From positions 62,001-126,000 of the forward strand of contig NZ_SCHL01000001.1 in NCBI RefSeq assembly GCF_004099695.1: 64,000 bases of DNA. Reading direction: 5' to 3'. Numbering within the stretch: position 1 is the first letter of the stretch; each line of letters begins with the position of its first letter. The notes beneath the pieces were generated by a model. The model searched no databases. It worked only from the letters and a program-made list of their open reading frames with translations, and was not told where the DNA came from. The stretch comes from Methanosarcina sp. MSH10X1. GTDB taxonomy: Archaea; Halobacteriota; Methanosarcinia; Methanosarcinales; Methanosarcinaceae. Shown piece after piece: positions 1-64,000 of this stretch. A program made the position numbers and the translations under genes.

Positions 1-20
1 ATGATTCAAAAAAAGCTTTA

Positions 21-269
21 TTATTCATAGTCAAAATTTGCCTCATTTTTGTTTTTAAGCTTCTCAAGCAAATTGGATGCTCTCTCTTTTGCAGCTTCTG
101 TATCTTTTGCATCTCTGGCAATGGTAATATCCAGAATGTCTCCTTCCCTGCTTCCTACAGGCAGTAAAAAAAGAGGGATATTAATTTTAATTGTTTCTTC
201 ATCCCTCACAAGCAAGACCGCAGTATCTTCTTCGATCCTGTCTAATGTAACTTTAAAATTCTCCGTTAT
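21..269 (-). CDS. DUF3006 domain protein, probable ATA start
   Basis: This small acidic protein of about 82 residues matches the DUF3006 pattern: an N-terminal LDRIEEDTAVLL strand followed by a short beta domain and a charged helical tail. DUF3006 proteins are commonly encoded beside ComEC-like metallo-beta-lactamase proteins, as here. Their function is unknown. The only usual start in frame is a TTG at 215, which would cut off the conserved LDRIEEDTAVLL segment. Reading upstream, the frame stays open to an ATA at 267-269 that overlaps the stop of the preceding gene as TAATA, the usual TAATG coupling with G replaced by A. A GGAG lies five bases before it. I prefer this ATA start, but this is inference. 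Confidence 0.65.
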   Translation of the reverse strand: MTENFKVTLDRIEEDTAVLLVRDEETIKINIPLFLLPVGSREGDILDITIARDAKDTEAAKERASNLLEKLKNKNEANFDYE

Positions 270-2218
270 TATCTCTCCAGCATGAAAACAAGTTCTCCAG
301 CATTATCATAAAGATACGCAATATCTCCATCATTGTTCCAGACATGCGCATTTTCCGATCTTCCCCAATACAGCGTATTTGCAGTGTTTGTGCCTTTTCC
401 ACTATAGAGAGTCACTGTATTCTTAGATTTTAAGGTATAAGAAGACGGGAAAGAATAGGTATGCTTTGCATCTTTGTCTTCAATTTTCCAACCTTTCAGA
501 TTTACTGATGTTGTTCCTTTATTTGTAATTTTAACATATTCTTGATTTGCTGTTTGATGAGGAGCACCGACATACAAATCACTGATATAAAGTGAGTTAG
601 ATTCACTGCTCGTAGTTATATCTGGTGTCTTTGAATCTGGTGCTGTAACTTGTGCCTTTGCCGGTTCAGATGTTGATGATTCTGTCGGTATTACTTCACT
701 TGTTTCTGTCAATGTTGGATTAGGACTTACAAATGGGGTATCAGATTTCTGAGTAGTTACAGTATAAGTAGACCCGTCCGTTGTGATCGTAACTGTGCCA
801 TCTAGGTCTGTTCTGTAAACTTTTGAGGCTGTCTGCAATCTCTCAAGAATCTCAGGATCAGGATGTCCGTAATCATTTTCTGCTCCAACTTCAATAATAC
901 CTACTTCAGGACTTACAGTTGAAATAAAGGTTTCACCACTTCCAGATTGGCTTCCATGATGTCCTACTTTAATAATGTCAGATTCTATGTCGTAGCCAGC
1001 TTTCATTATATTTTCTTCAGTCTCCAAACCTGCGTCGCCCATGAGCAGGAAAGAAGTATCCCCATAATTTACTTTGAGAACTACGGAGTTTTCATTCAGA
1101 TCATCTGAATATGTAGTTCCAGGGTTGAGAACTTCAATATCAACAGCAGGATCAAAGTCGATTGTCTGACCGACCTGAGCTATTTCAAAAGGAATGTCTT
1201 TCTGATCAATTATGGTCAGCATATCTTCATATGTCTGAGTTGTATGAGGATAACCACTGTCAATGAAATGATCAATTTGGAAGCCATTTATAATATCGCT
1301 CATACCACCAATATGATCTGCATGCGGATGGGTTGCAACTATATAATCCAGCGTGGAAATCCCCTGGTCTTGCATGTAGTCTGAAACAATTTCTCCCTGA
1401 TCACTTTCCCCTGCATCTATTAGCATGGTACTATTGTTACATTCTATCAGGATAGAGTCGCCCTGTCCAACATCAAGGAAATGTATGGTCAGGTTCTGGT
1501 CTGCTGGAGTACTGGCATTTTGAGCAGTTGTCTGTTCCAGAGTTACTTCGGAAGGGGTATCCCCATTAAACATATCGAGAATACCTTTAATAAAGTTACT
1601 CAGTGTATTCTCTTTTGGCTCATCAGTACTTGATATATTCACTTGCCCGGTTGTATCATTTACCTTTACACATGGATCAACAACTTGCGGGCTTGTCTCC
1701 ACACATTTAATATCTTTTGCTGGAGTTTCGCATACAACTACATCTGGAGCTTCTTCGCAGACTTCTTCTGCTGGAGTTTCACATACGACTTCTTCATCCT
1801 CTTCATCAATTACTTCTTCTTCATCAATTACTTCTTCATCCTCGCCTGTCTGATCATTTGTGTCGTCTGCAATTGTATCATCCGTAGTTTCATCCGTAGT
1901 TTCATCCGTAGTTTCATCCGTAGTTTCATCTACATCTTCAGTTTCATCTTCAGTTTCATCCGTAGTTTCATCCGTAGTTTCATCTACAGTTTCATCCGTA
2001 GTTTCATCTACAGTTTCATCCGTAGTTTCATCTACAGTTTCGTCTACAGTTGTACCATCTGTAGTATCATCTATGGAACTAGAACTGACAGGATTATCAT
2101 CAATAGTAGAATTACTGTCAATTGAGCCACCTGCAACTGCAGAACTTATACCAAAACCTGCCATCACTACGAGGAAGGTTACAACCAGAGCTATAAATCT
2201 ATTTTTTAATTTCCACAA
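269..2218 (-). CDS. Exported ComEC-like metallo-beta-lactamase protein with lamin-tail domain
   Basis: The 649-residue protein begins with a signal peptide (basic MWKLKNR, hydrophobic core, SSAVAGG). A long Asp/Glu/Thr repeat tract built on TDETVDET covers about residues 55-120, followed by a Cys-bearing acidic spacer. A ComEC/Rec2-type metallo-beta-lactamase domain (about 245-500) carries LDVGQGDS, HPHADHIGG, GDAG and VGHHGSQSGSG. The C-terminus (about 555-649) is a lamin-tail domain with YVKITNKG and LKGWKIED. It is probably a secreted or surface nuclease or phosphodiesterase; that activity is inferred from the family. The start is TTG (CAA at 2216-2218). The DUF3006 gene follows with overlap, suggesting an operon. 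The acidic spacer may keep the catalytic domain away from the envelope. Confidence 0.85.
   Translation of the reverse strand: MWKLKNRFIALVVTFLVVMAGFGISSAVAGGSIDSNSTIDDNPVSSSSIDDTTDGTTVDETVDETTDETVDETTDETVDETTDETTDETEDETEDVDETTDETTDETTDETTDDTIADDTNDQTGEDEEVIDEEEVIDEEDEEVVCETPAEEVCEEAPDVVVCETPAKDIKCVETSPQVVDPCVKVNDTTGQVNISSTDEPKENTLSNFIKGILDMFNGDTPSEVTLEQTTAQNASTPADQNLTIHFLDVGQGDSILIECNNSTMLIDAGESDQGEIVSDYMQDQGISTLDYIVATHPHADHIGGMSDIINGFQIDHFIDSGYPHTTQTYEDMLTIIDQKDIPFEIAQVGQTIDFDPAVDIEVLNPGTTYSDDLNENSVVLKVNYGDTSFLLMGDAGLETEENIMKAGYDIESDIIKVGHHGSQSGSGETFISTVSPEVGIIEVGAENDYGHPDPEILERLQTASKVYRTDLDGTVTITTDGSTYTVTTQKSDTPFVSPNPTLTETSEVIPTESSTSEPAKAQVTAPDSKTPDITTSSESNSLYISDLYVGAPHQTANQEYVKITNKGTTSVNLKGWKIEDKDAKHTYSFPSSYTLKSKNTVTLYSGKGTNTANTLYWGRSENAHVWNNDGDIAYLYDNAGELVFMLER
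275..278 (-). promoter_or_regulatory. Ribosome binding site of the DUF3006 gene
   Basis: GGAG lies inside the last codons of the upstream metallo-beta-lactamase gene, five bases before ATA at 267-269. No ATG, GTG or TTG is at a suitable distance, so this site supports the ATA start and translational coupling of the two genes. Confidence 0.45.
1878..2050. repeat. 12-bp coding tandem repeat (TDET/VDET tract)
   Basis: The plus strand shows a run of 12-base units of the type TTTCATCCGTAG, alternating with TTTCATCTACAG and TTTCATCTTCAG. It encodes the acidic TDET/VDET tract of the metallo-beta-lactamase protein on the minus strand. Neighbouring copies are nearly identical, so the tract is likely to vary in length by slippage in steps of four codons. 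Open frames on the plus strand here are by-products of the repeat. Confidence 0.9.
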
Positions 2219-2731
2219 AGTAGAACACCTACACCAATTAATTTTTTAATGCCTTATAGAAAAATCAAATGAAAGAGAGTAAACTTTCTATCTGATTTAT
2301 TGGTCTGACAATGGCATTAACGAGTGTTTAAGAATTAATTTTAAATATTCACATATAATACAATAGTTTATTATAAAAATGCTAAATCTTAATTATTAAT
2401 TGAAACGTTCGTTATTATATTTGTGACTTTCTGCAGATAAGTCCTTGGGATATTATTGGTTTCGATTTTAAAAATTATAATTTTCTATAAAAATTGAAGT
2501 AAAATAATCATATATATTGGCAGATATAGAGAAACGTAAGGAGGGGAGAGAGTGTCTCTCCCTAGGTTGAGGATAGAAAGGTTCAAACAATAAAATCTGC
2601 CCGCCGTCTTAGACATTGAACTCTAAGTTCTGTCAGGGAAGTTTAAATTTTATTGAAAAATGAAAATTAGTATGGAACAAGCCGCCAGTTATATTTTCAC
2701 AGTACTGCTATTTTTTGGCATACACCCAAAC
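2219..2731. other. AT-rich intergenic region
   Basis: No convincing gene is visible. The part next to 2219 should hold the promoter of the metallo-beta-lactamase gene. Several AT-rich TATA-like stretches exist, but none can be chosen with confidence. Confidence 0.5.
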
Positions 2732-3025
2732 CTATAATATTACCTTATAACATAAATCATCATGAAAAGTCTGAGAGAGTGCATTAGAGAGAATAATCAC
2801 GGCAATATAAAAGGGAGAAAGCCCTTTTTCAGCCAGGAAAGGTGCAAAGGCTACAAGCGCAAGCGCAAAATTATTGTTATGTATCCCGGGCAGGAGCCCG
2901 GAAATTATACCAAGCACGTAACCTCCCAAAACTGATAAAAAAAGTAAGAGTAAAGAGATGTCTTCCGTTGCACCACCACCCTGGGCTTGATCTAAAACTT
3001 TAGAGCCTATACCAAATAGATACAA
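2732..3025 (-). pseudogene. Truncated TctA/DUF112-type membrane permease
   Basis: The 97-residue frame contains a hydrophobic segment followed by SGLLPGIHNNNFAL and then SNALSQTFHD. This closely resembles the first conserved block of the TctA-like (tripartite tricarboxylate transporter/DUF112) permeases, where a GLLPGIHxN motif is followed by a THTFxD motif. Full-length members have roughly 400 or more residues and many membrane segments. This copy stops soon after the second motif and has an unrelated N-terminus, so it is best read as a degraded fragment. No partner transporter gene is nearby, and the flanks hold repeats typical of a decayed region. Confidence 0.6.
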
Positions 3026-3140
3026 TTATTTCTATTTATAGATATTTTAGATCTGGCGTAAAAGTGAATATCTTTAATCAGGAAAAAAGTAGTATACCAT
3101 AAAATTGTGCGCCAGTATAAACCTGCATATTTTATTGTAA

Positions 3141-3347
3141 ATTTTGTATTATAAAGAAGGAGAAAATTTGGCTTTGTAGAAAACCTATCTAAATCAGCCT
3201 CAGGAGGCTAAAAATAAATAAACAAAAACATATCAGGCTACTAAGTTTAAATTTTTTAATACTCGCAATCTCATGGGATTTCTACAGAGCCGAAAATTTT
3301 ATATTATAAAGAAGGAGAAAATTTTATATTACAAAGAAGGAGAAATT
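3141..3347. repeat. Repeat-bounded element: three direct repeats and an inverted pair
   Basis: A 27-28 base unit (ATTTTATATTATAAAGAAGG followed by AGAAAATT) occurs at 3141-3168, 3296-3323 and 3321-3347. In addition, 3166-3183 (AATTTGGCTTTGTAGAAA) is an imperfect inverted copy of 3279-3298 (TTTCTACAGAGCCGAAAATT). The inverted pair encloses about 95 bases with no coding potential. This layout could be a small non-autonomous transposable element or an IS scar. No transposase is present. Confidence 0.55.
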
Positions 3348-3698
3348 AAGACAGAAAAATTAAGTCAAACGGTCTGGTCAGGAAAGTCCAGTCAAAAAAT
3401 TAAGTTGAACTGAATAATGGAAAGAAATATAACTCCAGTTGTTGGTGATTCATATTATAAATAGTTTCTGCCTGGAATCAGATAGTTTTTAAGAAAATTG
3501 GCTATAAAGGACAAATATCGTCTGACTTGACGATAAGCCTCTTAAAATTTTGCGTGTCCTTTATTACATCAAAGTAAAAAAAAAATCATTTCCACTTATG
3601 TTTTATATGTGACCTGTATTCTATATCATGCAGTTCTAAATGCTAATATTGAATGGGGTTCATGAGTAGCATTTAGCAAAAACGTAGAGCAAGGGACA

Positions 3699-3844
3699 CG
3701 AGGTTCGCCATTCCTCAACCCTGCCCTTCATAAATCCGAAACCCCGCCGAGTAAAATTAAGACTTCGAGGTTTTTTGCCATTCCTCAAGTCTGTTTCGGG
3801 AGAGGTTTCAAAAAGGGAACGGAGACGAGGTTCGCCATTCCTCA
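3699..3844. repeat. Three direct repeats of CGAGGTTCGCCATTCCTCA
   Basis: The 19-base sequence occurs exactly at 3699-3717 and 3826-3844 and in a variant form (CGAGGTTTTTTGCCATTCCTCA) at 3766-3787, a period of about 60-67 bases. An 86-codon open frame on the minus strand spans the array, giving RNGEPRLRSL-like repeats, but it resembles no family I know and I do not call it as a gene. Spacing and copy number are too low for a CRISPR array. Confidence 0.65.
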
Positions 3845-4086
3845 CTCCGGATTCCCGGAATATCAGAAGCAAAAGAGAAGTGAGAGGCAAATCCCTCTCT
3901 AAAGCTATTTTACCTCTCACTTCGAATTTCTTCCAAACTCTCTTCTAAACTCCCTTCTAAAGTTTCTTTTAAAATCCCTTCTAAAATCGGTTAAATTTTT
4001 CCCCGGCTGCAGCTCCTCCCTTAATACTGGGCCTTCTTGAGCCTGTTTTTTGTTTCCAGCCAATCTTCTCTTATAAGGGTTGTTTC

Positions 4087-4458
4087 TCAGCCACTCCCTC
4101 TTCCGGGAAGTTCTTCTTTTTTGTCACTACCCCGGTCAGGAGGCTGTTCTTCATCAGTTTCCTTTAACTTTCCTGACCTTCCATTACTTCCCCTATCAGG
4201 CTGTTCCTCTTCGACCTCTTCCGAATGCTCCTGCTTTCCATCACTCCCTCTCCGGGGCTGCTCGTGTTCAACCTCCCCCGATTGCGTCCGTTTTCCGTTA
4301 CTTCCTCTTCGAGGTCGTTCCTGTTTTCTGTCACTTCCCCTTTCAGGCTGATCATGGCTCATGTAGTGCCTCTTTCTCGATGTTTTAGTCTTTATTTTCT
4401 TCGATTCAATTTTCCGTTTCTCTTCCGTGGTTTGTTTTTCCCACACCTTACTTTTCAT
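4087..4458 (-). CDS. Small charged repeat protein (EQPxRGSDxK repeats)
   Basis: A 123-residue, highly charged frame with no hydrophobic core. After a Lys-rich N-terminus (MKSKVWEKQTTEEKRK) come about five to six degenerate repeats of the pattern QPxRGSDxKxE separated by Glu-rich linkers. It starts at ATG 4458, only 18 bases downstream of the pirin stop, so it could share a transcript. No ribosome site is obvious. The repeat keeps more than one frame open on both strands, so open length is weak evidence. The minus frame is favoured because its period is regular and the product soluble. It is likely disordered if made. Function is unknown. Confidence 0.4.
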   Translation of the reverse strand: MKSKVWEKQTTEEKRKIESKKIKTKTSRKRHYMSHDQPERGSDRKQERPRRGSNGKRTQSGEVEHEQPRRGSDGKQEHSEEVEEEQPDRGSNGRSGKLKETDEEQPPDRGSDKKEELPGRGSG

Positions 4459-4476
4459 TATTTATTTTTATATTTT

Positions 4477-5184
4477 TTATATATTCTCACCATTTGCAGG
4501 CACGTCAATCAACAGGAATTCCGAAAAGGAAGCCGTTTCCAGGTGAATTGTTTCTTCATCAAGACGGGCCTGGTCGCCCTGTCCGAGCCTTTGCCCATTG
4601 ACAGAGAGTTCCCCAACCGAGACATATATGAAAACAAGCCTGCCCTCCTCCGTGTTAAAGTGAAGAGTTTTTCCTTTTTCGAGACTGGCGCGGTAAACGG
4701 TTGCATCCGCATTAATCTTCAGGGCATTTTCAAAACCCTGCCCTGAAGCCAGGGGGAACAGCCTGTTTTTCCAGCATGAAGGCTCGAATTTCTTTTTAGA
4801 ATATGCCGGCTCCAGCTTACTTCTGGACGGAGAAATCCAGATCTGGTATAAACGGAGGGGTTCCTTTCCCATGTTAAACTCCGAATGTTCAATACCCCTG
4901 CCTGTGGTGATACACTGTATGTCTTCTTTTCCCAGAACCTCCCTATTTCCTATATTATCTTCGTGAGTAATTTCTCCTTCGAGCACTATTGTTGTTATTT
5001 CCATTTCGGCATGCGGGTGAGATGAAAACCCCCTGCCTGGCTCGAGAATAAATTCATTAAAAGCGCGCAGACCCCCGAACTGGAGATTCTCAGGATCGTA
5101 GTAATCCGAATAGGAGAAAAGAAAATAGCTTTTTACCCAGCCTTTATCCCTGTAGTACCTTGTTTCTCCCGGAATAATTCTTAT
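4477..5184 (-). CDS. Pirin family protein, probable ATA start
   Basis: The protein of about 235 residues is a pirin-type bicupin. The N-terminal cupin shows KGWVKSYFLFSYSDYYDPEN, GGLRAFNEF, the metal-site string SSHPHAEMEIT, TGRGIEHSEFN and YQIWISP. The C-terminal cupin (KTLHFNTEEG, GELSVNGQRLGQGDQARL) is shorter. Bacterial and eukaryotic pirins bind iron and act as redox sensors or quercetinases; the role here is unknown. The frame stays open to ATG 5388, but the extra 68 residues do not resemble pirins. A strong AAGGAGGT at 5191-5198 is followed after six bases by ATA at 5182-5184, just where family members begin, so I take ATA as the start. The gene could alternatively be a start-lost copy. 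Confidence 0.75.
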   Translation of the reverse strand: MRIIPGETRYYRDKGWVKSYFLFSYSDYYDPENLQFGGLRAFNEFILEPGRGFSSHPHAEMEITTIVLEGEITHEDNIGNREVLGKEDIQCITTGRGIEHSEFNMGKEPLRLYQIWISPSRSKLEPAYSKKKFEPSCWKNRLFPLASGQGFENALKINADATVYRASLEKGKTLHFNTEEGRLVFIYVSVGELSVNGQRLGQGDQARLDEETIHLETASFSEFLLIDVPANGENI

Positions 5185-5190
5185 TGTAAA

Positions 5191-5198
5191 ACCTCCTT
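5191..5198 (-). promoter_or_regulatory. Strong ribosome binding site of the pirin gene
   Basis: AAGGAGGT on the minus strand, six bases before ATA (5182-5184). No ATG, GTG or TTG lies within 12 bases downstream. A TATA-like string (TATATAATATT) sits just upstream at about 5210-5220 and another near 5386-5394. Confidence 0.7.
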
Positions 5199-5526
5199 GC
5201 TGCTGCCCAAATATTATATAGTTAGTTGAATAATATGAAGATTTTACTGGCTCAAAAGGATAATACCCCTGGAAACAGAGATTCTGAACTACATTTATAG
5301 GGTCTGGAAGGGATAAACAGAAAATTAACAGAAAGTGAACAAAGAAACTATAAAAAACTGTTTTTCCGTAAAACACATAAAAAGCCATATATATGAACGG
5401 TCCCTTTCCTAAAAGAATTCTGGCACAGCAGAGTTAAAAGTAATTTAATCACTGCTTAACTAATATGGTGTATCAGGTTTAATTTTTCAATTGTTTTCAG
5501 ATAACTGGCAGAAAAAAAGGATTTAA

Positions 5527-6435
5527 ATGACAATCAAATGCAAAAAATGCAATAATGAAGCTATTATTTTTCAGAAGTATTCCGGGATGCACCTCTGCAA
5601 GAAGCATTTTGTAGAGGATGTCGAGAGGAAAATCAAACTGACAATCCGGAAAGAGTACAGTATCCGCAAAAATGAAGTGATAGCTGTCGCCCTGAGCGGA
5701 GGTAAAGACAGCTCGGTTGCCCTGTACATAATGCACAAAATCCTGGGTAACAGGCCTGACATCGAAATCGTTGCAATTTCAATTGATGAGGGAATACATG
5801 GATACCGCCCCCAGTCCCTCGAACTTGCAAAAAGTCTCACCGAGATGCTCGGGGTGCGGCATGTTATAAAATCTTTTAAGGATGTGCATGGGGTAACTAT
5901 GGACGAACTGGCAGCAATGGACCGGGAAAAAGGAACATGCAGCTACTGCGGCGTCCTCAGAAAAAATATACTCAATAAAACCGCGCTAGAAATCGGGGCA
6001 ACAAAACTCGTAACCGGGCATAACCTGGACGACGAAGCCCAGACAATCCTCCTCAACCACTTCCGCGGAGATATGGAGCGCATGGTCAGGCTTGCCCCGC
6101 CTGCAGCGGTTGAAGGTCTGGTCCTGCGGGCAAAACCCCTGAGGAATATCCCTGAAAAAGAAGTGGCACTCTACGCCCTTGTAAATTCCCTTCCTGTGGA
6201 CTTCAGCGAATGCCCTTATGCAGGGGAAGCCCTGCGAGGGGAGATAAGGGAGCTTTTGAATAATTTTGAGACAAAACATCCGGGAACCAAGTATTCCCTG
6301 CTGAGAGGTTTTGATAAGCTTGTAGGAGCCCTTGCAAAGGAAATGCCTCCTGCAAAGATCGAGAAATGCAGAATCTGCGGCGAGACCTGCACTGAAGACC
6401 TGTGCCAGGCGTGCAAATTGCTCGGTCGGACTTGA
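5527..6435 (+). CDS. ncsA: tRNA 2-thiolation protein NcsA/TtuA (TIGR00269 family)
   Basis: This 302-residue protein is a PP-loop ATPase with zinc fingers, of the archaeal NcsA/TtuA (Ncs6) family that thiolates tRNA uridine or ribothymidine using a ubiquitin-like sulfur carrier. An N-terminal zinc knuckle (CKKC at 5-8, then HLCKKH) precedes the ATP-binding PP-loop SGGKDSS at 57-63. The catalytic region shows CSYCGVLR and TGHNLDDEAQT. A C-terminal zinc ribbon (CRICGE, then CQAC) closes the protein. Length and domain order match the family. The start is ATG at 5527. It is transcribed away from the pirin gene. Whether the target is 2-thiouridine or 5-methyl-2-thiouridine cannot be told from sequence. 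Confidence 0.9.
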   Translation: MTIKCKKCNNEAIIFQKYSGMHLCKKHFVEDVERKIKLTIRKEYSIRKNEVIAVALSGGKDSSVALYIMHKILGNRPDIEIVAISIDEGIHGYRPQSLELAKSLTEMLGVRHVIKSFKDVHGVTMDELAAMDREKGTCSYCGVLRKNILNKTALEIGATKLVTGHNLDDEAQTILLNHFRGDMERMVRLAPPAAVEGLVLRAKPLRNIPEKEVALYALVNSLPVDFSECPYAGEALRGEIRELLNNFETKHPGTKYSLLRGFDKLVGALAKEMPPAKIEKCRICGETCTEDLCQACKLLGRT

Positions 6436-6548
6436 GAGATAAAAATAAGCCAGAAGCAGGTAAAAACAAAGGAAAAAATCAGGGTAAAGATAAGAGAAAA
6501 AATAAAACAAAAAATGAAATAAAAAGTAACCTTTCAGAAACCGGCTTC

Positions 6549-7454
6549 TCAGAAACTATCCGGATCGGAGAGCAGATCTGAAGGGTTATAAAGCTTTCTT
6601 CCTTTCCGGGCCAGGTAGAGGCGTGTCCAGAGGACAGCCGTGAGAGGTTGCAAAACCGCAATCGGCACCAGCGATGTAACTGCTGCGACCAGAATGCTTC
6701 CCGAACCTGCAAATTCCGCGATAGAACTGTTGATTAGTGCCAGCCCTATAGTGATGATCCAGATAAGGAAAACATCCAGTTTATTTTTCATAAAAAAGCT
6801 GAAGCCTGCACTCAGTGCTTCAAGCGGTCCGAGTTCATCGATCACAAGGGCATATGAGCTCAGGGAAAGTACAAGATTTACTATTACTATGTACACTGCC
6901 CAGAGAATGAATCCTATAACCAGCGCGGTCATGCCGTGTAGCGACGTTTCCGGGTTTTCGACCAGTGCGCTCAGGTTCCCTACTGCAAGGGCTCCGGGTA
7001 CCAGAAATATGATTCCTACAAGCAGGATAAGGGCAATCAGCAGGACTGTAAGGAATAGCTTGAAGATGTTTTTCGAACCCGAAACCAGCATGTCCGAAAG
7101 CCTTGCATCTCCTGTCTCGGAGGCTTTCTTTGCCATCCCTATTGCTCCTGCCGTGAAAAAGGACTGTACGAATGCCGCAAACAGGAAAACCCCGAGCAGA
7201 AGAAACACAGACAAGCCGAGATTTTTGGAAAATCCTTCCCACATCAGGGCAAAAATTTCCTCGTCTGAAAGGGTAGCAGGATCTATAATAGTCCCACTGC
7301 TTGAAGTAAAGAGCAGCAAGCCCATCAGCGCAAAGAAAAGGAAGTAAAGAATCAGGTTAATAAGAAAATTAAGGACATACGGAATACCGATATTTAAATT
7401 CCTGACCCAGCTTTTGAATCCTCTATTAATTATTGTTCCAAACTCTTCATGCAT
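6549..7454 (-). CDS. Multi-pass membrane protein (DUF7847-like)
   Basis: A 301-residue integral membrane protein with about six hydrophobic segments and a short soluble N-terminus (MHEEFGTIINRGFKSW). It resembles the archaeal family often annotated as DUF7847 or glycerophosphodiesterase membrane-domain-like, with the amphipathic GFKSWVRNLNIGIPYVLNF opening and a later SAGFSFFMKNK repeat of the same kind. Function is not known. The frame extends to 7493, but ATG at 7454 is preceded by GGAAGGT and gives the better start. It lies tail-to-tail with ncsA and has no obvious operon partner. Confidence 0.7.
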   Translation of the reverse strand: MHEEFGTIINRGFKSWVRNLNIGIPYVLNFLINLILYFLFFALMGLLLFTSSSGTIIDPATLSDEEIFALMWEGFSKNLGLSVFLLLGVFLFAAFVQSFFTAGAIGMAKKASETGDARLSDMLVSGSKNIFKLFLTVLLIALILLVGIIFLVPGALAVGNLSALVENPETSLHGMTALVIGFILWAVYIVIVNLVLSLSSYALVIDELGPLEALSAGFSFFMKNKLDVFLIWIITIGLALINSSIAEFAGSGSILVAAVTSLVPIAVLQPLTAVLWTRLYLARKGRKLYNPSDLLSDPDSF

Positions 7455-7793
7455 GTGCAGTGACCTTCCAATATAAAGGCAGTGCTCCTGCATCCCCTTT
7501 GCGACCAGATTCTAACAGATTGCAAAAGTATAGCTGGTATGCAGGGTCACAGATACCATTTTTGAATACATATACCGGAGGATAAATATAAAATCTCTTG
7601 TTTTCGCACGAAGAAATCTTCAGTGAATACCAGATGAGTATCGGAAATTACCGGATGAATACCGGAGTTGAAAGGAAAGCAATCAGTAAACATATAGAAG
7701 TCGAATAGTAGATACGAAGAGGGCGTACGGCAGACATATAAAAGGCAGATATAGATAGAAAGCGAATACATACGTAAGGCGAACACAGGTGAG

Positions 7794-8321
7794 ATGAATA
7801 CAGGTGATGACGTGAAAAAGCCGGATAATTACAAATATTCTCAGGTTCCCGAAAACTCCGCTACCGGCGGCGATAAAGAAGAGGTTCTGGTTATAGGTCA
7901 CTGCCTGCTCAACCCCCTTGCAAGGGTGAAAGGCGTAAAACCAGCCCGGCCTATCGACACGCAGGGCGCAAACGTTATCCAGCTCCCCTGCCCCGAAGCC
8001 ATGTTTTTCGGCACGCGGCGCCGGGAAATCACTAAAGACCAGCTCGACCATCCTGCCTACAGGCGCTTTTGCCGGGAAATCTTTACCTATATTGCAGACC
8101 TGCTCGAAGACCTTTCAGCCAGGGGCGTAAATATAAAAATTGTCGGCGTCCCGAAAAGCCCCTCCTGCGGCGTGGAAATCACATCCGTCGGCGGAGAGCC
8201 GGGCAAGGTAAAAGAATTCCACCACAGGCATGAAGCGGGACCAGGGGTGTTTATGGAAGAGATTGTGAAGGAGCTTAAAAAGAGGAATGTAAAGTTTGAG
8301 ATAGAGGATGCGGGGAAATAA
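7794..8321 (+). CDS. TudS/DUF523-like protein
   Basis: The 175-residue protein has the cysteine layout of the DUF523/TudS group: GHCLLNP near residue 36, LPCPEAMFFG near 69, and PKSPSCGVE near 123. In TudS the three cysteines hold a 4Fe-4S cluster used in thiouracil desulfuration. Full DUF523 proteins share the same three motifs, so a cluster-binding sulfur-handling role is reasonable but unproven. The first 25 or so residues are hydrophilic and probably disordered. The ATG at 7794 follows ACAGGTGAG. It is convergent with mobA, about 64 bases apart. Confidence 0.6.
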   Translation: MNTGDDVKKPDNYKYSQVPENSATGGDKEEVLVIGHCLLNPLARVKGVKPARPIDTQGANVIQLPCPEAMFFGTRRREITKDQLDHPAYRRFCREIFTYIADLLEDLSARGVNIKIVGVPKSPSCGVEITSVGGEPGKVKEFHHRHEAGPGVFMEEIVKELKKRNVKFEIEDAGK

Positions 8322-8385
8322 AGAAACTATATATCAACATAAAGTAGAAGGATATAAACGACATAATTTTTAAAAATAAATATGA

Positions 8386-9072
8386 TTATGCCTTATTTCG
8401 CACTGCCGATCCAATCATACTTTCAATATCCTCAACCGTATTGATATTCGCAAAAGTCCTCAATTCAGGATCAATCTCCCGAATTTCCGAAACCTCAACA
8501 AACACCACATCCTTCATCTCAAAAACCGGCGCAAGTACAGAGCGTTTTCCTTTCTCAAAGGCTTTTTCGATTTCAGGAATCAGTCTTCTGGAATAAACCG
8601 CGTGCAGAGGTTCAAAATTCCCGTTTTCCCACCTCGGAAGAGCAGCATCGTGCCCGAGTGCTTTCTCAAACAGCAGGTCTACAACCCCGGAATCCACAAA
8701 AGGCATATCCCCCGCGCACACAAAGGAATATTCTGCCCTGGATTCGAGCAGCCCCGCCCGGATGCCTTCAAGGGGACCGGCATCTTCCAGAGTATCAAAA
8801 CAGAAACGGATTTTGCGGGCAGGGAACTTTTCAAGCACGGACCTGAACTTTTCTTCCTGGGTTTTGTCCCGGACCGAAAGAATAACCTCGTCCACAGCCC
8901 GGAAAAGGCTTTCAAGCAGGCGCTCAAGGATTGTTTTTCCTTCAAATTCGAGAAGGGCTTTTTCGACCATGCCCATCCGCCTGCCCCTGCCGCCTGCCAG
9001 CACGACGGCGCTTCGGAGTTTTGTTTGTCCGCTTTCGGGTTTTGCCTTGCTAGTTTCTGTTTTTTCGCCCAT
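8386..9072 (-). CDS. mobA: Molybdenum cofactor guanylyltransferase-like protein MobA
   Basis: A 228-residue nucleotidyltransferase of the MobA family, which transfers GMP from GTP to molybdopterin or a tungsten equivalent. After a hydrophilic extension of about 20 residues comes the nucleotide-binding signature VVLAGGRGRRMG, then KALLEFEGKTILER. CAGDMPF carries the metal-binding Asp, and HAVYSRRLIPEIE is also typical. The C-terminal FANINTVEDIE is the usual end of MobA. The start is ATG 9072. MobB-MoaE lies just upstream in the same orientation, so the two cofactor genes probably form a unit. The tungsten oxidoreductase at 36.6 kb is a likely client of the pathway. Confidence 0.88.
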   Translation of the reverse strand: MGEKTETSKAKPESGQTKLRSAVVLAGGRGRRMGMVEKALLEFEGKTILERLLESLFRAVDEVILSVRDKTQEEKFRSVLEKFPARKIRFCFDTLEDAGPLEGIRAGLLESRAEYSFVCAGDMPFVDSGVVDLLFEKALGHDAALPRWENGNFEPLHAVYSRRLIPEIEKAFEKGKRSVLAPVFEMKDVVFVEVSEIREIDPELRTFANINTVEDIESMIGSAVRNKA

Positions 9073-9157
9073 CTGATCATTTCCGGGGTTTTATGGTTTC
9101 GGTTTTTTTCTCAGTTTTATTTCGGTTTTTATTTTGGTTTCAGACCTGCTTTTCATC

Positions 9158-10003
9158 TTATTCTCTGTCGTGTACCCAGAATTCTTCTTTTTCCGTGAAT
9201 TCCTTCTTCCAGATCGGAGCTTCGGCTTTCAGGCGTTCTATGGCTTCGCTGAGGGCAGGGAAAAGTTCGGTCCTGTGGGCGGATGCGATAACGATGTATA
9301 CTATATCTTCTCCGGATTTGATGATGCCTGTCTTGTGGTAGATCAGGACTTCTAGAATGCCTTCTTTTTGTTTGAGTTCTTCCCGGATCAGGTCAAGGGC
9401 TTTTGAGGCTTCGGGTTCGTATTTCTCGAATTCGAGCTTCGAGGTCCTCTCGTTTCCTGACAACTCGCGGACTATGCCTGTAAAGGTCCCGATTGCACCT
9501 GCTTTTCGAATAGCGGGATTTTTCCGGACTTTCTTTATAAGGGCTTCCAGAGTGTAGCGGTCTGGCTGGGCAAGGGCAACTCCTACAAGGGAAGCTGTAA
9601 GTTCCTCGTGCATATCAATATCGTTCGGCAGGCTGAAAACAATGTTGGAAACCCCCTGAAGGTCACCAATCACAATTTTCGGAAGATTGCTTTCCTTAAA
9701 GCCTTCCACCACGGCAAAATCAAGCCCCTGGTCGCAGAGCTGGTCAAGCGCATGCTCAAGGTCGGAATCCCTGGAAAAGCTAACAAGCTCGGTACCGGTT
9801 GCACCCGTACCTGTTATTCCTATTACTACTTCAGCCCCCGCATCGAAGTGCCTTCCCGTATCCGTATCTGCTGGATTGAGGCGCTGTTCCCCCATATGTT
9901 TTACAGTGCCTACGGTCCCGAATTCGGAAAGCTTCCTGACGAGAGCGGAAACAAGGGCGGTCTTGCCCGATTTTTTATACCCGACAACTGAAATGACTTT
10001 CAT
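9158..10003 (-). CDS. MobB-MoaE fusion protein
   Basis: A two-domain protein of about 281 residues. The N-terminal MobB domain is a P-loop GTPase-like adaptor for the guanylation step, with VVGYKKSGKTALVSALV as Walker A followed by VGTVKH. It also has RHFDAGAEVV and DFAVVEGFK. The C-terminal domain (about residues 165-281) is MoaE, the large subunit of molybdopterin synthase. It shows GAIGTFTGIVRE, LEFEKYEPEA, VLIYHKTGIIKSGEDIV, AHRTELFPA and APIWKKE. The conserved lysines for dithiolene formation are present. This fusion is known in archaea and joins two steps of the pathway. ATG at 10003 is preferred over the adjacent TTG at 10006. MoaD is not in the window. Confidence 0.88.
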   Translation of the reverse strand: MKVISVVGYKKSGKTALVSALVRKLSEFGTVGTVKHMGEQRLNPADTDTGRHFDAGAEVVIGITGTGATGTELVSFSRDSDLEHALDQLCDQGLDFAVVEGFKESNLPKIVIGDLQGVSNIVFSLPNDIDMHEELTASLVGVALAQPDRYTLEALIKKVRKNPAIRKAGAIGTFTGIVRELSGNERTSKLEFEKYEPEASKALDLIREELKQKEGILEVLIYHKTGIIKSGEDIVYIVIASAHRTELFPALSEAIERLKAEAPIWKKEFTEKEEFWVHDRE

Positions 10004-10222
10004 CAAAGAGCGTTATGCACTTTCCGGTATAAGTAAGGGCCGGCACTTTTTACTCCACTTATTTTTCTTCCTTTTTTCTTTTTTCTCATCTTGATTTTAC
10101 AGGACATTCTGTGAAGATTCAAATACTGAGACTTTGATATTATCTATAGAAAGTCTAATCAATCTAATCTATTTAATCAATTTAAAAATTGTAAATAAGA
10201 TGGGAAAAAGAGGGGGACACTT

Positions 10223-10912
10223 ATGGAAGTAAATAAAGTCAGGATTCATGATATCCCTGAAGAAGAACGTCCCAGGGAGCGGCTTATTCGAAACGGGCCG
10301 GAATCGCTTTCAAATGCAGAACTGCTTGGAATTATCCTGAGGACAGGGTCAAGGGAAGAAAACGTTGTAAACCTGTGCAGCCGAATATTATCGGAATACA
10401 ATATCAGGCAGCTCAGTCTTGCAAATATTACAAAGCTTACGCAGGTTCATGGAATTGGGAAGGCAAAAGCTGCCCAGATAGCTGCGGTTTTTGAGCTTGC
10501 CCGCAGGCTAGAGACTTTTGTGGAAGAGCCGAAAAGGAAAATCTGCTCCCCAAAGGACGTATATGTTCTTATGTACCCTAAAATGCGGGAACAGAAAAAA
10601 GAAAAATTTATAACGCTTTGTCTTGATACAAAAAACCAGGTCCTGAAAGAAGAAGTCGTATCCATCGGCAGCCTGAATGCTAGCATCGTTCATCCGCGCG
10701 AGGTTTTCAAGTCCGCCCTTCTGGAATCCTCGGCATCGGTAATTATGGTCCATAATCACCCTTCGGGAGATCCGAGCCCGAGCAGGGAAGATATAATGGT
10801 AACCGAGAAAATGGTAGAAGGAGGAAAGCTCCTTGGAATTGACGTGCTTGACCATATTATTATAGGAGACGGCAGATACGTAAGCCTTAAAGATGAAGGT
10901 TTTGTAAGGTAA
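10223..10912 (+). CDS. radC: RadC family JAB-domain protein
   Basis: A 229-residue RadC homologue of normal length. The N-terminal helix-hairpin-helix-like region (RIHDIPEEERPRERL, LGIILRTGSREENV, VHGIGKAKAAQI) leads into a JAB/MPN metalloprotease-like domain. That domain has the full metal motif HNHPSGDPSPSREDI and an upstream Glu in the LLESSASV strand. RadC was named for a DNA repair role now doubted; its biochemical activity is unsettled. The family is mainly bacterial and found in only some archaea, notably Methanosarcina relatives, so past transfer from bacteria is likely. ATG 10223 follows a G-rich AGAGGGGGACA stretch. Confidence 0.9.
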   Translation: MEVNKVRIHDIPEEERPRERLIRNGPESLSNAELLGIILRTGSREENVVNLCSRILSEYNIRQLSLANITKLTQVHGIGKAKAAQIAAVFELARRLETFVEEPKRKICSPKDVYVLMYPKMREQKKEKFITLCLDTKNQVLKEEVVSIGSLNASIVHPREVFKSALLESSASVIMVHNHPSGDPSPSREDIMVTEKMVEGGKLLGIDVLDHIIIGDGRYVSLKDEGFVR

Positions 10913-11293
10913 AAACGACTTAAAACCCGAAGTTCTCATTGTAGGGCTCTCAAAAAGAGATTTTCATAGTCGTAGAGACCTTGGAAATAGTCGATAACTA
11001 TTGATTTCCTGGTATTAACGGAAACCCGTGAGAAGATGATAATACCGGATAATAATACTGCAATTTTGGTCAGATCGTTAAAAGGAATGACAAAAGAAGG
11101 TATTAAAAACGCGCTCATCTAACTATCGGGAAAAGACCTCACCGGAGTGAGTGATTTTTAGACCGAAACCTGCAAATGTCGATTTCAGGGGCTATAGTCA
11201 AATATCAGAATCCAGACTTTATGTTCAGTTTATTATCCGGTCAAATCGATCGTATCGACTTTCATCGAGTTGAACTTACTAAAACTACGATAT

Positions 11294-11303
11294 CTATATA
11301 TAT
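11294..11303 (+). promoter_or_regulatory. TATA box for the marker 11 gene
   Basis: CTATATATAT lies about 70 bases before the strong ribosome site at 11365, which fits an archaeal promoter with transcription starting near 11325. It falls downstream of the first in-frame ATG (11176), which argues that this upstream ATG is not the real start. Confidence 0.5.
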
Positions 11304-11364
11304 TTGTAAGAAATGGGCTTTTCGATCAAACGAATTTTCCCTCCCAGTCCCTATTCCCTTTAAA

Positions 11365-11372
11365 AAGGAGGT
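11365..11372 (+). promoter_or_regulatory. Strong ribosome binding site before an ATT start
   Basis: AAGGAGGT followed by seven bases and then ATT at 11380. No ATG, GTG or TTG occurs at the proper distance. Confidence 0.6.
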
Positions 11373-11379
11373 CTTTCGA

Positions 11380-12366
11380 ATTACAAAACATATAAACGCC
11401 TGTGCACTGGACAACAGAGAGATTGAGGAAATAACCCTGGATGACCCTTATACTGTGCCTTATAAAGGCATTTATGCTATCTGTGATGCGGCAAATGAAT
11501 ATGCGGAGATCGTCGAGCACTCCAACTGTTACAGCGGGGCTGCCTGGTCTCTTTACCATTACGCAAAAGCGCCTCTTGTCCTGAAAGCCCGTTCGACCGG
11601 AAATATGATCCGCTATTTAATGAAAACAGGGTTCTCAAACCTTGAACTCAAACCGTCGGTTGCAGCCGCAGGCATTGAGTCCGTGGTCGTGCAGGGGGAT
11701 GAGGTAGAAATCACTTATGCCGGATTAGGAGGAGGAGGCGTAGGCGCAACCCGCTGCAGAGCATTTGCGGATGGAGTACTTCGTTATAACATCTCCGAGT
11801 CCGGGGGCGAGAAGTGCGCAAGGGGAACAGTAACAGTTCCGCGCAGGGATCGTGTGCTCATAGGCATAGATGACACCGACTCAAAAGAAGTAGGAGCTAC
11901 CTGGACCCTGACTCATAATATTGCAAGGGAACTTGACTGCCAGGAAGCCGTTTATCTTTCCCACGCGCTTGTCCAGCTTTTTCCGGTTCCTGAAAAGACC
12001 CAGAACTGCATGTCTACGGTACTCGAATTCGGCTGTGTGGACGAGAACGCAAAATCAAGGCTGGTAAATGCTTTCGAAAAAGCCCTTAAAAAGTACAGTG
12101 CTTCAGCTCAGACCGGAATGGTTGTACTTTCGGATTTCTATGCGAAAGGACTATATGAGTACAGCAACCGCTGCAGAACCGAAAGGATCCTGAAAGCTGA
12201 GGCTTTGCAGTGCGCCAGAGAAAACGGCGTGGAAGTCGTACTTGATGGCAACGGAGTAATAGGCGCGCTTGCTTCTCTCCCCTGGTTCGCAAGACCTGAA
12301 GAGTCTATAATCCCCGGCACGCAAATCAAGCCTCTTGCAATGGAAAAGATTAAAACCGATATCTAA
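11380..12366 (+). CDS. Methanogenesis marker protein 11, probable ATT start
   Basis: This protein of about 328 residues matches TIGR03280, a protein found in methanogens and of unknown function. It is distantly related to the tRNA-Ile2 agmatidine synthetase TiaS. Recognisable parts are LDDPYTVPYKGIYAICDA near the start, the glycine-rich GLGGGGVGATRCRA, and the kinase-like IGIDDTDSKEVGATW. It ends with VLDGNGVIGALASLPW. The frame is open back to ATG 11176, but that would add 68 residues not expected for the family and would place a TATA box (11294-11303) inside the gene. The ribosome site at 11365 points to ATT 11380. The family assignment is firm; the start is not. Confidence 0.8.
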   Translation: MTKHINACALDNREIEEITLDDPYTVPYKGIYAICDAANEYAEIVEHSNCYSGAAWSLYHYAKAPLVLKARSTGNMIRYLMKTGFSNLELKPSVAAAGIESVVVQGDEVEITYAGLGGGGVGATRCRAFADGVLRYNISESGGEKCARGTVTVPRRDRVLIGIDDTDSKEVGATWTLTHNIARELDCQEAVYLSHALVQLFPVPEKTQNCMSTVLEFGCVDENAKSRLVNAFEKALKKYSASAQTGMVVLSDFYAKGLYEYSNRCRTERILKAEALQCARENGVEVVLDGNGVIGALASLPWFARPEESIIPGTQIKPLAMEKIKTDI

Positions 12367-12554
12367 AAAAGCAGGAAACTGTAAGGCAAGAATCCCTAAA
12401 TATAGACCTCAAACCGAAATTCAAGTCACTAAATTTCAATTTATCAGATTTTTAAATTATCGGAATCTTAAGTATACAAAATTTTGAGCTAATAAAACTT
12501 ATGTCATGGAATTCTGAATCGGGTATCCCTTAATTCCGGCAGTGTGGGGTCATT

Positions 12555-14360
12555 TTGAGAAAAGAAAAAGAAGCATTAGAATGCACCGGGTTTGAAGCCC
12601 TTTACTTTGCAGCCCTTGATAGTGATGTCAGCCTTATAACAGGTGTCCCCGGGTATCCTGTTACCTCCCTTATGGAACTTTTTTTGAAAAACCCCGGGGA
12701 GAAAGAGCCTGTCGAAGCCTCCGGGGCGAAAAACCCGGTTTCCAGCCTACCGGTTTCAGGAATTGTGCGGGATTATAGTGCCAGGTGGTTGACAAATGAG
12801 AAAGTTGCCCTTGAAATTGCTCTCGGGGCGTCGGTTTCCGGCAGAAGGGCACTTGTGCTCGTAAAGCATGTCGGGATGAACCTGCTTTCGGACCCTCTTA
12901 TAACTTCGGTTACACACACCATAGGAGCCGGACTTGTTATAATTGCAGGAGATGACCCTGGCGCAAAAGGCTCTCAGAATGAGCAGGACTCACGCTGGTA
13001 CGGCCGGATAGCAGAGATAGCAGTATTCGATCCGGCTAACCCCTATACTGCATACAGGGCTCTAAGGCGGGCTTATGAGCTTTCGGAAGAAACTAGAACA
13101 CCGGTTATCCTGAGGGTCACTGCAGGCCTGGAAAAGAGTAAAGGGAAGATAAAACGCCATCCGGCAGCCTCAGCTCCCTATCCTGAATTCGACCGCGCAA
13201 TCTGGAAAAACCGGATGGTGGAAAAACACCGCCTTTTTCACGCCAGAACCTACCCAATGCTGGAAAAGGAAGCTGAAGATACTGACCTGAATAAGATAAG
13301 GGGAAGAACAACCGAAAACACGGATCCGGGTGAGACAAAAGAAAGGACAGCTGGAAATACGGGGCACGGATCAGGCCGGGGATATGGACAGGTAGGGATT
13401 ATTTCCTCAGGTTTCACATCCTCGATCGTTGAAGAAATCCTGGAAAGACGGATAAAAACCCGTGACTGGAGTTCCTGTCCTGAGATCTCTCACCTGTCGC
13501 TCTCCCTTGTGAATCCGCTTCCCCTTGAGAAAATCAAGGCTTTTCTGGAAAGTAACCGGAGGGTACTCGTTGCCGAAGAGTCCGAGCCCTTTATAGAGGA
13601 ACAGATCAGGATCGCAGGCAGGGTTTATGGGAAAAAGACAGGACACCTTCCATATGGGGAGATCAGGACCGAAGACCTTGAATTTGCCCTTGAACATATG
13701 GGAGAAGAAATTTCAAGCCCTCCAGGTGCCGCTCTCGCCAGAACCGGAGGAAGAGCTTTAATTTGCAGCGATTGCCCCTATCTACCCCTTTACCGCTTGC
13801 TAAGCACGCTTGACGTGCGGATTGCGGGCGATATGGGCTGTTCAGTCCGGAGTGCACCCGAGCCCCTTGCGGCAGTAGATGTTAGCTTTGCGCTTGGCTC
13901 GGCAGTCTCGGTTGCCTGTGGTTTTGATAAAAAAGGCATTGCAGTAATCGGGGATTTTGCCCTGGCACATTCGGGCATTCTCGGGCTGCTGAGTGCCGCG
14001 ACTACAGGCTGCAATATGCTTGTGCTCGTACTCCAGAATGAAGTTGCAGCAATGACCGGGGGGCAGACTGCTCCTGATCTCAGGAAAGTGGTTGAGGCAA
14101 TAACCCCTGACGTTTCAATTTTCGATATCGACACAGACGAAGAGGAAGTGCCGGATAAGACCGGGAAAGAAATAGATAGAAATGAGAAAGTTACCGGTGA
14201 GACTGGGAAAATGGCAGATAAGACTGGACATGAGAGAGAGTCAGGGCACGAAATAGAAAACCGGATCCCGAATACCAGGCTCTCGGAACTGATCCGGGCA
14301 AAGCTTGAGCTTCCCGGGCTTTCTGTAATATTCATAAAAGGAAAGTGCAGAAAATATTGA
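12555..14360 (+). CDS. IorA-like thiamine-diphosphate enzyme without ferredoxin domain
   Basis: The 601-residue protein has the architecture of the indolepyruvate:ferredoxin oxidoreductase alpha subunit. A pyrimidine-binding domain (GVPGYPVTSLMELF, NEKVALEIALGASVSG, GDDPGAKGSQNEQDSR) comes first. A transketolase-C-like middle follows, then a thiamine-diphosphate domain (GDMGCSVRSAPEP, VIGDFALAHSGILGL, QNEVAAMTGGQ). It lacks the C-terminal CxxCxxC ferredoxin segment of true IorA. No beta subunit is nearby. Two hydrophilic, repeat-like inserts (about 235-270 and 535-575, rich in Thr, Glu and Gly) interrupt it. It may be a 2-oxoacid decarboxylase or a paralogue with another electron partner. Start is TTG 12555 after GGGGT. 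Confidence 0.7.
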   Translation: MRKEKEALECTGFEALYFAALDSDVSLITGVPGYPVTSLMELFLKNPGEKEPVEASGAKNPVSSLPVSGIVRDYSARWLTNEKVALEIALGASVSGRRALVLVKHVGMNLLSDPLITSVTHTIGAGLVIIAGDDPGAKGSQNEQDSRWYGRIAEIAVFDPANPYTAYRALRRAYELSEETRTPVILRVTAGLEKSKGKIKRHPAASAPYPEFDRAIWKNRMVEKHRLFHARTYPMLEKEAEDTDLNKIRGRTTENTDPGETKERTAGNTGHGSGRGYGQVGIISSGFTSSIVEEILERRIKTRDWSSCPEISHLSLSLVNPLPLEKIKAFLESNRRVLVAEESEPFIEEQIRIAGRVYGKKTGHLPYGEIRTEDLEFALEHMGEEISSPPGAALARTGGRALICSDCPYLPLYRLLSTLDVRIAGDMGCSVRSAPEPLAAVDVSFALGSAVSVACGFDKKGIAVIGDFALAHSGILGLLSAATTGCNMLVLVLQNEVAAMTGGQTAPDLRKVVEAITPDVSIFDIDTDEEEVPDKTGKEIDRNEKVTGETGKMADKTGHERESGHEIENRIPNTRLSELIRAKLELPGLSVIFIKGKCRKY

Positions 14361-14531
14361 TCCTGAACTTTTTGTTAATCTATCCCTTGAGCTTTACCTG
14401 AAGGCAGGAAAGTTAAAAAAGGTCATGAAGCAGGACTACTGAAATTGTAAGTAAGATGTCTTTTAATAAGCAAAGGGTTTCCTGTCAGAGCTGATGAATA
14501 ACCCTGGCTACCTGCAATAATTCACTCTTAT

Positions 14532-16736
14532 TCATCTTACTTTATACAGGAATATGCCAAGCAGACCGACTATACAAGAAATTATTTCAAATCCAGGCAC
14601 GCTCACGCTTTCTTTCCGGGGGATACCCGTGTTTCCTGTCTGCTCAGGCTTTTTTTCAACTTCGTACCCTATACTTTCATTGTTTTGTTCAGCACCCTGA
14701 GTGTCAGATTTAGGCGGCACTTCAGTCAAAATCTCGATTTCTGTCGCAGTACCCGTTATTGCAAAGGGAGAGAATCCAGGGGTTCTGGCTACGAAATACA
14801 GATACGTATCATCTTCCCCTGACAGGCTGGTTGAAAGCGGATTCCATGTAGTATCATTGTACCTGTTAAGGGTTATTGAGGACTGGTTGATCTTTCTATC
14901 CTGTATCCAGGATTTTTCAACTCTGAAACATACAACCGGGTTTTCGATATTATTTGACGTTCCATACCCGCCTTTCCCAACCCAGAGATTAAAGAATTCA
15001 TAAACCTCTTCAGGAGGTAGGTCTGAAACCAGAGTAGATTTATTTTTTAGCATCTCTACAATGGTTGTTGTCTTACCAACTGTCTTTTTTGCTTCAAAGC
15101 CCAAGTAAACGACGCAGGTTGCGTTTTTTGGGAAATCAAACTTAGCATTTTTGTCGTTTGTAATAAATACCTGTGAAACTTCCTTAACCTCAACGTTACT
15201 TGCAGGTTCAGGAGAACTACCACTGCCGCCACTGCTGCCACGGCTACTGCTGCCACGGCTATCATGGCTACTGCTTCCGCTACTGCTATTTGACTCATCC
15301 AGTTCTGATTTTGAGGCACGCTCCGTATTCCCATACGGACCTATGTTAATTCTATTTCCATTGGGGTGAGGTTCTTTAGAATAATCCGATAAGGAATATC
15401 CGGCATCGATACATGGGGAACTTATGTTGTCATTCACCCAGCTACTCCCATCCCAGTGACCTGCTTTTGACTTAAGATGATAGTCGTGTTTATTTCTGTC
15501 CGCGTATTGAGGATCTGCTACTATATCCGATGGTGATGCCTGAACATCTGTATAGTCCCCACCTGCGTTGTTATAAAAAAGATTATTCTGAAGGGCAAAA
15601 GCGTGAGTGTCTGTGAGCAGGTTACATATTCCAGACCCATTTCCTCCAGCTTCTGATGTTCGGGTATTCGTTATTATATTATTTCTTACCGTAACCAAAT
15701 ACCCTGAACCGGGCGGATCCGAGAAATATGCATCATTCTGCACAATACCAGCCCCGTATGCGCCATCTATCATATTGTTTTCAATGGTAGCATTGAATCC
15801 ATCGGATAAGATTCCGCCTATTACTTCGCTGCTTGAATCCGTTCCGGTATTATAAATCTGATTATGGTGGATGTGTATATTTGAAGGTGACTCGGAATAC
15901 GAGCCCTGTGAGAAAATCCAGATTCCTGCAAGTGCAGTTTCGTATATCGTGTTATTATACACCTCAATATCATCCATTATAGGCGTTCCGTCTTTCTGGA
16001 TTTCAATTCCTGCACCTCCGGAGCCCTCAGATGTTATAACATTGCCAAAGGCATTAACATGGTTTGTGTTATATATTCTCAGGCCACTGTTTGTCCTGCA
16101 GCTTATTTTGTTGTTATAAGCTTCCACGTTTGAACATATACTGGCATATAGAGCATCATGCCCTAATGAGTATGCTTCATTATTGTAGAATTCTACCTTA
16201 GAACAATTGTCAGTCTTTAAGCCGTCTCCATGGTTGTTGGTCAGGTACATATTATACACACTTATGTTTTGACAATCGCTCAGGTGGATAAGATTATAGT
16301 AGCCGCTTCCACTCCGCACATTGGTGTTCCCCTCCCGGTTTCCATCAATAGTAAAACCGCATATAGTAATATCCATACTGTTGGAACTTCTTTCCTTAAT
16401 CAAGGGTTTGGTGGATGACCAACCAGCATTCCTTACCAGCTTTACTGTTGCATTGGAATCTCCTTCAAGAGTGGTATTGCTGCCGATCAAAAGAGTATCA
16501 TCTATGACATATGTGAATGGGCCTTTAAGGTAAACAGTTGTATAATTCTGGTTTTCGGTCACAAATTCAAGAGCCTGGTTGATTTGAATGTGATCGTTTG
16601 TTCCACTGCAATTAAAATCACCACTACCATCTCCCGCAACGTAGACAACTGGCGGAGGTGTCATGCACAGAACAACAGGAATATGTGTAAGCATTAGGAA
16701 GCCCATAAGAGAAAAGATTTTTATTATCCCATTCAA
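14532..16736 (-). CDS. Surface right-handed beta-helix protein with PGF-pre-PGF domain
   Basis: A 734-residue exported protein. A signal peptide (LNGIIKIFSLMGFLMLTHIPVVLC) is followed by a NosD-like parallel beta-helix (about residues 40-460) with many NNxI and VYNN turns. A Ser/Gly-rich linker follows, then a PGF-pre-PGF domain (about 510-650; NATCVVYLGFEAKKTVG, VARTPGFSPFAITG). The tail VPGFEIISCIVGLLG plus a short basic end is a sorting-type anchor, probably recognised by an archaeosortase. Such proteins are abundant surface components in Methanosarcina and may bind or process polysaccharide. The frame reaches 16763, but TTG 16736 sits six bases after AGGTGAT and is the better start. Confidence 0.8.
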   Translation of the reverse strand: MNGIIKIFSLMGFLMLTHIPVVLCMTPPPVVYVAGDGSGDFNCSGTNDHIQINQALEFVTENQNYTTVYLKGPFTYVIDDTLLIGSNTTLEGDSNATVKLVRNAGWSSTKPLIKERSSNSMDITICGFTIDGNREGNTNVRSGSGYYNLIHLSDCQNISVYNMYLTNNHGDGLKTDNCSKVEFYNNEAYSLGHDALYASICSNVEAYNNKISCRTNSGLRIYNTNHVNAFGNVITSEGSGGAGIEIQKDGTPIMDDIEVYNNTIYETALAGIWIFSQGSYSESPSNIHIHHNQIYNTGTDSSSEVIGGILSDGFNATIENNMIDGAYGAGIVQNDAYFSDPPGSGYLVTVRNNIITNTRTSEAGGNGSGICNLLTDTHAFALQNNLFYNNAGGDYTDVQASPSDIVADPQYADRNKHDYHLKSKAGHWDGSSWVNDNISSPCIDAGYSLSDYSKEPHPNGNRINIGPYGNTERASKSELDESNSSSGSSSHDSRGSSSRGSSGGSGSSPEPASNVEVKEVSQVFITNDKNAKFDFPKNATCVVYLGFEAKKTVGKTTTIVEMLKNKSTLVSDLPPEEVYEFFNLWVGKGGYGTSNNIENPVVCFRVEKSWIQDRKINQSSITLNRYNDTTWNPLSTSLSGEDDTYLYFVARTPGFSPFAITGTATEIEILTEVPPKSDTQGAEQNNESIGYEVEKKPEQTGNTGIPRKESVSVPGFEIISCIVGLLGIFLYKVR

Positions 16737-16763
16737 CAGCTTATCACCTGTAGATATCTGCAA

Positions 16764-17486
16764 CTTGTCTTATATTCCATAGGTTACTCGGTTCAACTGC
16801 ACGAATCCTGAAAAGTCTCAAATCCAAATTGAGATTAGATCAATAAGCTGGAATTTATAGAAATCCAAATGTGTGTGACGACCTGATCCCAGGTAAACGC
16901 TTAATGGCATATTTCATCCTTGTTAAGTTCAGGTGGGAGTCTCCCCTGTCAGGTGATATGCAACTATTTCAGGATTACGCTTTTTTCTTGAAACTTCAGT
17001 CTCAATATCTTCAGCGAACTTAACTTCCATTTTCATTGTCCTTATTCTCAAACACTGAAGATGGGGTGCTGTAATATTCGTTTAAATCCTTACTGTGACC
17101 CTGGAAATCAACAAAGATATCCTTTGAGTGGAGGTCTCTGAAAGCCAGGTAAGCAATATATTCATAAGGTTAAGTGTAAGAGTTTTTCCGGCTGAACTTG
17201 TTACTCTAATTTATATTTTTTCTCACTGTAGGGTTCTTTCATGTTTTTACTCCACTGTTCAGCCTGGAAGAAACGACTTCAATATCCGTCTTTTATAGGG
17301 TTCGGGGACAATTTTTTCATTAATTAGTTTCCATTAATTGCTGGCTAATGGCTTCGTTTTTCAATTCGGTGGCTGGTAATCGCACGTATCTGTTACGCCA
17401 GAATCAATAAAAGTCAGCTGGTTCAGGGCAGGCTTGATAGTTACATTTTTGGTTTAGTATAACTACGTCATACTTTATATAAATTT
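16764..17486. other. Long intergenic region without a clear gene
   Basis: No convincing coding frame or RNA gene seen. It includes the promoter side of the beta-helix gene. Together with the remnant at 17487-17567 it looks like decayed sequence. Confidence 0.5.
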
Positions 17487-17567
17487 TTATCTAGTTGCGG
17501 TATTATACCGAACAATAGAAAAATATGTAAGCATAAGGAAAAAGATTTTTTGTATTCGATTCAGCAG
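17487..17567 (-). pseudogene. Remnant of a paralogous signal peptide
   Basis: On the minus strand the frame from 17567 reads LLNRIQKIFFLMLTYFSIV and stops at 17487. It resembles the start of the beta-helix protein (LLNGIIKIFSLMGFLMLTH), and the DNA around it, including a G-rich ribosome-site-like string before the CTG CTG AAT codons, is similar to 16680-16750. It looks like the leftover 5' end of a duplicated surface-protein gene. Confidence 0.45.
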
Positions 17568-17951
17568 TTCTACCCCCTGTAAATTATATAGGGCTTGAAC
17601 TCAGTTCTGCTTATTCCTCAGTTCAAAGATAGTCCCGTACTTTTAGATCAGGTTGTGCGGCAATTCTGCAGTGCAAAGAACCTGGCTTTCCTGAAAAAAG
17701 TAAAAATTAGAAGATCCTGAACCTTCTCTATTTTAGATTCACATCTTTAGTCATGTAATTTTCCGGTTCACACGAAGATATGTAGAAATATTTTGCAATG
17801 TTTGCCGGAGTTTATAAGAAAAAGGCTCCATGTCAAAAAATAGATAATGAAGAAAAATCAATTAAGTTTAGGAAAAAATTTATGGGTGTTTTTAGCACCT
17901 GAACCAATATTTGAGAATTAATTACTCAAAAGGGAAACAAGGGGGAAAAAT

Positions 17952-18116
17952 ATGGAGAGAAGATCTCAGATATTACTGACAATAGGAGTTTTACTGCTGA
18001 TAATGGGCACGCTCCTTAATCTTACCAGAAACCCGCTTTTATGGGGCACAGGGACTGTAACTGCACTATTCATGATTGTGCTTTTCAGGATAGATCCTCT
18101 AAGTCCAAACGATTAA
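17952..18116 (+). CDS. Small membrane protein, 54 residues
   Basis: ATG 17952 follows an AAGGGGGAAAAAT ribosome site and opens a 54-residue frame. A short basic N-terminus (MERRSQ) leads into two hydrophobic segments (ILLTIGVLLLIMGTLL and LWGTGTVTALFMIVLF) and a hydrophilic end, DPLSPND. The pattern is that of a two-helix small membrane protein. I do not recognise a family. Supporting points are the good ribosome site, clean hydrophobic layout and isolation between long noncoding stretches. Confidence 0.55.
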   Translation: MERRSQILLTIGVLLLIMGTLLNLTRNPLLWGTGTVTALFMIVLFRIDPLSPND

Positions 18117-18504
18117 TCGGGAAATGAGGAAAAAAGGAAGAGAGAAATACCCTATTTTTCTTACAGACATAGAAAGTCCAGATGCCTGGACTTAAAAATA
18201 TTTATTAATCGATCTTTAGCTTTGTTTGAGATTACAATAGACTACATGAAACTGCATATAAGAAAGAAGTAGCAGTTTCAACCGATCTGACCTGCTTCAA
18301 CCGTTCTAACGTGTTGTACCTTTTATATTTCTAATTATTACTCTCAAACCTGTTTAATCTATTTTCTTAAGCCTGATACGAATTAATTAACAGATCTGAA
18401 TAGATTAAAATATTTTGTTGTGCAACTCTCTAATAAAATTTATTTCTTGAAAGTCTTGACGCCTTATCCAGGGCTTCAGACGTAAGAGCAACCGGGATGA
18501 GACA
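18117..18504. other. Intergenic region before the DUF3160 pair
   Basis: AT-rich and without a gene that I can support. It presumably holds the promoter of the first DUF3160 gene. Confidence 0.4.
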
Positions 18505-20886
18505 ATGAAACACCGAATAAAACCCTTTGTAACTCGATTAGTCCTTTTAATCCTTTTAGCTTCCTTCCTTACAGGAGGGTGCCTGGATAAGAGCTCCGGG
18601 CTAAGCATTGAAAATGAAACCGGAATGAAGGAAGAAATCGACACAGGCAGAATCTCCCCAGTGAGCCGCCTGGTAATCGAAGAGGTGAACCTTTCCGGAC
18701 CCGGGGCAGAAAACACCTCTATTGCTGGAAATTACAGGCTTGAAGCTCTCGATATTGAGCTAAAAGCGCCTTCCTATGAACTGCCCCTGCACAGGGAAGG
18801 AATCTCGAATTATGAAAATTTCTTCGGCAGGATTCCTCTGGATGATTCAGCTTTTGAACTTCTGGAAAGTAAAGGTTTCGTAGTAATCGAAAATCCTTAC
18901 AATCAAGGGGAAGAAGACATTACTTCAATGTATTCGACATTGAAAGAACAGGAGGTTCCTGTTTTCATTACCACGGATTCCCTATTGCATCTCTACCATA
19001 TTCAGTTTGATGAGACTCTTCGTCAGATTGAAGAAAACGAGTTCTATAATACGCTCTGGGAGACTGATCTTGCTCTGTTAAACGCCTCGGTCGAAAAGTA
19101 TAACACTGCTTCAGGGGAAGAAAAGGAAGCTGCAAGAAGAAACGCAGCCTATTTTGCTGTCGCCCTGAGCCTCCTTGAGCCGAAATCTGAACAGCTACAG
19201 GGTGCAGAAGGGCCTTATGGCTTTATTAATGAGTCTCTTTTCCCTGCAGGTGCTGAGAAGCAATATCAGTTTGTAATTCCCGATTTCGTAAAAAAAGAAG
19301 TTGAAGCCGAACTTGCCCTGATTGAAACTCATGAGGGGTTTGCGCTCTCTCCAATTTTCCTTTATGAGGAAGATTATTCCCAGTACATGTCACGCGGTCA
19401 TTATAGCCGCTCCGAGAAACTGCAAAACTATTTCAGGGCTTTTATGTGGCACGGCAGGATGAGCATGCTTCTTAAAGGTGAACTGATCAAATCACAGGAT
19501 CCTGTAAAAGATGCCCGTATCCAAACTATTCAGGCAAGCTTCATTGCTTCTGAACTCCAAAAAGAGCCTGAACTTCTTGGGCAATGGGACCGGATCTACA
19601 ATATTACGGCTTTTTACGTGGGCTTTTCCGATGATCTCGGACCCTACGAATATATGGAAGCCATGGACTCAGTATTTGGCAGTGAAGAGAGAGTATTTAA
19701 CGAATCGGCGGTTGAGGAGTTGAAGGTTAAGCTTGCCGAATACCGGGGCCCGAAAATTTACGGCGGCACGGGTAACTGTGTTCTTGAGCCCCCCCTTAGC
19801 TCCGAGCAGGCGGACAAGTGCCTTGAGAATACCACAGGCTTCCGCTTTATGGGACAGCGGTTTATTCCGGACTCCTATGTATTCTCAAACCTTGTAGGAG
19901 CTTATACAGGAGAATATAAGGAACAATATACTGAAAACGAGCCTCCGTTTACTCTTGTAATGTCAGAAGCCGGGCCTGTTCGCGGCTTCCCGCGCGGACT
20001 TGATGCAATGGCTCTACTGGGCTCGGCAAGGGCAGTTTACTGGCTCGATGAACTTAACGATTCAAGCTACGAAAACTACAGTGTGCAGTATGAGAAACTC
20101 GATTCGGAATTCTCGAATTTCAGTGCAGCCGAATGGAACAGGAACCTCTACTGGTCCTGGCTTTATTCCCTCCAACCTCTCCTGAAAGATTATGGGGCAG
20201 GCTATCCGACCTTTATGCGGACTGATGCCTGGCAGGACAAGGAATTGAGCACTTCACTGGCTTCCTGGACCGAACTCAGGCACGATACGATTCTTTACGC
20301 CAAACAGAGCTACACTATGGATGTAACCTCAGCGCCAATGCCTCCTGAAGAAAAACCTGTAGTGGGTTATGTTGAGCCTGTACCTGATTTCTACGCCCGC
20401 CTGCTTGCCTTAACAAGAATGACAAACCAGGGACTGGATGAAATGGGCGTGCTCGATCAGGTTTCAAAGGCAAGGCTTACGAATCTTGAAAATATTCTGT
20501 CGAGACTTCAGGATATCTCCGAAAAAGAGCTCGAAAATAAGGAACTGACAGCCGAAGATTACGAGTTTATCAAAAACTTCGGGGACCAGCTTGAAGGCAC
20601 AATAGAGGACGTTGACGAGAAAGCCAGGAAAACCACAGTCGTAGCTGATGTCCATACCGACGCAAATACCGAAACCGTACTTGAGGAAGGAGTTGGATAT
20701 GTGGACATGCTGGTGGTCGCATATAAGCTCCCGGACGGCAGAATCCTGCTCGGAGCCGGACCGGTTATGAGCTATTACGAATTCAAGCAACCCATGTCCG
20801 ACCGCCTGACCGATGAAAAATGGAGAGAAATGCTTGAGGTAAATCCACCGGAAAAACCCGAGTGGACTTCCACCTATATTTTTTAA
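18505..20886 (+). CDS. DUF3160 lipoprotein, copy 1
   Basis: A 793-residue exported protein. The N-terminus has a hydrophobic stretch ending in the lipobox-like LTGGC (Cys about 27), so it is probably lipid-anchored outside the membrane. The rest is a DUF3160 domain: long, mixed helical, with ITTDSLLHLYHIQFDE, FRAFMWHGRMSMLLKG, YVGFSDDLGPYEYMEAMD, GQRFIPDSYVFSNLV, FPRGLDAMALLGS and WTELRHDTILYAKQSY. The function is unknown. ATG 18505 is preceded by GGGATGAGACA, and the same leader stands before copy 2 at 21001. The two copies are clearly homologous from end to end and separated by about 110 bases, a tandem duplication. Confidence 0.85.
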   Translation: MKHRIKPFVTRLVLLILLASFLTGGCLDKSSGLSIENETGMKEEIDTGRISPVSRLVIEEVNLSGPGAENTSIAGNYRLEALDIELKAPSYELPLHREGISNYENFFGRIPLDDSAFELLESKGFVVIENPYNQGEEDITSMYSTLKEQEVPVFITTDSLLHLYHIQFDETLRQIEENEFYNTLWETDLALLNASVEKYNTASGEEKEAARRNAAYFAVALSLLEPKSEQLQGAEGPYGFINESLFPAGAEKQYQFVIPDFVKKEVEAELALIETHEGFALSPIFLYEEDYSQYMSRGHYSRSEKLQNYFRAFMWHGRMSMLLKGELIKSQDPVKDARIQTIQASFIASELQKEPELLGQWDRIYNITAFYVGFSDDLGPYEYMEAMDSVFGSEERVFNESAVEELKVKLAEYRGPKIYGGTGNCVLEPPLSSEQADKCLENTTGFRFMGQRFIPDSYVFSNLVGAYTGEYKEQYTENEPPFTLVMSEAGPVRGFPRGLDAMALLGSARAVYWLDELNDSSYENYSVQYEKLDSEFSNFSAAEWNRNLYWSWLYSLQPLLKDYGAGYPTFMRTDAWQDKELSTSLASWTELRHDTILYAKQSYTMDVTSAPMPPEEKPVVGYVEPVPDFYARLLALTRMTNQGLDEMGVLDQVSKARLTNLENILSRLQDISEKELENKELTAEDYEFIKNFGDQLEGTIEDVDEKARKTTVVADVHTDANTETVLEEGVGYVDMLVVAYKLPDGRILLGAGPVMSYYEFKQPMSDRLTDEKWREMLEVNPPEKPEWTSTYIF

Positions 20887-21000
20887 TTTTTACCTCAACG
20901 GTTTTCCTTTTTTATTTTTTATTTGACTTCGAAGGTAAAACCCATCTTTTGAGCGAGCAAAGCTCGAATCAGACAGGTTCAGAGCGAACGGGATGAGACA

Positions 21001-23376
21001 ATGAAGAAAATAGTGAAGAATCGAACTCAGACAACTGTAACCTTTTTAGTATTTTTTATTTTTTCACTTTCCCTTTTTACGGGAGGATGCCTTGAGCAGA
21101 GTTCGGGGTTAAGTGGGGAAAATGAGACAATGCAGAAAGGAGAAGCAGGTAAGAACAAAGACGACCCTTCAGGTCGCCTCCAAACCGAAGCCGTAAATCT
21201 TTCCGGTATTGAAGCAGGAAATTTATCGCTTTCAGGGAATTACAGGCTTGATGCTCTTGACATGGAATTGAAAGCTCCTCAATACGAGCTTCCCCTGAAA
21301 GAATCAGATATTACAAATTATGGTGAATTTTCGCAGAAGTTTTTGACAGATGACATAGCTCTGGAAAAATTGAAAGAAAACGGATTTGTGGTAATTTCCA
21401 ACCCTTACAATCCGCGAGAAGAAGATATTACTGCTATGTATGACAGGCTTGAAAACGAAGGACAGCAGATTTTTATAACTTCGGATACGCTTCTTCACCT
21501 CTATCACGTTCAGTTTGACGAGAGTATGAGCCAGGTCGAGCAAAATGAATTATATGGTCTCTTGTGGGAACTTGATAAATCACTGCTTAATGCTTCAGTC
21601 GAAGAATATAACAGTGCATCAGGGGAAGAAAAAGAAGCTGCAAAAAGAAACGCAGCCTACTTCGCGGTTGCATTAAGCCTGCTCCAGCCCAGAGAAGAAC
21701 AGATAAAGGAAATCGAGAGTTCTTACGACCCTGAGGCAGGAATGTATTTTGACCCTGCGTCAAAGGAAAAGTATCAGTTTGAGATTCCGGCGTTTGTAGA
21801 AGATGACGTCAAAACCGAACTGTCTCTTATCGAGGCTCACGACGGCTTTGATTATTCTCCTATTTTCATTTATAATGAAGACTATTCCCAGTATTTACCC
21901 AGGGGACACTATACTCACTCGGAAATTCTGAAGAACTACTTCAAAGCCTTCATATGGCACGGCAGGATGAGCATGCTTCTCAAAGGCAAATTAATCCCTG
22001 CAGAAGACCCGGAAAAAGAAGCCAGAATCCAGACTATCCAGGCAAGCCTGATTACTTCCGAGCTCGAAGACAATTCAGAACTCCTCAAGAAATGGGAAAG
22101 GCTGTATGCGATTACGGCTTTTTATGTTGGAGTTTCGGACGATCTTGGACCATATGAATATATGGAAGCAATGGAATCAGTATTTGGAAATGGGTCAGGG
22201 AATCTTGACGCAACAGCGATGGAAGAGCTAAAAATAGAGCTTGCCGGATATAGGGGCCCTGAGATCTACGGAGGCACAGGAAGTGGAGATCATGAGCCAA
22301 TTCTAACCGCTGAGCAAGCTGATGAACTTCTTGAGGATACCAAAGGTTTCAGGTTAATGGGGCAGCGTTTTGTTCCGGATTCTTATATTTTCTTCAGGCT
22401 CATCGGCCCCTATACAAATGAGTACACAGGAAATCCGGAACAGTTGCCTTTTACCTATATTTATTCCGATTACGGAAATAACAGGGGCTTCCCTCGCGGG
22501 CTTGATACTATGGCTCTCCTGGGCTCGGAAAGGGCGGTTTACTGGCTTGATGAACTGGACGATTCAAGCTATAAAAATTACAGTCTCAGGTACGGGGAAC
22601 AGGATTCCGAGTTTTCAAACTTCAGCGCAGCCGACTGGAACAGAAACCTCTACTGGTCCTGGCTTTACTCGCTCCAGCCTCTCTTAAAAGATTACGGTGA
22701 AGGCTATCCGACCTTTATGCAGACCGACGCCTGGCAGGACAAGGAATTGAGTACGTCACTGGCTTCCTGGACCGAACTGAGGCACGATACTATTCTCTAT
22801 GCCAAGCAAATTTATTGCATAGCGACTTCACTTCCTGTTTTTGAGGACAACCCTGTGGGATATGTAGAGCCTGTGCCCGAATTTTATAACAGGCTGCTGG
22901 CTCTTACCAGGATGACAGCAGACGGGCTAGAGGAACTGGATGCACTTGATGAAGATACAGCAAGAAATTTTGAAAGCCTTGAAAGTGTGCTGAATAAGCT
23001 TATCGAGATTTCCGAAAAAGAACTTAAAAACGAGAAACTGACAGAAGAAGACAAATATTACATCTTCAAGTTTGGAGAAATAATTAAATTGAGCTTAAGT
23101 GCCGATGAAGAAGCCAGGAAAACTACCCTTGTTGCAGATGTCTACACCGAGCCAAATAATGAACTCGTGCTTGAAGAAGGGACAGGGTATGTGGATATGG
23201 TAATTGTGGCTTACAAACTTCCTGACGACAGGATTTTCCTGGCTGCGGGACCGGTTATGAGCCATTACGAGTTCAAACAACCCATGTCCGACCGACTGAC
23301 CGATGAAAAATGGAGAGAAATGCTTGAGGTAAATCCACCGGAAAAACCCGAGTGGACTTCCACATACATTTCATAA
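21001..23376 (+). CDS. DUF3160 lipoprotein, copy 2
   Basis: A 791-residue paralogue of the preceding gene with the same build: signal peptide, lipobox-like FTGGC (Cys about 31), a short hydrophilic linker and the DUF3160 domain. All motifs of copy 1 recur (ITSDTLLHLYHVQFDE, WHGRMSMLLKG, YVGVSDDLGPYEYMEAME, FPRGLDTMALLGSERAVYW). Similarity is uneven: the middle and the last 85 or so bases are almost identical at DNA level, while the N-terminal linker and the region around residues 610-700 differ. This suggests recent exchange between copies. The two are likely co-expressed. Function is unknown. Confidence 0.85.
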   Translation: MKKIVKNRTQTTVTFLVFFIFSLSLFTGGCLEQSSGLSGENETMQKGEAGKNKDDPSGRLQTEAVNLSGIEAGNLSLSGNYRLDALDMELKAPQYELPLKESDITNYGEFSQKFLTDDIALEKLKENGFVVISNPYNPREEDITAMYDRLENEGQQIFITSDTLLHLYHVQFDESMSQVEQNELYGLLWELDKSLLNASVEEYNSASGEEKEAAKRNAAYFAVALSLLQPREEQIKEIESSYDPEAGMYFDPASKEKYQFEIPAFVEDDVKTELSLIEAHDGFDYSPIFIYNEDYSQYLPRGHYTHSEILKNYFKAFIWHGRMSMLLKGKLIPAEDPEKEARIQTIQASLITSELEDNSELLKKWERLYAITAFYVGVSDDLGPYEYMEAMESVFGNGSGNLDATAMEELKIELAGYRGPEIYGGTGSGDHEPILTAEQADELLEDTKGFRLMGQRFVPDSYIFFRLIGPYTNEYTGNPEQLPFTYIYSDYGNNRGFPRGLDTMALLGSERAVYWLDELDDSSYKNYSLRYGEQDSEFSNFSAADWNRNLYWSWLYSLQPLLKDYGEGYPTFMQTDAWQDKELSTSLASWTELRHDTILYAKQIYCIATSLPVFEDNPVGYVEPVPEFYNRLLALTRMTADGLEELDALDEDTARNFESLESVLNKLIEISEKELKNEKLTEEDKYYIFKFGEIIKLSLSADEEARKTTLVADVYTEPNNELVLEEGTGYVDMVIVAYKLPDDRIFLAAGPVMSHYEFKQPMSDRLTDEKWREMLEVNPPEKPEWTSTYIS

Positions 23377-23537
23377 TATTTTTGGGTAAAATGGAATTAA
23401 AAAGTGCGAGCGACATAGAAGATAGTATTAAAAAATATTACAAAGGAATATTACAAATAATGAAAACTAACGAAAAAAATAGAATTGAAAAATAAATAAA
23501 AAGACTTAAGGGAGTTTTCAAACAGGTAGGGAAGTTT

Positions 23538-24755
23538 TTAAATCGAAAACTTCTCTTCTCCCTTTTCTGTTGTCTTCTGTTCCTGCCTGACCTGAGTGAT
23601 CAGCCTTTCAAGCTGGTCCCGAGAGATGCTTTTATGCTTCTCTTCGGTGCAGACCTTGACTTTCTCGATCAGGGCGCAGAGTTCTTCCCGTTCAAGGCAG
23701 AGGCCTATGCTGTTAATAATGCCTTTCAGGGCTTTTTTGCCGGTGTGTTTTCCGACAACGAGGTTGCGTTTTCCTCCAACCATTTCCGGGAGGAAGAGCT
23801 CATAGGTACGAGGCTCTTCCAGAATTGCGGCAACGTGAATTCCGGACTCGTGGGTGAAGGCGTTCTGTCCGACAACAGCTTTGTTTACCGAGGGTATAAT
23901 GCCTGAGTAATCCGAAACCATTCTGGAAAGGGCAGTCAGCCTTGTAGTATCATAGCGGTCGATTCCATACTGCACCCTGAGGGCAACCAGCACTTCCTCA
24001 AGGGAAGCATTGCCTGCCCGCTCTCCGATTGCGTTAACGGTTGTATGGAGTTGTTTTGCCCCGGCTTCGGCAGCAGCAAGGGTATTTGCAGTAGCCATGC
24101 CAAGGTCGTCGTGGCAGTGAATACAGATTGAGGTATTTACTTCTTTGAAAATTTCGCTAACAAGGTAATGAGTCGTCGTCGGGTTCAGGATACCAATGGT
24201 ATCAGCAAGGCTTACGTACTGTACTTTATATTCGGCTTCAACTTCTTTAAAAGCCTTCTTCAGGCGGTCAATCGGGGTCCGGCTTGAATCTTCAGCTGCA
24301 AAACGTACTTTCAGTCCGTGATCGGTTGCGTACTCAATAGTTTCCTTGGCGCAGTGGAGCATCTCCTCAAAACTTCTGTGATATTTGTATTTGAGGTGCA
24401 GGTCAGACATAGCAATGAAAATACTTACAATATCGACATCGCACTCAAGAGCGGCATCCACATCCCCTTTTACTGCTCTTGAAAGGCAGCAGATCCTTGG
24501 TTTAAAGCCCTGATTTGCAATCTCCTTTACAATCTCCTTTTCGTTTTCCGAAACCACAGGAAACCCGGCTTCTATTACCTCAACACCCATGGAATCAAGC
24601 TCACTGGCAATTGCCAGCTTCTGTTCTTTGGAAAATGCAACGCCTGGAGTCTGCTCCCCGTCACGGAGAGTAACATCACAGATTTCAATATCCAGGGGGC
24701 GTTGTTGAATAAAGTCCATAAGATTATTTCTGGAATACTGCTCGCTCTCTAACAT
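23538..24755 (-). CDS. aksA: Homocitrate synthase family protein (AksA-like)
   Basis: A 405-residue member of the isopropylmalate/homocitrate synthase family, condensing acetyl-CoA with a 2-oxoacid. The TIM barrel shows [40 protein letters not shown] (metal histidines) and [10 protein letters not shown]. These are followed by the [17 protein letters not shown] and [10 protein letters not shown] linker motifs. The protein stops soon after and lacks the long LeuA regulatory domain, as in AksA and NifV. In methanogens AksA makes homocitrate for coenzyme B, the most likely role here with no nif genes in view. Citramalate or isopropylmalate synthase remains possible. ATG 24755. Divergence from neighbours suggests it is transcribed alone. 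Confidence 0.78.
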
Positions 24756-25225
24756 GGTTTGCTTCCTTTAGTTTCTTATTATTGTGAGGATTTTTGATTA
24801 TTTTTAATGATATATGGGTAGTATAGCCAGAGACTAACTCAAAGGCTTGAATAGGGAGGTACCAGGGTTCAAACGCCCCTAAAAGTTAGAAAATCTTGTA
24901 TCTCGTCAAAATTAAGCATAGCTTTACCTGCACATGTATAAATGTTTTCCTTGAAGGAAGAGAATTTCCGGTAACGGCTTCTCTAGAGAATAAATCAGGG
25001 TAGATTAAAATCAGCGACTTACCTTCAGTTCGGAGATTTGACTTGAAAAATACTACAAAAAGACTCAAAAACGCCCATAATAGAGAGGAAGGCTCAGATT
25101 AATGATAGAACTATAGGCTTTAAACAAAAAGCATTTTCGAAGTAGATAAAGCCTCTCTCTGTTAATGAATCAGGGCTTTTCTAAGGGAGTGATTAGAAGT
25201 TCATCAGGTAGAGATAAGGCTTTTC
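24756..25225. other. Intergenic region
   Basis: No gene seen. A TTCAAAC string at 24867-24874 recalls a tRNA T-loop, but the flanks do not fold into a T-arm and no acceptor or anticodon arms are found. Confidence 0.45.
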
Positions 25226-26062
25226 TCAGGTAAGTTTCCTCTGGACCCTTTCATAAAAACAGGTATCGGAAATCTTTACAAAGCGGGCTGGAAATTTGGA
25301 TTTTCTAAGTTTGACAATATCATCGGGCCTGATCCTGTAGGATTTCTGCCCGTCAATTGCAATGACAGCTTCTTTTTTCGGAGCCGACAACCTTATTGTG
25401 ATCTCGCTGTCCGACGGGATAACCCAGGGCCTTGAGGAGAGCTTAAAAGGGGCAACAGGAACAACCACTATCGCACTTACCCTGGGGCTTATAATGGGGC
25501 CGCCTGCGCTCATTGCATAAGCGGTGGAGCCAGTCGGGGTTGCAAAGACCACACCGTCCGCGCGCATCGAGTCAAGAAGGCAGTCCCCTACATAAACCTC
25601 AAACTGGATGATCTTTGCGGGCTTTGCAGACATTATTGCAATCTCATTCGTTGCAGTCTCAAGCATTTCCCCATTAAGGAAAACATCGACCCGCATTCTA
25701 TCGATGTACGAAAAACCGTAAAGCACTTCCTCAATGGTTTCAAGGGCGTCTTCAGGCTCGACATCCACAAGAAACCCGAGCGTGCCCATATTAATTCCGA
25801 GTATGGGAAGAGGATCTTTCATCTTGGCAATATTACGGAGAACCGTTCCGTCGCCACCTACACTGATAATTAGTTCTACTCCTTCTTCCCTCATTCTTTC
25901 AACCGGAATTCCTTCTATTCCGAGCACATCAGCTGTAGGAGTGGCAACAAAGATTTTAACCTTCGAGCTGAAACGGGCAAGAATTTCCCGGACCATTTCA
26001 ATTACTTCAGGCCTATCGCAGCGTGAAGAAACTCCTATTTTCTTTATCGCCAACTTATCCAC
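25226..26062 (-). CDS. nadK: NAD kinase
   Basis: A 278-residue ATP-NAD kinase, which phosphorylates NAD(H) to NADP(H). It has the diagnostic GGDGTVLRN at 69-76 and GINMGTLGFLVDVEPED. The NAD-binding core follows with NEIAIMSAKPAKI, the second glycine-rich DGVVFATPTGSTAYAMSAGGP and SSRPWVIPSDSEI. The likely start is GTG at 26060-26062, inside the stop region of the IMPase gene (GGTGGATAA overlap), so the two are translationally coupled. In some methanogens the two activities occur as a fusion, which fits the pairing. Confidence 0.92.
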   Translation of the reverse strand: MDKLAIKKIGVSSRCDRPEVIEMVREILARFSSKVKIFVATPTADVLGIEGIPVERMREEGVELIISVGGDGTVLRNIAKMKDPLPILGINMGTLGFLVDVEPEDALETIEEVLYGFSYIDRMRVDVFLNGEMLETATNEIAIMSAKPAKIIQFEVYVGDCLLDSMRADGVVFATPTGSTAYAMSAGGPIISPRVSAIVVVPVAPFKLSSRPWVIPSDSEITIRLSAPKKEAVIAIDGQKSYRIRPDDIVKLRKSKFPARFVKISDTCFYERVQRKLT

Positions 26063-26861
26063 CCGAGAGTAATTTTAAAAGCTTTTCGTGCACGCGTCCA
26101 TTGGATGCGACCATTTCCACTCTGGCTGTAACATTATCAGGAAGCTTAAGGGGGTTTCCATATCCGTCCGTAACAAGCCCGCCTGCCTCTGCCAGAATCA
26201 GTTGCCCTGCTGCCACATCTGTTACACGCAAAGCTCTTCGGACATCTACACAAGCATCAAGTCGGCCTGAAGCTACATAGCACAGCTCAAGCGCTACACT
26301 TCCGAGCAACCGGACTCTTCGGACGCTGCTGTAGATCTTACGGGTCCTTGCCACATTTCGCCGGTAGCCGTACACGCTTACACACAGTTCCGTCAGTTCC
26401 GAGTTAAGGGAAGTCCTGATCTTTTTCCCGTTAAGATAAGCCCCCTTGCCTGCGTCTGCATAGTATTCCTCGCACAACGCAAGGTTACTCACATACCCGA
26501 ACTTTACATCTGAGAGGTCGTAAGAAGAAACTGCCAGTGAAAGACTATAGAACGGAATTCCCACGGAAGAGTTATAGGTGCCATCAAGAGGGTCCAGCAC
26601 GATAGAGAACTCCGGAGAGTCCCCCAGTATGAGCTCGCCAAGTTCCTCACTGATAATTCTCATGGACCTGCCATCGTTTCTAAGAACTTCGACAATAGCG
26701 TCCTCTGCTACACGGTCTATTCTGGAAGTCGGGGTTCCGTCGGCTCCCATACAAACAAAGCTACTCGCAGCATCCGTACCTCTGATGTCTGCAATCGAGT
26801 CGGATGTAGCTTTAAAAGCTTCCCGACATAATTTCAAAAAGCCTGAGTCTGTTGAATTCAT
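26055..26861 (-). CDS. suhB: Inositol monophosphatase / fructose-1,6-bisphosphatase
   Basis: A 268-residue IMPase-superfamily phosphatase. In archaea this family often acts on both inositol-1-phosphate and fructose-1,6-bisphosphate. Metal-site motifs are GADGTPTSRIDRVAEDAI, ISEELGE and the central VLDPLDGTYNSS. C-terminal motifs are RRVRLLGSVALELCYVASGRLDAC and DVAAGQLILAEAGG. The length is normal. ATG 26861. It overlaps the start of the NAD kinase gene by eight bases, forming a two-gene operon. NADP may also be a substrate, as reported for related phosphatase domains; that is inference. Confidence 0.88.
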   Translation of the reverse strand: MNSTDSGFLKLCREAFKATSDSIADIRGTDAASSFVCMGADGTPTSRIDRVAEDAIVEVLRNDGRSMRIISEELGELILGDSPEFSIVLDPLDGTYNSSVGIPFYSLSLAVSSYDLSDVKFGYVSNLALCEEYYADAGKGAYLNGKKIRTSLNSELTELCVSVYGYRRNVARTRKIYSSVRRVRLLGSVALELCYVASGRLDACVDVRRALRVTDVAAGQLILAEAGGLVTDGYGNPLKLPDNVTARVEMVASNGRVHEKLLKLLSGG

Positions 26862-27042
26862 ATCCTGGTCATTTCTTTAAACTAAACCAGATTCTGCTAT
26901 TCAGATAAGGAATTATCAGGATTCACAATTTCTGGTTTTTTGTGTTCCATATTTCTTATATAAAGCCGAGAATTCAAAAGCCGGACTCCGGATACTCTAA
27001 ATAAGTTCCGGAGTCCTGATGGCTTCGGATTTCTCCGGAGCC

Positions 27043-28050
27043 TTACAGCCCTATGGCTTTATTCGTTTTCTCGATTGATTTCGCACCATCACTTTCCAGT
27101 TCCATCATGGCCCTTATAGCATCCACGTTTTCCGGAACTACAATCGATTCCTGATGGACGGCCTGGAAGAAATAAAGCTCCTTTTCGTGTACGGTTACGG
27201 AGTCAGGCCAGATGCAATTCTCCCACATGTCGTATCTGGGGCGCCCTATGTCCCGTGCAAATTCAATAATTTCTGCTGTTGACGACATGCCCTGCCCTAC
27301 AAAGAAAATTCTCGACTGGGAACCAAAGATGTTTTTAACATCTTCTGCCGTACAATCGGTATTCACTTCCATATTCACGGTATGTACGTGCATCAGGGTT
27401 GTCGGAATCTTGAGGGCTGCACTTGTAATGTTGATCTGGGGAAGCACGCTTCGTACATCAGGCCCATGATGGGACGGAAGTTTGATAGGGTCGGGTACGA
27501 TTGCGTTAATTGGCCCTTTCTTTACATCGTTGGGATCTGTTGCCCTCCTCGCAAGAATTGCCCTGACCTTTTTTACCCCCAGTTCCTTATCTATCGGGTA
27601 GATAACCCTGCAGAGGGCTGTGGTATTGCATGAGACAACCCTTACCAGGTCACGACCCACAGCCTGCTCGTAGTTGCAAACTGCATTAAACGAGAAACCT
27701 GCAAGCGGATGGCTCTCGCCTCCCTGCCAGATTGCCTTTACCCCGGCCTTTTCATACAAGGGCTTATTTTGTTCCCCGATTCCCCCGGGCGTGCAGTCCA
27801 CAACAAGGTCAGCCTTTTCTACCATGTCCTCAATCGTGCCGGCAGCAGGTATTCCTGCTTTCTCGAAAGCACCGAGATTTGCAGCCGGGGCGAAAATATC
27901 ATACCCAAGCTGGTGGGCTACTGCAGCTTCATAGTTCGGCTTTGTTTTGGAAACTCCGATAATTTCCATATCGTCCTGAGCCCTTACGGCATCTGCAACT
28001 CTTTTTCCTATGGTTCCGTAACCATTTACTGCGATTTTTGCTTTAACCAT
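27043..28050 (-). CDS. gap: Glyceraldehyde-3-phosphate dehydrogenase, archaeal type II
   Basis: A 335-residue archaeal phosphorylating GAPDH, reversibly converting glyceraldehyde-3-phosphate to 1,3-bisphosphoglycerate in gluconeogenesis and glycolysis. The N-terminal Rossmann domain begins IAVNGYGTIGKRVADAV. The catalytic cysteine is C141 in VVSCNTTALCRVIYP. ARRATDPNDVKKGPINAIVP and LPSHHGPDVRSVLP are typical of the archaeal type II enzyme. ATG 28050 is a clear start. It is separate from neighbouring genes and is preceded by the long repeat-bearing stretch 28051-28865. Confidence 0.95.
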   Translation of the reverse strand: MVKAKIAVNGYGTIGKRVADAVRAQDDMEIIGVSKTKPNYEAAVAHQLGYDIFAPAANLGAFEKAGIPAAGTIEDMVEKADLVVDCTPGGIGEQNKPLYEKAGVKAIWQGGESHPLAGFSFNAVCNYEQAVGRDLVRVVSCNTTALCRVIYPIDKELGVKKVRAILARRATDPNDVKKGPINAIVPDPIKLPSHHGPDVRSVLPQINITSAALKIPTTLMHVHTVNMEVNTDCTAEDVKNIFGSQSRIFFVGQGMSSTAEIIEFARDIGRPRYDMWENCIWPDSVTVHEKELYFFQAVHQESIVVPENVDAIRAMMELESDGAKSIEKTNKAIGL

Positions 28051-28550
28051 TTGTATCCTATCCTGTTTAGTCCTCTTCTACCCAACTCGATATATAGCCT
28101 AAATTACTAAAAATTCAAATTATTTCCGGATACTGGAATTCCGGAAGGCGGAATATATAAGTCCAGATTGTAGGCATGAATTTAAAGTGTATTCACAGGT
28201 TATAACTTTACCTATAATTTAAGCGGGTTTGTTGCAAGCTGCCCGACCCTGATCCAAAATACTGCTCTAGCCAAACTCATTTGAATCTCTTTACTGAATC
28301 TGAACCCCAGATCTTGGATTACATTGAGGTTATAGATAAAGACAGATAAATGCTTTTCCCGGGAAGATATAATTAATTAAAGAAACTAGAAGAGAGATTT
28401 AAAACTTCAAGAGCTTAAAGCCCCTTTTTCGACAGGTTATGCCTGAAAGCTGAGCAATAAAGAGATTTTAAAGGCAAAAGAAGTTGATTGAGAATCACAG
28501 TAACGGCTCGTGATAAAAAGAGTAAGGTATTATAAACCCTTTATACGGTT
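28051..28550. other. Intergenic region upstream of gap
   Basis: No supported gene. It contains the gap promoter side and AT-rich sequence, and runs into the tandem repeat at 28551. Confidence 0.45.
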
Positions 28551-28633
28551 ATCCGGATAATAAATTCAGTGCCATCCGGATAGTAAATTCAGTGCCAATC
28601 CGGATAGTAAATTCAGTGCCTTTTTACTATCTG
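28551..28633. repeat. 23-bp tandem repeat with an inverted partner
   Basis: Three near-identical units of ATCCGGATAGTAAATTCAGT plus GCC lie at 28551-28573, 28574-28596 and 28598-28620 (the first has ATAATAA). Right after, 28624-28633 (TTACTATCTG) is the inverse of the unit's CGGATAGTAA part, so the last unit can fold back into a hairpin. It may be a binding-site array or a folded RNA element. Three short units without spacers are not a CRISPR array. Confidence 0.75.
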
Positions 28634-28865
28634 GAAAAGGTCTATTCATATATTATAAGAAATCAGATAGGAACAGACAGGATATCCCAGAAAAGGTGAG
28701 AAAAGAGTCCCGGACCCGGAAAACGGGATAAAAAAGTAAAATAAGGAAATGAGAGGAATAATTTAAGAAAGTAAAATAGAAAAATAAAAGGAAATAAAGT
28801 GATGAAGTAAAAATAGGTAAATAAAAGGAGATAAAGTTAGAAAGTAAAATAAGAAAATGAAAGGT
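28634..28865. other. Purine-rich low-complexity stretch
   Basis: A purine-rich region with loosely repeated AAAGTAAAATA(G/A)GAAAAT strings at intervals of roughly 35 bases. It is downstream of the CooT-like gene, which reads leftwards into it. No gene seen. Confidence 0.5.
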
Positions 28866-29054
28866 TCATTTTGCAAGGATAAGAGCTTCTCCGCGTGAGA
28901 AGTTAACTTCCTTGATTGAGCCCCCGACGGTCATTTTATCTCCAAGAATCCCTGTAAGCTGGATTGAATCACCTTCAACCAGGATCTTTGCTACGGAATC
29001 CATAATTCTCTCACGCTCATCTCCACGAAGCAGGAAGACATTGATTTCACACAT
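28866..29054 (-). CDS. CooT-like small nickel-binding protein
   Basis: A 62-residue protein starting MCEINVFLL with a Cys directly after the initiator, followed by the family pattern RIMDSVAKI, GDSIQLTGILGDKMTVGGSIKEVNF. This matches the CooT-type proteins, small beta-barrel dimers; CooT of Rhodospirillum binds one nickel ion through its N-terminal cysteine and supports CO dehydrogenase maturation. Methanogens depend on nickel enzymes, so nickel handling is plausible, but no CODH gene is nearby. ATG 29054 follows the ribosome-site-like AAGGAGAAATAAAAG. Confidence 0.7.
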   Translation of the reverse strand: MCEINVFLLRGDERERIMDSVAKILVEGDSIQLTGILGDKMTVGGSIKEVNFSRGEALILAK

Positions 29055-29237
29055 CTTTTATTTCTCCTTGAAATTCATTCCGGTTTGTTCAGTTTTATTG
29101 ATCTTATTCGGTATAAATTATAGTTATGCGCGGGTAGCATTTTACTGCACGGGTTGATTTATCTCTGCGCTATCCATAGACATAACCATTAGTGAGCCTG
29201 AGAAATAAGAAGCTTCCGAAAGCTCTCGGGATAAGCT

Positions 29238-30119
29238 TCAGGGATAGTTCATCAGTTTGGCAACGGATAAGCCCTGTTCAATCCCAAGGTCCTCGGCTAC
29301 GCATTCACATTTCGTAAGAAGCATATAAGCGATGGGTCCGAAGTTATGCTCGGAAAGAGTCTCGTAATTTGCCATACCCTTGCTGATAATAAGGGTTGCA
29401 TTTTTCATAGCTTCGAGCAGTTCGGCTGGAGCCTCCTCGATCAGAACACCTACGGCATTTGAGCCGGTAGTCAGGATTCGGTCAACCTTTTTATCAATTT
29501 CAAACTCATCTATTTCTTCCAGGGTCACATCTGTGAGAATCGGCCCGCCCCGGACTACAAGAGTAAGCTTTCCACCGAGTTTCTTTATGATATCAAAAAC
29601 AAGCACATCAAAGAGAATTTCTCCGCAATTATCGGCAATGTAAACGACATCCTGCAGGAGCCCGAGCATTTTAGGCGTATCGTCAACATCAAGCCCGTGT
29701 TCGAAATATTTCAGAAAAGCAGCCTCAAACTTATCTTCACTGGCATCAAATCCCATAATTCCGAAATCAAAGTAATTCGCAACCACGGATGCCAGCACTG
29801 CCCGCCTGAAAAGCTCACCGTTGTCAGGAGAGCCTTCGTAAATCTTCTCTTTTGCTACGGGCAGGACCTTGAGTGCAGCCTGGCTAATAAGCTTCTTTGT
29901 TACTGCATAAGGGTCATTATCATTCAGGACTTCATAGCATTTCCTGTGGATTTTGGTGGCTACGGAGGCGGATACGGCTTCAGGGTCGTAATGCCTGTTC
30001 ATGACTTCAAGGCACTCTTTGATGGTTTTGCTGATAAGGTCCTCATCATCCGTAGAAAGTTTGGACTGGAAGTGAACTCTTGATAGCAGGCAATAGGTAC
30101 AGCGTGGGTTCATTTTCAT
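29238..30119 (-). CDS. ARMT1/DUF89 family damage-control phosphatase
   Basis: A 293-residue DUF89/ARMT1-like protein. It begins with a cysteine motif (MKMNPRCTYCLLSR) typical of the prokaryotic subfamily. VVYIADNCGEILFDVLV holds the metal-binding Asp-Asn. VVRGGPILTDVT follows, then TTGSNAVGV and LIISKGMANYETL near the C-terminus. Family members are metal-dependent phosphatases thought to remove damaged or excess phosphometabolites; the substrate here cannot be predicted. Length is normal. ATG 30119 with a second ATG two codons on. It lies in the same direction as the CooT-like gene, about 180 bases upstream. Confidence 0.8.
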   Translation of the reverse strand: MKMNPRCTYCLLSRVHFQSKLSTDDEDLISKTIKECLEVMNRHYDPEAVSASVATKIHRKCYEVLNDNDPYAVTKKLISQAALKVLPVAKEKIYEGSPDNGELFRRAVLASVVANYFDFGIMGFDASEDKFEAAFLKYFEHGLDVDDTPKMLGLLQDVVYIADNCGEILFDVLVFDIIKKLGGKLTLVVRGGPILTDVTLEEIDEFEIDKKVDRILTTGSNAVGVLIEEAPAELLEAMKNATLIISKGMANYETLSEHNFGPIAYMLLTKCECVAEDLGIEQGLSVAKLMNYP

Positions 30120-30374
30120 AGGAATATTTCCTGTTTTTTTGATCCGGAAATAGGTTTTGCCAGAATGTTATTAATATTTGCGGCAAATGTAATAAGAACT
30201 TACTCTTCCTGATAGAGTAAATATTTAAAAAGGTAACTGAAATCATGAAACGGGACTGAAACCGCAAGAGTTAGAACCGAAACCTGCCTGTTCACCGAGC
30301 TGCTCTCAGAATATCCTAAAAAATAGATCCCAGGAAGATAAATTCTTTATAGCTTAAAGATAAAATAATTTACA

Positions 30375-31931
30375 ATGATCCCGGCAATCCGAGCATACAG
30401 GGCTTTCCGAATACTATTTTTTCTTGCACTGCTTTCTGTTTTTTTCACTTTTGCAGCACCTGCCTCCGCACTGACCGAAGTGGAGGTAAACCCTGTTAGT
30501 ACGCCCCAGGGCGCAGTCGTATTAATTGTGGATGGCCTGAGTGCCCCTTTTATCTATCCCGAGCTTACGCCATATGCACTTGACGGCACGCCCCTTGAGA
30601 AAGCTGAACTTGAGAATTTACCGGAAATAAACAAAGAAAGTGCCAGACTTCTGGAGTTCCGTGCCCCTCAGACTTTTACCGAAGGAGGGCATTCAGTTCT
30701 TGTCACGGGAAATCCGGGCGCTGACAGTGAGCTTGTAAGCTTCAAAGATGCAACCGTTTTCGATATTCTGCACAGCCAGGGTTATCTGTGTATCGCGGTT
30801 ATGGAAAAAGGAGATTCCTGGTCGGTCTGTGACGAGCAGGATGCTATTCTGAGGGATGAAAATAACTCGATAAAGAACATGGAAATCGTGCTTGAGCAAT
30901 CCGAACCCTTCCCCGGCACCCCCCGGGTACCTGACGGGCTTTTGCAAGTCATGGAATCGGCGGCTGGCAGAGCACCCGGATATGTTGTATTCAAAGAGAC
31001 CCGGGACAGATATAACGGGTATAACAGGTGGGGAATCGACACCGCCTGTGAAATCGTGGAATATATGTCCGAAAACAGTCCGGGTCAAGAATACCTGCTA
31101 ACCGTTAATGCCGGGGCTGTGGATATGAGCGGACATTACAGGGACAACTACGGGTATATAGATTGTATTGAATGCCTTGATTCCGAACTTCTCCGGCTCT
31201 ACGAACTCTGCAAGAAGAACAACCTCGCTTTTGTCCTGACATCCGATCACGGGATGAGCTTTTCCAGAGCGGATTCCAAAGGAGGCCACCAGTCCGAGAA
31301 ATTCTCGGTCACTGACGAGGCACAGCTCGTTCCCCTGATAGTACATGCTGAAGACGTTGAGACCGGAATTCTCAGGGAAGAATACTATCAGGAGGATTTT
31401 GCTCCGACCCTGCTTGGAATCCTCGACATTCCCGACAGGCCCAGGTTTGCAGAAGGAAAACAGATCCTCCTGACAGACCACGTAAACCTGAAAGTTGAAC
31501 TCCCGGAAAAAGGCTCTGCCGAACTCCGGAAAGACGGAAATGTTATAGCTGCCCCGAAAAATGATGACCAGTTCCTCTTCCTGGGCCTCGAGCCGGGAAG
31601 TACCTGCACGGTCAGGGCTGCGCTTGACTCCGGAAAGAGCCTTGAGGAGCAGGAGAAAAAGATAACTCTTGAAACCGACTCGGTGGTGGAATTCACCGAA
31701 AAAGGGCTGAAAAGCGAAGAAAAAAGTGCAGAAAATAAAGAGTCGGGCATAGGTTCCGGAATGGATTCCACTTCTGCCGCAGGTTTTGTTAAAAAGAGCT
31801 CGGGAACTTCGGATACGGGTTTAAAGCATCTTATAGGATATCTTGCTATAGGACTGGTAAACCTTGCAGGACTTTTGATTATTGCAAAAATCCTGAAAAA
31901 AGCCCAGGCAACCGAAGAAGAGGAAAAATAA
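30375..31931 (+). CDS. Membrane-anchored alkaline-phosphatase-superfamily protein
   Basis: A 518-residue exported protein. After a signal peptide (about 1-33, ending SALTEVE) comes an alkaline-phosphatase/phosphoglycerate-mutase-fold domain. Metal ligands are visible as VLIVDGLSAPF (Asp), FTEGGHSV in the nucleophile region, NAGAVDMSGHY, and LTSDHGMSFSRADSKGGHQSE. A small beta domain (about 370-435) and a Ser/Glu-rich linker follow. The C-terminal hydrophobic helix (LIGYLAIGLVNLAGLLIIA) and a Lys/Glu tail anchor it to the membrane. It is probably an extracellular phosphatase or phosphotransferase. Substrate unknown. ATG 30375; no clear operon partner. Confidence 0.7.
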   Translation: MIPAIRAYRAFRILFFLALLSVFFTFAAPASALTEVEVNPVSTPQGAVVLIVDGLSAPFIYPELTPYALDGTPLEKAELENLPEINKESARLLEFRAPQTFTEGGHSVLVTGNPGADSELVSFKDATVFDILHSQGYLCIAVMEKGDSWSVCDEQDAILRDENNSIKNMEIVLEQSEPFPGTPRVPDGLLQVMESAAGRAPGYVVFKETRDRYNGYNRWGIDTACEIVEYMSENSPGQEYLLTVNAGAVDMSGHYRDNYGYIDCIECLDSELLRLYELCKKNNLAFVLTSDHGMSFSRADSKGGHQSEKFSVTDEAQLVPLIVHAEDVETGILREEYYQEDFAPTLLGILDIPDRPRFAEGKQILLTDHVNLKVELPEKGSAELRKDGNVIAAPKNDDQFLFLGLEPGSTCTVRAALDSGKSLEEQEKKITLETDSVVEFTEKGLKSEEKSAENKESGIGSGMDSTSAAGFVKKSSGTSDTGLKHLIGYLAIGLVNLAGLLIIAKILKKAQATEEEEK

Positions 31932-32090
31932 GAGTAAAATAGAGTAAAAATAAGAGTCGAATAGAGTAAAAATAAGAGTCGAATCGATATAAGAATTAAA
32001 TCGATAACAGAATTAATGAATCAAACGGATTTAGGGAACAAAGGATTCAGTATATTTAATGGACTGGTGGATTTATTAATCTATGAAAAA

Positions 32091-32366
32091 TTACATGTCG
32101 TATACATTCCCAAAAGCTTCCCTGAATGTGACATCGACATCTTCAACATGAGCGAACGTGGGCCCTCTTCTAAGTTCTTTTATAAAGAGCTTTACAGCTT
32201 CGGGTTTGCCTTCTGCAATGACAAAAACCCTGCCATCCCTTAAATTTATGGGATTGGATTCCACACCCAGACGCTCGCCAGCATTTCTTGCAAATCTCCG
32301 AAAGCCCACGCCCTGCACCCTTCCTGATACAATAATTTCCGCCCTCACAGTTTCTCCAGATGTCAC
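32091..32366 (-). CDS. acyP: Acylphosphatase
   Basis: A 91-residue acylphosphatase, hydrolysing carboxyl-phosphate bonds such as acetyl phosphate. The core motif VQGVGFRRFARNAGERLGV carries the catalytic Arg, and the INLRDGRVFVIAEG block carries the Asn, in a slightly diverged form (the usual string has NxxDGxV). The protein then ends normally. The start is GTG at 32366. Acetyl phosphate is an intermediate in acetate-using methanogens, so a housekeeping role is reasonable. It stands alone between convergent neighbours. Confidence 0.88.
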   Translation of the reverse strand: MTSGETVRAEIIVSGRVQGVGFRRFARNAGERLGVESNPINLRDGRVFVIAEGKPEAVKLFIKELRRGPTFAHVEDVDVTFREAFGNVYDM

Positions 32367-32553
32367 AAATGGCTATTTCGAAAAACCCTGATTTATAGTT
32401 ATGGTCCTCATAGTATCAAAAATTAGAGAAAGTAATTTCTGGATAGAAAAATATGGCAATTTTGGTGTACATATGCGGAAAATGGGATTAATGGATTTTT
32501 TCCCATAGATAAGGAAGTAATTAAGTGAGTATAGGAACTTAATTATAAACATA

Positions 32554-32847
<294 letters not shown>

Positions 32848-32984
32848 TCAACAAAGACTTTGAATCAAATCTGACGAAAAAGAAAGATAATATTTCTAAA
32901 AAGATTTTTCTACTTCTCCAATCGTTCCATGATATGAGCATTCAAAGTAAATGGTTTGTCGCTTCTGGTGTATTATTTTTATAT

Positions 32985-33030
32985 AATTCTTATTTATGTA
33001 ATTCTTATTTATGTAATTCTTATTTTATGT
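32985..33030. repeat. 15-bp AT-rich tandem repeat
   Basis: Three copies of AATTCTTATTTATGT lie at 32985-32999, 33000-33014 and 33015-33030 (the last with one extra T). They sit about 100 bases before the methionine synthase start and could contain promoter elements. Confidence 0.7.
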
Positions 33031-33132
33031 AATTCTCCATTTTCTGCAACTTTTTTTTCAGCAAGGGAAGCAGGATATGCATCAATTAGACATTCCAATA
33101 TCTATAAAACTTCAGCTCTCTTAATATCAAGC

Positions 33133-34176
33133 ATGCAGGAGATTGTTTTTATCGATGAAGGCAGCCTTCCCACACCTGAAGGTATCACAAGGGAGTGGGT
33201 AAAGGCTGCAGCCGAAAACCGAAATGAGGATGAAGAACTTTTTTCCTTAGTAAGGGAGGCTTTCCGCCGGAAAATCGATGTGGGAGTGCACGTTCCCACT
33301 TATCCTCAGTTCCGAGATATGATAGGGCAGTTTCTGGATGTTGTCAAGGATGAAAAGAACTGCTATGAACCTTACGTCCTGAAAGAAGAGAATGCAAAGA
33401 TTCTTGAACTGGAAATAATTGAAGAGGTTGCAAAACAATACAGGGAAGAGACAGGAGAAACACTTGAAGTCAGGGTCTGTATCGCAGGTCCTACGGATAT
33501 GTATCTTCAGGCTTTCGGAGCAACAGGTTTTGTGGACGCTTATAATATCCTTGCACTGGATATTGAGAAATTCATAAAACAGGCGTTTGAAACAGCAAAA
33601 AATTTCAAAATTAAAGTTATAGCTCTGGACGAAATCAGCCTGGGGTTAAATGATAAGATTCAGTTTTCGGATGCTGAGATCATGTCGGCTCTTACAGTTG
33701 CCTCTACCTTTGCCCGGCAGCAGGGAGCAGATATGGAGATCCATCTGTATTCTCCTTTGAAATATGAGCTTATATGCGAGACTCCTATCAATGTTATTGG
33801 ATTTGAATATGCGGGAACTCCTTCCTACCTCGATCTACTGGACAGAAAAGTACTGGAAGATTCAGATACTTACGTAGGAGTCGGAGTCTCGAGAACCGAT
33901 ATTTTCAGTCTTATAAGCCTGATCAATGAAAAGTATGAGGTCAATGCCTGGAAGGAAAAAGAGTATTTGCAAAAAATTGTAACCGAACTCGAGACTCCGG
34001 AGGTTATAAAAAGGAGGCTTGAAACGGCTTATTCCATTCTTGGAGGCCGGATAAAGTATGCGAATCCGGACTGCGGGCTGGCTTTCTGGCCGGATCAGGA
34101 ACTTGCTTTCAAGCTGCTTGAAAATACTGCAAAAGCCATTAATGAATTTAATGCAGAGAGAAGGAACATTAAATAA
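33133..34176 (+). CDS. Core-MetE methionine synthase-like protein
   Basis: A 347-residue protein of the folate-independent core-MetE group, which methylates homocysteine from a methylated corrinoid or protein donor. It begins MQEIVFIDEGSLPTPEGITREWV and has the barrel motifs VCIAGPTDMYLQ, IALDEISLG, VIGFEYAGTP, VGVGVSRTD and CGLAFWP. In classical MetE, zinc is bound by His-x-Cys, Glu and a distal Cys. Here the first motif is IHLYSP, with Tyr where Cys is expected, whereas the later Glu and Cys (PDCGL) remain. The frame stays open upstream to 32956 through AT-rich repeats, so ATG 33133 is the proper start. The exact subfamily and methyl donor are uncertain. Confidence 0.72.
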   Translation: MQEIVFIDEGSLPTPEGITREWVKAAAENRNEDEELFSLVREAFRRKIDVGVHVPTYPQFRDMIGQFLDVVKDEKNCYEPYVLKEENAKILELEIIEEVAKQYREETGETLEVRVCIAGPTDMYLQAFGATGFVDAYNILALDIEKFIKQAFETAKNFKIKVIALDEISLGLNDKIQFSDAEIMSALTVASTFARQQGADMEIHLYSPLKYELICETPINVIGFEYAGTPSYLDLLDRKVLEDSDTYVGVGVSRTDIFSLISLINEKYEVNAWKEKEYLQKIVTELETPEVIKRRLETAYSILGGRIKYANPDCGLAFWPDQELAFKLLENTAKAINEFNAERRNIK

Positions 34177-34242
34177 ATTAGCCTAAAAAGAGCTTATATT
34201 TGACTCGTTATACTGATCTGTAACAATAAAATTGGCGGGATT

Positions 34243-34719
34243 TTATTTGATCTCACACTTCCCCCTTACAACCATAACAGGGACTTTCGAGTGACGGACC
34301 AGATTTTCTGCAACGCTGCCCAGAAGCAGCCTGTTCAGTCCTGTCTTTCCGAGAGTGCCCATAACAACAATATCCATCTTTTCCATTTCAGCATACCGGA
34401 TTAGCTCGTAGGGGGGATTGCCTTCAAGAAGGACAGGTTCCACATTGATTTTTTTCATCTCTCCGAGGCTTTTTACATAACTTACAGCCTGCTGCCCCTG
34501 TGTTCTCCATCCTTCGTATACCGACCGCCAGTAAGGATCCAGGCCCAGAGATAAGGAATCTCCATCAATAGAAGCCAGGTTGGCTGTTGGCACGACATAG
34601 ACTGCATAAACCGTCCCACCACTTAGTCTGGCAAGCTCTATTCCTCTGTCAACAGCCAGCCTGGAACAGTCCGAGCCATCGGTTGCAACCATTATTTTCT
34701 TAAAGTTAATGATTTCCAT
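34243..34719 (-). CDS. Universal stress protein, UspA family
   Basis: A 158-residue UspA-domain protein. It begins MEIINFKKIMVATDGSDCSRLAVDRGIELA, with the Asp of the ATP site, and ends with the nucleotide motif MGTLGKTGLNRLLLGSVAENLVRHSKVPVMVV, in the ATP-binding form G-x(2)-G-x(9)-G-S/T. The frame extends to 34773, but ATG 34719 follows TGAGGAT and matches the family start. Soluble and cytoplasmic. A small membrane protein gene lies upstream on the same strand. Confidence 0.9.
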   Translation of the reverse strand: MEIINFKKIMVATDGSDCSRLAVDRGIELARLSGGTVYAVYVVPTANLASIDGDSLSLGLDPYWRSVYEGWRTQGQQAVSYVKSLGEMKKINVEPVLLEGNPPYELIRYAEMEKMDIVVMGTLGKTGLNRLLLGSVAENLVRHSKVPVMVVRGKCEIK

Positions 34720-34944
34720 AGCATCCTCAATTACATTATTTCCTGGAAGAGATATAATAGTACCTGGTCTCATAAAGCAAGAAAGCTATGGAACTTTTTG
34801 ATCTCTGGCAATATATGCTCATATTGAATCTGCATGATATTGAATCTGCATAACCGCACATTATAAACCGACAATTTTATAGGCTATAAGCAGGCTTGAT
34901 TACGCGCTCGAAAATCATATAAATTGGATACAAATCCCTACAAG

Positions 34945-35127
34945 TTAGAAATTCAAGTCATATACATTCAGCTTGACCAGAATAGCAATTGTAAAGATAT
35001 TCAACATTATAAAAATAACAATCGGTATTGCCATGTCTGCCAGCATGCGCGTCCAGGTTCTCTCGATTTTTTTATCCCAGGCAGCGAAATATTCCTGATT
35101 CTCACGTTTTGCAGGTTTAGATTGCAT
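34945..35127 (-). CDS. Small single-helix membrane protein
   Basis: A 60-residue frame from ATG 35127, preceded by a TTGGGGAAAACAG ribosome site. The N-terminal half is charged (KRENQEYFAAWDKKIERTWTR). The C-terminal half is one hydrophobic helix (MAIPIVIFIMLNIFTIAILV) with a short polar end. The layout is that of a tail-anchored small membrane protein. No family recognised. It precedes the UspA gene on the same strand with a gap of about 225 bases, so shared transcription is possible. Confidence 0.5.
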   Translation of the reverse strand: MQSKPAKRENQEYFAAWDKKIERTWTRMLADMAIPIVIFIMLNIFTIAILVKLNVYDLNF

Positions 35128-35331
35128 CTGTTTTCCCCAATTCCCAGGCACGTTTTGTTTATTTGACCCGGAACTGCTCCGTGATAAAACCAGCAAACAA
35201 TGCTGTTTACCGGTTAATGCGAGTCATTAAACCATCCATGTTATATAAAGGTAAGGAGGCTGGTTTCACTCAGTTATGGATGAAAGACAACCTATAAATT
35301 CAAACACAAGAGTTTATTTAAAACTCACTAT
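35128..35331. other. Intergenic region
   Basis: No feature seen besides the likely promoter of the small membrane protein. Confidence 0.35.
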
Positions 35332-35363
35332 TTGCTTCTAGGAACCTCAGGTTCCAGAAGCAA
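35332..35363. other. Strong hairpin (inverted repeat)
   Basis: TTGCTTCTAGGAACC pairs with GGTTCCAGAAGCAA across a TCA loop, a stem of 14 pairs with one bulged A. It stands in a 600-base gene-free region (35197-35803) and is not followed by a T-run on either strand. It could be a structured RNA, an operator or a transposon scar. Confidence 0.6.
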
Positions 35364-35803
35364 TAGAGTTCTGGATCATGTGAAGAACCTGAAAAATCTT
35401 AGATAATCCCCTAAGAAATTTAAAAGTTAACTCTCTTAAGCATTAACCTAGCCCTCCAAAATCAAGTTCTTCCTAAGCTTAATTCTCTACAAAGTATGGC
35501 TGTTAAGAGTAAAGTGCTTCTCATCTTTTTCTTTTTTTTCGATATAACGGAAAATTCTCCTTAGATCACTCTAACTTTTTCCAATAAAAATAGAAACATT
35601 GAGAATTATTTGTTTAATTTCATCGATGCACCAACTTCGCTTTTATTGACTTCCGTAACGTATCGATAAATTTATTATTTAATACAAATAAAAATACTAT
35701 CAATTCCACTATTTAACTGATTGAAGAGGCTTGCCTTATAGTTGAGGAAAAACTGCTGAAATGAGGTTAATAAAAGGAATTTAACGTATGGGGGAAGAAA
35801 ATA
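35364..35803. other. AT-rich intergenic region
   Basis: No gene seen. The right end contains the promoter and the GGGGGAAG ribosome site of the coiled-coil protein at 35804. Confidence 0.4.
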
Positions 35804-36109
35804 GTGACTACGAAAGAAGAGATAGACAGCCAGATTATGGATCTCTGGGATGAAATCTTTGATCTTGAAGATAAACTTGGTCAAGAGCTGGATATCAAGT
35901 ATGCGGAATGGCGTAAGGTAGAGCCATTAATGGATAAGGGTATGGATGCCGAGGAAGTTGTAATACACTTCGATTCTATGAAAGGGGTCAGTGAAGAAAG
36001 CATGCTTATTTACAGAGAGGTAAAAACCATCAAAGGTAAATACAAACAGGAGATGGATGAAAAACACGCGAAAATAGACACATTAAATAAAGAAAAGAAT
36101 ATGATATAA
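35804..36109 (+). CDS. Small coiled-coil hypothetical protein
   Basis: A 101-residue charged protein starting at GTG 35804 after GGGGGAAG. Predicted mostly helical, with heptad-like stretches (IMDLWDEIFDLEDKLGQELDIKYAEW and KGKYKQEMDEKHAKIDTLNKEK, given here in parts of a longer helix). No cysteines, membrane segment or catalytic motif. I do not recognise a family. Good ribosome site and protein-like composition support it. Confidence 0.6.
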   Translation: MTTKEEIDSQIMDLWDEIFDLEDKLGQELDIKYAEWRKVEPLMDKGMDAEEVVIHFDSMKGVSEESMLIYREVKTIKGKYKQEMDEKHAKIDTLNKEKNMI

Positions 36110-36181
36110 AAAATATCACTTACTAATTTTTTAAGAGTTTAGTTTTCTGTTTTTGAGTAAACATTCATTGAAAGTTTACTC

Positions 36182-36400
36182 TCAGTAACGGATAGGGCTA
36201 GAACCATACCTTGTGCCTGTTCGCTTTTCCTCTTTTGCTTTTGTCTCATGTGGTGCAGTTGCACCAGCTGATTTTTCTTCTTCAACCTTTATTTTATGCC
36301 ACCCACGCGAACTTTCTTTGCGATGCTTAATATGTTTTACAACATAAGCGGCTCCTAATGCTGCTACACCATAACCAACAACTTTCATTAATTGACTCAT
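36182..36400 (-). CDS. Small membrane protein with charged tail
   Basis: A 72-residue protein: a short hydrophobic helix (LMKVVGYGVAALGAAYVV) is followed by a Lys/Glu/Ala-rich hydrophilic tail (KHIKHRKES, EEEKSAGATA, KAKEEKRTG). ATG 36400 follows a GGGGTAG site. It resembles other unknown small Methanosarcina membrane proteins. Function unknown. Confidence 0.55.
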   Translation of the reverse strand: MSQLMKVVGYGVAALGAAYVVKHIKHRKESSRGWHKIKVEEEKSAGATAPHETKAKEEKRTGTRYGSSPIRY

Positions 36401-36585
36401 AATTATCTACCCCGGTCTATTATTGTACCTTATAGTTTATGAAGATACGCAAACAGGTAGAATCGTTGGAACAGGTAGAATCGTTGGTATACTTCGATAG
36501 GGGACTGAGAGTATCAACCTGCATATCTGCTTTTCATTTGCATTTCTCCTCCTCGTGAGTTCAAGCTACCCCAAATTTTTACAGC

Positions 36586-38544
36586 TTACAGCTTTTCCGC
36601 AGTCTGGACTTCTATCTGATTTTCCATCTGAACCTTTCTCAGGTATTTTTCACGGCAGGGCTCCAGATCTCTGGCAATGTCTTCCAGACCATATTCCATC
36701 AGGACCTCGGGAAGAGGGAAACCTGTCTTCCTATCCCAGCCGCGCACATCGTAGTAGCGGGGAATGAGATCCGCCTCAGGGAAGACCACGCCTTTGTTGG
36801 GACCGTCAGGCATTGGCTCCCGGGTAAACCTTTTTGGACAGCGGTCTTCCAGGCATCCTACAAGGAGCCGGTTCCAGTAAGCCCTCTCAAGATGTACAAT
36901 TCTTCCGCCGGTCCTGAGCAGAGCATCGGCAGAGATATCCATACCCGTAGCTGCAGAGAGCAGCCTCGCCATATCTTCGGGCTGAACGGCAAAAGACCAG
37001 TTGTGCGTGAAACTACACTGTGTAAGGCTGTCACCTATTGCCTTGATGTCTTCGGAGTATTTCTCCATTTCCGGCTTTTTAACCGGTGATAAACGGTTTT
37101 CTGCTTCCCTGGTTCCCATGATCTTTTCTACCAGGCCGGGATAAAAGCCTCCAGTCAGTTCCAGGCAGGGCAAGCCCTGGAGATGGTCTCCGCCCCTGCG
37201 ACCCGTGGCAAATCCTATCCCAAAGGCAAAGCCAAGCCCGCGGGGATCGTCCTGGGACATATCGTGTCCCTTTATAGAAATGGAAAAATCTTCACCCCGG
37301 TTCATAAGCCCGGCTGCCCTGCTGGACCCCTCAGCCAGAATGTTCCCGAAACCCTCTCTGAAAGCGATCATTCGGATGAGTCGGTCGATTAAGGTCTGGT
37401 CTCCCCAATCAAGGATAAGGCCGTCCGTATCTTCCCGGGTTAACAAGCCTTTCTCCCAGCACTCCATAGCCCAGGCGATAGCTCCCCCACAGGAACATGA
37501 ATCCAGGCCCAGTTCATTGACAAGCTTACTATTGTGGACTACCTTGTCCATGTCAAGAAGACCGATGCGCGGCCCTACGGCTGTAAGAGTCTCATACTCC
37601 GGTCCGCCTGTGATTTCACCTGCATATTTGCCTTCCTTTATTTTGCTGAACCTGCCGCATGATATGGGACAGGCAAAACAGCCTTCCCGATGTGAAAGGA
37701 AATTATCCCTGTGGTTTTCACCGCTGAGCTTACTGGCATCAGGATGGAAGCCTTTCTGGAAATTGTGCCAGCAGAACCAGCCCTGCTCGTAGTTGGCGGG
37801 CATTGTTAGAAGCCAGGTGCCCTGATCATAGAGCATCTGAACCATCAGATCCCGCTTCAGTCTTTCGCGGATGTCAGCACAGACCTGGTAAAACTCATCC
37901 GGACGGGAAATAGTTACAGGTCTGGTGCCCCTGACGGCGACTGCTTTTAAATTCTTGGAGCCCATTACAGCGCCAATTCCTGCTCTTGCTGCCGCTCTGT
38001 AGACGTCATTCAGGATGCAGGCATATCTGACCAGGTTTTCTCCGGCCGGACCAATCAAAGCGATGTGGATCTCTTTTGATCCCAGTTCCTCTTTAATAAT
38101 TAAATCCGCCTCCGGGACGGTCCTGCCCCAGAGGTGTCCGGCGTCCCTGACTTCCACATGCTCGTCATCGATCCAGAGGTAGACAGGTTTGTTTGACTTC
38201 CCTTCTACTACCAGCTGGTCATAGCCTGCAAACTTTAGCTCCGGACCCCAGTGACCGCCCATGTTCGAGTCCCCAAAACCGCCGCCTAATGGTGATTTAG
38301 CAGTCACTGTAGTCCTGCCACTCGAAGGTGCGAAGGTGCCGGTCAGAGGTCCAACGCCGAAGATCAGTTTATTCTCAGGGCCGAGAGGTTCCACATCCGG
38401 CCCCACTTCACGGTAAAGAAGCTCGGAGTTGAAACCGCGGCCTCCAAGCCATTTTTCCCTGTAAGGTTTCTCGATTTCCTCGACTTTAACCGTATTCTTG
38501 CTCAGGTCCACTCTCAGCCTTCTGCCTGTCCAGCCATCTGCCAT
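36586..38544 (-). CDS. Tungsten aldehyde:ferredoxin oxidoreductase family protein
   Basis: A 652-residue AOR-family enzyme, carrying a bis-pyranopterin tungsten centre and a 4Fe-4S cluster. The N-terminal pterin domain shows RLRVDLSKNTVKVEE, GGRGFNSELLYRE, GPLTGTFAPSSGRTTV and GGHWGPELKFAGYD. Cluster cysteines are in CFACPISCGRF and DSCSCGG, with a further Cys in CLEDRCPKRF. Pterin contacts include KGHDMSQDDPRGLGFAF. The family oxidises aldehydes or reduces acids and aryl-CoA compounds with ferredoxin. The sequence recalls the group annotated as BamB-related. ATG 38544 lies just after the stop of the Fe-S gene (AGGAGTGA site), so the pair is coupled. Cofactor genes mobA and mobB-moaE are in the same window. 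Confidence 0.88.
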   Translation of the reverse strand: MADGWTGRRLRVDLSKNTVKVEEIEKPYREKWLGGRGFNSELLYREVGPDVEPLGPENKLIFGVGPLTGTFAPSSGRTTVTAKSPLGGGFGDSNMGGHWGPELKFAGYDQLVVEGKSNKPVYLWIDDEHVEVRDAGHLWGRTVPEADLIIKEELGSKEIHIALIGPAGENLVRYACILNDVYRAAARAGIGAVMGSKNLKAVAVRGTRPVTISRPDEFYQVCADIRERLKRDLMVQMLYDQGTWLLTMPANYEQGWFCWHNFQKGFHPDASKLSGENHRDNFLSHREGCFACPISCGRFSKIKEGKYAGEITGGPEYETLTAVGPRIGLLDMDKVVHNSKLVNELGLDSCSCGGAIAWAMECWEKGLLTREDTDGLILDWGDQTLIDRLIRMIAFREGFGNILAEGSSRAAGLMNRGEDFSISIKGHDMSQDDPRGLGFAFGIGFATGRRGGDHLQGLPCLELTGGFYPGLVEKIMGTREAENRLSPVKKPEMEKYSEDIKAIGDSLTQCSFTHNWSFAVQPEDMARLLSAATGMDISADALLRTGGRIVHLERAYWNRLLVGCLEDRCPKRFTREPMPDGPNKGVVFPEADLIPRYYDVRGWDRKTGFPLPEVLMEYGLEDIARDLEPCREKYLRKVQMENQIEVQTAEKL

Positions 38545-38549
38545 TGTTC

Positions 38550-39077
38550 TCACTCCTGGGCGGCTAGAATTACTTTATCTGCCATCTCACGGCGCCTTTC
38601 CATGAGGAATTCATCCACGCTCCGGAACGTAATGGCTCCGGAGGGGCAGAACCTGACGCACTGAGGGTCTCCGCCGCATAGATCACATTTGAAAGCCACC
38701 TTTTTTACAGGATGAAAACCCATAAAAGGACAGGCAACTAAACAGGAACGGCACCCTGTGCAAAAGGATTCCTCCACAAAAACTGCGCCGGTACTCTCAT
38801 TCATTCTGATGGCACCGTGGTCACAGGCTTCCAGACACCGGGGCTTACTGCACTGGGAGCACGCCGAGGGAAAATTCCTTCCCAGAGCCTCGTATTTTAC
38901 TATCCTAATACGTGAAAGTACTGGACTGCACTCACCCTCATGGTATAAAGAGCAAGCCATTTCGCAGCTCCTGCAGCCTGTACACCGGGAAGTATCTATC
39001 AACAACGACCTTGAACTCGTAATAATCACCAACTTTGTACCATAAAGCTCTTTATTGTACTTTGCATGTACCTGCAC
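38550..39077 (-). CDS. Four-cluster ferredoxin-like subunit of the tungsten oxidoreductase
   Basis: A polyferredoxin subunit with four 4Fe-4S motifs: CTGCRSCEMACS, CSQCSKPRCLEACD, CTGCRSCLVACP and CDLCGGDPQCVRFCP. Such proteins (HycB/AorB-like) pass electrons between a tungsten oxidoreductase and ferredoxin or another carrier. It is the first gene of a two-gene operon; its TGA stop overlaps the ribosome site of the AOR gene. The start is unsure. GTG 39077 is the farthest, but a TATA box at 39081-39089 would put the transcript start downstream of it. A TTG near 39002-39005 (LLIDTSRCTGC) matches the usual family start better. Confidence 0.85.
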   Translation of the reverse strand: MQVHAKYNKELYGTKLVIITSSRSLLIDTSRCTGCRSCEMACSLYHEGECSPVLSRIRIVKYEALGRNFPSACSQCSKPRCLEACDHGAIRMNESTGAVFVEESFCTGCRSCLVACPFMGFHPVKKVAFKCDLCGGDPQCVRFCPSGAITFRSVDEFLMERRREMADKVILAAQE

Positions 39078-39080
39078 ATC

Positions 39081-39089
39081 TTATATAAC
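39081..39089 (-). promoter_or_regulatory. TATA box of the tungsten oxidoreductase operon
   Basis: TTATATAA on the minus strand, with the expected transcript start about 25 bases downstream near 39060. This favours a later start codon for the Fe-S subunit. Confidence 0.45.
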
Positions 39090-39477
39090 GGTTTGGAAAT
39101 TGACTGGTGATATTACGGAAAAGGGCAGAATTAGACTGAGAATGCAGGTCCGCGCTTAAGTATTATTCTGGAGCCTGCAGAAGGAATATAACTGTTATTG
39201 GAAGTTCCGGGTTAGAAAATCCTGAGATATCCTGGCTGCATTCTGGACAATTGAATGCTTCATGCTGTTGAAACCTCAGTTCAAATGAACAAGCCCGTGA
39301 GGATCTTCATGAAAACAAAACACAGGGGATAGGCAGAGAAAAAAGAGGAATTAAATCGAGAAATAATTAGAAAAGGGTTGAAAATTCCTTTGAAGAATAA
39401 AAGGCAGGGGCAAATCAAAATCCATGCTTGTCAACTCTCAAGACATGGATCTCCAGTACCTTATCGATAAAGGACTG
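39090..39477. other. Intergenic region
   Basis: No gene or structure that I can support. Confidence 0.4.
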
Positions 39478-39681
39478 TCACCACGCTACCTTATATCCAA
39501 AAACCGTATCCTGACATCCCTGGCACAGCCCGGAACGCTTGAATTCCTTCATAAATACTTCGTTTCGGAATTCTTTTTTGTCTACTCTATCCGCACATAA
39601 CGGACATCTACACTCTTCAACTGCTGGAACTTCTCGTCCAAATCTTAGTGATTTCAGAAAACTCTTTTTTTCTATGTTCAT
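39478..39681 (-). CDS. Small zinc-ribbon-like protein
   Basis: A 67-residue basic protein with two cysteine pairs, ECRCPLCADRV (CxC..C) and GLCQGCQDTV, spaced 27-30 residues apart as in a zinc ribbon. Flanking Lys/Arg/Glu stretches could bind nucleic acid. ATG 39681. No family recognised. It stands alone between AT-rich gaps. Confidence 0.55.
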   Translation of the reverse strand: MNIEKKSFLKSLRFGREVPAVEECRCPLCADRVDKKEFRNEVFMKEFKRSGLCQGCQDTVFGYKVAW

Positions 39682-40157
39682 GTTATCAACTCTACATATT
39701 TAATGGCACAGGATGTTGTTTTTATATAACCACTTCAAAGTAAGAAGCAAAACGCAGGTGGTTCCATTCTCTCAGCTCAAACGCCAGATATTTTGCAACA
39801 TCCGTTTCAACAAACAATTATAGCTGCAAGGTTTGCAGTTAATGCTTAAATTCTTATTTTGGGAGCTTGTTCGCGGATTTCTATATGTAAAAGAGTAGAT
39901 CCTTCCAGTGTTTCAAATTTATTTCAGTTAAATGGATCTTATCCGCGTATATAATAGTCTACGAATAACAATATAAATCTATTGATTTTTTTATAACTTC
40001 ATTTAAATATTCGAATTATCTTATAAAGTGCATAATGTGATTGATATATGGACACCCGGCAGGCCGATCTTCTCACACCTGTTCTTCGGAATGCACTTTG
40101 ATACTCAAACTAACCTTAAAAACGGTCCCATTTGTAACAATACTTGTCACGGTCATA
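39682..40157. other. AT-rich region with a short overlapping frame
   Basis: Mostly AT-rich. A 61-codon minus-strand frame (40073-40258) overlaps the end of the next gene in another phase and contains a hydrophobic segment followed by polar residues. This might be a frameshifted tail of the protein at 40158. Confidence 0.35.
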
Positions 40158-40556
40158 TTACAGGAATAACAATGACTTACCCATGATAGAACCCAGAACA
40201 AGAACCTCAAGCCAAAAATACAGGAGACCAGTACTATCACCGGTGTCAAGAAGACCAATTAAATATGAAACTGTAGAATAACTGAAAACACACGAAACAG
40301 TTACTCCGCACACATTCAGTGCCTCTAAAATACGTTTACCGGTTACCGTAGAAACAGAAGAATAACTGACTTTTGGAAGTAAGATCCAATAAAATATGGT
40401 TGCAATTAGAAATACAATATTAAGTTGTTTAGATATATGATTAGATTTCGGAACAATACTAAAAATTATGATATAGATCCGTAATAACCGGTCTTTCCGG
40501 TTGATATTCTTATCAAATAGCTGATCTTCTTTTAGAATCTTTGTTCTACTTTCCAT
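40158..40556 (-). CDS. Putative membrane protein
   Basis: A 132-residue frame from ATG 40556. It has a charged N-terminus (MESRTKILKEDQLFDKNINRKDR) and three to four hydrophobic segments (IYIIIFSIV, LNIVFLIATIFYWILL, VCGVTVSCVFSYSTVSYLIGLL, YFWLEVLVLGSIMG). No family recognised. It lacks a clear ribosome site and may be a degraded gene, since another hydrophobic frame overlaps its end. Low confidence. Confidence 0.35.
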   Translation of the reverse strand: MESRTKILKEDQLFDKNINRKDRLLRIYIIIFSIVPKSNHISKQLNIVFLIATIFYWILLPKVSYSSVSTVTGKRILEALNVCGVTVSCVFSYSTVSYLIGLLDTGDSTGLLYFWLEVLVLGSIMGKSLLFL

Positions 40557-40630
40557 TCCAAATGCAGGCCGTTTCACGCACAACACCAGATCGCTAGCAA
40601 TTGTAAACGCTCTAAGATGCGATTTTATTT

Positions 40631-40730
40631 AAATACGATTTTATTCAAAGTATAACCTTAATAAATACGATTTTATTCAAAGTATAATTCTAATAAATAC
40701 GATTTTATTCAAAGTATAATTCTAATAAAT
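40631..40730. repeat. 32-bp tandem repeat, three copies and a partial one
   Basis: Units starting AAATACGATTTTATTCAAAG with TATAATTCTAAT following lie at 40631, 40663 and 40695, with a degraded fourth at 40727 and a related stub (GCGATTTTATTT) at 40619. Units are head-to-tail without spacers, so not CRISPR. They stand in a 370-base gap. Confidence 0.85.
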
Positions 40731-40952
40731 AATATTTATTAAAAATACGATTTCATCCAGATCTGCGTACCCGGTTAAGCTTTGAATATAAACTGCTTGC
40801 TTATAAGTATTCTTATTTAGGCTTTTATCGGCTCGTTATCTGCAGTATCAATATGCTTGAAAAAGTAACTTACAATGGATTTATAAAAGCTGCTTGAAAC
40901 TATAAAAACCACTTTTCATCACCGGGAAAACATCGATCACCTGCAAGATACA

Positions 40953-41132
40953 ATGAAATATACCCTGCAAGCCCCGTTTTTCGGTCTGGGTAACTCGAAT
41001 CCTTCAGTTATGGACATTAAGAAAAGTGTCATGGGCCTGGAGGGTCGGTGCAAATTTCTTGAAATCGCCCGGAGATTTAAGGTCTGTCCCGTTAAGGCAG
41101 ATGGCGATAAGGTGCTCATCAACAGCGATTAA
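40953..41132 (+). CDS. Short hypothetical protein or gene remnant, 59 residues
   Basis: An open frame from ATG 40953 to TAA 41132 encodes 59 residues with protein-like composition, e.g. QAPFFGLGNSNPSVMDIKKS, then GLEGRCKFLEIARRFKVC and a DGDKVLINSD end. It ends tail-to-tail with the tocopherol-cyclase-like gene, overlapping by four bases. Codon choice looks like that of neighbouring genes, and the opposite-strand frame is unconvincing. No family recognised; it might be the last part of a truncated larger protein. Confidence 0.4.
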   Translation: MKYTLQAPFFGLGNSNPSVMDIKKSVMGLEGRCKFLEIARRFKVCPVKADGDKVLINSD

Positions 41133-42127
41133 GCCTTATTTTTCAAGCCCCTTATCAGTTCTTCGACATCGCCTGCGAACTCCAGACCGGCATTTCTCCC
41201 TGTTCCGGAATAGATAAGCTCCGCATAAGGACCATTTTTCCTTAACAGGGTCACATTGATTCTGGAGCGCAGCGACTCATTGACCTTAGCAGTCATTTCA
41301 CCCAGTTTTGGAGCCGGGAGTTCAACGCCTTCCGACCTATCCGCATCGATGTCAAGCCGGTATATCCTGTTCTCCAGCCGGATCCGAATGTAATTGTCGT
41401 TCACGTCGAGCCCGGTGACCTTTGCTCCGGTATACGTCGTAAATCTGTACAGTTTTTTGTCATATAGGAAGCCGAAAATGTAGCCAGTGAAATAACTGCC
41501 AAGCCAGGGTATCTTTGCGATCGAGCCCGAGAGTGAGATACCTTCCCTGTCAAAGTGGTTAGTCTGCATCCATATCCAGGAGGAAGGCATTGAAATTCCC
41601 CAATCCTTCTCGATATAGCCCCTGCCGCCCGTGAGGTCTATGCCTCTGCCGTCAGTCTCGATAAATCCCTCGATTGCATGATCCATACTCAATATGCCGT
41701 GATAGCATTCCATGCCAGGTACGAACGCATACCAGCCCATTACTCCGGGAGACAGTAGCTTCACAGGCCAGGGATATGTATCATTAAAACTAATGCGGGC
41801 AGTAATAATATCTCCACCCTGCTCGAGGTTAAGCCTCATTTTGTCGAGGCTGAAAAAAGATCCGCCAATGGTAAGCCCGAACTTTTTATCACTTGCTTCA
41901 AGGTCATCGAGCGGATACCTGTAATAACGCATCCGCTGAGCTCTGGCATCCAGGAACATGACAAATGCGTGGGACTTCAAAGGATTTCCGGTTATGGAGA
42001 CGCCGGGAATTACAGCATAGGCTTGCTTTTCGCTGCGGTCCACCATCTTAAAATACCAGCCCTCGAAAAAATCCTTCTTTTTTCTCCGGCCGTGAAATAT
42101 TCCCGGTTTCCAGCTATCAAGCATCAT
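41129..42127 (-). CDS. Tocopherol cyclase family protein
   Basis: A 332-residue protein of the tocopherol-cyclase-like family (lipocalin-type barrel). The start is typical: SWKPGIFHGRRKKKDFFEGWYFKMVD. Later motifs are GGRGYIEKDWGISMPSSWIWMQTNHF and GVMGWYAFVPGMECYHGI. In plants and cyanobacteria the true enzyme closes the chromanol ring of vitamin E; archaeal and bacterial members are uncharacterised and probably act on other prenylated lipids. ATG 42127 (or the next ATG codon). Convergent with the 59-residue frame at 40953. Confidence 0.82.
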   Translation of the reverse strand: MMLDSWKPGIFHGRRKKKDFFEGWYFKMVDRSEKQAYAVIPGVSITGNPLKSHAFVMFLDARAQRMRYYRYPLDDLEASDKKFGLTIGGSFFSLDKMRLNLEQGGDIITARISFNDTYPWPVKLLSPGVMGWYAFVPGMECYHGILSMDHAIEGFIETDGRGIDLTGGRGYIEKDWGISMPSSWIWMQTNHFDREGISLSGSIAKIPWLGSYFTGYIFGFLYDKKLYRFTTYTGAKVTGLDVNDNYIRIRLENRIYRLDIDADRSEGVELPAPKLGEMTAKVNESLRSRINVTLLRKNGPYAELIYSGTGRNAGLEFAGDVEELIRGLKNKA

Positions 42128-42491
42128 ATAATGGCAGGAAAGCCATTGTTTAAAATCCTATGGATAATCCCTGCTTTCGCTCAACTGAAAAACCTGATTA
42201 AGGGTAAAACCAGGGAGAAGCGTTTTTAATCCCTTTCATTGAGGCGAAAGAGATGGTGAGAAAGAGATGGCGAGATAAAACCAGCCTGAATAGTCCAGAC
42301 CGGGAATCCGAGAAAAAGGTCAGGGAGGTATCAATTATCTGGTAACGTTCTCCAAACCGGATGCAGCAACAGCAACAGCCGGAGAAACCAGGTAAGCGTA
42401 TATCTGGCGCTCCGGATTTGACCAGAGGGATAATGCGCCTTGCTGAGAAAGGATTTGAGATGTACGGAAATAGTGTGAAGATTGAGGCACA
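42128..42491. other. Intergenic region with a doubtful short frame
   Basis: A plus-strand frame from ATG 42361 begins with five glutamines and runs into the DUF202 gene on the other strand. Its first 40 or so codons look weakly protein-like (a MRLAEKGFEMYGNSV segment), but there is no ribosome site and no family, so I do not call it. Confidence 0.35.
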
Positions 42492-42890
42492 TTACCTCTG
42501 GAGCAGCAGGATGAAAGCGATTGCCATTAATCCCAGCAGAACAACGAGCCCGGCCACAACCTGAGCGGATCGGGTGGTGACCCTGAATATTCCAGCTTCG
42601 ATTTGCTTCGAATAGCGAACATAGCGCCTGGTGCCGTCGACCACCATCAGGATTCCTGTTATCACCATAGTAACGGCGATGCCTCGCGTCAGGGGCAGAC
42701 CCGGTATGATCTGGCGTGCTAGAAACTGGGCAACTGCAAGACCAAGGCTAATCAGGGCCAGTCCCGTCCTGAGCCAGGCAAGAAATGTTCTCTCGTTTGC
42801 AAGATGGGTTCTTGCGCGGCTGTCCATTTCGGTCCGTTTCTGGAGATCCTCCCTGTTCAGTCCCTTCTCATTATGTACCAAATGTTTCAC
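42492..42890 (-). CDS. DUF202 (YidH-like) membrane protein
   Basis: A 132-residue small membrane protein with the DUF202 signature LANERTFLAWLRTGLALISLG followed by three hydrophobic helices (to VVAGLVVLLGLMAIAFILL). Other DUF202 members are YidH and the vacuolar transporter chaperone-associated domains; function is unknown. GTG 42890 is the farthest start, with an AGG-type site; ATG ten or so codons later (before DSRARTHLANERTF) is possible. Confidence 0.85.
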   Translation of the reverse strand: MKHLVHNEKGLNREDLQKRTEMDSRARTHLANERTFLAWLRTGLALISLGLAVAQFLARQIIPGLPLTRGIAVTMVITGILMVVDGTRRYVRYSKQIEAGIFRVTTRSAQVVAGLVVLLGLMAIAFILLLQR

Positions 42891-43191
42891 CTGCCTGGGG
42901 GAGACACCTGTTAATTCCAGATTTTGCTGCCACTAATCCGATCTGCCCTTGATGCATATATCTCTATCCGACCGGCGACATGAAAATGGTATTCGCTTTT
43001 CCGTGAGGCTGTTGTCTTGTCTCTGGTTATCTCAGAGAATGGTGATGCCATCCGAAAAATTACCGATTTGAAAACCCAAAAACTCCTGGGTTGCAACTTG
43101 CAGGTATTATGGTAGCCGGTTAGATGGTCAGATCGAACTTAGAGGCAATATGAACGAGTTACTGGAGAGTTCAGTGAAAAAGAAACGCTGC
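42891..43191. other. Intergenic region
   Basis: No supported gene. It should include the promoter of the DUF202 gene. Confidence 0.35.
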
Positions 43192-43677
43192 TCAGATATC
43201 AAAGTTAACCTTCAGAATCTCACACTCTGGTAAGTTTTTAATGTGTACGCCTTCAGGCGTTCCTGTTATCTCAAGGCTGTCAAATTCATCTGAACCGCAC
43301 AGTACATCCTGATTCGGGTGTGTGCCGGGTGTGATACTGCAGCTGAGGACAGTCTTTCCTCCGGCTGAAACAACTATCGGAAGCCTTGGGGATGCAGGGT
43401 GGTTTTTTGGAAGGACTATTAATGGCGACCGGATTTCCCGGATCATGAAAAGCACACATTTGAGCCCTTTTTCGGTTTTCTCGTCCACAGACAGCGCAGA
43501 AGCAACAATCAGGTCATGGGGTTCCAGGCCGAGTACAATTTCTTCGTTCTCGGTTTCCAGAAAAAACTGCCCATGCGGACCGGCTTTTACAATAGCCACT
43601 GTTCCTGCCTTGCCGCGCAGGAGAAGCATTTCACTTTCCTTCAGTGAAATGTTTTTAGAAGAAGCCGATTTTTCCAT
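43192..43677 (-). CDS. Hypothetical beta-rich protein
   Basis: A 161-residue soluble protein starting at ATG 43677. It looks beta-rich (LLRGKAGTVAIVKAG, QFFLETENEEIVLGL, IRSPLIVLPKN, PIVVSAGGKTVLSCS), with two cysteines near its end. No signal peptide and no motif that I recognise. The zinc-ribbon gene at 43711 lies 33 bases upstream on the same strand, so the two are probably one operon. Confidence 0.6.
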   Translation of the reverse strand: MEKSASSKNISLKESEMLLLRGKAGTVAIVKAGPHGQFFLETENEEIVLGLEPHDLIVASALSVDEKTEKGLKCVLFMIREIRSPLIVLPKNHPASPRLPIVVSAGGKTVLSCSITPGTHPNQDVLCGSDEFDSLEITGTPEGVHIKNLPECEILKVNFDI

Positions 43678-43710
43678 ATTAAAAAAGTATCTAAAAAATC
43701 AGGTTGATTA

Positions 43711-43863
43711 TCAGGTTTCTGCTACATTGCTGGACTGGCAGGAAGGACATTTCACATTCTTGCCAATACCTTTGAATTTATTACCACAATCTTTGCAAAC
43801 ATAATCTTTAACCGGCAAATTTCCTTCCATATCGATATCAAATGAGTCTCCAACACTGCACAT
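43711..43863 (-). CDS. 50-residue zinc-ribbon protein
   Basis: From ATG 43863, preceded by an excellent GAGGTGAG ribosome site four bases away, to TGA at 43711. The protein has an acidic N-terminus (MCSVGDSFDIDMEG) and a rubredoxin/FmdB-like zinc ribbon, YVCKDCGNKFKGIGKNVKCP with a second CPSC knuckle. The length and two CxxC motifs make a clean mini-gene. It may act in transcription, translation or metal handling. It likely shares a transcript with the gene at 43192. Confidence 0.85.
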   Translation of the reverse strand: MCSVGDSFDIDMEGNLPVKDYVCKDCGNKFKGIGKNVKCPSCQSSNVAET

Positions 43864-44337
43864 AATTCTCACCTCACAGTCTTATCAGGGCTTCCTGTAA
43901 GTATAAACCCACATATAACTACTCATACTTCTCTAATTAATACCTTTCCATATCGGTTATCTCCGGGCGATTCTGACCGCAATCCCTACCAGGGCAACCG
44001 CTTCGGTAAACTTGCTGAGAACTTAAAGATAAAACCCATACTCGATAAGTTCACACTTTCGTTTTTAATGACCTCAAACGTTCTTTTTTGACTCGTATAA
44101 AAGAAAAAAGGTTTACTGAATTTGAAACCCAAATGGAAATGAAAGTTTAACCGTTACTGTACGAAATATTCAACATTTGGAAACAAATTCTAGCGAAGTT
44201 TTCAGCTTTTAAGGCTGATATCCTCAAAATTAATGTTATATTATCAAACTAAGATTCTAAATATATTTATATACATACTAAATTTATTTGGTCCAGTTAC
44301 TAAAATTTATAATCGAGTTTGACTAAATATAGAAATA
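43864..44337. other. Intergenic region
   Basis: No gene seen. AT-rich sequence near 44262-44285 (ATATATTTATATACAT) looks like a TATA box for the PKD protein. Confidence 0.45.
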
Positions 44338-45006
44338 ATGAGACGAATAGCTATTTTCTTTGTATTAGCTTTACTGGTATTGATGCCATTTTCTGCAATG
44401 GCAAGCGCTCCAAGTGCATCGTGTAAAGGGGGAACATGCAGTAATCTGAAAATTACCAAGGTTAATATAAGCCCTGCAGTAAGCAAAACCGCTCCGGCTA
44501 AAATCGGGTTCACGGGCTATATATCAGGTCCTGTTAAACTTGTCCAGTATACGGTAATCGATCCGAAAACCGGAAAGGTTGTCGGTTCAACAAGTTCCTA
44601 CTGTTCAAAGTGCAGGACTAAAGGGATATGCTCCTGCTCGTGTATAATAAAACAGGCTGGAACCTTTGATGTAAAAATAACTGCATACGGTTCTGGAAAC
44701 TGTTGTGTGAGCATGGTTAAAAAGGCAGCCATAACGATAGGACCTGCAAAAGCACCTGTAAATGACCATGGAAAAATAGTTCCAAGTTTCAAATCCGTAG
44801 TCTCTGGAAAGAAAGTAACCTTTAAAGATACGACATCAGGTGTTAAACCTACAAGATGGGACTGGAACTTCGGTGACGGCTACCGATCGACTGCACAGAA
44901 CCCGACCCACACCTATAAAAAAGCAGGAACTTATACGGTTTGTTTGACCGCATACAGTAATAATAACAATTACAAACTTGTCTGTAATAAAGTAGTTGTT
45001 AAATAA
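44338..45006 (+). CDS. Exported PKD-domain protein
   Basis: A 222-residue secreted protein. Signal peptide RRIAIFFVLALLVLMPFSAMASA, then a cysteine-rich beta domain (about 27-140) containing CKGGTC, CSKCRTKGICSCSCI and NCCV. A C-terminal PKD domain (about 145-222) shows VVSGKKVTFKDTTSGVKPT, WDWNFGDG and NPTHTYKKAGTYTVCLTAYS. PKD domains mediate surface contacts in Methanosarcina envelope proteins. No membrane anchor seen, so it may be released or bound through the PKD domain. ATG 44338 has no clear ribosome site, compatible with a short leader. Confidence 0.8.
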   Translation: MRRIAIFFVLALLVLMPFSAMASAPSASCKGGTCSNLKITKVNISPAVSKTAPAKIGFTGYISGPVKLVQYTVIDPKTGKVVGSTSSYCSKCRTKGICSCSCIIKQAGTFDVKITAYGSGNCCVSMVKKAAITIGPAKAPVNDHGKIVPSFKSVVSGKKVTFKDTTSGVKPTRWDWNFGDGYRSTAQNPTHTYKKAGTYTVCLTAYSNNNNYKLVCNKVVVK

Positions 45007-45108
45007 TAAGGGAAAAACCCTTCCTATTTTTAATCGGATTTTGCTTCGTCTATCACGGAAACAGGTTCACAGGAACTATTTCAGCATTTAAGGTTAAATT
45101 TAGGTTAA

Positions 45109-45594
45109 TTATAAATTTCTCTTTTTCCCTTGGAAGTATGATCTCAGTTTCGTTAAAGCTGCAATTCCATGCCTGCATAATGCTTTGAGATTTTCCTGGT
45201 ACACGACAGCTGCCGGCACCAGGAGTAAAGGCATAGCTGCCGCAGTTTTAGCTCCTTCCGGAACTGGCAGCGCGGCTATAAGACTCGCTCCGGTAGCCCC
45301 ATAAAGAGGCGCTATGGGAAAAAGCATACCCAGGCCGAATGTCCTTCTGAAATGAATGCCTAATTTAGCAGCCAGGAAACCGTTAGATCCTATGACTACA
45401 CCAATGCCTATACTTGGTCCTATAGTCTTAAAAGGATTATACGATGGCCCGATATAGAGCCCCAGGTCGACACCAAAAACGGAAACAAGGCCATTGAATT
45501 GATCCCTTTCCTGATTGGAATTGCCTCCAAGGCCTGATACAACTATTCCTATGTCCAGTTGCAGAGGCCCTCTTCCTATTCTTTTTCCGTCCAT
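45109..45594 (-). CDS. Hypothetical glycine-rich protein
   Basis: A 161-residue protein, glycine-rich and moderately hydrophobic: LDIGIVVSGLGGN, GVDLGLYIGPSYNPFKTIG, IGIGVVIGSNGF, and one clear hydrophobic stretch near 125-150 (AAAMPLLLVPAAVVY). A basic tail follows. It may be membrane-associated. No family recognised. ATG 45594. Same strand as the glycoside genes upstream but probably not functionally linked. Confidence 0.5.
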   Translation of the reverse strand: MDGKRIGRGPLQLDIGIVVSGLGGNSNQERDQFNGLVSVFGVDLGLYIGPSYNPFKTIGPSIGIGVVIGSNGFLAAKLGIHFRRTFGLGMLFPIAPLYGATGASLIAALPVPEGAKTAAAMPLLLVPAAVVYQENLKALCRHGIAALTKLRSYFQGKKRNL

Positions 45595-45659
45595 TATATC
45601 ATTACTTCCCCGGAACGATAAATTATTTCCCTTACTCGGTAAATAATCCGAATGCCTGA

Positions 45660-46697
45660 TTACACGTATCCTTTTTTCGGACCATTAGATTTGCCCTTAT
45701 TTCCTTCAAACCATCTACAGTAATCTTCAGGGCACTGTTTCTCAGGGCACTCGCAGATATACTTCATAATATCTTTCATTTTTGCACTTGCCAGCGATAC
45801 CGAAGTATCGGCACCTCCGTAATAAATACGAAGTTCGTCACCTGCTACGACCCACCCGCAGGGAAAAACAACATCATTAACGTCCCCACTGCGTTCATAA
45901 GGCTCGCGCGGCCCGAAAACCCAGCCTTCCGACCTGTGAAGCACTTTTGTGGGATCGTCAAGATCAAGGAGAGCCAGCCCAAGCCTGTAACTTGCTTTAG
46001 CCGTTGTCTGGCGTACTCCGTGGTACATGATCAGCCATCCGTCAGGTGTGTAAAGGGGCTGCGGAGATAAACCGATTTTATAAGCGTCCCACCATCCCCC
46101 TTCCCTGGCGTACAGAAGCACATCATGCCTTTCCCAGGCTCTCATATCCGGAGAAAAGGAAATCCAGATATTTGCTTTCAAGCTGTGAACCGTAGGTGCA
46201 GGTCTGTGCAGCATTGCCCATTTGCCATTAAATCTTACGGGAAAAACTGCAGCATCTTTATTATCAGGCGGCATCACAGGTCCTGCCCGCTCAAAGTTAC
46301 GGAAATCTTCTGTAAAGGCAAGTGCCGGTAAAGGGCCCGAATCCGAAAAAGCCGTATATACTATGGCCCATTTTTCCAGCTCATCTATGTAAGTTATGCG
46401 CGGATCCTCAACGCCGTATATTTCTTCAGGATAATTTACAGGATCCGGAAAAAAGGTTGGCTTACTGTCGATCTCCCAGCCATCGATTCCGTTTTCACTC
46501 CTGGCTACCGTAAAGTGAGAAAAACCCCTGTGGTCTTCAACCCTGACCAGTAACAGGATTTTACCATCAACTATCGCAGCTGCGGGGTTAAATACCGAAT
46601 TGGCTCGATAAGGCCAATCTGCAGCTGTAAGTATAGGATTTTTCCTGTGCCGTACAAATAGCTCCCCATGATCTTTCCAGGTCATATTATTCCCCAT
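45660..46697 (-). CDS. Glycoside hydrolase family 130 protein
   Basis: A 345-residue five-bladed propeller glycosidase of family GH130, whose members are mannoside phosphorylases or beta-1,2-mannosidases. Typical features are HRKNPILTAADWPY, SVFNPAAAIVDGKILLLVRVEDHRGFSH, YGVEDPRITYID, KDAAVFP, RPAP, YHGVR and VNDVVFPCGWVV. A C-terminal tail with four cysteines (CECPEKQCPEDYC) is unusual and may bind metal. ATG 46697. The glycogen debranching enzyme lies upstream with about 40 bases between, so the pair is an operon in carbohydrate storage or glycan turnover. Confidence 0.85.
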   Translation of the reverse strand: MGNNMTWKDHGELFVRHRKNPILTAADWPYRANSVFNPAAAIVDGKILLLVRVEDHRGFSHFTVARSENGIDGWEIDSKPTFFPDPVNYPEEIYGVEDPRITYIDELEKWAIVYTAFSDSGPLPALAFTEDFRNFERAGPVMPPDNKDAAVFPVRFNGKWAMLHRPAPTVHSLKANIWISFSPDMRAWERHDVLLYAREGGWWDAYKIGLSPQPLYTPDGWLIMYHGVRQTTAKASYRLGLALLDLDDPTKVLHRSEGWVFGPREPYERSGDVNDVVFPCGWVVAGDELRIYYGGADTSVSLASAKMKDIMKYICECPEKQCPEDYCRWFEGNKGKSNGPKKGYV

Positions 46698-46735
46698 TCC
46701 GCGTACAGGCCGTTATTCCTATCATAATTCCATTC

Positions 46736-48715
46736 TCAAGGCTTGATCCCGAGTACATCCTCTACGTACGCCCTTAGAATCTCTGCAACACTCCATGCCT
46801 GGGCAATGGTACCTCCGGGAGAGTGTGGGTAATCTCCATCAAACACCTCAGAGATAGTGCCAATGCCTGCGGTTTCAAGGTGCTCGTCAAAGCCCTCAAG
46901 GAGGGTCTTCATAGATTCGAGATGGCTGTTTGAATAGCCGTGAACCTTCAGATAAGCTTTCACATAGGCTCCGAGGAGCCAGGGCCAGACTGTCCCGTTA
47001 TGATAGGCCGTATCTCTGTTAAGGGCATCCCCGCGGTACTGACCTTTATATAGGGGATGGTCACTTGAGAGGGTTCTGAGCCCGAAGGGTGTAAGAAGAT
47101 CCTTTTCAACCCTGTCCACTATGGCTCTTTCTTTCTCAGGGGAAAGCATGGTATAGGGAAGTGACACAACAAAAATCTGATTCGGGCGGATTGCGGGGTC
47201 TTTAACTTCGTTTCCTGCCTCGTCCTGAGATATAAGGTCAAAGAGGCAGTTAGTCTCAGGGTTCCAGAAGGCATTCTCAAAATTGGAAACTACCCCGGCT
47301 GCGAGATTCTCGTATTCGGAAACATCTTCACCCAGGAGAGTGCCCAGGTAGGAAGCTGTCTTCAGGGCATTGTACCAGAGAGCGTTTACTTCACAGGCTT
47401 TACCGGCTCTTGGAGTAACTGCCCACTCCCCGATTTTAGCATCCATCCAGGTCAGTTGAGGACCCTGCCGGATAAGGTAATCAGGATCCATGCCTATTCC
47501 GAAATCCGTGCCGCTGTAATAATTATCTATGATCTCATGCACGGTATCCCAGATATCGGAGAGGAAAAGGAAATCCTGTGTGTATGCGAAATATCGGTCC
47601 AGGGCATGAATAAACCAGAGAGAAGCATCCACCGTATTGTAAACCGGATCTCCTCCGAAAGCCGGGAAAGTGTTGGGAATCAGGCCTCTCCGGCAGTATC
47701 TGGCAAAATTATTGAGGGTGGACCTTGCATCCTCAAAACGGTAGGGAATTAAAAGCAAGCCGGGCAGAGAAATCATGGCATCCCTGCCCCAGTCCGAGTA
47801 CCAGTGATACCCTGCGATTACGGTATTTTCACCTGTAATACGGTTTTTCACTACAAAAGAATCGGTTGCTTTGAGAAGTTTGAGAGCAAAAGGTTCGGTG
47901 AGCTTTGAATCAAGGGCAAGAAGGTTCTGCCGGTTTGCTTCCCTTAAATAGAGTTTATCAACCTGCTCGAGAGTAAGAGAAGAAATATCCCCTGTCGAAG
48001 CTGCAATAAAAAAACGGGAAGTTCCGGTTTCGAGTTTGCTCTCAAAATAACCCGGATTGAAATTATCTTCCTGGAAATTAAGCCCACGCTGTTTCTCAGT
48101 GTCATATTCCAGGTTATAGTACCATATGGGTTCAGGGTGATACTCGAGATTGGATGAGATAGAGAAAGTGAAACCAGTAGAGCTTGCCAGTTTCACTTCC
48201 GAAGTTCCGGCTCTCTGGAAGAAAGAGAGGTATCCTGAGCGGGCAGTAAGGTTAAAATCTCTTGAGCTTACAAGAGGGAAAATTCTGAGTAAAGCTCCTT
48301 CTCTCCGGGATGTGATATCGTAGAGAACAAAGGTTGTATTACTATTATGGACCATGAAGACTTTTTTCTTCACGGTAAAATCCCCGGGCTGGTAAACCCA
48401 GAGAGGAAATGGGATGCGATTAAACTCAGAGAGGTGCTTGAAGCCCTCAGGAAAAATTTTTTCGGGATATCTATGGATCGCGAGCTTATAAAGTTCTTCA
48501 TTGATGGAGATTTCCTCATCAAGGGTAGAGAGCAGTAAAAGTCTCCCCGGAGAGTTCTCTGGAGCAGCAACAAGCAGCCCGTGATAAGTCCTTGTCTCTG
48601 CCCCAATGATTGTAGAGGAGGCATAGCCTCCAAGCCCGTTTCCTATAACCCATTCTCTTTTTATTCCTTCTTCATATGTTGAGAGAAAATCTACTCCAAA
48701 CCTGCCCCCATTCAT
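46736..48715 (-). CDS. Archaeal glycogen debranching enzyme (amylo-alpha-1,6-glucosidase)
   Basis: A 659-residue protein of the archaeal GDE family. The N-terminal domain begins EEGIKREWVIGNGLGGYASSTI with TRTYHGLLVAA. A GH133-type (alpha/alpha)6 barrel follows with AGYHWYSDWGRDAMISLPGL, NTFPAFGGDPVYNTVDASLW, EVNALWYNAL, YHNGTVWPWLLGAYVKAY and SEVFDGDYPHSPGGTIAQAW. Acid residues Asp and Glu in the DWGRD and SEVFDG motifs are probable catalytic groups. It removes alpha-1,6 branches from glycogen. ATG 48715. First gene of the pair with GH130. Confidence 0.9.
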   Translation of the reverse strand: MNGGRFGVDFLSTYEEGIKREWVIGNGLGGYASSTIIGAETRTYHGLLVAAPENSPGRLLLLSTLDEEISINEELYKLAIHRYPEKIFPEGFKHLSEFNRIPFPLWVYQPGDFTVKKKVFMVHNSNTTFVLYDITSRREGALLRIFPLVSSRDFNLTARSGYLSFFQRAGTSEVKLASSTGFTFSISSNLEYHPEPIWYYNLEYDTEKQRGLNFQEDNFNPGYFESKLETGTSRFFIAASTGDISSLTLEQVDKLYLREANRQNLLALDSKLTEPFALKLLKATDSFVVKNRITGENTVIAGYHWYSDWGRDAMISLPGLLLIPYRFEDARSTLNNFARYCRRGLIPNTFPAFGGDPVYNTVDASLWFIHALDRYFAYTQDFLFLSDIWDTVHEIIDNYYSGTDFGIGMDPDYLIRQGPQLTWMDAKIGEWAVTPRAGKACEVNALWYNALKTASYLGTLLGEDVSEYENLAAGVVSNFENAFWNPETNCLFDLISQDEAGNEVKDPAIRPNQIFVVSLPYTMLSPEKERAIVDRVEKDLLTPFGLRTLSSDHPLYKGQYRGDALNRDTAYHNGTVWPWLLGAYVKAYLKVHGYSNSHLESMKTLLEGFDEHLETAGIGTISEVFDGDYPHSPGGTIAQAWSVAEILRAYVEDVLGIKP

Positions 48716-49065
48716 AGATATTTGATTAGGGTTGATTAATTAAATACCTGTACGTTTAGAAAAAAAACGATTACTACTGAAGTTATTCATTCGTTTTATA
48801 TATTTTAAAAAAATTATATCGGGGTTAGCTCAAGCAGTATATATTTCCGACAAATTATAATAAAAACAAATTATATGCTCAACTCTTTTATTCTTAGCAA
48901 TTTATCCTCAACCGTTTGTAAGCCTAAGCATTTTCCTTTGTTATTCAATAAGACCTGAAAAATCTGCTTTTATACGCCAGAAAATCTGGCTGATGTTTTA
49001 AAAATTCTTTCCGGGAGCAAAACTTTATTAGCTGCATAGAAAAATCATCTATTAATCCATTAATA
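48716..49065. other. Divergent intergenic region
   Basis: AT-rich region between the glycogen operon and the alcohol dehydrogenase, holding promoters in both directions. No gene seen. Confidence 0.45.
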
Positions 49066-49075
49066 TTATATATTT
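49066..49075 (+). promoter_or_regulatory. TATA box of the alcohol dehydrogenase gene
   Basis: TTATATATTT lies about 50-60 bases before GTG 49125, with a ribosome site at 49109-49114 between them; the spacing fits an archaeal promoter. Confidence 0.5.
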
Positions 49076-49124
49076 AATATATTTCAAAAAATTTTATAGC
49101 AATTGCTAAGGGGAGTTGGAAGAC

Positions 49125-50273
49125 GTGATATACACCTACCTGAACCCGAAAGTAGCCCTTATGGGACCCGGGTGCGTAAAAGAAATAGGAAGGCATGCAA
49201 AAGACCTCGGGGCTACAAAAGCCCTGATAGTCGCAGGGAAAAGTAAGCACGGTGGACAGCTTGCGCTGGATATATATAAAATTCTCGAGGATGCAGATCT
49301 GGAAGCCGCAATCTATGCAGGAGCAGAACCCAACCCGACCGATACTTCAGCTATGGAAGGAGCGGAAATTTACAGAAAAGAAGACTGCAACATAATAGTA
49401 GCTGTCGGAGGAGGGAGCCCGATGGACTGTGCAAAGGCAATCGGCATCGTGGTTTATAACGGAGGGCTGATCAATGATTTTGAGGGTGTGGGCAAAGTTA
49501 CAAGGGGGATTCCTCCGCTCATCACAGTAAATACTACTGCCGGCACTGCGAGCGAGATGACGAGTTTTACGATTATTACGGATACGAAAAGGCATATCAA
49601 AATGGCAATCGTCGACCCGCGCATCACCCCTGATGTAGCGGTTAATGACCCGGAACTTATGGTAAGCATGCCGCCAGCACTTACGGCTGCAACCGGCATG
49701 GATGCCTTAACCCATGCTGTTGAAGCCTATGTTTCCACTATGGCTACGCCTACAACGGATGCAGCTGCCATCAAGTCCATAGAACTTATCTCAAAATACT
49801 TACGTGAAGCTGTCATCCACGGGGAAGACGTGAGAAACAGGGATATGATGGCACATGCGGAATACCTTGCAGGTATTGCTTTCAACAATGCAAGCCTGGG
49901 CTATGTGCATTCCATGGCGCACCAGCTAGGTGGGCTTTACAACCTTCCTCACGGGGTTTGCAATGCAATTCTTCTACCCTATGTGGAGGCATACAATAAG
50001 CAGGTCGTCCCTGAACGCTTTGCCGATATCGCAAAAGCAATGGGGGAGAATATAGAAGGGTTGACTCCGGAACAGGCTGCCGACCGCGCCATAGAAGCCA
50101 TAAGAAAGCTTGCGTCCGATATCGGGATTCCATCCGGGTTAAAAGAGCTTGGCGCAAAGGAGGAAGACCTTGAACTCCTGGCTGAACATGCTATGCAGGA
50201 TGTCTGCCGCCTGACAAACCCCAGGGATCTTTCAAAAGAAGATATTATTGATATTTACAGGAAAGCCCTGTGA
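49125..50273 (+). CDS. Iron-containing alcohol dehydrogenase
   Basis: A 382-residue group III (iron-dependent) alcohol dehydrogenase. NAD(P)-binding motifs are VAVGGGSPMDCAKAIG and NTTAGTASEMTSFTIITD. Metal ligands are in MDALTHAVEAYVST and SMAHQLGGLYNLPHGVCNAILLP. It probably interconverts an alcohol and aldehyde; the substrate is unknown. The frame permits TTG 49116, but AAGGGGAG abuts that codon. GTG 49125 is nine bases after the site and is preferred. Confidence 0.9.
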   Translation: MIYTYLNPKVALMGPGCVKEIGRHAKDLGATKALIVAGKSKHGGQLALDIYKILEDADLEAAIYAGAEPNPTDTSAMEGAEIYRKEDCNIIVAVGGGSPMDCAKAIGIVVYNGGLINDFEGVGKVTRGIPPLITVNTTAGTASEMTSFTIITDTKRHIKMAIVDPRITPDVAVNDPELMVSMPPALTAATGMDALTHAVEAYVSTMATPTTDAAAIKSIELISKYLREAVIHGEDVRNRDMMAHAEYLAGIAFNNASLGYVHSMAHQLGGLYNLPHGVCNAILLPYVEAYNKQVVPERFADIAKAMGENIEGLTPEQAADRAIEAIRKLASDIGIPSGLKELGAKEEDLELLAEHAMQDVCRLTNPRDLSKEDIIDIYRKAL

Positions 50274-50374
50274 AAATGCCTGGGAAAAGCACCTGAAATT
50301 GAGGATTCAAAGATTAATAAGCCACTTCTTCAAGAGAAGGTATCAAGACTGCATAAATAAAGGGAGTGATTTTG

Positions 50375-50899
50375 ATGAAATTATTTGGGGGCCGTGGAGG
50401 CCATGAAGAAGCGAGAGGACATGTCTACAGAATGAACGAAAAACTCGTTTCCATCGGAGACGACTACTGGATAGAAGACGAAACCGGAGAGCGAGCGTTC
50501 CATGTTGACGGAAAGGCTCTCCGCATTCGCAACACCCTGATTTTCAAAGATCTGCGGGGAAATGATCTCTATAAAATCACGGAGAAGTTACTCAGGATCA
50601 GAGACACGATGGAAATCAAAAGAGCCGACGACGGCCTGGCTGCGACTGTCAAAAAAGATCTCATTAATATTCTGCGGGATAAATGGAAGGTTGAAATCCC
50701 TGATGGGCCTGATATGGAAATCCGTGGAAATATTCTGGACCACGAGTATGAGATTGAGTCTGAAGGGAGGAAGATTGCAGAAGTCTCAAAAAAGTGGTTC
50801 CGCCTCCGCGATACCTATGGAGTGGAGATTGAGCCCGGACAGGATAATGCACTCATCCTGGCGATTGCGGCTTCACTCGATCAAATGGCACATGATTGA
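50375..50899 (+). CDS. LURP-one-related (DUF567-like) protein
   Basis: A 174-residue protein with the repeated pattern of the LURP-one/scramblase-like beta barrel: VYRMNEKLVSIGDDYWIEDE, GERAFHVDGKALRIRNTLIF, DLYKITEKLLRIRDTMEIKR and YEIESEGRKIAEVSKKWFRLRDTYGVEI. The hydrophobic C-terminal helix follows (NALILAIAASLDQMAHD). Family members are of unknown biochemical function, perhaps lipid binding. ATG 50375 follows AGGGAGTG. The BASS transporter starts 18 bases after its stop, so co-transcription is likely. Confidence 0.8.
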   Translation: MKLFGGRGGHEEARGHVYRMNEKLVSIGDDYWIEDETGERAFHVDGKALRIRNTLIFKDLRGNDLYKITEKLLRIRDTMEIKRADDGLAATVKKDLINILRDKWKVEIPDGPDMEIRGNILDHEYEIESEGRKIAEVSKKWFRLRDTYGVEIEPGQDNALILAIAASLDQMAHD

Positions 50900-50917
50900 G
50901 AATAAGAGGTTCGAAAC

Positions 50918-51808
50918 GTGGTTGAAACTGAAGCTTTCACGAGCCTTTTCCAAACCACCGGTTACATTGCTACACTGGTTTTTGTGCTGGCAAGCACATT
51001 TTCAGCTGGACTTTCTCTTACGGTTCGGCAGATTCTTGATCCACTGCATAATATAAAGCTGGTACTTCTCGCGCTTTTAGCAAATTTTATACTTGTACCT
51101 GCGCTTGCACTGGTCTTGCTGTATGTATTCTCACTTCCACGACCACTGGCAATCGGGCTTTTTATTCTTGGTACTGTTGCAGGGTCTCCTTTCGTCCTGA
51201 AGCTCACGCAGGCAGCCAGAGGAGATGTTGCTCTTGCATCAGGCCTGATGATACTCCTTATGGTTGTAACAACTTTTTATTTGCCTGTCGTTCTCCCTAT
51301 ATTTTTTCCCAGAATCGAGACCAGTGACTGGGATCTTATCAGATCTATGGCTGAGATAATACTTATCCCGCTGGCGCTTGGTCTTCTGGTCCGTGCAAGA
51401 TACGGTGAACTGGCAGAAGAAATGCGCCCTTTTATTGGTGAAGTGAGTAGCCTTGCCTTCCTCGTTCTGATCATATCCTACATTCTAGCTTACTTACCTG
51501 CCATGATGCGTATTATCACTGAGACCTATGCACTCTTTGCAGGAATTATATTTACAATTGGGTCATATGCACTTGGCTATTTTCTGGGAGATCCTGATAG
51601 ATCACACAGGCGGGCATTAGGCTTCGGAACTGCCCAGCGCAATATCTCGGTAGCACTGGCAATTGCAAGTTTAAATTTCAGAGATCCTTATGTTACAATC
51701 ATGATCTTTTTCATATCAATTGTTGCTGTGATATTGCTGATGGTTTTTGCGCAGGAAATTGGTTATCATCACAAAAAGGGGGAAAAAGCCACTTGGGATG
51801 AGGAGTAA
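50918..51808 (+). CDS. Bile acid:sodium symporter (BASS) family transporter
   Basis: A 296-residue membrane protein with about nine to ten helices in the BASS/SBF fold. Family marks are the early LASTFSAGLSLTVRQIL and a mid GTVAGSPFVLKLTQAARGDVALASGL motif. Near the end, GFGTAQRNISVALAIASLNF is a typical sodium-site crossover sequence. Substrate cannot be predicted; organic anions are common. GTG start at 50918. It follows the LURP-one gene closely. Confidence 0.8.
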   Translation: MVETEAFTSLFQTTGYIATLVFVLASTFSAGLSLTVRQILDPLHNIKLVLLALLANFILVPALALVLLYVFSLPRPLAIGLFILGTVAGSPFVLKLTQAARGDVALASGLMILLMVVTTFYLPVVLPIFFPRIETSDWDLIRSMAEIILIPLALGLLVRARYGELAEEMRPFIGEVSSLAFLVLIISYILAYLPAMMRIITETYALFAGIIFTIGSYALGYFLGDPDRSHRRALGFGTAQRNISVALAIASLNFRDPYVTIMIFFISIVAVILLMVFAQEIGYHHKKGEKATWDEE

Positions 51809-51980
51809 CTTCTTGAACAATAGTTTTGAAGAGCACATGATTGAAAAAATATTTTCAAATAACCATGAAATTCTCCTGTGAGTCAGGTAACCTCAGAGAG
51901 ATATATAACTTATATTCGGTGATCTGCTGGCCCTATGAATGTTGTAGCTAAAGCTCAGGATAAGCAGCAGGAAAGAGCCC

Positions 51981-52121
51981 ATGGTTGAAGAAAGCACAGC
52001 TTTTGTCATTGCCTTTGGAGTACTGCTTTTTATTTTCAGTTTAATATCAAGAAAAATTTCAGGGTCGATGGTCACAAACCCTATGATCTTTGTCTTCGGC
52101 TTGCTACTATTGAAAGTTTAG
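51981..52121 (+). pseudogene. N-terminal fragment of a CPA1 cation:proton antiporter
   Basis: From ATG 51981, preceded by AGGAAAG, a 46-residue frame reads VEESTAFVIAFGVLLFIFSL with KISGSMVTNPMIFVFGLLLL after it and stops at TAG 52119. This is the opening of NhaP-like sodium/proton antiporters, in which a first helix is followed by a TxPMIF segment. The other 350 or more residues are missing, so it is a truncated copy. MscS follows closely. Confidence 0.6.
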
Positions 52122-52307
52122 CTTAGTTTTCTAAAGAGGCATAGATAAAAGGTCACTGAAGGCATGAGCCAGTTAAATGTACATTAACCGGTTGTGAAAG
52201 AAAAGGACTGATTAAACTGTAAACTTAGAGGTAGAATTTTTATGGTGAATGGAGTACTTTGAGACTTTACGGCAGGGAGAGATTCTGGAAAAGGAGGGGG
52301 GTAATGT

Positions 52308-53428
52308 GTGGTTAATATCGAAAATACTGAAAACATACTAATTTTTAGCAAGTTGTTTGTGCAAATTGCTATTATTCTCGTAGCCACATTTAGTGCCATA
52401 CTGATAAGCAGGTTTATCCTTAAGCGGTGGTTGTGGCCGGCAGTCGGAAAAACCAGGACAAATCTTGACAACCTGATTCTTAGATTTTTGCAACGTTTTC
52501 TTCTGATTACTATCTTTCTACTGGGTCTCCAGGCGTTAATAAGGCTGCTCGAGGAGTTTATCAGCCCGTATATCGAATACTTAGACAAACTTTTTTCTTT
52601 TTCTACTGGATTATAACAGTCTATATCATTTTTCACCTTATAAATCTCGTTTCAGACCTTTACCTATTTCAATTTCCCCGGCGAGAGGGTGAAGTTATCG
52701 ATAAGCGCGTAGTTCAAACTATGAGAAACATTCTACTGCTGGTCATCGGCCTTTTTGCTGTCATTGTGCTTCTTGAGTACTTCGGGATCACAGGTGCTGC
52801 AATTAATACATCCCTTGCTGCACTTGGCGTAGGAGGTATTATTTTGGGCCTTGCGGCTCAGTCGGCACTGAGCAATATTATATCAAGGATTGTGCTTTTA
52901 ATTGATCGCCCTTTCAAAGTGGGGGATAGGATCAGAATCGAACTGCTTGACACATGGGGTGACCGGTTAGGGATCAGCTGGAGGTCAACTCGTATTCTTA
53001 CTAGAGATAACCGCCTCGTAGCAATCCCCAACTCAGTCATAAGTGAGGATCTTATTACGAATTACTCCACACCCGGCAAGATGTTTTGTGTCGAGACTGA
53101 TGTTGTCGTATCCTATGGCGCTGATATCGAATGTGTGAGAAGCCTTATCCTTAATGCGCTGAAGCAGGAAAACTGGATAATGCATGAAGAACCGGTACAG
53201 GCACTCTTGCTCGAATTTTCAGATTCAGGAATGAAGTTCAAAGTCAGGTGCTGGATAGAGAACTATGTAGATCTCCGGGTTTCGCTAGATCAGCTTAACA
53301 CGGCAATTTACAAAGTTCTTCATGCTGCAGATATTGAATTGTCGGCTTACAATATCGTTATTGGTTCTACTGGTCCGAAGACCGGGTCTATAGTATCTAA
53401 TTGCCGCAAAAATTCCAGGAGTAAATAA
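52308..53428 (+). pseudogene. Frameshifted MscS-family mechanosensitive channel
   Basis: The first part (GTG 52308 after GGAGGGGGG) encodes about 97 residues of an N-terminal membrane domain and stops at TAA 52614. The second part continues in another phase from about 52603. It runs through WIITVYIIFHLINLVSDLY, then the MscS pore helix region (AAINTSLAALGVGGIILGLA and QSALSNIISRIVLL), the beta domain (FKVGDRIRI, STRILTRDNRLVAIPNSVI) and the cytoplasmic C-terminal domain. Joining the two across the T-rich run 52591-52602 by a one-base change restores a normal channel of about 370 residues. It is a recent frameshift, a sequencing slip or, less likely, programmed slippage. Confidence 0.85.
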
Positions 53429-53608
53429 CTTTGCTTCAATAAGCTTATTCAATATAATTTAGATCAGTAAACCATCAAAAGTAAAATAACATGTATATTA
53501 TTTTATACATGACGAAACGATATGATCTTAAACTTCGAGTTCTGAGGAGTTCTCGCAGTTCTGTAAAGTGGAACTTTTACTAATGCCAGAGCATCAGGGG
53601 GGAAATAG

Positions 53609-55966
53609 ATGTCACTGAAAAAATATAAGCCTGGATTTCCTTTTCCAGGGAAAATAGGGCGTACGATAGATAGATCAGAACCGGCCTGGCCGGCACAACG
53701 ACGAACAAAAGATGGCTCACCCAATGTACTGTTCATTGTGCTGGACGACACAGGTTTTGGACAACTCGGTTGCTACGGCAGCCCTATTCACACACCAAAT
53801 CTGGATAGCCTGGCTGATGGAGGACTTCTCTATAATAATATGCATACGACTGGACTGTGCTCTCCATCACGCACATGCATACTGACCGGTCGAAATCACC
53901 ATTCAAACAATATGGCTGCCGTAGCCGATAATTCTACAGGTTTTCCCGGTTATAACGGGTATGTACCCTTTGAAAACGGTTTTTTGTCGGAAATACTTCT
54001 GGAACATGGATACAATACCTATGCTCTTGGCAAATGGCATTTAACGCCTCTAGAACAGATTTCGGCAACAGGACCTTATGATCGATGGCCTCTGGGGAGA
54101 GGGTTCGAACGCTTTTACGGTTTTATGGGAGGCGACACGAACCAGTATTACCCTGAGCTGGTTTATGATAATCACTATGTAATTGCTCTCCCGAGGGCTC
54201 CCGAAGAAGGTTATACCCTGAATGAGGACCTGGCTGATAGGGCTATCCAGTTCATTGCTAATACCAAACAGATCGACCCAAACAAGCCTTTTTTCCTGTA
54301 CTACTGCCCTGGAGCCACGCATGCTCCTCATCATGTTCCTAAAGAATGGGCAGATAAGTATAAAGGCAAATTTGATGACGGCTGGGAAGCTTATCGGGAG
54401 AAAACGTTCGCGCGGCAGAAAGAACTTGGTGTTATCCCGAAAAATGCCAGATTATCCTCCCATGATCCGGATGTCCCGCACTGGAACGAGTGCTCTCCTG
54501 ATGAAAAGAAGATCTACTCTCGAATGATGGAGGTTTATGCCGGGTTTCTGGAGCAGACTGATTACCATATAGGCAGGATAATACAGTTCCTGAAAGAAGC
54601 TGGTGAGTTTGAGAATACCCTGATCATGGTGATTTCAGACAATGGAGCCAGTGCCGAAGGCGGTTCCACGGGAACAATCAATGAGAACCAGTTCTTCAAC
54701 AATGTGCCCGGTTTAATGGAGGAGAGCCTTGAATACCTGGATAAACTGGGAGGGCCGGAGACGTTCAGCCACTATGCCTGGGGCTGGGCATGGGCAGGAG
54801 ATACGCCCTTCCGTCGCTGGAAACGAGAGACCTATCGCGGTGGCGTCAGTGATCCCTTTATTGTCCACTGGCCAAGAGGAATGAAAGCCAGAGGCGAGAT
54901 TAGAAACCAGTACGCCCATGCTATCGATATGGTACCAACAGTCCTGGATTGCCTGGGAATAGAGCCACCGCTGTCTATTAAGGGAATAACTCAATCAGCT
55001 ATTGAAGGAGTAAGTTTTGCACATACCTTCGACAATGCCGATGCGCCTACCAAACATCACACCCAGTACTTTGAGATGATAGGAAATCGTGCTCTGTATT
55101 ACGATGGTTGGCGCGCCGTATGTCCATGGCCCGGGCCTTCATTTGCTGAAGCAGAACATGTCTTTGGCTCGCCGATCACGGCAGATATACTGGTCGAGCT
55201 GGATGCAAAAGGCTGGGAACTTTACCATGTGGACAAAGATTGGACAGAGACCGAAAATGTGGCAGAGGAGAAGCGGTCCAGGTTAATCGAAATGATCGCC
55301 ATCTGGTATACAGAGGCCGGAAAATATAATGTGCTGCCTATCGATAGCCGTATGGTGCAACGCCTTAACGAAGAACGCCCTTCCGCTGCACCTGATAGAT
55401 CGGTTTACAAATATTATCCCGAGACTGAGCCGGTAATCCTGAGTGCGGCAGTTAATGTGCTCAACCGCTCACACCTTATTACAGCCCATGTAGATATTCC
55501 TAAAGGAGGTGCTGAAGGGGTCCTGCTAGCCAATGGCACTGTCGGCGGCGGCTATTCGTTCTATATGAAAGATGGAAAGTTGCACTATGTACACAACTAT
55601 GTAGCCAGAACTCTTCACCATCTGGAATCCTCGGAGAATGTCCCAGAGGGACGGCATCAACTCAGCTTCGAGTTCAAGGTGACAGGTAAGCCAAATCTTG
55701 CCAGAGGGGAGGGCGCACCAGGAATAGCGCAACTCTTTATAGACGGAAAATCAGTTGCCAGGGCTGATATACCTGTAACGATCCCAATTACCCTTGGAAT
55801 AACCAGCGGGCTCACCTGCGGTTCAGCCCCTGCATCGCCAATTACACCTGACTACAAGCCTCCCTTCAAGTTCACAGGCAAGATATTTAAGGTGACTGTG
55901 GACGTAAGCGGCAAGTTACACGAAGATAAGGAGGCTGAGATGCGTATGATCATGGCGCGGCAATAA
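53609..55966 (+). CDS. Cytoplasmic sulfatase 1 (formylglycine type)
   Basis: A 785-residue sulfatase. The metal site begins NVLFIVLDDTGFGQLGCYG (Asp46-Asp47), and the fGly signature LCSPSRTCILTGR has the modifiable Cys84 in C-x-P-x-R form. YALGKWHLTP, PFFLYYCPGATHAPHHVP and VISDNGAS follow as usual metal and substrate motifs. A C-terminal beta domain (about 620-785) resembles those of arylsulfatase A-like AslA enzymes. No signal peptide, so it probably acts in the cytoplasm. It needs a formylglycine-making enzyme; the anaerobic maturase at 59639 would serve. ATG 53609 follows AGGGGGG. Substrate unknown (sulfate esters of small molecules or glycans). Confidence 0.9.
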   Translation: MSLKKYKPGFPFPGKIGRTIDRSEPAWPAQRRTKDGSPNVLFIVLDDTGFGQLGCYGSPIHTPNLDSLADGGLLYNNMHTTGLCSPSRTCILTGRNHHSNNMAAVADNSTGFPGYNGYVPFENGFLSEILLEHGYNTYALGKWHLTPLEQISATGPYDRWPLGRGFERFYGFMGGDTNQYYPELVYDNHYVIALPRAPEEGYTLNEDLADRAIQFIANTKQIDPNKPFFLYYCPGATHAPHHVPKEWADKYKGKFDDGWEAYREKTFARQKELGVIPKNARLSSHDPDVPHWNECSPDEKKIYSRMMEVYAGFLEQTDYHIGRIIQFLKEAGEFENTLIMVISDNGASAEGGSTGTINENQFFNNVPGLMEESLEYLDKLGGPETFSHYAWGWAWAGDTPFRRWKRETYRGGVSDPFIVHWPRGMKARGEIRNQYAHAIDMVPTVLDCLGIEPPLSIKGITQSAIEGVSFAHTFDNADAPTKHHTQYFEMIGNRALYYDGWRAVCPWPGPSFAEAEHVFGSPITADILVELDAKGWELYHVDKDWTETENVAEEKRSRLIEMIAIWYTEAGKYNVLPIDSRMVQRLNEERPSAAPDRSVYKYYPETEPVILSAAVNVLNRSHLITAHVDIPKGGAEGVLLANGTVGGGYSFYMKDGKLHYVHNYVARTLHHLESSENVPEGRHQLSFEFKVTGKPNLARGEGAPGIAQLFIDGKSVARADIPVTIPITLGITSGLTCGSAPASPITPDYKPPFKFTGKIFKVTVDVSGKLHEDKEAEMRMIMARQ

Positions 55967-56178
55967 ACAGATAAAGCCTGGCAGATCTACAGTCATACCT
56001 TTTAAGGTCTGACAGGCCACAAACCCCGGGAATTCGCAGAAATGGTGAAGATAAATCTGATGATGAGAACCGGGAATCTTCGTGACAGGATTTGCGAATA
56101 AGGACAATATTGCAGGCAAGGGCAAAAGCAAATATGTTTTTGATAACCGGAACCAGGATGGTACTCCACCTATAATGC

Positions 56179-56460
56179 TTGCATTTTATAAGTATGGGCC
56201 TTGAGGTGCTCTTGATCTATTGTCATTACCTTTGCTGTCGACGCGCTTATAGAGAATGTAATTTTCCCGTCACTTGCGAGGTAAACCTGCAATTCTCTGC
56301 TGCTTTTTTGTTTCCTGGCCTTATTTACCGGAATTTTGCATTTGGATTATGGAGTATGCTGCTTTCAATTCTTCTTACAATCGTTTTGAAGATTTTACTT
56401 AAGGGTTTTGAAGAAACAGCCAGATTAATGGGACCAGTGGAACACATAGATAACAATTAA
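56179..56460 (+). pseudogene. Decayed C-terminal remnant of an AI-2E transporter
   Basis: The frame reads YRECNFPVTCEVNLQFSAAF, then FAFGLWSMLLSILLTIVLKI and FEETARLMG. It aligns with the last third of the intact AI-2E protein downstream (VENVVFPSIAGKGLKLSPTL, ALIAVPLTIVVKIVLESSED, TRLMAKLM). It has lost the rest and several motif residues. It sits between sulfatase 1 and the intact transporter. Confidence 0.7.
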
Positions 56461-56540
56461 AAACTAGTCAAACTGCTTTTTTCAAATCCTAATTTTAATA
56501 TTATGTATGATAACTCATATATATCCTAAATTTTATATTC

Positions 56541-56553
56541 TTTATAATATAAT
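56541..56553 (+). promoter_or_regulatory. TATA box of the first AI-2E transporter gene
   Basis: TTTATAATATAAT; the expected transcript start is near 56570, at the TTG codon that would otherwise be the longest start and well before ATA 56617. This favours the ATA start. Confidence 0.5.
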
Positions 56554-56604
56554 GCTGCAACTATTTTTTTGACGCAAAGTTCTCGGATAGGGAAGAGAAA
56601 GTTT

Positions 56605-56610
56605 GGGGAT
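56605..56610 (+). promoter_or_regulatory. Ribosome binding site of the first AI-2E gene
   Basis: GGGGAT, matching the GGTGAT part of the archaeal consensus, six bases before ATA 56617. Confidence 0.45.
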
Positions 56611-56616
56611 GTAAGC

Positions 56617-57675
56617 ATAAACACAAGTACCATTTCAACACCAGCCAAAATCCTGATTTACAGTACTGCTGCGGTTCTCCTTACACTCGGTATGAAAGCG
56701 ATTTCAGATATACTGGTACCGGTTTTTTTCGCGCTTTTTGCCTTTCTGATCTTTTCTCCTCTTGTTCACTGGCTCATGAGGAAAGGGGTTCCGGGAAAGA
56801 TCAGCGTTCTTGTGGTGATCCTTTTGTTCATGTTTGTTTTTGTTGGAACCGCAATTCTCTTTGCGAGCTCTTTACTCCAGCTCAGTGGCAGGATACCAAG
56901 CTATGAAAATCAGTTGCAGAGTATTCTGAACAGTATTTCAACATATTTGCCTGAAGCCGGAGTATCGTTGGAATCGGCTTTGCGCGATATTTCGGCATTT
57001 GCTTTCGGTGTAAGTACACAAATTATTACAGGAGCCTTAAGTGCAGGGTCAACACTTGTGCTCATTTTTATCACGACAACATTTTTGCTTCTGGATGCTG
57101 CAGGTGCGCCAAAAAAGGTACAGAGAGAAGCTGAAGGGCAGCCAGTCCATGTTTCGCGGTTTACTGAATTGAGCAGAACTGTCGTAAGCTATATGCTCCT
57201 GAGGACTGAGACCAATCTGTTTGGGGGCATTGGAGTTGCTATACTTCTTCTTATTGGGGGCATAGATTTTGCTCTTCTCTGGGGTCTCCTGTTCTTCCTG
57301 TTCGGTTATATTCCTTATCTGGGCTTTTATCTGGCAGCTATTCCACCTATTTTACTTGGCCTGTTCAAATATGGGGTTATAGGGGCAGTAGGTGTCCTTA
57401 TAGCCATCACCCTTGTCAACTTGCTCGTGGAGAATGTCGTTTTCCCGTCTATTGCGGGAAAAGGCCTCAAACTATCTCCGACGCTTGTGTTTCTTTCTTT
57501 ATTTTACTGGTCTTACGTACTGGGGACAGCAGGTGCGCTCATTGCCGTACCCCTTACAATAGTTGTAAAAATAGTTCTGGAAAGTTCCGAAGATACACGC
57601 TTGATGGCTAAACTCATGGAATCAAGTGGGGATAGAGATGAGGATGAGGAAAGGATTCTAGAAAGTTCGCCCTGA
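56617..57675 (+). CDS. AI-2E family transporter 1, probable ATA start
   Basis: A 352-residue membrane protein of the AI-2E/PerM-like family with about eight helices: DILVPVFFALFAFLIFSPLV, TFLLLDAAG, FGGIGVAILLLIGGIDFALLWG, FGYIPYLGFYLAAIPPILLG, VENVVFPSIAGKGLKLSP. Members export peptides, signals or act as Na+/H+ antiporters; the role here is unknown. The related gene at 63184 begins ATG-AAT-ACA, giving MNTDQTNNGSYSVPARIL; here ATA-AAC-ACA stands at the same place (NTSTISTPAKIL). A TTG at 56569 gives 16 more, non-homologous residues and coincides with the predicted transcript start. I prefer ATA 56617. Confidence 0.82.
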   Translation: MNTSTISTPAKILIYSTAAVLLTLGMKAISDILVPVFFALFAFLIFSPLVHWLMRKGVPGKISVLVVILLFMFVFVGTAILFASSLLQLSGRIPSYENQLQSILNSISTYLPEAGVSLESALRDISAFAFGVSTQIITGALSAGSTLVLIFITTTFLLLDAAGAPKKVQREAEGQPVHVSRFTELSRTVVSYMLLRTETNLFGGIGVAILLLIGGIDFALLWGLLFFLFGYIPYLGFYLAAIPPILLGLFKYGVIGAVGVLIAITLVNLLVENVVFPSIAGKGLKLSPTLVFLSLFYWSYVLGTAGALIAVPLTIVVKIVLESSEDTRLMAKLMESSGDRDEDEERILESSP

Positions 57676-58284
57676 AGTTCTAAAGCCCTGTGATTCCGAA
57701 AATACCAGCTAGCGGCATTGACAGCTATCTATACCCGGTTATGGCTGAGAAATTCAAAATAAATCAATGCCTCCTCCTGATTTCACATTACATTTTCTGA
57801 TCTAGGTGATGAGCTGGCAGTTTTCGTATATGGTAAAGATTTGAAAGAAAAACAGGATTGGCTAAAGAAGAAAAGTACCCCTGATTTTAAAGAATAATCC
57901 TGCTCAGCAGACCAGATAAAATTAATCAATATGCATAGGATGATATATATAAAAGAATAATTATATAAAGTGGATTATTGAACGCCGAGCCTGGGAAATC
58001 TCGAGGATTAGTTGGGGGTTGACAGAGTAATATTAACCGGTAGATACCTGGTAAGCGGTTCTGTGATAAAACATTTGATAAATCTCGGCACCCAGGTTGA
58101 AATCGATAGTATCCAAAAAAGGCCATCTTAATTAATTCACATACCTCTGAATAGTGCAGTCTGTTGAAGAATAGACGCGATACTCCGGTTTTTCAGGATT
58201 TAAAAACGGTAATGGAGACGATCGTTTCGCTTTCGTTGCCGAACTGGCTTGAAAACACAAAAATCAATAAAATCCATGATATAA
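57676..58284. other. Decayed region with coding-like fragments
   Basis: Two short plus-strand stretches look protein-like but have no proper starts. 57781-57897 reads FHITFSDLGDELAVFVYGKD then a Lys-rich end. 58012-58131 reads LGVDRVILTGRYLVSGSVIK and HLINLGTQVEIDSIQKRPS; a neighbouring phase ahead of it (LLNAEPGKSRGLVGG) could join it through a G-run frameshift. I do not recognise the parents. This looks like a graveyard of small genes. Confidence 0.4.
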
Positions 58285-58292
58285 AAGGAGGT
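58285..58292 (+). promoter_or_regulatory. Strong ribosome binding site before an ATA start
   Basis: AAGGAGGT, seven bases before ATA at 58300-58302. The paralogous gene at 58980 has ATG at the equivalent codon. Confidence 0.8.
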
Positions 58293-58299
58293 TTGAGTT

Positions 58300-58806
58300 A
58301 TAGCAACTTTAACTGTTCTGAAGTTTGAAACTATTGACGGTGCTGAAAGGGCACTTCATGTGATTCAGGATCTGAGCAAGCAGAATCTGATTAATCTGCA
58401 TGATGCAGCCATAGTTACCTGGCCTGCGGACAAGAAGAAGCCTAAAACCAAACAATTATCGGATCTATCAGGCGTAGGATCAATGAGCGGCGCTTTCTGG
58501 GGTTTGCTGTTCGGTCTTATCTTCTTCGTTCCTATATTTGGCATGGTTGTCGGTGCCGCATTGGGTGCACTCACCGGTTCCATGGCAGACGTCGGGATTA
58601 GTGATGACTTTATCAAGTCTGTCCGCAGCAAAGTGACTCCTGGTACATCAGCTCTCTTTCTTATGACCAGCGATGCCGTGAAAGATAGGGTTTTCGAAGC
58701 CATGCAGCAGTTCAATTTTGAGATAATTGCCACCAACCTGTCCAGGGAAGAAGAAGAAAAACTGCGCGCTGCCTTTGCCGAAGAGGAAGCAGCTCCAGCA
58801 CATTGA
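58300..58806 (+). CDS. DUF1269 protein, copy 1, ATA start
   Basis: A 168-residue DUF1269 protein: an N-terminal ferredoxin-like fold (ATLTVLKFETIDGAERALHV, LSKQNLINLHDAAIVTWPAD) and a glycine-zipper membrane hairpin (GAFWGLLFGLIFFVPIFGMV, GAALGALTGSM). The C-terminal lobe is VTPGTSALFLMTSDAVKDRV. The tandem copy at 58980 begins ATG-GCA-ACT-CTA; here the same codons read ATA-GCA-ACT-TTA after a perfect AAGGAGGT. Starting at GTG 58360 would delete 20 conserved residues. So initiation at ATA is the simplest reading. Function unknown; associated with stress in other microbes. Confidence 0.88.
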   Translation: MATLTVLKFETIDGAERALHVIQDLSKQNLINLHDAAIVTWPADKKKPKTKQLSDLSGVGSMSGAFWGLLFGLIFFVPIFGMVVGAALGALTGSMADVGISDDFIKSVRSKVTPGTSALFLMTSDAVKDRVFEAMQQFNFEIIATNLSREEEEKLRAAFAEEEAAPAH

Positions 58807-58979
58807 ATTCTGACCTGAAAGCCGCCCCTCCAGAAAGCAAAATTAAGGAGAACAGCGGTTTCTCAAAAACGATAGGAAGGTGGAGGAAAGGAGCAAAAGG
58901 TCGGTTCCTTTCCACATTTTTGCTTTTATTTATTTTTCAGGAAAAAAGGCTGGTAGGAGAATAAAAGGGGTTTTGAGGA

Positions 58980-59468
58980 ATGGCAACTCTAACAGTTCTG
59001 AAGTTTGAAACTACCGATGGTGCTGAAAAGGCACGTCACGTGATTGAAGATCTGAGCAAGCAGAATCTGATCACCCTGCATGATGCAGCCATAGTTACCT
59101 GGCCTGCGGATAAGAAGAAGCCAAAAACCGAGCAGTTGAAAAGTGAAACAGATAAGGGGATACTTAGCGGCGCTTTTTGGGGCATGCTCTTTGGCCTGCT
59201 TTTCTTTGTTCCTATATTAGGCCTGGTCGTTGGAGCCACAATGGGTGGAATGGCAGGGTCCATGTCCGATGTGGGCATTAACGATGAGTTCATCCGATCC
59301 GTCCGCAGCAAAGTGACTCCAGGTACGTCAGCCCTTTTTCTTATGACCAGCGATGCCGTCAAGGATAAGGTTTTCGAAGCCATGAGGCAGTTCAATTTTG
59401 AGATAATTGCTACCAACCTGTCCGAGGAAGGCGAAGAAAAACTTCGGGAAGCCTTTGCTGAGGAATAA
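58980..59468 (+). CDS. DUF1269 protein, copy 2
   Basis: A 162-residue paralogue of the gene at 58300, highly similar throughout (ATLTVLKFETTDGAEKARHV, GAFWGMLFGLLFFVPILGLV, VTPGTSALFLMTSDAVKDKV). It starts with a regular ATG at 58980 after GGGGTTTTGAGGA. The glycine-zipper hairpin suggests membrane insertion or a multimer. The two copies are separated by about 170 bases and may be expressed from one or two promoters. They stand between an AI-2E transporter and the sulfatase maturase. Confidence 0.88.
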   Translation: MATLTVLKFETTDGAEKARHVIEDLSKQNLITLHDAAIVTWPADKKKPKTEQLKSETDKGILSGAFWGMLFGLLFFVPILGLVVGATMGGMAGSMSDVGINDEFIRSVRSKVTPGTSALFLMTSDAVKDKVFEAMRQFNFEIIATNLSEEGEEKLREAFAEE

Positions 59469-59638
59469 TCCCGAATGAAAAATCAGACCTTGCCAGAGAG
59501 TTAACTCTCTGAAAACCTCATTCAGTTTCTTGAAATTGGCAACAATATAAGAGTTATGGATTTTAAAAAGTATCTTCTGCCTGCTAGATCTTTATCGCAA
59601 AAATGTGAAAAACTGCTGAAGAACAATCCCTATAGTGA

Positions 59639-60958
59639 ATGGAAATGATAGAAAACCATCTTCCTCCTCGAATTCATGTGCTGGCCAAGCCAACAGGAGC
59701 CATCTGCAACCTGGCCTGTTCCTATTGTTTTTTTCTTGACAAGGAACTGCTCTATCCCGGCAGCAGGTTCCGCATGTCAGACGACGTTCTGGAGAATTAC
59801 ATCCGGCAGCTTATCGAAGCCCACCGCAGCCCGCAGGTAACTGTTGCCTGGCAGGGGGGTGAACCTACCCTGATGGGAATCGACTTTTACCGGCATGCAA
59901 TAGAGGTGCAGGAAAAGTACAGAAAACCGGGCATGACGTTCGAAAATACTATGCAGACAAATGGTACGCTGCTTGACAACGAATGGTGCCGGTTCTTTAA
60001 GGAAAACGGTTTTCTCATCGGGATCAGCATCGATGGCCCTCGTGAACTGCACGATGCCTACCGGGTGGACAAAAAAGGGGAAGGGACTTTCGATAGGGTC
60101 ATGAGGGGGCTTCGCCTGCTACAAAAACATGGCGTGGAATATAATGTCCTGACAACAGTAAACAGGGTCAATGCCGATTATCCGCTGGAAGTCTACCGCT
60201 TTCTGCGGGACGAAGCCGGAACAGACTGGATTCAGTTCATTCCGGTTGTAGAGAGGATAAATGAGGAGGGACACTCCCTTTATCAGAAAGGGGACACGGT
60301 CTCGGACCGGTCGGTGCAACCAGAACAGTTTGGAAGCTTTCTGAACCGTATTTTCGACGAGTGGGTGAGAAATGATGTGGGCAGGGTCTTCGTGCAGACT
60401 TTTGAGGCTTCTGTACGCAGATGGCTGAACATGCCTTCAGGCATGTGCGTTTTTGAAGAGACATGTGGTATGGGGCTTGCTCTGGAGCACAATGGCGATC
60501 TCTACTCGTGCGATCATTTTGTGGAGCCGGACTACCTTCTTGGCAATATCATGGTAAAAGAGATTTCTGAGCTTGCTGCCTCGGAAAAGCAGTACAGGTT
60601 CGGTCAGGACAAACATGATACTCTGCCGCAGGAATGCCGTGAATGCGATGTGCTCTTTGCTTGCAGGGGAGAATGTCCTAAAAACCGCTTTCTTGCCACT
60701 TCTACCGGAGAAACCGGCCTGAACTACCTTTGCGGAGGCTGGAAAGCTTTCTTCCATCATATCGACTTTCCGATGCAGATCATGGCAGGCCTGATGCGCA
60801 GGGGTTATCCGGCAGAAGAGGTCATGCGAATACTGGTCCTGGAAGACGCTTTTGCCCGTGCAGGCCGAAACGACCCCTGCCCCTGTGGCAGTGGGCTCAA
60901 GTTCAAACGCTGTCACGGCCTCAAGAAAAAGGGGCCCAAAATCCGAAATATCAATTAA
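59639..60958 (+). CDS. Anaerobic sulfatase-maturating radical SAM enzyme (anSME)
   Basis: A 439-residue radical SAM/SPASM enzyme that oxidises the active Cys (or Ser) of sulfatases to formylglycine without oxygen. The SAM cluster motif is CNLACSYC (C23, C27, C30), followed by FFLDKELLYPG and AWQGGEPTLMG, typical of anSME. SPASM-domain cysteines appear in CVFEETCGMGLALEHNGDLYSCDHF and CRECDVLFACRGECPKNRF. The C-terminal tail has an added SEC-C zinc motif (RNDPCPCGSGLKFKRCHG). It lies 20 bases before sulfatase 2, so they are co-transcribed. ATG 59639, with ATG 59645 as alternative. Confidence 0.92.
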   Translation: MEMIENHLPPRIHVLAKPTGAICNLACSYCFFLDKELLYPGSRFRMSDDVLENYIRQLIEAHRSPQVTVAWQGGEPTLMGIDFYRHAIEVQEKYRKPGMTFENTMQTNGTLLDNEWCRFFKENGFLIGISIDGPRELHDAYRVDKKGEGTFDRVMRGLRLLQKHGVEYNVLTTVNRVNADYPLEVYRFLRDEAGTDWIQFIPVVERINEEGHSLYQKGDTVSDRSVQPEQFGSFLNRIFDEWVRNDVGRVFVQTFEASVRRWLNMPSGMCVFEETCGMGLALEHNGDLYSCDHFVEPDYLLGNIMVKEISELAASEKQYRFGQDKHDTLPQECRECDVLFACRGECPKNRFLATSTGETGLNYLCGGWKAFFHHIDFPMQIMAGLMRRGYPAEEVMRILVLEDAFARAGRNDPCPCGSGLKFKRCHGLKKKGPKIRNIN

Positions 60959-60978
60959 TCTATATAATGGGGATAAAA

Positions 60979-62469
60979 ATGACAGAAAAGAAACCAAACA
61001 TACTGGTCATCTGGGGAGATGACATTGGCATTAGTAACCTCAGCTGCTACAGTGACGGTCTGATGGGGTACACAACACCAAACATTGACCGGATAGCTAA
61101 TGAAGGCATAAGGTTTACGGACTCATATGGGGAGCAGAGCTGCACCGCAGGCAGGGCATCTTTTATTACAGGACAGAGTGCCTTCCGCACAGGTTTGAGT
61201 AAAGTAGGCATGCCCGGAGCAAAACTTGGAATCCGATCCGAGGACCCGACTATAGCCGAATTATTAAAGCCACTTGGTTATGCCACGGGCCAGTTTGGAA
61301 AAAATCATTTTGGAGACCGGGATGAACATTTGCCTACCCGCCACGGTTTCGATGAGTTTTTTGGCAACCTTTACCACCTTAATGCTGAGGAAGAACCGGA
61401 AAATCCGGACTATCCACCTGAGAAGGATTTTCCAGATTTTCGGAAAAATTATGGTCCGAGGGGCGTAATCCGGAGCTATTCTGACGGCCGCATTGAAGAT
61501 ACAGGCCCGCTAACACGAAAACGCATGGAAACCGTAGATCTGGAATTTCTTGAAGCAGCAACCGATTTTATTAAGCGCCAGCATGAGAATGGGAAACCGT
61601 TCTTTGTCTGGTTCAATACTACCTGGATGCACTTCAGGGTCCATGTCCCGGAGAAAATAAAGGGGCAGTCCGGGCGCTGGCAGTCGGAATATCATGATGC
61701 AATGATCGAGCACGATCGGCAGGTCGGTATGCTATTGAATTTGCTGGATGAACTTGGAATTGCCGATGACACTATAGTTGTCTACAGCACGGACAATGGG
61801 CCCCATATGAATACCTGGCCCGATGCTGCCATGACCCCGTTCCGTAACGAGAAAAACTCCTGCTGGGAAGGAGCTTTCCGCGTTCCCGAAATAATGCGCT
61901 GGCCTGCTAAGATCCAGGCAGGCAGGACTTCTAATGAGATCGTGAGTCATCTTGACTGGCTGCCCACTTTCCTTGCAGCCGCCGGAGAGCCGGACATTAA
62001 GGAGAAACTCAAAGAAGGCTATAAAGCAGGAGACAGAACTTTCAAGGTGCATCTTGACGGCTATAATCTGCTTCCATACCTTACAGAAGAAGAAAAGAAA
62101 TCCCCACGTACCGAATTCTTTTACTTTTCCGACGATGGGGACCTGGTAGCTCTCAGGTACGATAACTGGAAAATGGTCTTTATGGAGCAGCGCGTAATTG
62201 GTACCTTACAGGTCTGGGCTGAACCTTTTGTCCAGCTTCGCGTACCAAAAATCTTCAACCTGCGCACTGACCCCTATGAAAGGGCAGATCAGACCTCAAA
62301 CACCTATTATGACTGGCTGCTGGATCATGCCTTCCTGCTGGTGCCTGCCCAGGCTATTGTGGGTGATTTTTTAGCAACTTTCAAAGATTACCCTCCACGC
62401 CAGAAAGCTGCAAGTTTTACCGTGGATCAGGTTATGGACAGGCTCTTGCAGGGAATCGGGAGCACCTGA
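60979..62469 (+). CDS. Cytoplasmic sulfatase 2 (formylglycine type)
   Basis: A 496-residue sulfatase. Metal site NILVIWGDDIGISNLSCYS (Asp14-Asp15), fGly motif SCTAGRASFITGQ with Cys55 in C-x-A-x-R form, QFGKNHFGDRDEHLPTRHGF and VVYSTDNGPH. CTAGR is an accepted variant of C-x-P/A-x-R. No signal peptide. It resembles AslA-like arylsulfatases and is shorter than sulfatase 1, lacking its C-terminal beta domain. ATG 60979 follows GGGGAT; an ATG at 60967 is also in frame. Its place directly after anSME supports maturation in the same cell compartment. Substrate unknown. Confidence 0.9.
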   Translation: MTEKKPNILVIWGDDIGISNLSCYSDGLMGYTTPNIDRIANEGIRFTDSYGEQSCTAGRASFITGQSAFRTGLSKVGMPGAKLGIRSEDPTIAELLKPLGYATGQFGKNHFGDRDEHLPTRHGFDEFFGNLYHLNAEEEPENPDYPPEKDFPDFRKNYGPRGVIRSYSDGRIEDTGPLTRKRMETVDLEFLEAATDFIKRQHENGKPFFVWFNTTWMHFRVHVPEKIKGQSGRWQSEYHDAMIEHDRQVGMLLNLLDELGIADDTIVVYSTDNGPHMNTWPDAAMTPFRNEKNSCWEGAFRVPEIMRWPAKIQAGRTSNEIVSHLDWLPTFLAAAGEPDIKEKLKEGYKAGDRTFKVHLDGYNLLPYLTEEEKKSPRTEFFYFSDDGDLVALRYDNWKMVFMEQRVIGTLQVWAEPFVQLRVPKIFNLRTDPYERADQTSNTYYDWLLDHAFLLVPAQAIVGDFLATFKDYPPRQKAASFTVDQVMDRLLQGIGST

Positions 62470-62646
62470 GTGTGAAGGAAGCAAAAAGAACAAATCGGGC
62501 TAATTGCCTGTTAATTCAACCTGAATATCAGAACTGAGACAAGCGGGAAACAGGTTTTAAACGCTGGACAGCTGGATTTTAAGCGAATCAGGTGATCTAT
62601 GCCGGTAATTTTGGAAATCTCCAAAATGTACAGGGTGTAACATGTG

Positions 62647-62664
62647 CATGGGTATATACCCATG
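62647..62664. promoter_or_regulatory. Perfect 18-bp palindrome with TATATA centre
   Basis: CATGGGTATATACCCATG downstream of sulfatase 2 and upstream of the decayed AI-2E copy. It could be an operator overlapping a promoter. Confidence 0.5.
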
Positions 62665-62670
62665 TGATAC

Positions 62671-62766
62671 TTACAACCCTTCTTCCTCTATTTTTACAAC
62701 CCTTCTTCCTCGGTTTTTAAACCCTTTTTCCTCGATTTTTACAACCCTTTTTCCTCGATTTTTGCC
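62671..62766. repeat. 23-24-bp degenerate tandem repeat
   Basis: About four copies of TTACAACCCTTCTTCCTCTATTTT with small changes (CTTTTTCCTCGATTTT in the later ones). Pyrimidine-rich on the plus strand. Confidence 0.75.
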
Positions 62767-62786
62767 GTACTCTAATTCATACCTTC

Positions 62787-63064
62787 GTGGGCACCCTTGC
62801 TGTTCCTACCATTTTTATGATTGTGAATATGTTTTTGGAAAATCCTGTTATCCCCTCATTAACAGGGAAGGGGCTCAATTTATCTCCTCAATATCTCCCG
62901 CAATCTTATTTTTCCCTGCTCTAGTGAAACCACTTACTGGGAAGGACAGGTGTGATACTGTCAGTATCACTTACGATATTTTGAAATTCGTATCTGAAAG
63001 GTTTGATGAAATGAGATGGCTTGCCAGGTGGATTGTTCCCGCTGAAGATCCTGAGCACAGTTAA
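62787..63064 (+). pseudogene. Decayed C-terminal remnant of an AI-2E transporter, second copy
   Basis: From 62787 one phase reads VGTLAVPTIFMIVNMFLENP then VIPSLTGKGLNLSP and meets a stop near 62925. Another phase continues to 63064 with TILKFVSERFDEMRWLARW. Together they match the last third of AI-2E proteins (NLLVENVVFPSIAGKGLKLSP and SSEDTRLMAKLM in the copy at 56617). Frameshifts and a missing N-terminus show decay. It lies between sulfatase 2 and the next AI-2E gene. Confidence 0.75.
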
Positions 63065-63183
63065 AAAAAGCAGAAAAAAGCCAAGAACACGGATGGACAA
63101 GAAAAATTCGAAACTCTGTGAAAATTTTTTTATACCAGTAGTTGAATGTTAATTAATGGGTATAAAGGTGTCCGGGAGCCTAA

Positions 63184-64000
63184 ATGAATACAGATCAAAC
63201 TAATAACGGTAGCTATTCAGTACCTGCCAGGATTCTCCTCTACGGTACGGCGGCAGTCATCCTGACAATCGGGATGCGGGAGATTTCAGATATACTTGTG
63301 CCTGTTTTTTTCTCGATTTTTGCATTTCTGATCTTTGCCCCGCTGGTTAACTGGTTCCAGAGAAAGGGCATACCCGGTCCAGTAAGTGTAGGGCTGGTAA
63401 TTTTCTTCTTTATTATTGTTGCCACAGGTGCAGTCCTTCTTGTTGCAGGCTCCCTGTTCCAGCTCAGCGGCCAGATTCCGGGTTATCAAGCCCAATTTCT
63501 GGAATTTATACAGAATTTTGAGCAGTATTTGCCCGCATCAGATGAATTTTCCTTTGAAGGAGTTCTACGTGATATAGGGGCATTCGTACTTGGTCTGACT
63601 GCAGGAATTCTTACAGGAGCTCTGAACACCGGAACAACAGCCGTGCTCATCATCACCACTACAACGTTTTTGCTGCTTGATGCGGCAGGCGCCCTTAGAA
63701 AGGTGCAAAGGAAAGCTGAAACTCAACCAGTGCTATTTTTAAGAGTTATCGAACTTGGCAAGAGCCTGGTGAGCTACATTCTTATCAGGACTGAAACCAA
63801 TCTGATTGCAGGCACCGGAACAGCCATAATTCTCCTTATCGCAAGAATCGATTTTGCAATTCTCTGGGGAATTCTCGCCTTCCTGCTCGGTTATATTCCG
63901 TTTCTCGGCTTTATTCTGGCATCTTTTCCACCTGTACTGCTTGCACTACTTAAGTATGGACCTCTCGGAGCGCTTGCAGTTCTTGCCGGGATCTGGCTTA
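63184..64000 (+). CDS. AI-2E family transporter 2, cut by the window end
   Basis: From ATG 63184 (after GGAGCCTAA) an open frame of more than 270 codons runs off the right edge. It is a close paralogue of the gene at 56617: DILVPVFFSIFAFLIFAPLV, TTTTFLLLDAAG, LIAGTGTAIILLIARIDFAI, FLLGYIPFLGFILASFPPVL. Helix layout and length fit the AI-2E/PerM family. The C-terminal third, including the FPSIAGKGL-like motif, is outside the window. This gene supplies the reference for the start of the first copy. Confidence 0.85.
   Translation, partial: MNTDQTNNGSYSVPARILLYGTAAVILTIGMREISDILVPVFFSIFAFLIFAPLVNWFQRKGIPGPVSVGLVIFFFIIVATGAVLLVAGSLFQLSGQIPGYQAQFLEFIQNFEQYLPASDEFSFEGVLRDIGAFVLGLTAGILTGALNTGTTAVLIITTTTFLLLDAAGALRKVQRKAETQPVLFLRVIELGKSLVSYILIRTETNLIAGTGTAIILLIARIDFAILWGILAFLLGYIPFLGFILASFPPVLLALLKYGPLGALAVLAGIWL

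Follow-up and report, generated by a model that had tools for sequence, protein, structure and literature searches.

Candidate AUA, AUU and AUC start codons in a small set of Methanosarcina genes

The judging of start codons has been worked out mainly for IF3 in bacteria and eIF1 in eukaryotes. Archaea, to our knowledge, have no IF3. In bacteria, starts at AUU and AUC are established, the infC gene beginning with AUU in E. coli and with AUC in Streptomyces. Near-cognate starts are repressed by bacterial IF3, and this repression is exploited by infC (AUU/AUC) and by Streptomyces sigR (GUC) (PMC5472188). In the archaeon Sulfolobus, aIF1 is reported to favor discrimination against non-canonical starts (PMC8211752). 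Ribosome profiling of M. mazei found ATG, GTG, TTG and about 5% CTG among the unannotated small ORFs, and AUA is not mentioned in the main text of that paper (PMC11456600). A survey of start codons across 36 prokaryote groups recorded one switch to AUU among 61,358 ancestral AUG starts, with AUA again unmentioned (PMC5622118). No report of an archaeal AUA or AUU start was found in a search of one open-licence library of papers.

The window, which is the whole 64-kb stretch of DNA that was analyzed (G000:C11:62001-126000), belongs to a Methanosarcina genome (G000) of 3.56 Mb. Two adjoining genes of the DUF1269 family (PF06897), copy 1 and copy 2, are found near its end and share 80% identity (Table 1). 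In copy 1, the Shine-Dalgarno (SD) sequence AAGGAGGT is followed by seven bases (TTGAGTT), then ATA and GCA-ACT-TTA-ACT-GTT-CTG. Copy 2 begins with ATG, followed by GCA-ACT-CTA-ACA-GTT-CTG. Both start regions are as the initial annotation had described them, and its claim that copy 1 has no ATG, GTG or TTG before codon 21 is confirmed as well. A single codon, GTT, separates the in-frame TGA from the ATA, and the frame then stays open to the TGA at 58804-58806. A Pfam search gives E values of 3e-39 for copy 1 and 1e-38 for copy 2, with scores of 133.8 and 131.8 bits (gathering cut-off 26.9) over profile positions 2-99 and 2-100 of 100. Both copies are full members of the DUF1269 family.

Two features of the surroundings were also observed. 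The intergenic segment 5′ of copy 1 (58138-58200) resembles the sequence at a DUF1269 remnant (L026) in G015, a genome without an intact copy. Directly after the DUF1269 pair, a radical SAM/SPASM protein with a SEC-C motif adjoins a sulfatase (59639-62469), and the two are possibly a sulfatase with its maturase. Such a pair is, as far as known, unusual in a methanogen.

Table 1. Coordinates of the features discussed. Positions refer to the window unless a contig of G000 is given.
Feature	Position	Strand	Basis or remark
Shine-Dalgarno AAGGAGGT	58285..58292	+	GGAGG core 58287-58291, 8 nt before ATA
In-frame stop TGA, two codons before ATA	58294..58296	+	Sequence
ATA, proposed initiation codon	58300..58302	+	Common to 14 homologs; sole codon shared between stop and codon 2
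DUF1269 gene copy 1, 168 codons + TGA	58300..58806	+	PF06897, 133.8 bits; purifying selection
GTG codon 21, first conventional in-frame start	58360..58362	+	Standard gene finder would start here
DUF1269 gene copy 2, 162 codons, ATG start	58980..59468	+	PF06897
Two neighboring solute-binding protein (SBP) genes, PF00496, ATT starts	G000 C22:143586 and C22:145758 (L230)		Pfam + strict scan
Aspartase/fumarase-like lyase, PF00206	G000 C11:171847	-	ATT start
Pilin-like secreted protein, ATA start	G000 C22:251238	+	Named from N-terminus; no Pfam hit
Quinone-oxidoreductase-like gene, CTG start	G000 C44:73057	+	

The best explanation of this arrangement is that copy 1 is a working DUF1269 gene that almost certainly starts at the AUA at 58300, probably through the initiator tRNA-Met (CAU) and the strong SD. 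A probability of roughly 0.87 is given to this joint reading, which is drawn from comparative sequence analysis.

Homologs were taken from 31 Methanosarcina genomes and from named genome contigs. The initial annotation had allowed for orthologs that all use a different start. The alignment instead has ATA at the same codon in 14 DUF1269 genes (ten of the 31 genomes contribute 12 of them, and two come from other contigs), though 14 close Methanosarcina homologs carry ATG at this position. Because these 14 use ATG, AUA is not required by the DUF1269 protein. ATG is also present in the Methanolobus homologs, in the sampled bacterial homologs and, with the exception of one broken ATA copy in G010, in a divergent clade of Methanosarcina paralogs. 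It is therefore probably the ancestral start of the DUF1269 genes, and the AUA start would be, as far as seen, a Methanosarcina feature within this family. Several broken or fragmentary DUF1269 copies are found in G010, G012 and G019; duplication and loss of the family have therefore recurred within the genus.

In seven of the 14 ATA genes (G000, G006, G003a, G003c, G020, G002 and G016), an in-frame stop is located close upstream, with no ATG, GTG or TTG in between. The codon preceding ATA varies (GTT, ATT, ACT or ACC), and ATA is therefore the only invariant start candidate. Five other ATA genes have an upstream codon that could serve as the start there, an ATG two codons 5′ of ATA in G014 and G025 and a TTG in the other three, positioned merely 1-2 nt after GGAGG. 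All 14 ATA genes have a strong SD, with 16S-tail duplex energies of -10 to -12.3 kcal/mol. The tendency toward a stronger SD in the ATA genes than in the ATG genes does not go beyond a trend (p 0.08). In G020, G002, G016 and G003c, a short ORF located upstream overlaps the start; G000 lacks this ORF, and a role for it was therefore dropped.

Purifying selection on the codons just after ATA is very strong. In the ATA genes, pN/pS is 0.018 over codons 2-9 (pS 0.47) and 0.19 over codons 21-150, and the corresponding values for the ATG genes are 0.12 and 0.20. The N-terminus ATLTVLKF is thus conserved as protein in the ATA genes, and these codons are translated. These values bear directly on the possibility that the true start is the GTG at codon 21, which would give a 148-residue protein and leave the first 20 codons as an untranslated leftover. 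This GTG is the first conventional start in the frame and is present in 12 of the 14 ATA genes. However, it is missing in two of them, the strong SD precedes ATA and not GTG, and the protein constraint on codons 2-9 is tighter than that on the rest of the gene. A start at this GTG is improbable, and initiation is therefore placed 5′ of codon 2. On the evidence of these alignments, it is shown to fall after the in-frame stop and before codon 2, an interval in which AUA is the sole shared codon.

Slightly less probable again is the use of another codon in this interval (GTT, ATT or ACT), or of the out-of-frame TTG at 58293 followed by a frameshift. ATT does precede ATA in a few genes, and an out-of-frame TTG is found in several. 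Only ATA is constant, however, and the TTG lies 1 nt after GGAGG, is absent in G003a, and is not accompanied by a common slippery site.

In a maximum-likelihood tree, nine of the ATA genes form one clade and five are located elsewhere. The topology test rejects a single clade of all 14 (p_AU 0.0016), and the tree requires four changes. More than one gain, or reversion, of ATA has therefore taken place, and the codon has persisted. It is very improbable that copy 1 has only recently lost its function as a duplicate gene (ATG changed to ATA, early in drift) or that its A is a sequencing error. The ATG twin next to copy 1 and the broken copies of the family in the genus would fit a disabled duplicate. 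In comparison, ATA is found in genes of separately sequenced genomes, including the nine-member all-ATA clade, and the body of the gene has a pN/pS of about 0.2. From the 168 open codons, the initial annotation had already proposed that copy 1 is not simply decayed, and the recurrence of ATA in 13 further genes goes beyond chance. Least probable of all is A-to-I editing of the mRNA, by which AUA would be decoded as AUG: its sole merit is that a standard start codon would be restored, it leaves the AUU and AUC starts of the SBP and lyase families (see below) unexplained, and A-to-I editing is not known for archaeal mRNA.

Under the preferred AUA start, the bases next to the codon were also compared. 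Position -1 is T or C in all 14 ATA genes and A in all 14 close ATG genes, and the pyrimidine accompanies ATA in the same direction in three of three independent pairs. This suggests that the start context changes along with the start codon, although the shift is not significant because there are only three such pairs. An extended pairing between a -1 pyrimidine and A37 of the initiator tRNA is an existing idea. It was rejected here as a general rule because A, G and T all occur at -1 in the SBP family.

A scan for further cases covered 793 kb and then 1.19 Mb of the 3.56-Mb genome. It selected coding-like frames with a strong SD before a codon other than ATG, GTG or TTG and with no conventional start in the next five codons. 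The strict scan gave five genes with ATA or ATT in the 1.19 Mb, namely copy 1, two paralogous SBPs, the aspartase/fumarase-like lyase and the pilin-like protein. The initial annotation had referred to four similar cases beside copy 1. No other strong ATA or ATT start was found in the scan of the 64-kb window, and it is the four genes elsewhere in G000 that are better supported. By count, the excess of ATA, ATT and ATC over other non-start codons behind SDs is modest (p 0.027), and the weight of the case therefore rests on the orthologs. There are 24 sites in G000 that match AAAGGAGG followed by 4-9 nt and ATA, and copy 1 alone among them was judged a convincing gene, so that a genome-wide tolerance of ATA was rejected as a general rule. 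No good case was found in a 400-kb sample of G014. With five strict ATA/ATT genes in 1.19 Mb, starting at AUA, AUU or AUC (AUH) is not a general laxity.

The scan of G000 also recorded a candidate ATT start at C22:342460. On the minus strand at C11:38378, there is a TPR-repeat-like frame of 406 codons in which ACG is preceded by AGGAGG and the following 90 codons lack a conventional start. In addition, a tRNA-Val/Phe/Gly cluster is tandemly duplicated at C13:58583-59246.

The SBP family provides stronger evidence for AUH starts than copy 1 does. The 31 genomes were searched with a pattern in which the start codon is left open (GGAGG-N7-NNN-MRG-AAR-AAY-CAR-CAR). It matches 31 times, in 22 of these genomes, with 22 ATT, eight ATC and one ATA, and never ATG, GTG or TTG. 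The reversed pattern, used as a control, had no matches in the same genomes. Separately fetched loci gave 29 distinct SBP genes (22 ATT, six ATC and one ATA), one of them from another genus of the same family (L350). In every one, the start codon follows GGAGG at a distance of exactly 7 nt and is not ATG, GTG or TTG. Codons 2-7 have a pN/pS of 0.17. A third base that can be T, C or A and is not G would also be expected of an ordinary Ile codon inside a gene. This reading fails in the 12 genes in which a stop is the codon immediately before the start, because nothing upstream can start the frame. The absence of AUG suggests that AUG has been selected against in this family. The proposal that AUA and perhaps AUU are tolerated is supported by the SBP genes, which use only AUU, AUC and AUA in all species of the genus from which their N-terminus was recovered. 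Gene finders limited to ATG, GTG and TTG would cut the charged n-region (KKNQQ) of the SBP signal peptide.

The remaining genes differ in their support. The ATT start of the lyase is conserved in seven Methanosarcina species. Its third codon cannot be the shared start, because it is CTG in G000 but TTA or CTA in two others. At the start of the pilin-like gene, two species have ATA and one more has ATC; this case is weaker because GTG or ATG occupies codon 2 in other relatives. The quinone-oxidoreductase-like gene has CTG in G000, G022 and G001, and TTG or ATG elsewhere. It was rejected as a case of the AUH type, being ordinary NTG drift, and is kept for contrast only.

In the proposed mechanism for copy 1, the strong SD, with GGAGG at a favorable distance of 8 nt upstream, would position the mRNA at AUA. 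The ordinary initiator Met-tRNA (CAU) would be accepted on this codon by a C-A mismatch at the third position. The protein would then begin with Met, and the efficiency would be below that of AUG. With the help of a strong SD, the same CAU initiator may read AUA, AUU and AUC. No tRNA with a UAU anticodon is among the tRNAs detected, a few hits being left unresolved by ARAGORN; a special UAU initiator was therefore set aside, and the CAU initiator is the likely reader. More speculatively, and by analogy, a weak start may set or regulate output through a checkpoint of start-codon fidelity, which in archaea would be aIF1. A regulatory role of the AUH starts is likewise speculative. It is doubtful that the AUH genes make up an archaeal regulon, with output set jointly by the stringency of initiation and with AUG selected against.

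In seven DUF1269 ATA genes and in the 29 SBP genes, the candidate AUH starts combine the lack of a conventional start, conservation among orthologs and downstream codons that are translated. The best reading is that Methanosarcina keeps a small set of AUH-started genes, with the SBP family as the clearest. Non-AUG starting in these genes looks like a maintained feature that is missed by gene finders, and programs that allow only ATG, GTG and TTG would shorten the genes. Conserved AUH starts would be natural substrates, in genetically tractable archaea, for studying how start codons are judged by initiation factors.

Among the known systems, bacterial infC and sigR are similar in having a conserved near-cognate start that is missed by gene finders, and infC uses AUU and AUC, as the SBP family is proposed to do. 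On the other hand, the bacterial starts are experimentally shown and repressed by IF3, whereas the Methanosarcina genes are unrelated to them and their initiation is deduced from sequence. The GUG, UUG and CUG starts of Methanosarcina are also non-AUG and would share the same initiator, and a CTG start was found here as well. These codons differ from AUG at the first base (NUG), whereas the AUH codons differ at the third. Within DUF1269 itself, the homologs of Methanolobus and of the sampled bacteria start with ATG, unlike the ATA genes of Methanosarcina.
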